IMG/VR virus record: IMGVR_UViG_3300031787_001045
Span: 1-20,220 of that record
DNA: 20,220 nt
DNA from: a virus
Strand: one strand, 5' to 3'
Part shown: positions 1-20,220 of the stretch, one piece after another
Numbering within the stretch: the stretch's first letter is position 1
How the letters are laid out: each line of letters starts with the position of its first letter
Translations under genes and position numbers: made by a program
The notes under the pieces: generated by a model
What the model saw: only the letters and a program-made list of their open reading frames with translations
Database searches by the model: none
What the model was told of the DNA's origin: nothing

Positions 1-111
1 CAAGCCTACGATCTACTCGCACAAATGGAGTACATCCAAAAACAATTAGCAGAAACAAATCAGAAAATCGCTGAGGCAATGCAGAAAGATGCTGAACAAA
101 CTGCACAATAA
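1..111 (+). CDS. C-terminal 36 residues of an unknown coiled-coil protein (5' end outside window)
   Basis: An open frame enters from the left edge and ends with TAA at 109-111. The visible residues are rich in Gln, Glu, Ala and Lys with hydrophobic residues at heptad-like spacing (for example the run AQMEYIQKQLAET), which suggests a helical or coiled-coil C terminus. Its last 23 bases overlap the start of the endolysin gene, so the two are probably cotranscribed and translationally linked. Function cannot be assigned from this fragment. By position it could be a small lysis-cassette or late structural protein. It is too short for a family call. Confidence 0.6.
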   Translation, partial: QAYDLLAQMEYIQKQLAETNQKIAEAMQKDAEQTAQ

Positions 112-682
112 AATCCCCATACAAGTCGTTAATGAGTTGGAGAGTGTTATGCGTGAGTTTAACATCTCCAACCCTTTTCGTTTGGCGCATTTCTTAGCAC
201 AGACGGCTCACGAGAGTGGGAATTTTAAACACGTTAGAGAGAATCTTAACTACTCGGCAGAAGGACTTATCAAAGTCTTTCCAAAGTATTTCTCCAAGGA
301 GACTGCGTTATGGTATGCTCGTAAACCTGAAGCCATCGCCAATGTCGTGTATGGTAATCGTATGGGCAATGGTGATAAGAATAGTGGGGATGGGTTTAGG
401 TATAGAGGCAGAGGATTTTTGGGTTTAACTGGCAAATCTAATTATAAAGCATTTGGAGATTTTATTGGTGTTGATCTTGTTAAAGACCCCGACCTTGTAG
501 CAACGAAGTATGCACTCACAAGTGCTGCTTGGTTCTTTGAGAAGCGAGGTCTTTGGAAGATTTGTGATAATGGGATGAGTGATGATATTGTTGTTAGAGT
601 ATCTAAATTAATTAATGGAGGTACTATTGGTTTAACGGATAGAAGGTCTAAAACTAAAGTTTTCTCAGATTTACTAATATGA
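89..682 (+). CDS. Endolysin, GH19 (chitinase class I-like) muralytic glycosidase
   Basis: Predicted to cut the glycan strands of host peptidoglycan at lysis. The 197-residue protein has the GH19 pattern: AHES at residues 40-43 with the likely catalytic Glu42, then ENLNYSAEGL near 51-60, then NRMGNGDKNSGDG, and the core RGRGFLGLTGKSNY. The usual family form of that last block has Gln before LTG, and here it is Gly. Length fits a single-domain phage GH19 lysin. No signal peptide or membrane segment is visible, so access to the wall would need a holin, and no obvious holin is in this window. The ATG at 89 overlaps the upstream gene by 23 bases, and the gene's end overlaps the spanin-like gene by 4 (ATGA), giving a lysis operon. 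The fold and role are secure. The exact bond cleaved is inferred from the family. Confidence 0.9.
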   Translation: MLNKLHNKIPIQVVNELESVMREFNISNPFRLAHFLAQTAHESGNFKHVRENLNYSAEGLIKVFPKYFSKETALWYARKPEAIANVVYGNRMGNGDKNSGDGFRYRGRGFLGLTGKSNYKAFGDFIGVDLVKDPDLVATKYALTSAAWFFEKRGLWKICDNGMSDDIVVRVSKLINGGTIGLTDRRSKTKVFSDLLI

Positions 683-1110
683 AAAATGTAATATATCTAT
701 TACTCCTACTTACGTCTTGCGTAAGTGAGAAGCAAGTGCAAAGGTACTTTGTCAAGCACCCAGACAAAATAGAGAAAGTATTTATTATAGATGAATATCA
801 CGACACCATTCAGGTTGTCAAGGACTCACTTGTTGTTGAGCGCATAACAGACTCATTTTATACTTGGTTCAATGACACCCATTACATTGATAGGTGGAGA
901 ATCAAAGAAGTTTTAAAGCCTTGTAAAGATAGTATCACTATCGTATCTAAGCGAATATTTACGGATAGATATAAGGATGTATACCTAAAGGCGAAGCGTG
1001 ATAGCGAACTCAACGACAAGGCTCTTAAATGGTGGAGGAAAGGTCTCCTTCTTACTTGGGCGTGGATAGCACTTATTCTTTTGGTCGTTTACCTAATAAA
1101 GCGTAAATGA
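679..1110 (+). CDS. Putative unimolecular spanin (lipoprotein with C-terminal transmembrane anchor)
   Basis: The 143-residue protein begins with a short basic-hydrophobic leader ending in the lipobox LTSC (Cys14), so it should be lipidated and sorted to the outer membrane. The central part, about residues 20-115, is polar and probably helical/beta and periplasmic. It ends with one strong membrane segment (about 120-139, GLLLTWAWIALILLVVYLI) followed by KRK on the cytoplasmic side. A lipobox plus a C-terminal inner-membrane anchor in one chain is the architecture of u-spanins such as T1 gp11, which join inner and outer membranes and fuse them in the last step of lysis. It lies directly after the endolysin with an ATGA overlap, which supports that role. 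No homologue is recognised by sequence, so the call rests on topology and context. A simple envelope protein remains possible. Confidence 0.65.
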   Translation: MKNVIYLLLLLTSCVSEKQVQRYFVKHPDKIEKVFIIDEYHDTIQVVKDSLVVERITDSFYTWFNDTHYIDRWRIKEVLKPCKDSITIVSKRIFTDRYKDVYLKAKRDSELNDKALKWWRKGLLLTWAWIALILLVVYLIKRK

Positions 1111-2135
1111 GTGAAAAGGGCATAATAGCGAAAGATTATTGTGCAAAATTCAAGAATGTAAAAACGTACACCTTGGCAGTCAAGATGTATAAGGAAAATA
1201 TACCACTATTCCACTCTTTAGAAAACGCAAGGTCAATGCTCCTATATTATCGTGGGTTAAATGGTAATAGAAAACGAGCCAAAATAAAAGACAAATCCAA
1301 TTTTATGCCAAAGACCTACGATACTACAAACTCCAAACCAGAGCCAGTTAATACATCCGCAAAGGTGTTGATATTGGATATTGAGACCGCACCTATTATG
1401 GCTTATGTGTGGGGGATATGGCAACAAAATGTAGGGACACATCAGATACAATCGGATTGGTTTTGTTTGACCTGGTCGGCAAAATGGTTATTCGAGGACA
1501 AAGTATATAGTGGGAAGCTAAAGCCAAAGGAGGTAGCCGAGCAAGACGATAAGCGCATCATACAAGGGATATGGCGGCTCGTTAACGATGCAGATATCGT
1601 GGTGGCGCATAATGGTGCGAAATTCGACATCCCAAGACTTAACTCAAGATTCATCATTAATGGGTTAAATCCTCCTCTCCCATACCAAATTATTGATACT
1701 TTGGTGCATATCCGTAGGCAGTTTGGGTTCACTTCAAACAAGCTGGACTATGTCAACAAACTACTTAATCTTGAGCGCAAGAAGGACACGAACTTTGAGT
1801 TGTGGGAGAGGTGCATGAAAGGAGAGTCTAAGGCTCTTAAAGAAATGGAGGATTATAACATACAAGATGTACGCATCCTTGAGGAGACTTATCTTGTCAT
1901 TCGACCTTGGATAAAACCACATCCTAACATGGGTTTATTTATTTTGGATGAAGGGGAGCATCGCTGCCCTAATTGTGGATCAAATAAACTAAGTGAGCAA
2001 GGTAAGAACTACAACACGACTGCGAATGTGTATGTCCTAATGAGATGTGATAATTGTGGGGCATCATCACGCAAGAGGCTTGGTAGCGCAACAATAAAAC
2101 AAAAGCGACATTTACTTATCTCTGCTGCACGATGA
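1107..2135 (+). CDS. DEDD-type 3'-5' exonuclease (DnaQ/PolB exonuclease-like) with C-terminal zinc ribbon
   Basis: The 342-residue protein contains a ribonuclease H-like exonuclease domain at about residues 85-270. Motif Exo I is LILDIET (Asp91, Glu93), Exo II is AHNGAKFDIPRL (Asp174), and Exo III is YNIQDVRIL (Asp254). These are the metal-binding acidic residues of DEDD exonucleases. A C-terminal zinc ribbon follows with CPNC (287/290) and CDNC (314/317). The first 80 residues are basic, could bind DNA, and have no recognised domain. It probably degrades or proofreads DNA from 3' ends during phage replication or repair. No polymerase domain is present, so it is not a family B polymerase. It starts within the spanin-like stop (ATGA) and overlaps the next gene by 4 bases. 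Exonuclease call is firm, substrate unknown. Confidence 0.85.
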   Translation: MSEKGIIAKDYCAKFKNVKTYTLAVKMYKENIPLFHSLENARSMLLYYRGLNGNRKRAKIKDKSNFMPKTYDTTNSKPEPVNTSAKVLILDIETAPIMAYVWGIWQQNVGTHQIQSDWFCLTWSAKWLFEDKVYSGKLKPKEVAEQDDKRIIQGIWRLVNDADIVVAHNGAKFDIPRLNSRFIINGLNPPLPYQIIDTLVHIRRQFGFTSNKLDYVNKLLNLERKKDTNFELWERCMKGESKALKEMEDYNIQDVRILEETYLVIRPWIKPHPNMGLFILDEGEHRCPNCGSNKLSEQGKNYNTTANVYVLMRCDNCGASSRKRLGSATIKQKRHLLISAAR

Positions 2136-2407
2136 AACGCATAAAAGTAAAATATAGCAAATTAGGTAAGCAGAAAGTATGGGGGTTTGCTCATAGTGAG
2201 GGACTCATCGAGGTAGATGAACGCCTCAAGGGTAAGAAGAAAATGGAGATAATAATCCACGAACTTTGTCACTTGTTAGACCCTGATGATAGCGAGGAAG
2301 AGGTAGTAAGAAAAAGCGTAATCCTTACCAATACATTATGGCACGAGAAATATAGAATGATTGAGGATCATACTCAAGATATACCATTGCAAGATGGGTC
2401 GTTATAA
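2132..2407 (+). CDS. Small HExxH zinc metallopeptidase-like protein
   Basis: This 91-residue protein carries the zinc-protease signature HELCH at residues 43-47 in the context IIHELCHLLDPDD, preceded by a basic region with a beta-like pattern. It resembles the SprT-like or short phage metallopeptidase families, but is much shorter than full SprT/Spartan proteins and lacks their zinc ribbon. The substrate cannot be read from the sequence. A role in trimming or removing proteins during infection is only a guess. It is the last gene of the left-hand operon: it overlaps the exonuclease gene by 4 bases, and a strong intrinsic terminator lies 35 bases downstream. Confidence 0.6.
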   Translation: MKRIKVKYSKLGKQKVWGFAHSEGLIEVDERLKGKKKMEIIIHELCHLLDPDDSEEEVVRKSVILTNTLWHEKYRMIEDHTQDIPLQDGSL

Positions 2408-2441
2408 GTTTTAGTATGCAGTTTTGGTTGTTATGTCCACG

Positions 2442-2466
2442 ACCCCCATTTCTATGGGGGTTTTTC
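2442..2466 (+). terminator. Strong intrinsic terminator ending the lysis/exonuclease operon
   Basis: Perfect 7-bp arms ACCCCCA and TGGGGGT enclose the loop TTTCTA, and the stem runs directly into TTTTTC. It lies 34 bases after the metallopeptidase stop codon and before the promoter of the HTH gene, so it separates two transcription units. Confidence 0.9.
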
Positions 2467-2470
2467 TTTC

Positions 2471-2493
2471 TATTGTGAGCGAAGTGAACAATA
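2471..2493. repeat. Inverted repeat TATTGT-N11-ACAATA upstream of the regulator promoter
   Basis: Perfect 6-bp arms lie just after the terminator and about 40 bp before the -33 box of the HTH gene. It could be a second operator or the foot of an RNA hairpin. With only six paired bases it may also be chance. Confidence 0.3.
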
Positions 2494-2521
2494 TGCGAAG
2501 CAGTGTATTATGATAACTTTA

Positions 2522-2538
2522 ACAAAATATATTTTTGT
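2522..2538. promoter_or_regulatory. Candidate operator: palindrome ACAAAA-TATAT-TTTTGT over the -33 box
   Basis: A 17-bp palindrome with perfect 6-bp arms and a symmetric AT centre covers the -33 element of the HTH promoter. A dimeric HTH protein bound here would block RNA polymerase, which fits autoregulation by the adjacent gene. The symmetry is seen in the sequence. Binding is inferred. Confidence 0.45.
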
Positions 2539-2563
2539 ATTGTCAGATATGTTATTACATTTG
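2534..2563 (+). promoter_or_regulatory. Bacteroidota-type promoter for the HTH regulator
   Basis: TTTG at 2534-2537 and TACATTTG at 2556-2563 are separated by 18 bp, matching the -33/-7 pattern TTTG...TAnnTTTG of Bacteroidota primary promoters. The expected start site is about 2570, about 10 bases before the ATG at 2579. This rules out the longer open frame that begins at 2510. Confidence 0.65.
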
Positions 2564-2578
2564 CAGTACAACAAATTT

Positions 2579-2809
2579 ATGGACATGAAAATAATCATTA
2601 AAGAAGAATTACGCGCCCTTAGAGATAGCAAGGGTGTATCAAGAGAGACACTATCGAAAGTTGCCAATGTAACTATGCAGACCATCTACCGAGCTGAGAC
2701 TACTGGTAAGATTAACTTAGTTAACTATGTCAAGATTATTAATGCACTTGAAAACTATACTTATGATACATCTACTGTGGATCGTGGTAGTCACGTTAAT
2801 TACATTTAG
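2579..2809 (+). CDS. Small HTH (XRE/Cro-like) transcriptional regulator
   Basis: The 76-residue protein has one helix-turn-helix domain. KEELRALRDSKGVSRETLSK is followed by VANVTMQTIYRAETTGKINL, the usual XRE order of helix 1, the positioning helix and the recognition helix. It is about Cro-sized, with no oligomerisation or protease domain, so it is probably a small dimeric repressor or early-gene switch. ATG 2579 (MDM) or 2585 is chosen because the promoter lies inside the longer frame starting at 2510. The palindrome over the -33 box suggests autorepression. The 3' end overlaps the start of the next gene by up to 83 bases, which is unusual and makes that start uncertain. The HTH class is clear. 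Whether it controls lysogeny is unknown. Confidence 0.75.
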   Translation: MDMKIIIKEELRALRDSKGVSRETLSKVANVTMQTIYRAETTGKINLVNYVKIINALENYTYDTSTVDRGSHVNYI

Positions 2810-3095
2810 TGTAATATTATCTAAGCCACAATGGATGGCTACAATCGAGAAGCATAAGAAGAGAACTAATGACAAGTATAAATTACCACCTGAGTTTTGG
2901 AGAGATATCAACGAGCTTGAGGTAATGCTACACGAAATGACAAAAGACGATGCAAGGTATGTGTTTAGTGCAATCAATAAAGTAAGTGATAGGTATATGA
3001 AATATTATATGAACTTCACCTACGACCAACAGATGTCAAGGCTAATAACTAAGTATAACGACAAAGTATTTTTATTATCAACAAAAACCAAGTAA
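2727..3095 (+). CDS. Small protein with one N-terminal membrane segment, unknown function
   Basis: A frame of up to 122 residues has a hydrophobic stretch (about residues 11-32, ILMIHLLWIVVVTLITFSVI) followed by a polar, lysine-rich helical domain from about residue 35. This looks like a single-pass membrane anchor with a cytoplasmic tail. The first part overlaps the HTH gene in another frame, so the true start could be Met6 (2742), Met13 (2763), or Met37 (2835) without the membrane segment. The hydrophobic stretch continues past the HTH stop codon, which favours its being real. No family is recognised. It sits between the regulator and the SSB-like gene, one base before the latter. Confidence 0.5.
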   Translation: MSRLLMHLKTILMIHLLWIVVVTLITFSVILSKPQWMATIEKHKKRTNDKYKLPPEFWRDINELEVMLHEMTKDDARYVFSAINKVSDRYMKYYMNFTYDQQMSRLITKYNDKVFLLSTKTK

Positions 3096-3096
3096 A

Positions 3097-3678
3097 ATGG
3101 GACTAAATCAAAGTCAAAGCAAGGGAGTGTTTTTAACTATTACTAATGGTAAATTGGTCCGCCAGTTTCCTACTCCAACAGAGAAGTCTGTATCAAGAGT
3201 TAACAAGATGGGCAGAGAAGTACACGAAGAGTTTTATGATTCTCTATCGGGTTACATCACTGACATCAAGACAAGAGAGTCTGAGTATGGCAAGAGTTGG
3301 GTTATCGTTGTAAAAGATGATAGCACATTCTTTAACCTTGAGTGTGGCTACTCAAGTGGCTATGCGATGAGTTTCTTAAAAGCATTGCCAAATGCTGACC
3401 TTACAGGTCTTGTTACACTATCACCTAAGTTAATCATTGATGGTGATAAGAAGCAAAGTGTACTTTTCATTTCCCAAAATGGGAACGGATTAAAGCACTA
3501 TTGGACAAAGGCAAACCCAGGTGAGCTGCCCGATCTTAAAAAGATTAAGGTAAAAGGTAAGGACACTTGGGATGATAGCGAGAGGCTTGAATTTTTGGAA
3601 GAGTATGTAAAAAGCACTATCTTACCTAAGATTAAGCCAACCCTCCAAGAAATGAGCGAGGATGATACACCTTTTTAG
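3097..3678 (+). CDS. SSB-like single-stranded DNA-binding protein with acidic C-terminal tip
   Basis: The 193-residue protein has a central beta-rich region (about residues 45-125) compatible with an OB-type fold: YDSLSGYITDIKTRESEYG, then SWVIVVKDDSTFFNLECG, with many aromatic residues. It ends in an acidic, flexible tail finishing MSEDDTPF. That ending closely resembles the DDIPF tip through which bacterial SSB recruits its partner proteins. With exonucleases, a helicase and a primase encoded nearby, the likely role is to coat single-stranded phage DNA during replication or recombination. It is not a close match to canonical Ssb, and I rely on the tail, the beta pattern and the context. Part of a recombinase system is an alternative. 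It is the last protein gene before the non-coding RNA block. Confidence 0.65.
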   Translation: MGLNQSQSKGVFLTITNGKLVRQFPTPTEKSVSRVNKMGREVHEEFYDSLSGYITDIKTRESEYGKSWVIVVKDDSTFFNLECGYSSGYAMSFLKALPNADLTGLVTLSPKLIIDGDKKQSVLFISQNGNGLKHYWTKANPGELPDLKKIKVKGKDTWDDSERLEFLEEYVKSTILPKIKPTLQEMSEDDTPF

Positions 3679-3690
3679 GTTTGGTAATTA

Positions 3691-3747
3691 GAGGGGAGAT
3701 TAGATGCAGGTGCAATAAATCAAGGGTTCGATTCCCTTCTCCCCTCC
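3691..3747 (+). ncRNA. Truncated tRNA-like element (intact acceptor and T arm, lower half about 18 nt short)
   Basis: GAGGGGAG (3691-3698) pairs fully with CTCCCCTC (3739-3746), giving an 8-bp acceptor-type stem. Between them lies a perfect T arm, AAGGG-TTCGATT-CCCTT (3722-3738), with the invariant TTC-R-A loop positions. Only 23 bases (3699-3721) separate the acceptor 5' strand from the T arm, where a tRNA has about 41. That gap cannot hold normal D and anticodon arms. It can form GATT/AATC and a weak TGC/GCA hairpin. This may be a decayed tRNA, a tRNA-mimicking RNA, or the remains of an attachment site. CCA is not encoded. Confidence 0.55.
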
Positions 3748-3755
3748 TAAATATT

Positions 3756-3801
3756 CGCTGCGAAAGCAGTAGCGTAAAGAGTTCGTGCGAAGCGCACAAA
3801 C
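3756..3801 (+). ncRNA. Two adjacent stable hairpins in the non-coding RNA block
   Basis: Hairpin 1 (3756-3774) has CTGC-GAAA-GCAG with a GNRA tetraloop, and an outer CG/CG pair closed across a TA bulge. Hairpin 2 (3781-3801) has GTGCG-AAG-CGCAC extended by GTT/AAC across one mismatch. They lie between the truncated tRNA-like element and an intrinsic terminator, so all three may belong to one structured transcript. No known RNA family is recognised. Confidence 0.45.
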
Positions 3802-3832
3802 GTTTGTTTCATATGGTGTGTTTTAAACTGTT

Positions 3833-3864
3833 CCTCCTATGTTTCTACATCGGGAGGTTTTTTT
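3833..3864 (+). terminator. Intrinsic terminator of the structured RNA block
   Basis: CCTCC (3833-3837) pairs with GGAGG (3853-3857), and an inner stem ATGT-TTCT-ACAT continues the hairpin, followed by seven T. It should end transcription coming from the SSB-like gene or from the RNA block before the second tRNA-like element. Confidence 0.85.
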
Positions 3865-3881
3865 AGAAAATAAATTTCCTT

Positions 3882-3974
3882 AGTCAGGTGGCGGAATGGT
3901 AGACGCTTAAGGATAGGCAATATCTCAGTTATATGTAAGTCCTAACCATACTGGTTCGATTCCAGTTCTGACTG
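3882..3974 (+). tRNA. Atypical tRNA-like gene with expanded anticodon region (93 nt)
   Basis: The acceptor stem is AGTCAGG/TCTGACT (3882-3888 and 3967-3973, last pair G-T), followed by TG and a D arm GCG-GAATGGTAGA-CGC (3891-3906). The T arm is ACTGG-TTCGATT-CCAGT (3950-3966). The 43 bases between D and T arms do not make an ordinary anticodon arm. The best long-range helix is TAAGGA/TCCTAA (3908-3913 and 3940-3945, one A-A mismatch) with a 4-base variable region after it, which leaves a loop about 21 nt too long. Inside it, ATAT-CTCAGTT-ATAT presents CAG after a T, like a Leu anticodon loop. A class II Leu-like tRNA with a poor anticodon stem is the alternative. The amino acid is not assigned. 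Confidence 0.55.
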
Positions 3975-4001
3975 CTCATTTAATACTTAAACTATATACT
4001 A

Positions 4002-4745
4002 ATGAAAAGTTACACTGTTACTAAAGACCGCATTGAGTTCTTAGACTCAAGATTTTATGCCACGCAAAGTGGTCAGTTTGTTCCAAGCGTCACTACTATC
4101 TTAGACGCATATCCTAAAGATGCATCGTATTTCAAATGGCTGAAAGATGTTGGCTCTGATGCCGATGCCATTCGTGATGAAGCGGGTCGTAGAGGCTCAG
4201 TTGTCCACGAATTAACAGAGCAATATGATGATGGGCAAGAGGTCAATCTTGTTAGTGAGTATGGATCACCTCGTTATAAGATTCTCGAATGGGCAATGTT
4301 TGGTCGCTATGTAGAGTTTAGCGAGATGCATAAGCCAGTAGTCGATATGATGGAGGCGCATATGGTGAGTGATAACCTTGGGTTTGCGGGTACACTTGAT
4401 AGGGTGATTAGCTTCCCTAACCGCACTATTCTTCTTGACATTAAAACCTCAAATAGTATCTACCCTTCGTATTGGTTGCAGTTAGCGGCTTACTATAAAT
4501 TATTAATGGAGTACAAGCCAAGCGTGACAGTCCACGAGGTGGGCATCCTATGGCTAAATGCAAAGACAAGAACCATAGGCAAGAACGGAGCAATGCAAGG
4601 TGTAGGATGGCAATTAGTAACCAAGTCAATCAACGAGGTAGAGAAAGACTGGGAAATGTTTCAAGCCACGCACAAGCTATGGTTGAGCATAAACGAGGAT
4701 ATGAAGCCAAAGAATATTAGTTACCAATTAAAACATAAGAAATGA
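4002..4745 (+). CDS. PD-(D/E)XK nuclease (RecB/Cas4-type exonuclease family)
   Basis: The 247-residue protein shows the ordered motifs of the PDDEXK_1 family: GSVVHE with His69, GTLDRV with Asp133, LLDIKTS with Asp146 and Lys148, and the QLAAY motif beginning at Gln160. These residues bind metal and cut DNA. Similar stand-alone phage proteins act as exonucleases in recombination, replication or degradation of host DNA. No Cys cluster for an Fe-S centre is evident, so it is not Cas4-like in that respect. It opens the long replication operon just after the tRNA-like gene, and its stop overlaps the start of the next small gene as ATGA. No clear promoter was found in the 27 bases before it. The fold call is strong, the precise polarity of cleavage unknown. 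Confidence 0.85.
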   Translation: MKSYTVTKDRIEFLDSRFYATQSGQFVPSVTTILDAYPKDASYFKWLKDVGSDADAIRDEAGRRGSVVHELTEQYDDGQEVNLVSEYGSPRYKILEWAMFGRYVEFSEMHKPVVDMMEAHMVSDNLGFAGTLDRVISFPNRTILLDIKTSNSIYPSYWLQLAAYYKLLMEYKPSVTVHEVGILWLNAKTRTIGKNGAMQGVGWQLVTKSINEVEKDWEMFQATHKLWLSINEDMKPKNISYQLKHKK

Positions 4746-4912
4746 AACAATATATAATTCATATTAATAATAATTTATACCCTGTTATATCTGATGGGTA
4801 TATTATAAGTGATGATTCATTTACATTTTACTTAAAAAATAAAGTTGTCTTTATTGCATTTAAAAAATCAATAGATTGTATAGATGTTAAAAATTTAAAC
4901 CAAGAAATATGA
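4742..4912 (+). CDS. 56-residue AT-rich small protein, unknown function
   Basis: A small gene starts at ATG 4742 inside the previous stop codon (ATGA) and ends in an ATGA overlap with the next gene at 4909. Coupling on both sides argues strongly that it is translated. The product begins MKQYIIHINN and looks like a small beta-rich domain with alternating hydrophobic residues (YPVISDGYIIS, FYLKNKVVFIAF). It has one Cys and no membrane segment. Its DNA is distinctly more AT-rich than either neighbour, with codons such as ATA, AAT and TTA dominating, so it may be a later insertion. No family is recognised. Confidence 0.7.
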   Translation: MKQYIIHINNNLYPVISDGYIISDDSFTFYLKNKVVFIAFKKSIDCIDVKNLNQEI

Positions 4913-5130
4913 GTAACGACTTTATAGTAATCAACGAATCAGATGATAGTATCATCTACGAAGTGGCTGCGCTAATGCGCAGTCGCTCACAGAAGGGTAA
5001 GGACACCTATGGCACGACAATGGATAGGGATGATCTCACAACAGAGGACTGGCTCGACCACGCAATTGAGGAGGCACTTGACCTGGCGATATATTTGACG
5101 AAGATTAAGAAAGAGTTAAAAGCGTTATGA
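4909..5130 (+). CDS. MazG-like small nucleotide pyrophosphohydrolase-type protein
   Basis: The 73-residue helical protein has SQKGKDTYGTTMDRDDLTTE followed by WLDHAIEEALDLAIYLTKIK. The EExxD pattern (EEALD) on an amphipathic helix is the metal-binding signature of MazG-like and related all-alpha NTP pyrophosphohydrolases, and the short length is usual for phage versions. Such enzymes hydrolyse dNTPs or alarmones, and the substrate here is not predictable. It starts in an ATGA overlap with the 56-residue gene and lies one base before the next gene. It is possible that it is a non-catalytic relative, since a second ExxE helix is not obvious. Confidence 0.55.
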   Translation: MSNDFIVINESDDSIIYEVAALMRSRSQKGKDTYGTTMDRDDLTTEDWLDHAIEEALDLAIYLTKIKKELKAL

Positions 5131-5131
5131 T

Positions 5132-5344
5132 ATGGAAGCAATAATCAAATTTAACTTAGACGAGGAGTACGACCAACACTTGTTCGAGATTATGACCAAG
5201 GCTCAAGATTTATTACTCGCTATAAACGAGTATGATCAAAAGCTAAGGTCAATGTATAAATACGAGGACATGGCTGATGCGTTTAACTATCGGGAGTTAT
5301 TACAGAATATATTAATTGAAAGACACGTTAATCATTTATTATGA
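5132..5344 (+). CDS. 70-residue acidic phage protein of unknown function
   Basis: The protein begins MEAIIKFNLDEEYDQHLF and is mostly helical and acidic. I recall similar short proteins (IIKFNLDEEYD...LLxAIxEYDQxLR) in replication regions of other tailed phages, but no function is known to me. It has no Cys, no membrane segment and no known motif. It is separated by one base from the MazG-like gene and ends in an ATGA overlap with the next gene, so it is part of the operon. Confidence 0.65.
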   Translation: MEAIIKFNLDEEYDQHLFEIMTKAQDLLLAINEYDQKLRSMYKYEDMADAFNYRELLQNILIERHVNHLL

Positions 5345-5547
5345 GAAAAACAACCAACTCGATTAAAGACTACTTTGAACTCAACCAAGCAAGGAAGAAC
5401 ACCCATTGGCGATTAGTGGATGGGAAGTGGATGTTCGAGCATATGGGTGTATGGTATGAGAATGATATGTTCGATGAGATATATCCGCAGTATGACTACA
5501 AGCCGTTTAATGAGAAAGGTGTAAACCCTGGTAAGACCTATGCTTAG
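5341..5547 (+). CDS. 68-residue protein of unknown function, coupled to the helicase
   Basis: The short basic-aromatic protein begins MRKTTNSIKDYFELNQ and has many Tyr, Trp and Asp residues (WRLVDGKWMFEHMGVWYEND). No domain is recognised. It starts in the stop codon of the preceding gene (ATGA) and overlaps the helicase start by 8 bases, so its translation is probably tied to the helicase. It might be a helicase partner, but that rests on position only. Confidence 0.6.
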   Translation: MRKTTNSIKDYFELNQARKNTHWRLVDGKWMFEHMGVWYENDMFDEIYPQYDYKPFNEKGVNPGKTYA

Positions 5548-6772
5548 AGATTATCAAGATATGATTAGCAACCAAGCAGTTACTATCCTTCAAGAGCATG
5601 GACTCGTGTATCTTGCGATGGAGCCAAGGACAGGTAAGACATTGACTGCGTTTGCTACGGCACAAAGATATGGCGCACAGACTATACTTTTCGTAACAAA
5701 GAAGAAAGCCAAAGCTGATATAATGAGTCAGCTACAAGAGAGTGGATTGATGTTTCATTCAGTTGACGTAACTAACTACGAGCAGTTGCATAACTTCTTG
5801 TGTGGTTATGATCTTGTGATTATTGATGAAGCGCACGTTATAGCTGCTTTCCCAACTCCTTCTGTTAGAGCTAAAGAACTAAAAAGAATATGCAATGGCA
5901 AACCAATCATCTACCTCTCAGGGACCCCTACGCCAGAGTCATTCTCTCAGCTATTCCATCAAATGTGGGTATCGTCTTTTAGTCCTTTTAAAGCATACAA
6001 AAATTTTTATGCATGGGCGAAAGATTACGTTGACATACGCCAAAAATATTTGTATGGCAAGACGATTAATGATTACTCGTGTGGGAACCAAAGCCTTATC
6101 GAGAAAGATACGAACCATCTATTCATTGCCTATACGCAAGAGGAAGCAGGGTTCACGGAGTTAGTCAAGGAGACTATACTTTATGTTGATATGCAACCAT
6201 CAACATATAAATTCTGTGAGAGGCTAAGGATTGATAAGATAATGACCAACAAGGAAGGTGTTAGCGTACTTGCAGATACATCAGTCAAACTTATGCAGAA
6301 GCTACATCAAGCGTTTAGCGGAACTATTATTGTTGATGAGCCAAAGGTTGAAGCAAGAGTATATGACTATACCAAAGCAGAATACATACGTGATCGGTTC
6401 GCTGGGCAGAAGATTGCAATCTTCTACAAGTTCAAAGCCGAGGCAATGGCACTTAGGTGGGTCTTGGGGAAAGTGTATGATGACCCAATGGAGTTTAACA
6501 ATGCTGATAGCGGAGTATTTATTAGTCAGATTGTGAGTGGTAGAGAAGGCATTAGACTTGATACTGCTGATGCATTGATAATGTACAACATTGACTTTAG
6601 TGCTACATCTTATTGGCAGAGTAGGGCAAGAATACAAACCAAGGACAGAGTCAAAGAGGCGCAGCTATTTTGGATATTCGCAAGAGGAGGGATAGAGGAT
6701 AAAATATATAAGGCGGTGATGGATAAGAAGGATTATACCTTAGCGCACTTTCGAAAAGACTTCTCGGTTTAA
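5540..6772 (+). CDS. SF2 DNA helicase/translocase (SNF2-like, DEAH box)
   Basis: The 410-residue protein holds both RecA-like domains in compact form. The Q-like start LRDYQ is at residues 2-6, Walker A EPRTGKT at 28-34, the DEAH box IIDEAH at 94-99, and motif III LSGTP at 126-130. The C-terminal half has VSGREGIRLDTADALI and SYWQSRARIQTKDRV with the arginine finger region of motif VI. Phage proteins of this type unwind or translocate on DNA during replication, recombination or fork restart. It is short for SNF2 proteins and has no accessory domains. It overlaps the preceding gene by 8 bases and ends the first part of the replication operon. A new promoter follows. The ATPase call is firm, and its precise role is inferred. 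Confidence 0.88.
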   Translation: MLRDYQDMISNQAVTILQEHGLVYLAMEPRTGKTLTAFATAQRYGAQTILFVTKKKAKADIMSQLQESGLMFHSVDVTNYEQLHNFLCGYDLVIIDEAHVIAAFPTPSVRAKELKRICNGKPIIYLSGTPTPESFSQLFHQMWVSSFSPFKAYKNFYAWAKDYVDIRQKYLYGKTINDYSCGNQSLIEKDTNHLFIAYTQEEAGFTELVKETILYVDMQPSTYKFCERLRIDKIMTNKEGVSVLADTSVKLMQKLHQAFSGTIIVDEPKVEARVYDYTKAEYIRDRFAGQKIAIFYKFKAEAMALRWVLGKVYDDPMEFNNADSGVFISQIVSGREGIRLDTADALIMYNIDFSATSYWQSRARIQTKDRVKEAQLFWIFARGGIEDKIYKAVMDKKDYTLAHFRKDFSV

Positions 6773-6795
6773 CAATTATTTTTGTTTTCAACTGA

Positions 6796-6825
6796 TTGTT
6801 ATTAACTTCACTCTCCCTATATTTG
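6796..6825 (+). promoter_or_regulatory. Bacteroidota-type promoter in the 90-bp gap after the helicase
   Basis: TTG at 6796-6798 and TATATTTG at 6818-6825 are separated by exactly 19 bp, an excellent match to the TTG-TAnnTTTG promoter class. The expected start is near 6832, giving a leader of about 30 nt before the ATG at 6863. It probably drives the genes from 6863 to the primase. Confidence 0.75.
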
Positions 6826-6862
6826 CTGTCTAAACTATTATACTATAACTAAATTACACTTT

Positions 6863-7102
6863 ATGACTCACGAAACTTTTTACAAAGCAAAAAACTTAAT
6901 TGAAGACATTTCGAATTTGGATTATGCAAAAAATTCAGCAAAAGTGCATATGAATGTTTTAATCGATGCTGATAGTTTACAAACAATTTTTCATAGAATA
7001 CATTGGCACGATCAAAATATGTACAAATCCATTTTAAAGGATATTTCTGATCGTTTGGAAGCAAGATTAGTAGAACTTAACATTGAATTACAAGCAATTT
7101 AA
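6863..7102 (+). CDS. 79-residue helical protein of unknown function
   Basis: The protein begins MTHETFYKAKNLIEDISN and appears all-helical, with a likely amphipathic C-terminal helix (SDRLEARLVELNIELQ). It contains a HRIHWHD stretch with three His that could bind metal, but no known family is recognised. It is the first gene after the promoter at 6796-6825 and lies 14 bases before the next gene, which also starts MTH. Its DNA is AT-rich. Possibly a small regulatory or host-takeover protein, but the sequence does not show which. Confidence 0.6.
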   Translation: MTHETFYKAKNLIEDISNLDYAKNSAKVHMNVLIDADSLQTIFHRIHWHDQNMYKSILKDISDRLEARLVELNIELQAI

Positions 7103-7116
7103 AAACACCAGCTACT

Positions 7117-7527
7117 ATGACACATTTAACTTTTTGTACTAAGGAGTTGTTCTACAACATTAAGTATTTAGGCGATTATTTAGGCTTTGAAGATTCTAAG
7201 GAGATTATCACAACCATCCACGATGTCAGATGCTTTTGGGGTGCTACAATCTACGATGACACCGATAAGATGAACATCGACCTCAAGCATAGCAAGACTA
7301 CATTTTATATCAATTACGCTATACCATTAGAGGAATTAAACGACTCAGAGGTTGCGATGCTGATGCGTAAGCATAGCTGCATACTAACCGATATAGATGT
7401 TCAAGGGTCACTGCTTATCGATAGTGATGAATACGAGGTGGACTTCGAGCCATCGTTTGAAGATGGTATGCTCAAGCCATATAATGTTGAGATATTAGTT
7501 GATCAGAAATATATGCATATAATATGA
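7117..7527 (+). CDS. 136-residue acidic protein of unknown function
   Basis: The protein has alternating beta-type segments (MNIDLKHSKTTFYINYAIPL, LTDIDVQGSLLIDSDEYEVD) and is strongly acidic, with Cys residues at about 6, 40 and 88. No catalytic motif, membrane segment or signal peptide is visible, and I do not recognise a family. It lies 14 bases after the previous gene and overlaps the acetyltransferase start by 4 bases (ATGA), so it is cotranscribed with the replication genes. Acidic small phage proteins can be DNA mimics or inhibitors, but nothing specific supports that here. Confidence 0.6.
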   Translation: MTHLTFCTKELFYNIKYLGDYLGFEDSKEIITTIHDVRCFWGATIYDDTDKMNIDLKHSKTTFYINYAIPLEELNDSEVAMLMRKHSCILTDIDVQGSLLIDSDEYEVDFEPSFEDGMLKPYNVEILVDQKYMHII

Positions 7528-8138
7528 GTATAGAAAACTTTGTTATAGTTCAAGACCATCCAAATATGTTACAATATGTTGATCATTTGCAAAGAAAAAA
7601 TGCTGAAGCATTATCTTTTTACCCAATGCAAGTATTTGAAAGAGAAAAAGAAAAAGGTAGAGTTTTTTTAGGGTTACTAAATAATGAGCCTTGTGGTTAC
7701 TTATATATAGGTGCTGGTGGAGGTGATTTAAAATGCCATCAAGTTTGTATTCAATATGATGCAAGAAGAAAACTATATGGTGCAGCATTAGTGGTAGTAA
7801 TGGAAGAATATGCAAAAAATTCTAAATCTAATTCAATTACTTTAAGATGTGGATTTGATCTTGATGCAAATAAGTTTTGGCAAGAAATGGGATTTGGTTG
7901 CATCAATATTATTGATGGAGGAATAAGAAGAAAAAGAAAAATTAATATTTGGAGAAAGTATTTAACAACTGAATTATTTGAGCCACAATTTATAGAACCA
8001 GTTAGAGGTAAAACTGATGCATCCTATTGGCAAAAGCATAAACAGACTGGTATAATATCCAGTTTTAATAGAGGTAAAAAATTAAATGATTATAAAATTT
8101 TATTACTTAATCAAAATAAAAACACTGACGACCAATGA
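7524..8138 (+). CDS. GNAT-family N-acetyltransferase-like protein
   Basis: The 204-residue protein has a GNAT core at residues 1-155: GRVFLGLLNNEPCGYLYIG forms the central strands, and VCIQYDARRKLYGAALVVVM is motif A with the R-x4-G acetyl-CoA pyrophosphate loop in a variant form. ANKFWQEMGFGCI is the usual C-terminal strand region. A basic segment RRKRKINIW follows, then about 50 residues with no known domain. Phage GNATs of this kind have been linked to modification of proteins or of DNA bases (the Mom enzyme of Mu has a GNAT fold), but no target is evident. The gene is clearly more AT-rich than its neighbours, suggesting separate acquisition. It is joined by ATGA overlaps at both ends. Confidence 0.75.
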   Translation: MSIENFVIVQDHPNMLQYVDHLQRKNAEALSFYPMQVFEREKEKGRVFLGLLNNEPCGYLYIGAGGGDLKCHQVCIQYDARRKLYGAALVVVMEEYAKNSKSNSITLRCGFDLDANKFWQEMGFGCINIIDGGIRRKRKINIWRKYLTTELFEPQFIEPVRGKTDASYWQKHKQTGIISSFNRGKKLNDYKILLLNQNKNTDDQ

Positions 8139-8410
8139 AAGAATCAGAACTCCAAACAAAGATTAAAGACCGCCTCCAAAAGCACGGTTGGTTAGTAGTT
8201 AAGCTCATCAGCACCAACTGGAACGGCATCCCCGATCTGTTATGTATGCGCAAAGGTGTGAGCATATTCTTAGAAGTCAAGACTGATACGGGGGTTTTAG
8301 CCCCGTTGCAAGAGCATCGGATAAAGACACTGAACAGCATCGGCATACATAGCCGAGTGGTTAGGAGCTTAGAGGATATAGATGTTTATTGTTATAAATT
8401 AAATGGATAG
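8135..8410 (+). CDS. VRR-NUC domain nuclease
   Basis: This 91-residue protein is a stand-alone VRR-NUC domain. It has ESELQTKIKDRLQKHGWLVVK at the N terminus, then NGIPDLLCMRKG with the catalytic Asp, then SIFLEVKTD with Glu and Lys completing the PD-(D/E)XK site, and PLQEHRIKTLNSIG as the conserved helix. Such phage nucleases cut branched or Holliday-type DNA structures. The location directly before the primase-helicase fits resolution of replication intermediates before packaging. It overlaps the acetyltransferase gene by 4 bases and the primase gene by 8. Length and motifs are complete. Confidence 0.88.
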   Translation: MKESELQTKIKDRLQKHGWLVVKLISTNWNGIPDLLCMRKGVSIFLEVKTDTGVLAPLQEHRIKTLNSIGIHSRVVRSLEDIDVYCYKLNG

Positions 8411-10913
8411 AATGCACCTAAAATACTTAGAACACGGAGTAAATGTAATTGCGGTTAATGATAACAAACAAGCTATCTTTCCTTGGAAGGTTTACCAAGA
8501 GAGCAGGATAACTGCTGAGGAGGCTAACACACAAATGGCTGACCCAAGGACTAAAGGGTTAGCAGTTATCTGCGGAGCAGTGAGTGGAGGACTCGAGGTG
8601 ATAGACATTGATACGAAGTATGAGACCTATCCACTTTGGGATGCAATAAAAGAAAAGATACCTTCTGACCTTTATGCTCGACTCCAGGTTGTGCAGACAA
8701 AGAGTGGTGGCATTCATTTGTACTATAAGTGCGAGGTGATTGAAGGCAATCAGAAGTTAGCTCAGAGGATGCCAACTGCCGAGGAGAGCAAAGCCAACCC
8801 ACAAATTAAAACCTATTGCATCATCGAGACAAGAGGTGAGGGTGGGTACGTGGTGGCTCCTCCAACACAAGGGTATACGATTATTCAGCGTGGACTAAGT
8901 GTGCTGAGCATTGCTGAGCGTGATACTTTGTTCGAGATTATGCGGTCCTTTAACGAGATTATTGAAGAGGTAGTAATAGAGGCTCATCAGCGACCAAGTG
9001 CGAAGGATTATGGTAAGAGTCCGTTCGATGATTACAATCAGAAGGGAGATATTGTCAAGCTATTGACTGACAATGGATGGTCGTTTGTCAAGCAGAACTC
9101 TGACAGGATATATTTCTTACGACCAGGCTCGAGTGCCGAGCATAGTGGCTCATATAATAAGAGTATGGGGTTGTTTTCAGTGTTTAGTGTTAACACACCA
9201 TTCTCGGTTGGGAAAGGATATAAACTAAGTGCAGTCTACGCAATATTAGAATGTGGAGGAGACTTTAAGATGGCAGCCAAGCAACTCTTTGAGCAAGGGT
9301 TCGGTGAAAAAAAAACGTCTTTTGGAGACAAACTTGAACGCAGTTTGTTTACTAAGAAGCAGAACGGAGCCACAAAAGATGAACTGGTTTCTTATCTTGT
9401 GCAGTCCCAACGTAAGGGTGTAGCTGACGCGCAGCTTATGGTTGATGAGTTGGAGGAAAGGTGGGGTGAGCAAGTATGTACATTTTGGGACATTGATAAG
9501 AACGGAAACCCGATTATCAATCGCTATAAGCTGCAAGTGTTCTTGACTACTAATGGTGGGTTTAGACTTTACTTTTATGATCCGAATAGCACAATTTATC
9601 GGCTCATCAGAATCAAGGATGGGTTCGTAGAGGAGAGCAGCACAGAGCAGATTAAGAGGTTCATCAAAGATTATATCGATAGGCTACCTGACTCGTTTGA
9701 TGGTGGGGTGACACCTCAAGATTTGCTTGAGCATATTTATAAAGGTGCTTCAGTGTTGTTTTCTGATGCGTTCTTCGAGTTTTTTGATAGGGCAGAGATA
9801 GAGTTTTTGACAGATAGTAAGGAGGTTAGTTACATACCGTTTAAGAATGGAGTGGTATGTATCAGTAAGGACTCGATTGAGATGCGAACCTACGGAGAGC
9901 TTAATAAGTTTGTTTGGCGCAATCAAATTATCGACCATCATATTTATGTCAACCAAGAGCAGGACAGTGCTGATATAGAGTATTATAGGTTCATCAGTAG
10001 GGTGAGTGGAGATGATACAGAGAGGATAATGTATGCAATTACGCTGATTGGATATCTACTACATGGTTATAAGGACCCAAGCCGACCATTCAGCGTTATA
10101 TTGGCTGAAGAGACGGAGAATGAGAGCAATGGTGGAGGCACTGGTAAAGGAATATTTGTAAAGGCATTAGGGCATTTGTCGAGCTTGGTTCGGGTGGATG
10201 GTAAGAACTTTAAGGTTGATAAGAATTTTGCGTTCCAGCGTGTAGATCTTGATACAAGGATATTAGCCATTGAGGACACGAGGAGGAACGTGGATTTTGA
10301 AGGGTTCTATTCTATCATTACAGAAGGCATAACTGTCGAAAAGAAGAACAAAGACGAGCTGTTTATCCCTTATAAGGACTCTCCAAAGGTGATGTTTACG
10401 ACTAATTATACCATCCCGAACATGGGCAACCACGCTAAAAGAAGGCAGAAAGTGTTTGAGTTCTCGAGCTACTTCGGAATTGCGAGGACTCCTGAGGATG
10501 AATTTGGCAAGAAATTGTTTGATGATTGGGACAAAGATGAATGGAATAGGTTTTTTAATTTGATGTTTACCTGTGTCCAGCTTTATTTAGAAAGTGGTGT
10601 TTTGGAGGTTGCAAACTCGGAAAAATTACATCGTAAACAAGTCCGTGTACAGTTCGGAGAGGAGTTTTTAGAGTTCTTAGATAGGCAGAAGGATGAGAAG
10701 GATGTGTGGATAACTTTCGAATTTATGTACAATGAATTTCTAAAAATGACTGGTTTTGACAAGAAAGATTACTCGATGAAAAGGTTTAGCAGGGCGGTAG
10801 ACGAATCGTGTACTATTTTAAAAATCGCGTACCTGAGTACGCGATCTAAGGAACATTCGAACCGAAAATGTATAAAGTTCGTAGAGACTGATATTGTTAA
10901 TCAGATATTGTAA
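8403..10913 (+). CDS. Primase-polymerase fused to SF3/D5-type replicative helicase
   Basis: The 836-residue protein combines an archaeo-eukaryotic primase-like (prim-pol) N-terminal domain and a C-terminal SF3 helicase. The prim-pol metal site is VIDIDTK (Asp68, Asp70), and SGGIHLYYK at 101-109 is the sGGxHxY motif. The helicase has Walker A GGGTGKG at 577-583, Walker B ILAIED at 620-625 and the sensor MFTTNY further on. The middle region (about 200-500) is a linker with no recognised motif, and the C-terminal tail (about 720-836) may hold a winged helix for DNA binding. It should make primers and unwind phage DNA. It overlaps the VRR-NUC gene by 8 bases. Its 3' end contains a DnaA box and the first iteron copies. 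Met4 (8412) is an alternative start. Confidence 0.9.
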   Translation: MDRMHLKYLEHGVNVIAVNDNKQAIFPWKVYQESRITAEEANTQMADPRTKGLAVICGAVSGGLEVIDIDTKYETYPLWDAIKEKIPSDLYARLQVVQTKSGGIHLYYKCEVIEGNQKLAQRMPTAEESKANPQIKTYCIIETRGEGGYVVAPPTQGYTIIQRGLSVLSIAERDTLFEIMRSFNEIIEEVVIEAHQRPSAKDYGKSPFDDYNQKGDIVKLLTDNGWSFVKQNSDRIYFLRPGSSAEHSGSYNKSMGLFSVFSVNTPFSVGKGYKLSAVYAILECGGDFKMAAKQLFEQGFGEKKTSFGDKLERSLFTKKQNGATKDELVSYLVQSQRKGVADAQLMVDELEERWGEQVCTFWDIDKNGNPIINRYKLQVFLTTNGGFRLYFYDPNSTIYRLIRIKDGFVEESSTEQIKRFIKDYIDRLPDSFDGGVTPQDLLEHIYKGASVLFSDAFFEFFDRAEIEFLTDSKEVSYIPFKNGVVCISKDSIEMRTYGELNKFVWRNQIIDHHIYVNQEQDSADIEYYRFISRVSGDDTERIMYAITLIGYLLHGYKDPSRPFSVILAEETENESNGGGTGKGIFVKALGHLSSLVRVDGKNFKVDKNFAFQRVDLDTRILAIEDTRRNVDFEGFYSIITEGITVEKKNKDELFIPYKDSPKVMFTTNYTIPNMGNHAKRRQKVFEFSSYFGIARTPEDEFGKKLFDDWDKDEWNRFFNLMFTCVQLYLESGVLEVANSEKLHRKQVRVQFGEEFLEFLDRQKDEKDVWITFEFMYNEFLKMTGFDKKDYSMKRFSRAVDESCTILKIAYLSTRSKEHSNRKCIKFVETDIVNQIL
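10705..10713 (-). promoter_or_regulatory. Perfect DnaA box within the primase 3' end
   Basis: TGTGGATAA on the plus strand is the exact complement of the high-affinity DnaA box TTATCCACA. It lies about 100 bp before the first iteron copy. Its partner lies at 11197-11205. Being inside a coding region, it could be chance on its own, but the pairing with the iterons and the downstream box supports an origin. Confidence 0.55.
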
Positions 10914-11115
10914 GAAAAATGGGGTTTTGGGTACGCGATTTTGGTGATTAGTACGCGATTGGTACGCGATTGGTACGCGATTAAAGTGCTGATAATGAGG
11001 TCGGTACGCGATTTACGCGATTTTCCCTTGTTTTTTTTTGGTCTTGCAAAATTTAATGCGTTTTTTTTAATGGGGGGAGGTAGAAAAAAATCGCGTACAC
11101 CGTGTAATCGCGTAC
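10804..11115. repeat. Iteron cluster GTACGCGATT, candidate phage replication origin
   Basis: Eleven copies of a 10-bp motif are present. Exact GTACGCGATT occurs at 10931, 10951, 10962, 10973 and 11004, and its exact complement AATCGCGTAC at 10823, 11089 and 11106. One-mismatch copies are at 10804 (reverse), 10837 and 11013 (forward). The direct copies at 10951, 10962 and 10973 are spaced 11 bp apart, one helical turn, and 10823/10837 form a palindrome with a CTGA loop. The array covers most of the 319-bp non-coding gap after the primase and reaches into its last codons. Iterons beside an initiator or primase gene are the hallmark of theta-type origins. Confidence 0.85.
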
Positions 11116-11144
11116 TGAGATATGTCGAGCAAATGGTATGAATG

Positions 11145-11205
11145 AGATTTTTGTATAAGATATAGTATATAAAATATAATTATATTATATTAGTAGTTAT
11201 CCACA
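11145..11205 (+). promoter_or_regulatory. AT-rich unwinding element followed by a perfect DnaA box
   Basis: From about 11152 to 11196 the sequence is almost only A and T (with TATATAAAATATAATTATAT), directly followed by TTATCCACA at 11197-11205, a perfect DnaA box. It lies between the iterons and the gene for a DnaA domain IV protein starting at 11233. It fits a DNA unwinding element plus initiator box. The same stretch may also hold the promoter of the downstream gene, although no good TAnnTTTG box is seen. Confidence 0.65.
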
Positions 11206-11232
11206 ATTTAAGAAAATTTAAAAAGTAATAAT

Positions 11233-11619
11233 ATGGTGAATTTAGAGAATGTTTTGGAGGCCGTATCGAATGTCACTGGTGTACCATCCGAAAAGGTTTT
11301 TGGCAAGGATAGGTATAGAGAGGTAGCTGCTGCTCGGCATATGTTTTGCTATGCGGCAAGGATGCATACCGACCATAGTCTGAAAAATATCAGCAGGTTT
11401 TTGGGAAGGGATCATACAACTGCTATAAATAGCATCAAAGTATGTAACGATATGATTGACATACAAGATGAGGTTTTTGTTGGTACCATCAACGAGATTA
11501 ATTCGTATATCATTAAGGAGTTTAAGAAGGATCATGAAATCCGAGTTGTTTTGCCATATCATGTTAAACTTTCAGATGTACGGGAGTTTTTGGAGGGGTT
11601 AGGGTGTGAGGTGAGGTGA
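11233..11619 (+). CDS. Stand-alone DnaA domain IV-like DNA-binding protein
   Basis: Residues 1-95 of this 128-residue protein match the C-terminal DNA-binding domain of DnaA: ENVLEAVSNVTGVPSEKVFG, then YREVAAARHMFCYAARMHTD, SLKNISRFLGRDHTTAINSI. The GRDHTT block is the DnaA signature that contacts the DnaA box. No AAA+ ATPase domain is present. The last 30 residues (VVLPYHVKLSDVREFLEG) are a separate small extension. It probably binds DnaA boxes or the iterons at the adjacent origin, either to start phage replication with the primase-helicase or to compete with host DnaA. A perfect TTATCCACA lies 28 bases before its ATG, so it could also control its own gene. Domain identity is very clear, role inferred. 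Confidence 0.88.
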   Translation: MVNLENVLEAVSNVTGVPSEKVFGKDRYREVAAARHMFCYAARMHTDHSLKNISRFLGRDHTTAINSIKVCNDMIDIQDEVFVGTINEINSYIIKEFKKDHEIRVVLPYHVKLSDVREFLEGLGCEVR

Positions 11620-11906
11620 CCCAACTCCCTTCGGTCGCTGGGGTTTTTGGGTGCAGGATTTTTGGTGTAGCATATTAGGGATTTTTGGTGGGGGTTTTTG
11701 GTACATGATTATACCAATACCTTATGGTAGTATCAAGCCGATTTGTTCTAATATATAGAATAGTTGTTTATGCAACTAAATAGTATATCAGTTAACCAAC
11801 TTGTTTGACTAAATCAATTTTAAGGGTATTTTGGGGCTTATTACGGGCTTTTATTGTGTAGTTTATATGTAGGTATCATTTTAATATTTTAATGGCTTAA
11901 AATGGC
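11620..11906. other. Non-coding spacer with G/T-rich short repeats between the origin and the minus-strand operon
   Basis: No gene is seen on either strand. GGATTTTTGGTG occurs at 11656-11667 and 11679-11690, and GGGTTTTTGG at 11641-11650 and 11692-11701, so the first 80 bases hold four copies of a GnTTTTTGG-type unit. ACCCAA (11619-11624) can pair with TTGGGT (11647-11652), a weak possible terminator for the DnaA-like gene. A tandem AATGGCTTAA pair lies at 11891-11910, at the 3' end of the minus-strand operon. The converging genes meet here. Confidence 0.5.
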
Positions 11907-12152
11907 TTAAAATGAGCTGTTCTCCTGGCGGTAAGGTAAAGACAACGCCAAAGGAACTAACGCACCCTCAAATTCAAACGCTTGGAGGTTATCGGGGCGT
12001 AATTGGATAGGCTCAATTTGTGTGTCATTTGGTTGACTTTCCAAATAATACAAAACAAAAGACTTGTAAACGCTTACAACTAATTTTGAGCCATTGTAGG
12101 GGTAATATCTTTGTACGCCTTGCTCAAAGGCGGCTTTTAATATAGAATTCAT
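11907..12152 (-). CDS. 81-residue protein of unknown function (last gene of minus-strand operon)
   Basis: The product begins MNSILKAAFEQGVQRYYPYN. It has a helical start followed by beta-type segments (KLVVSVYKSFVLYYLESQ) and a Pro-rich tail. ATG 12152 is chosen over an upstream TTG (12185), because the longer form would begin within the strong hairpin at 12172-12202. No family is recognised. Codons and base composition resemble the other minus-strand genes rather than the plus-strand phage genes. It is the most distal gene of the block driven from 13847-13879. Confidence 0.55.
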   Translation of the reverse strand: MNSILKAAFEQGVQRYYPYNGSKLVVSVYKSFVLYYLESQPNDTQIEPIQLRPDNLQAFEFEGALVPLALSLPYRQENSSF

Positions 12153-12171
12153 TTTATACAGTTTGGTTAAG

Positions 12172-12202
12172 ACAATACCCCACAAAATTTGCGGGGCATT
12201 GT
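12172..12202 (-). other. Strong hairpin between the last two genes of the minus-strand operon
   Basis: ACAATACCCC (12172-12181) and GGGGCATTGT (12193-12202) form a 10-bp stem with a single A-C mismatch on the plus strand (a G-T pair in the minus transcript) and an 11-base loop. No T run follows in either direction, so it is more likely an RNA stability, processing or attenuation element than a terminator. Confidence 0.5.
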
Positions 12203-12232
12203 TTCGGCTATTGAAGCCTCATCGGTTAACCT

Positions 12233-12562
12233 TTATTGTTCTTCTTGCTCAATAGGTCGCGCAACCTCCCAAACCCAATTCATATAACCGATAGGGTAAT
12301 ATCTAACGCCATCGACTAAAATAGAATCTTCAACGAAAACGCCATCAGGACACGTAGATATAACGTGCAATCCATCCAATGAAATTTCGTAATAAGTACA
12401 TCCATTTTCTAAACATTCGCTTTTTGAGTCTTGCCCTTTTATTATTTTTTGGGCTTCCTGTAAATCAAATAAAGGACATTCCCAACCGTTCCAACGTGTT
12501 CCAAATGTTATACCCGTTGCAGTAATAAAGTCATAAATTAAAAAGTCTTTTTTTGTGTGCAT
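12233..12562 (-). CDS. 109-residue protein of unknown function
   Basis: The protein begins MHTKKDFLIYDFITATGITF and is rich in aromatic and acidic residues. It has two Cys at about 50 and 55 (SECLENGC) plus one later (STCPDG), and several beta-type segments (YEISLDGLHVIS, DSILVDGVRYYPIGYMNWVWEV). It has no membrane segment and no known motif. It starts three bases after the 28-residue membrane peptide gene, so the two should be cotranslated. I do not recognise a family. Confidence 0.6.
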   Translation of the reverse strand: MHTKKDFLIYDFITATGITFGTRWNGWECPLFDLQEAQKIIKGQDSKSECLENGCTYYEISLDGLHVISTCPDGVFVEDSILVDGVRYYPIGYMNWVWEVARPIEQEEQ

Positions 12563-12565
12563 GGT

Positions 12566-12652
12566 TTATAAATTTTCAATAATGTTAACTAATTTGAGAG
12601 CGGCAATGAATACAATAAAAAAAATGATTATTTGTTTGGTATCTTTTTTCAT
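12566..12652 (-). CDS. 28-residue single-pass membrane peptide
   Basis: Minus-strand ATG at 12650-12652, TAA at 12566-12568. The product has a charged start MKKDTKQ, a hydrophobic core IIIFFIVFIAALKLV and a short polar end. It fits exactly between its neighbours: four bases after the stop of the 287-residue gene and three bases before the 109-residue gene. That packing, and its likeness to the 25-residue peptide upstream (MK, polar start, IIFF core), support a real gene. A role in the inner membrane is expected, and function is unknown. Chance cannot be fully excluded at this length. Confidence 0.55.
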   Translation of the reverse strand: MKKDTKQIIIFFIVFIAALKLVNIIENL

Positions 12653-12656
12653 TGGG

Positions 12657-13520
12657 TTAAAATTTTAGTTGGTTAATGATATTCCATGAAATCTCATGAC
12701 AACCAATTTTAACGCGGTCGGCGTTATTTTCAATAACTGTAAAGCCGTCTATTTTGTAGCCGTTAACATCTTCGCCGTTCCTTAATTTAGACAACAGGCG
12801 CAGTGCTTCGCTCATTTGTACTTTTGCGCCTTTGGTTGTTTCAATCAATTTACCGTCATTTGATACGCGCAAATGCACGGGTATATTATACAAAGTGCCG
12901 TTGTATTCATGATTGAGCCATTTAGTCAATAATTCAAGGCTTTTTTGCAGTTCCTTAGCGGCTTTTTTCTCTTCGCGTTCGTTTTGTGTTTCTCTTAAGT
13001 GTTGCGCCTTAATTTGAGCGTCTAAATAATTAGACGGGCGTTGTGGCTTAGGTAGGTTGAATAATTGACACAAATAGCAAATATCACCAAATAAATTGGC
13101 GGCTTGAATAAATAACCTATCATTTGAACGCGCGTTAATTTGGTCGGTTAGTTTATTTTTTACATTCAATAACATTGCATCAACAATAGCGGGTAAATTT
13201 TCAACGCTGAATGAATGACTACGCGAACCACTGTAATAACTTGAAGTAATTGTAAAGGGTACTTTGAACTTTGGAAAATTGTCGGGTATTGCGTGCCATA
13301 CGTGGTTTGTATGTTTTGCAGTTGTATTACTGTAACCGTTAGAATTAACAAAGTAAACTTTATCACCATTTGGCGCGGTTACTATTTGAGATATTTGGTA
13401 GTGGCTACCATAAGAGTACATAATGTTTTGTTCAAAATACATATTTGAACCTTTGCCAAAGTTTTGCAATTGATTAGCCCATACGTGGGAAAGTTGACTG
13501 TTTGAAAATACTGTTTTCAT
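12657..13520 (-). CDS. 287-residue phage accessory protein of unknown function
   Basis: The protein begins MKTVFSNSQLSHVWANQLQN and then has FGKGSNMYFEQNIMYSYGSH, a pattern I associate with proteins found in many gut and aquatic phages and in mobile elements, with no known function. The N-terminal 110 residues look beta-rich (PNGDKVYFVNSNGYSN), residues 110-200 are helical with a charged stretch (RETQNEREEKKAAKELQKS), and the C-terminal 80 residues are mixed alpha/beta. No catalytic motif, membrane segment or signal peptide is visible. It is the largest gene of the minus-strand operon. A DNA- or RNA-linked role is possible, but nothing proves it. Confidence 0.7.
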   Translation of the reverse strand: MKTVFSNSQLSHVWANQLQNFGKGSNMYFEQNIMYSYGSHYQISQIVTAPNGDKVYFVNSNGYSNTTAKHTNHVWHAIPDNFPKFKVPFTITSSYYSGSRSHSFSVENLPAIVDAMLLNVKNKLTDQINARSNDRLFIQAANLFGDICYLCQLFNLPKPQRPSNYLDAQIKAQHLRETQNEREEKKAAKELQKSLELLTKWLNHEYNGTLYNIPVHLRVSNDGKLIETTKGAKVQMSEALRLLSKLRNGEDVNGYKIDGFTVIENNADRVKIGCHEISWNIINQLKF

Positions 13521-13544
13521 TGTGTGTGTTTTTTAAATTGTTAG

Positions 13545-13622
13545 TTAAATAATTGACCACTGCGAAAGGTTAAATAAAATGATGGCGGCAAAAAAAATGA
13601 TTGTTGCGATTGTTTGTTTCAT
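13545..13622 (-). CDS. 25-residue single-pass membrane peptide
   Basis: Minus-strand ATG at 13620-13622, TAA at 13545-13547. The product MKQTIATIIFFAAIILFNLS plus five residues is almost entirely hydrophobic, one membrane span. It lies 22 bases after the 59-residue gene and 24 before the 287-residue gene. It resembles the 28-residue peptide of the same operon in size, start and core. Two such peptides between larger genes argue for function, but translation needs proof. Confidence 0.5.
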   Translation of the reverse strand: MKQTIATIIFFAAIILFNLSQWSII

Positions 13623-13644
13623 TGTGTTTGGTTTTATGTGTTTA

Positions 13645-13824
13645 TTAAAAATACTTTTCTATGTTCGGGGCGTTATCATGGCAAGAATCGCAAACTATTA
13701 TTGTCTCATTTCTTTCTTCGTCAACATACGCAACAGATTCACCGCAGTTGCATATTTTTAAAGTTGATTCAAATTTGCTCAAATACAATTCTTGCTGTTC
13801 AGTTGTTACAAAATAAGTGTTCAT
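13645..13824 (-). CDS. 59-residue Cys-containing small protein (possible zinc ribbon), first gene of minus-strand operon
   Basis: Minus-strand ATG at 13822-13824, TAA at 13645-13647. The product begins MNTYFVTTEQQELYLSKFES, then has CNCGESVAYVDEERNETIIV and CDSCHDNAPN. A CxC and a CxxC pair about 20 residues apart look like a minimal zinc ribbon. A good Bacteroidota promoter lies just upstream, giving a leader of about 15 nt, which supports this start. No family is recognised. Plus-strand frames across the same bases are shadows. Confidence 0.65.
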   Translation of the reverse strand: MNTYFVTTEQQELYLSKFESTLKICNCGESVAYVDEERNETIIVCDSCHDNAPNIEKYF

Positions 13825-13846
13825 TGTGTTTTAGTTTTTGTTTAGA

Positions 13847-13879
13847 CAAAGATAGTATCATTACAATTAATCTACCAAA
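13847..13879 (-). promoter_or_regulatory. Bacteroidota-type promoter of the minus-strand operon
   Basis: Read on the minus strand, TTTG (13879-13876) and TATCTTTG (13854-13847) are separated by 21 bp, matching TTTG...TAnnTTTG. Transcription would start near 13840, about 15 bases before the ATG of the 59-residue gene, and run leftwards through all six small genes. The 110 bases to its right are very AT-rich and contain TTATCAACA (13933-13941), one mismatch from a DnaA box. Confidence 0.65.
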
Positions 13880-13995
13880 TATTAACACAACTTTTTTTAT
13901 ATATTTATTTTAATAATATATTATATTGTTATTTATCAACATATTGTGAAGAAATACATAAAATTGATCTTTTTTATATGGCTAATTTTACTTAG

Positions 13996-14205
13996 TTGAA
14001 TAAGAAAGGTTATTATATCAAGAAAGAACGAAAAGGCGAAATAGTGCTTAACATCTTTGTAGATGATTTTAAAAGCTATTTAGAGCAATTGCAGACCGTT
14101 AACGGTTGGTTGAGGTTTAGGATATATGAGAGAGAGAAAGCCGCGTTAAATGGACTTACTCATAATATGGAAATAATAGAGGCAAACAATACTGGAAATA
14201 AATAA
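13996..14205 (+). CDS. 69-residue protein of unknown function upstream of the terminase
   Basis: A frame opens with TTG at 13996, directly after an in-frame TAG at 13993-13995. There is no ATG until late in the protein, so a TTG start is likely. The product begins with a basic stretch (KKGYYIKKERKGE), then VLNIFVDDFKSYLEQLQTVN and WLRFRIYEREKAALNGLTHN, which looks like one strand plus two helices. No family is recognised. It lies 17 bases before the small terminase, so it is probably the first gene of the packaging/head operon and may be a small DNA- or packaging-related protein. Confidence 0.55.
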   Translation: MNKKGYYIKKERKGEIVLNIFVDDFKSYLEQLQTVNGWLRFRIYEREKAALNGLTHNMEIIEANNTGNK

Positions 14206-14222
14206 TACTACACAATTTGCAT

Positions 14223-14525
14223 ATGCAAGACGAAAGCAAGATAAAAGGTAAGTGGGGAGGAAAGCGACCAAATCAAACAGGTCGACCAAAGCGAATGACC
14301 GAAGAGGCTATAATTGAGAAGCTAACACCAATGGCAAACGCTGCATTCACTAAGCTAAAGGAAAAAATCCTGGAGGGCGACATAACCGCAATAAAGTTAT
14401 TCTGTTCGTACTATATGGGAATGCCTACCCAAAAAGTGGAAAGTAAGATTGAGGGGCAACTTAATCAAGTAAGTGTTGAAGTAGTCCGCCCCGAATTGGC
14501 AAAAGATGAAGTGCTAACTAATTGA
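14223..14525 (+). CDS. Small terminase subunit (TerS-like)
   Basis: The 100-residue protein starts at ATG 14223 (an upstream TTG would add two residues). It has a basic, glycine-rich N terminus (KIKGKWGGKRPNQTGRPKRM), then helices TEEAIIEKLTPMANAAFTKL and EGDITAIKLFCSYYMGMP, and a polar tail. This basic RPxGxTGRPK-type start followed by short helices is common in small phage terminase or terminase-associated DNA-binding proteins, and its place just before the large terminase fits. Its job would be to recognise the packaging site and load the large subunit. It is short for a TerS, so a DNA-binding packaging accessory is an alternative. Confidence 0.6.
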   Translation: MQDESKIKGKWGGKRPNQTGRPKRMTEEAIIEKLTPMANAAFTKLKEKILEGDITAIKLFCSYYMGMPTQKVESKIEGQLNQVSVEVVRPELAKDEVLTN

Positions 14526-14849
14526 TCCACAATTAGTTACACTCCTATTTAACATAATATACCTTATAAGGGAAATTAAAACACTGATAATCAACAACTT
14601 AAGCAAAGATACTGACAGACTGACAAGGGTTTTTTTCGGGGGTGCATATACGATGGGGGGGACTTAAAGAATTTACCTTTTTAGTAGGGTGGGGGCAAAG
14701 CGCAAATTTGGTAGACTATAAATTGACTTATACAGATATAACATATAAAAAGTGGCATATACGATGACCCCCAATTATACCCTACTTTTCAAACTCGTAA
14801 ACTAAAACATAAATTTTTTTTTCTCATTAAAAGCTCTGCTTGACTTAAT
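14526..14849. other. 324-bp non-coding gap between small and large terminase, candidate cos/pac region
   Basis: No gene is seen on either strand. It holds several G runs (14627-14629, 14638-14642, 14655-14661, 14687-14689, 14691-14695), a 12-bp direct repeat, a C run after the second copy, and an AT-rich end. No TAnnTTTG promoter was found. Unusually for this compact genome, the two terminase genes are not adjacent, so the gap probably has a cis-acting role, most simply the terminase recognition or cut site. Confidence 0.45.
14644..14766 (+). repeat. 12-bp direct repeat GCATATACGATG, two copies in the terminase gap
   Basis: Exact copies lie at 14644-14655 and 14755-14766, 111 bp apart. The first leads into a run of seven G, and the second is followed by ACCCCC. 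Repeats beside terS are typical of TerS binding sites. Confidence 0.6.
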
Positions 14850-16805
14850 ATGGACCAAACACTAAAGACTAACAAAGTATTCGAGATACTAACTGATTCG
14901 GACAAGAGGATAACGGTGATGCAAGGAGGTTCTCGTTCGGGTAAGACTTACAACATTCTAATTTGGTTTATTGTAAAATTACTCCAGGAGAACGGCAAGA
15001 CATTAACAATCGTAAGACAATCGCTTCCATCTATCAAGGGTACTGTGTTAAGGGACTTTATCGACATACTTGGTAGACTTGGGATATATTCAGAGGACAA
15101 CCACAACAAAACTGACCAAATTTATTCTTTGAATGGTAATATAATTGAGTTTGTATCGGCAGATCAACCTCAGAAGATAAGAGGTCGTGCGAGGCAGTAT
15201 TTATTCTGCAATGAGGCGAACGAATTGACTTATGAGGCTTGGATGCAGTTGATAATGAGAACGGAGGGTAAGATAGTGATAGACTATAACCCATCGGACT
15301 TATCGAGCTGGATTTATGACTCTGTGATACCGAGAGACGATGCGGACTTTCACATTACTACTTTCAGAGACAACCCGTTTCTTCCAAAGGAGTTGGTGTT
15401 GGAGCTTGAGAGGTTAAAGGATGCAGACCCTAACTACTGGACCATTTATGGATTGGGAGAAAGGGGACTAAGCCAAGACTTGATATACTCACATTGGAAG
15501 ACAACGGAGCAGATGCCCGAGGAAGGAGAGGTGGTGTACGGATTGGACTTTGGGTTTAACGTGCCGAGCAGTTTGATAAAAATAGTGTTTGTAGAAAATT
15601 CTGCTTATGTGCAGGAGTTAATTTATGAACCAAAACTAACTACTGCTGATTTAGTTGAGAAAATGAAGCAAATCGGTATTGATAGGTATGATGAAATATA
15701 CTGCGATGCTGCCGAGCCTAAGACGATAGAGGAGATGATAAGAAACGGATTTAATGCTAAACCAGCAAATAAAGACGTTACTGAGGGAATTAGAACTGTA
15801 AAAGCTACTCCATTAATAATACATGAAAATAGTGTAAATTTACTAAAAGAAGTAAAGAATTATAGGTGGAAAACGGATAGAAATGGTAATAAGTTGGATG
15901 CGCCAGTAAAATTTAACGATCACGCGTGTTTTATTGGTGAAACAATGATAAGCACCATTGATGGACTAAAAAGGATAGATAAAATTGAGGAAGGCGATTT
16001 AGTATTGACTTCTGAAGGATATAGAAAAGTAAATAAGCTCTTTGATAACGGGTTGCATCTTGTGGAAAAGTATTCGATGCAATTCGATACGTTTAAATTA
16101 ACTTTGGTTTGTACTCCAAATCATAAAGTTAAAACAAACGAAGGATGGACAGAGATTTCGAAATTACAATCGGGGATGACGGTATACCTCAACAATTTTA
16201 TAGAGGAAAGTCATTTAGATTACAGTCAGGTGAACGATACTTCAACAATGGACCACACAAGATGCATTGGTGGGTATGGGAGCAAGAGACTGGAAACAAA
16301 CGACCAAAAGGATACCACATCCATCACATTGATGGAAACACTTGGAACAACCGAATCGAAAACTTGCAACTACTCGAATCAAACAAACACCTTAGTGATC
16401 ACATCAAAAAGCGAATCGAGACTAACAGAGAGTGGTTTGTTGATTTTCAAAAGAAAGGCATCGCAAAAGCTCCTGAATGGCATAAATCGCCTGAAGGAAT
16501 TAAATGGCACCAAGAACACGCAAAAAAGCATAACTTTGGTAAGCAAGACTATGGGATGGGGAAGTGTGAACAATGTGGGAAAGAATACCATAGAAAAACA
16601 ACAAGAGCAAAATTCTGCCATCTTAATTGCAGAGCTAAAGCACTTAGAGTCAGAAGGAAGTTGGAAGGAAAGAGTGTATGATTTAAATGTTGATACTACA
16701 CATGAATACTTTGCCAACGGATTGTTGGTCCATAATTGTGATGCAATGAGATACGGCATATTTAGTAAATTAACAATCCCAAGTGTGACTTGGGGTGCAA
16801 TATAA
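14850..16805 (+). CDS. Large terminase subunit (TerL) interrupted by an intein
   Basis: The 651-residue precursor contains the packaging ATPase and headful/cos nuclease. Walker A is GGSRSGKT at 26-33 and Walker B YLFCNE at 117-122 with Glu122. The nuclease domain has GLDFGF with Asp233, YCDAAEP with Asp286 and, split by the intein, NDHA...CDAMRY with the third acidic residue Asp631. Residues 360-629 are the intein. The joined exteins give 381 residues, short but normal for a Terminase_3-like subunit, and splicing restores FNDHACDAMRYGIF. Without splicing the nuclease site would be broken, so active packaging should depend on it. The base composition becomes more AT-rich from about 15580. The gene follows a 324-bp gap after the small terminase and lies 5 bases before the portal. 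Confidence 0.93.
   Translation: MDQTLKTNKVFEILTDSDKRITVMQGGSRSGKTYNILIWFIVKLLQENGKTLTIVRQSLPSIKGTVLRDFIDILGRLGIYSEDNHNKTDQIYSLNGNIIEFVSADQPQKIRGRARQYLFCNEANELTYEAWMQLIMRTEGKIVIDYNPSDLSSWIYDSVIPRDDADFHITTFRDNPFLPKELVLELERLKDADPNYWTIYGLGERGLSQDLIYSHWKTTEQMPEEGEVVYGLDFGFNVPSSLIKIVFVENSAYVQELIYEPKLTTADLVEKMKQIGIDRYDEIYCDAAEPKTIEEMIRNGFNAKPANKDVTEGIRTVKATPLIIHENSVNLLKEVKNYRWKTDRNGNKLDAPVKFNDHACFIGETMISTIDGLKRIDKIEEGDLVLTSEGYRKVNKLFDNGLHLVEKYSMQFDTFKLTLVCTPNHKVKTNEGWTEISKLQSGMTVYLNNFIEESHLDYSQVNDTSTMDHTRCIGGYGSKRLETNDQKDTTSITLMETLGTTESKTCNYSNQTNTLVITSKSESRLTESGLLIFKRKASQKLLNGINRLKELNGTKNTQKSITLVSKTMGWGSVNNVGKNTIEKQQEQNSAILIAELKHLESEGSWKERVYDLNVDTTHEYFANGLLVHNCDAMRYGIFSKLTIPSVTWGAI
15927..16736 (+). 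mobile_element. Intein in TerL (270 residues, Cys1...His-Asn, +1 Cys)
   Basis: The intein begins with block A CFIGETMISTIDGLKRIDKI and EEGDLVLT. Block B is LTLVCTPNHKVKT with TPNH at intein residues 63-66. Block F is RVYDLNVDTTHEYFANG at 249-265, and block G is LLVHN (penultimate His269, Asn270), followed by +1 Cys. All residues for normal protein splicing are present. The part between blocks B and F (about 96-248) is Ser/Thr/Asn/Lys-rich and matches no endonuclease in this frame, while another frame of the same DNA encodes an HNH enzyme. The insertion site, inside the third catalytic motif of the nuclease, is typical of inteins, which favour conserved active sites. Confidence 0.93.
16145..16681 (+). 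CDS. HNH homing endonuclease encoded out of frame inside the intein
   Basis: The 178-residue protein is a complete HNH enzyme. An N-terminal beta region (FYRGKSFRLQSGERYF, then MHWWVWEQETG) leads into the core GYHIHHIDGNTWNNRIENLQ, with His60/His61, Asn69 and Asn73, followed by HLSDH. A C-terminal zinc finger has Cys141, Cys144, Cys158 and Cys162. Its frame is one base behind the intein frame. Three in-frame stops lie upstream (16094, 16124, 16130), so it is not fused to the intein N terminus. ATG 16145, preceded by GAAGG, is the likely start, and TGA 16679-16681 falls within intein block F. It probably cuts intein-less TerL genes and so spreads the element. Expression from the TerL message by internal initiation is inferred. 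Confidence 0.88.
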   Translation: MDRDFEITIGDDGIPQQFYRGKSFRLQSGERYFNNGPHKMHWWVWEQETGNKRPKGYHIHHIDGNTWNNRIENLQLLESNKHLSDHIKKRIETNREWFVDFQKKGIAKAPEWHKSPEGIKWHQEHAKKHNFGKQDYGMGKCEQCGKEYHRKTTRAKFCHLNCRAKALRVRRKLEGKSV

Positions 16806-16810
16806 AATAA

Positions 16811-18286
16811 ATGGGGCTATTAGATTTTTTTAAACGTAAGGGTTTAAACCCTAATTTGAATCAAAGCACTCGGATATATGGTATAAATGGAGCAGTGCTT
16901 CAAGAGTACGAGAATGGGAAATATGTATATGAAGGATATTTAGGCAATGCCGATGTGTATTCTATCGTTACGTTCCTTGCAAGAAAAGCAGCCTCTATCC
17001 CTTGGTACGTGTACAAGCTAAACAATACAGAGAAAGGAAGAACATCTTTACAAAAGTACAAGCAGTTATCAAGAGGGTTATCGTTCCAAGGTGCATTTGA
17101 AAAAGCATTAATCGAGAGAAAAAATGCATACTCAGAAAACATTGTTGAAAATTCTGCATTAGCAAAAATATTAGAAAGACCAAATGAGTACCAAGCACAA
17201 GACCAATTCCTCGAAAACCTATTCGGATATCGTTTCATTTCGGGAGAGGGAAACATCTACGGAAACGATGGTAATATCGGTGGTCAGTTCGCAGAGCTTA
17301 ACGTTCTACCAACCCAATACTTGGACATCTACCCTGACAAGAACGACCTTTACGGCTTGGTTGGGTACAGGCTCATGGTAGACAAGGGTATAGATATACC
17401 TAAAGCGAACGTGTGCCAATGGAAAACATGGAATCCAGACTTTAATGCAACTACACGATCACATATGCGTGGAGTCAGTCCGCTACGTGCTGCTTACAAG
17501 ACATTAAGGATGAGCAACAATGCTGCGGATGCATCTGCGATGATGGCGGCAAATGGTGGAGCAAAAGGAGCAATAACTCCTAAACCGCTTGGTACAGTTG
17601 TACCATCATTCACGATTGAACAAGCGAATATAATTAAGAGAGCAGTTAACGAGGACATAAATACAGTTGACAATAAGGGTAAGGTTGCGGTGTTGCAAAC
17701 TCCGTGGGATTATCTTAACTTTGGATTATCGTCTGTTGACATGGAGCTTGTCAAGACAATGCAGATGAGTCTACATCAGTGGTGTAGGGTGTTCGGTCTC
17801 CCTGCGGTACTATTTGACGTAGACACATCATCCTATAACAATTATCAAAACGCAATGCGTGATTTGATAACGAACACAATCATGCCGATGTGCTGTTCAC
17901 TCAGAGATGAGTTGAACAAATGGCTTGTGCCGAGATATGGTGAGGATGTGTACATCGACTTTGACATAACTGCGCTTCCTGAGATGCAGCAAGACATGGA
18001 GAGAATGGTACGTTCACTTCGTGATGCTAACTGGTTAACGATGGATGAGAAGCGTGTAGCGATGAATTACAGTGAGAAGGGTGGTGCATGGGATATGAGT
18101 TATATTAACCAAGGACTCGTGCCGATTGACCAAGCAATGATGGACTTAAGTATCGCTGATGATAATAGCAACGACAACGGACAAAGAGATATGGGAGATC
18201 GTGATGAAGAGATTTCCGAAGATCCCTACGGAAATGACGTGCCTGACGGAGCGAACAATGAGACGGCAGGTACGAGAGTCGTATAA
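16811..18286 (+). CDS. HK97-type portal protein
   Basis: The 491-residue protein begins MGLLDFFKRKG and has the portal pattern: an early DVYSIVTFLARKAASIPWYV helix-strand region, SGEGNIYGND, VLPTQYLDIYPDKN and PLRAAYKTLRMSNNAADA. Then come LGLPA-like FGLPAVLFDVDTSSYNNYQN (the typical crown/stem motif GVPP-like site of the family) and a C-terminal MRDLITNTIMPMCCSLRDEL helix. Length fits. It forms the dodecameric ring at the capsid vertex through which TerL pumps DNA. The last 50 residues are acidic and disordered. It lies 5 bases after TerL and 14 before the head morphogenesis gene. The family call is secure. Confidence 0.92.
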   Translation: MGLLDFFKRKGLNPNLNQSTRIYGINGAVLQEYENGKYVYEGYLGNADVYSIVTFLARKAASIPWYVYKLNNTEKGRTSLQKYKQLSRGLSFQGAFEKALIERKNAYSENIVENSALAKILERPNEYQAQDQFLENLFGYRFISGEGNIYGNDGNIGGQFAELNVLPTQYLDIYPDKNDLYGLVGYRLMVDKGIDIPKANVCQWKTWNPDFNATTRSHMRGVSPLRAAYKTLRMSNNAADASAMMAANGGAKGAITPKPLGTVVPSFTIEQANIIKRAVNEDINTVDNKGKVAVLQTPWDYLNFGLSSVDMELVKTMQMSLHQWCRVFGLPAVLFDVDTSSYNNYQNAMRDLITNTIMPMCCSLRDELNKWLVPRYGEDVYIDFDITALPEMQQDMERMVRSLRDANWLTMDEKRVAMNYSEKGGAWDMSYINQGLVPIDQAMMDLSIADDNSNDNGQRDMGDRDEEISEDPYGNDVPDGANNETAGTRVV

Positions 18287-18300
18287 AATAAGATTGACTG

Positions 18301-19128
18301 ATGAACGCAACGCAGCGCAGCGACTATTGGTTGAAGGTGGAGAGACTGAGGAGGTCGCTTGATAGGAAATATAGTTCTTTGTTTTATGGTGTATTAAAAA
18401 GTGAGCTTGAGGCTTTTGCTAAAGATGTAAAGAAGCTCGGACCACAAGCAGCAGTGAGTGGACTTGGTGCGGTGGCTTGGGATGAGAAGCTAATGCCGAT
18501 AATGAGACAAATGTATCGAGAGATTGGTGTTAAGTTTGGCAATGCAACATTTAGAGCAATTAGTGTCGATAGCAAAAAGGCTGCTGACCCGTATGGACTA
18601 AATGATGAGTTCTTAGATGAGCTAACATCATTCCTAATTCAATGGGGGTTCTACTTAGCTGCACTAATGACTAAAACTACAAAAGACAGACTAATACTAC
18701 TTGTTACAAAGGCTCTTACTGATGGACTGAGCAATGATGATATCATACTGCTCATTCTAAGCGATGCGCAAATGCGCTACGCTCGTTATAGAGCCACGAT
18801 GATAGCAAGGACTGAGGTAATGAGAGCATCGAACTATGCGTCTCTAAAAGGCGCACAGAAGCATCCATTCTTAGTAGATAAGGTTTGGATAGCAACAAGA
18901 GATGCGAGAACGAGGAGGATACCTAAAGATTTCTACGACCATTGGAACATGGATGGACAAACGGTTGAGTACGACCAACCATTCATAAGTGCTGATAAAG
19001 TCGGCAGACCGATAGTGGTAGATGCACCAGGTGATCCGACTGCACCAAGAGGGTTCACGATAAATTGCAGATGTGCGGTGGCGTTCATACCACGCAGAGA
19101 TGCAAACGGACAATTAATAATGAAATGA
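18301..19128 (+). CDS. Minor head protein, SPP1 gp7/Mu F-like head morphogenesis family
   Basis: The 275-residue protein has a mostly helical N-terminal part (1-190) with ALTDGLSNDDIILLILSDAQ and RATMIARTEVMRASNYASL. The typical C-terminal module follows: VWIATRDARTRRIPKDFYDH, then MDGQTVEYDQPF, GDPTAPRGFTINCRC. The closing NCRC (255-258) is the family signature, and the paired Cys may bind metal. Members associate with the portal and help genome entry or head assembly. It sits between the portal and the protease, the usual order. Length is normal for the gp7-like domain alone, with no fused toxin or ADP-ribosyltransferase domain. Confidence 0.88.
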   Translation: MNATQRSDYWLKVERLRRSLDRKYSSLFYGVLKSELEAFAKDVKKLGPQAAVSGLGAVAWDEKLMPIMRQMYREIGVKFGNATFRAISVDSKKAADPYGLNDEFLDELTSFLIQWGFYLAALMTKTTKDRLILLVTKALTDGLSNDDIILLILSDAQMRYARYRATMIARTEVMRASNYASLKGAQKHPFLVDKVWIATRDARTRRIPKDFYDHWNMDGQTVEYDQPFISADKVGRPIVVDAPGDPTAPRGFTINCRCAVAFIPRRDANGQLIMK

Positions 19129-19129
19129 T

Positions 19130-19978
19130 ATGCCAGTAACTAAATGTTCAAACGGTAAATATAAAATTGGAGATGGTGAATGTATTTATACCACACGCGA
19201 GAATGCCAATGCGGCTTATAGAGCTTACTTGGCGGAGGAAGGAGAAAATGAATCTGAAAACGATAATGCAAAGAGTAAAAATATGATGTATAACTACAAG
19301 AGCCTCGGAATGGAGGTTAAGGATGTAGATGTCAAAGAAGGCATCGTTAGTGGTTATTTTAGTGCATTTGGTATGGTTGACTCCGATGGAGACATTATGA
19401 TGCCAGGTGCGTTTAAGCGTTCAATCTCTGATTGGGGACCAAATGCTAAAGGTAGGATTAAGCACTTACTTAACCACGACCCTTCTAAGCCATTGGGGAA
19501 AATCCAAGAGCTTGAGGAAGATGAGTACGGACTAAAGTACGTTAGCCAGATTGGTACACACTCATTAGGTAAGGACTTTATCAAAATGGTAGAGAGCGGA
19601 TTGATTGCCGAGCATTCAATTGGCTTTAAAATATTAAGAGAGCAGAAGAGTGGTGATGCTAACCAAATTCACGAGGTGATGCTATTTGAAGGCTCAAGTC
19701 TAACGGCTTGGGGAGCAAATGAAAACACTCCAATGATTGGGATGAAAAATATGGGAACAATTGCAGATATACAAGCACAAATAAAATCATTCGAGAAATT
19801 TATTCGTGATAGTGATGTTACGGATGAGACTATCGACCTATGTCTAATCAAAGTCAAACAACTCGCACAAGCACTTGAGCAAATGAGTAGCACTGAGGCA
19901 GCTATTGCAGCACCTCCGCAGCAAAAAAATGATGTAGTGCCAGTGGAGTCATTTATTTCTATTATAAACAAAATCTAA
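19130..19978 (+). CDS. HK97-type prohead protease with N-terminal KCSNGKYKIG module
   Basis: The 282-residue protein has a short N-terminal module (1-35, TKCSNGKYKIGDGECIYTTR) that I have seen at the start of other phage head proteins. It is followed by an acidic linker and the U35 serine protease domain (about 53-210). Catalytic residues should be His116 in LLNHDP and Ser163 in EHSIGF, with FEGSSLTAWGANENTPM closing the fold. It would cleave the capsid scaffold domain, and itself, during head maturation. The C-terminal 70 residues are helical and acidic and may be a scaffold or cleaved tail. It starts one base after the head gene and lies just before the capsid gene. Confidence 0.9.
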   Translation: MPVTKCSNGKYKIGDGECIYTTRENANAAYRAYLAEEGENESENDNAKSKNMMYNYKSLGMEVKDVDVKEGIVSGYFSAFGMVDSDGDIMMPGAFKRSISDWGPNAKGRIKHLLNHDPSKPLGKIQELEEDEYGLKYVSQIGTHSLGKDFIKMVESGLIAEHSIGFKILREQKSGDANQIHEVMLFEGSSLTAWGANENTPMIGMKNMGTIADIQAQIKSFEKFIRDSDVTDETIDLCLIKVKQLAQALEQMSSTEAAIAAPPQQKNDVVPVESFISIINKI

Positions 19979-19982
19979 GAAA

Positions 19983-20220
19983 ATGAGCGATTTAAAAGCA
20001 TTCGAGTCTGCCCTCGAACAAAAATTGGCAGAACAAAAAGCTGAGGTTGCACACGTAACCGAGAAAGCTTCTAAGCAATTTGACAGCAAGGTTGAGCAAA
20101 TCAACGAAGAGATGGTTAAGGCTAACAAAACTATCGCTGAAGCAGTTGCTGAGGTGAAAGAAGCTAAGGCTGCTTTCGGTAAGTTGAGCGCAAACGCTGA
20201 GCAGAGAGTTGCTAAGTCTT
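19983..20220 (+). CDS. Start of the major capsid protein (HK97 fold, N-terminal scaffold domain), cut by window edge
   Basis: An open frame starts at ATG 19983, four bases after the protease stop, and runs off the right edge after 79 codons. The visible part begins MSDLKAFESALEQKLAEQKA and is a long charged coiled coil (KQFDSKVEQINEEMVKANKT, AEVKEAKAAFGKLSAN). This is typical of the delta/scaffold domain of HK97-type major capsid proteins, which the prohead protease removes. The capsid fold itself lies outside the window. The call is from this helix plus gene order, and a separate scaffold protein is a less likely alternative. Confidence 0.75.
   Translation, partial: MSDLKAFESALEQKLAEQKAEVAHVTEKASKQFDSKVEQINEEMVKANKTIAEAVAEVKEAKAAFGKLSANAEQRVAKS

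Follow-up and report, generated by a model that had tools for sequence, protein, structure and literature searches.

The 20,220-base stretch analyzed here, referred to as the window and corresponding to a complete IMG/VR record, raises the question whether the short repeats in which a primase-polymerase (Prim-Pol)/helicase gene ends are a replication origin and, if so, which protein reads them. An earlier note on this DNA had proposed a phage origin composed of iterons, an A/T-rich element and two DnaA boxes, in which the Prim-Pol gene ends and which is followed by a gene for a DnaA-domain protein. This gene context could be confirmed, as the Prim-Pol/DUF5906 gene terminates inside the array and the open reading frame for an orphan DnaA domain-IV protein starts at position 11233 (Table 1). 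The product of the former gene is annotated as DNA polymerase/primase in PHROG. Terminase, portal, protease and other phage genes are also present, and the record probably represents a part of a larger phage genome. A DNA similarity search against known phages did not return any DNA-level match to the repeat region. The GC-skew check suggested by the earlier note did not point to the array, as cumulative skew is monotone without a turn at this position, with nearly all genes lying on one strand.

The terminase large subunit gene (14850–16805, + strand) contains an in-frame intein near the nuclease domain (Pfam Intein_splicing, Hint). Another open reading frame (16145–16681, + strand) with an HNH_3 endonuclease domain (E = 5.9e-14) lies wholly within the intein-coding part but uses a different reading frame, and thus represents a nested homing-endonuclease gene. 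In the closest relative (L010/G001), encoding a primase 97% identical to that of the window, the terminase is free of an intein at this insertion place; a different intein-like insert, also in frame and about 300 codons long, is found at its Walker A motif.

Table 1. Features in and around the repeat array. Positions refer to the window; exact and mismatch refer to GTACGCGATT.
Feature	Position	Strand	Basis
Prim-Pol/DUF5906 helicase gene, 836 aa, proposed initiator	8403–10913	+	Pfam PF09250 (E = 4e-14), PF19263 (E = 1.4e-7)
DnaA-box match TTATCCACA (box 1), Val-Trp-Ile codons, outside conserved core	10705–10713	−	
Predicted winged-helix domain of initiator, aa 772–827	10716–10883	+	AlphaFold2 model
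Coding repeat c1, one mismatch, codons ...E-S-C-T, end of predicted recognition helix	10804–10813	−	
Coding repeat c2, exact, codons I-A-Y, start of first wing strand	10823–10832	−	
Coding repeat c3, one mismatch, codons S-T-R-S	10837–10846	+	
Repeat 1, exact	10931–10940	+	
Repeat 2, exact, 20 bp from repeat 1	10951–10960	+	
Repeat 3, exact, 11 bp on from repeat 2	10962–10971	+	
Repeat 4, exact, 11 bp on from repeat 3	10973–10982	+	
Dyad element, decayed in window: CTGATAATGAG	10989–10999	no strand	
Repeat 5, exact, 31 bp from repeat 4	11004–11013	+	
Repeat 6, one mismatch (TTACGCGATT), 9 bp on from repeat 5	11013–11022	+	
T-tracts and G-run GGGGGGAGGTAGAAAA, candidate DNA-unwinding/priming region	11023–11088	+	
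Inverted repeat r1, exact	11089–11098	−	
Degenerate inverted repeat ACCGTGTAA (ACCGTGTA) between r1 and r2	11099–11107	−	sequence
Inverted repeat r2, exact	11106–11115	−	
A/T stretch, not core	~11152–11196	no strand	
DnaA-box match TTATCCACA (box 2), ahead of DnaA-IV gene	11197–11205	+	
Orphan DnaA domain-IV protein, 128 aa	11233–11619	+	PF08299 (E = 2.7e-18)

In line with the earlier count, a segment of 312 bp (10804–11115) contains eight exact copies of GTACGCGATT or its complement and three further copies with a single mismatch, including the three direct copies at 11-bp spacing formed by repeats 2 to 4. From dinucleotide composition, only about 0.02 exact copies are expected in the whole stretch; hence, the cluster is far above chance.

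Scanning viral contigs with the primase-helicase yielded 80 relatives (42–100% identity), to which scans from distant members added more. Nearly all of them show short repeats at and after the 3′ end of the primase-helicase gene, the repeats themselves belonging to at least 12 alphabets within this phage family, with types such as GTACGCGAT, GTACACGAT, GTACGTGAT, GTACGTCAT, TAACATCAT, TTGCGCGAT and GTAGTCCAT as well as GTAATCGAT, GTACCACTT, GTACCGCTT, TAACCACTT, GACTTGAT, GACACGAT and GTAACCGAT. Typically, six direct copies are found after the stop codon, spaced by about 20, 11, 11, about 31 and 9 bp, and both this spacing and the position are kept among relatives with quite different repeat letters. 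Deviations are seen in the L050 type (first step of 10 bp and a wider gap of 53 bp before copy 5) and in the L022 and L035 types (gap before copy 5 of about 42 bp). A dyad is located between copies 4 and 5, followed by T-tracts and then a G-run, and most clades possess inverted copies, which at the place of r1 and r2 are about 9 bp apart. Other tandem repeats, G-runs and inverted copies were recognized by eye 3′ of the gene in L284 (39% identical) and in L090 and L091, two distant loci from Bacteroidetes metagenome-assembled genomes (MAGs) that were the sole matches in a search of genome contigs. Judged from about 80 related phage loci, the array is an origin-like element of rigid anatomy and changeable letters. 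In two arrays, two repeat kinds are distributed by position, as if letters switch copy by copy: L043 carries GTAGTCCAT at positions 1, 5 and 6 and GTAGCGCA at positions 2–4, while L033 has TAACATCAT-like repeats with ATACGCGAT retained at position 5.

The interpretation as a replication origin is strengthened by this comparison, since dozens of phages show the array at the same place beside this gene, along with its spacing skeleton, dyad and G-run. The segment 10804–11115 is very likely the phage replication origin, lying partly within the gene of its own initiator, for which the Prim-Pol/helicase is the best candidate. The region of melting or priming is likely 11023–11088, as suggested by its position between repeats of opposite orientation and by the conserved order of a T-rich part and then a G-run, which recurs in most relatives. 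At 11071–11088, 3′ of the T-tracts, six to nine G residues are followed by roughly GTAGGAAA, and this sequence is conserved in most relatives. The earlier note had assigned an origin role to the 45-bp A/T stretch further downstream. This stretch does exist, but it differs even in L010, where the surrounding DNA is nearly identical, and is therefore rejected as melting region. The dyad shows a family-wide consensus of TTGAT(A/T)ATCAA with the core kept in most relatives, and at position 5 of its arms 28 of the 33 distinct sequences are complementary, against 18.9 expected, with changes from T-A to C-G. In the window and in L010, the dyad is broken by a change in one arm, the origin being otherwise intact. 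Single-strand folding of the region is strong (z = −5.2) with the inverted repeats pairing, so that long-loop stems are possible. A long stem-loop as the main signal was nevertheless dismissed, as the inverted repeats account for the fold and some clades have decayed coding copies.

The three repeats upstream of the stop codon encode, according to the winged-helix model, the end of the recognition helix, the first wing strand and the wing. For the complete gene of 836 codons, the frequency of identical codons at positions with the same amino acid was compared with the expectation from codon usage. If windows at the ends of the alignment are disregarded, the excess is highest at about codons 802–813, corresponding to the coding repeats. 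Within c1, codon identity amounts to 0.79 for TCG (expected 0.19) and 0.87 for TGT (expected 0.50), and within c2 the alanine codon is GCG in 17 sequences (0.89 versus 0.32 expected). Moreover, for 17 of 27 types, the coding segment has more 8-mers in common with its own array than are obtained by synonymous recoding (p < 0.03), with 45 shared 8-mers in the window versus 1.5 after recoding. In most clades, the coding copies thus fit their own array beyond the needs of the protein sequence, and codon choice shows that they are under selection at the DNA level. Coding copy and array are switched jointly, giving the pairs IAY/GTACGCGAT, IVY/GTACACGAT, ITY/GTACGTGAT, MDY/GTAGTCCAT and IDY/GTAATCGAT, with IML as a further amino-acid version of the switched copy. 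Between L050 and L058, the coding copy follows the array by a purely synonymous AGT to AGC change, and in L059 it is found in a shifted reading frame with one mismatch to the own array. In L178 to L180, the stop codon lies further on, resulting in a coding repeat 1. As the coding copies have decayed in L030, L036, L054 and L082, they are not strictly required and would help rather than define the system.

Because c1–c3 lie within codons of the winged helix that would itself bind the repeats, repeat and wing cannot change independently. Tentatively, the coding copies might be a coupling device by which initiator and origin change together and new pairs arise as matched sets, although this is rather doubtful. 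If true, these phages would be split into many mutually incompatible replicons on one fixed spacing skeleton.

Regarding the protein reading the repeats, the AlphaFold2 model of the initiator's C terminus (mean pLDDT 83.8, about 86–95 across aa 772–827) shows a helix-helix-strand-strand order with a predicted recognition helix at aa 792–805 and wing strands at aa 809–815 and 821–827. Domains are hence arranged in the order Prim-Pol, helicase and winged helix, where the helicase assignment is derived from the DUF5906 match and phage annotations. A PDB fold search with the C-terminal model gave only weak winged-helix-like matches, none of them significant (best E of 0.07), and a profile search of PDB sequences, considered with regard to homology to SaPI Rep and Cch2 proteins, did not return any match. 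Co-variation was evaluated by Mantel tests on 22 related sequences, for which the repeat registers were set by hand, excluding the codons of the coding repeats from the winged-helix distance. With helicase distance accounted for, repeat distance still follows that of the winged helix (partial Mantel r = 0.28, p = 0.012); the reverse test gives a weaker relation (r = 0.17, p = 0.06). Together with the codon identity, the shared 8-mers and the winged-helix model, this indirectly supports the primase C terminus as putative binder of the repeats. According to the mechanism proposed here, the 836-aa Prim-Pol/helicase would bind the GTACGCGATT repeats via its C-terminal winged helix, assemble on the repeats flanking the T-tract/G-run segment in opposite orientation, melt this segment, load as helicase and prime synthesis by its own Prim-Pol domain.

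A DnaA-dependent origin, at which host DnaA and/or the DnaA-IV protein would bind boxes and repeats and melt the 45-bp A/T stretch, appears very improbable. It could draw on the two perfect boxes and on the equivalents of the DnaA-box-contacting residues R399, R407 and H434, which are invariant in 62 of 62 orphan proteins. Both boxes are indeed present, as the earlier note had claimed, but they lie outside the array and, like the A/T stretch, are not conserved as parts of the origin. An exact box 2 is limited to the window and L010, apart from an inverted one in L035, and box 1 is confined to the clade of the window and L035. Other clades examined do not show a strict TTATNCACA box except for one TGTGTATAA in L054. 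Fewer than one perfect 9-mer is expected by chance, as the earlier note had stated (about 0.26 per stretch on both strands), but a pair of matches is a mild departure from this, and the looser TTWTNCACA shows no enrichment in the stretch (4 found versus 3.5 expected). In addition, domain IV by itself does not possess an ATPase for melting DNA. Of the 72 relatives whose sequence extends far enough, 62 have the DnaA-IV gene immediately downstream. However, the array is also kept in L073, where this gene is found elsewhere in the contig, and in L083, where none was detected in the record; the DnaA-IV protein is therefore judged unlikely to be the repeat reader. Together with the Mantel result, this makes the primase-helicase the likely reader, while the target of the DnaA-IV protein is probably another; it may well be an accessory or host-directed DnaA-box binder. 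DnaA-IV proteins with invariant box-reading residues regularly adjoin the origin, and a conserved DnaA box was not found nearby.

It is also unlikely that the array is an operator through which the primase winged helix, or a different regulator, controls the genes for replication or for DnaA-IV. Autoregulation via repeats of the origin is common among initiators, and the placement of the repeats between two genes would be compatible with such control. However, the array lies 3′ of the primase gene and not ahead of it, its rigid family-wide skeleton around the T-tract/G-run and dyad is origin-like, and copies within the primase coding sequence are hard to square with control of a downstream gene. 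A promoter scan of the array region gave nothing above chance. Phage repeats can further have pac or par functions, and terminase genes are encoded about 4 kb downstream of the array. A packaging, partition or recombination site is nevertheless extremely unlikely, considering that the repeats accompany the primase gene and vary in step with the winged helix it encodes; par genes were not seen among the proteins scanned.

The origin arrangement favored here can be compared with several known systems. In the case of SaPI Rep and SCCmec Cch2, the proven or proposed origin is found just downstream of the helicase/rep gene, and its repeats are recognized through the C-terminal domain (PMC7581432). 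By this description, the present locus resembles these elements in that short repeats directly follow the gene of a proposed helicase initiator. It differs in the fusion of Prim-Pol to the helicase, in repeats reaching into the initiator codons and in the conserved dyad and G-run. A C-terminal winged helix, here predicted, joined to Prim-Pol and helicase, with the proven or probable origin downstream, is shared with pRN1 ORF904 and phage BIP-1. The proven or proposed origin of pRN1 lies immediately 3′ of the gene, and the pRN1 and BIP-1 origins are reported to be large stem-loops of about 100 nt without iterons (PMC4234260), whereas short repeats dominate here and an iteron-free stem-loop was not found. 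As with SGI1, whose oriV directly downstream of rep combines iterons, an AT-rich segment and a DnaA box (PMC7433901), a probable iteron origin directly follows the gene of the proposed initiator. The Rep is different, however, and the present phage family does not share conserved DnaA boxes, which would characterize DnaA-dependent origins. The orphan protein matches domain IV of bacterial DnaA (PDB 1J1V, 3PVP) with the box-contacting residues kept; unlike bacterial DnaA, it is devoid of the AAA+ domain and is encoded by a separate gene beside the origin.

In lambda and lambdoid phages, origin repeats are situated within the O gene, adding or constraining amino acids (PMC7466680, PMC3985674), and repeats inside an initiator coding sequence under DNA-level constraint are found here as well. 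The O protein, however, is neither helicase nor primase and its origin is located mid-gene, while the initiator proposed here bears Prim-Pol and DUF5906 domains, the array extends across the 3′ end of its gene and the coding copies encode a part of the winged helix. By this comparison, the phage family would join a downstream origin of the SaPI/pRN1 type with an intragenic origin of the lambda type, the coding copies being placed in the DNA-binding domain. Such an arrangement was not described in the open-access text searched.

Compared with the earlier note, the view of the parts that matter is corrected, as the DnaA boxes and the A/T stretch would not be among them. If the origin reading is true, a dozen natural combinations of winged helix and repeat, all set on a constant scaffold, are available in a single family of uncultured phages. 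Since protein and site change together across relatives, this family is a natural data set of protein-site recognition, from which the recognition code of Prim-Pol/helicase initiators would become readable and testable. It would also show how initiator and origin can swap partners without functional loss, and the pairs would constitute orthogonal replication modules.
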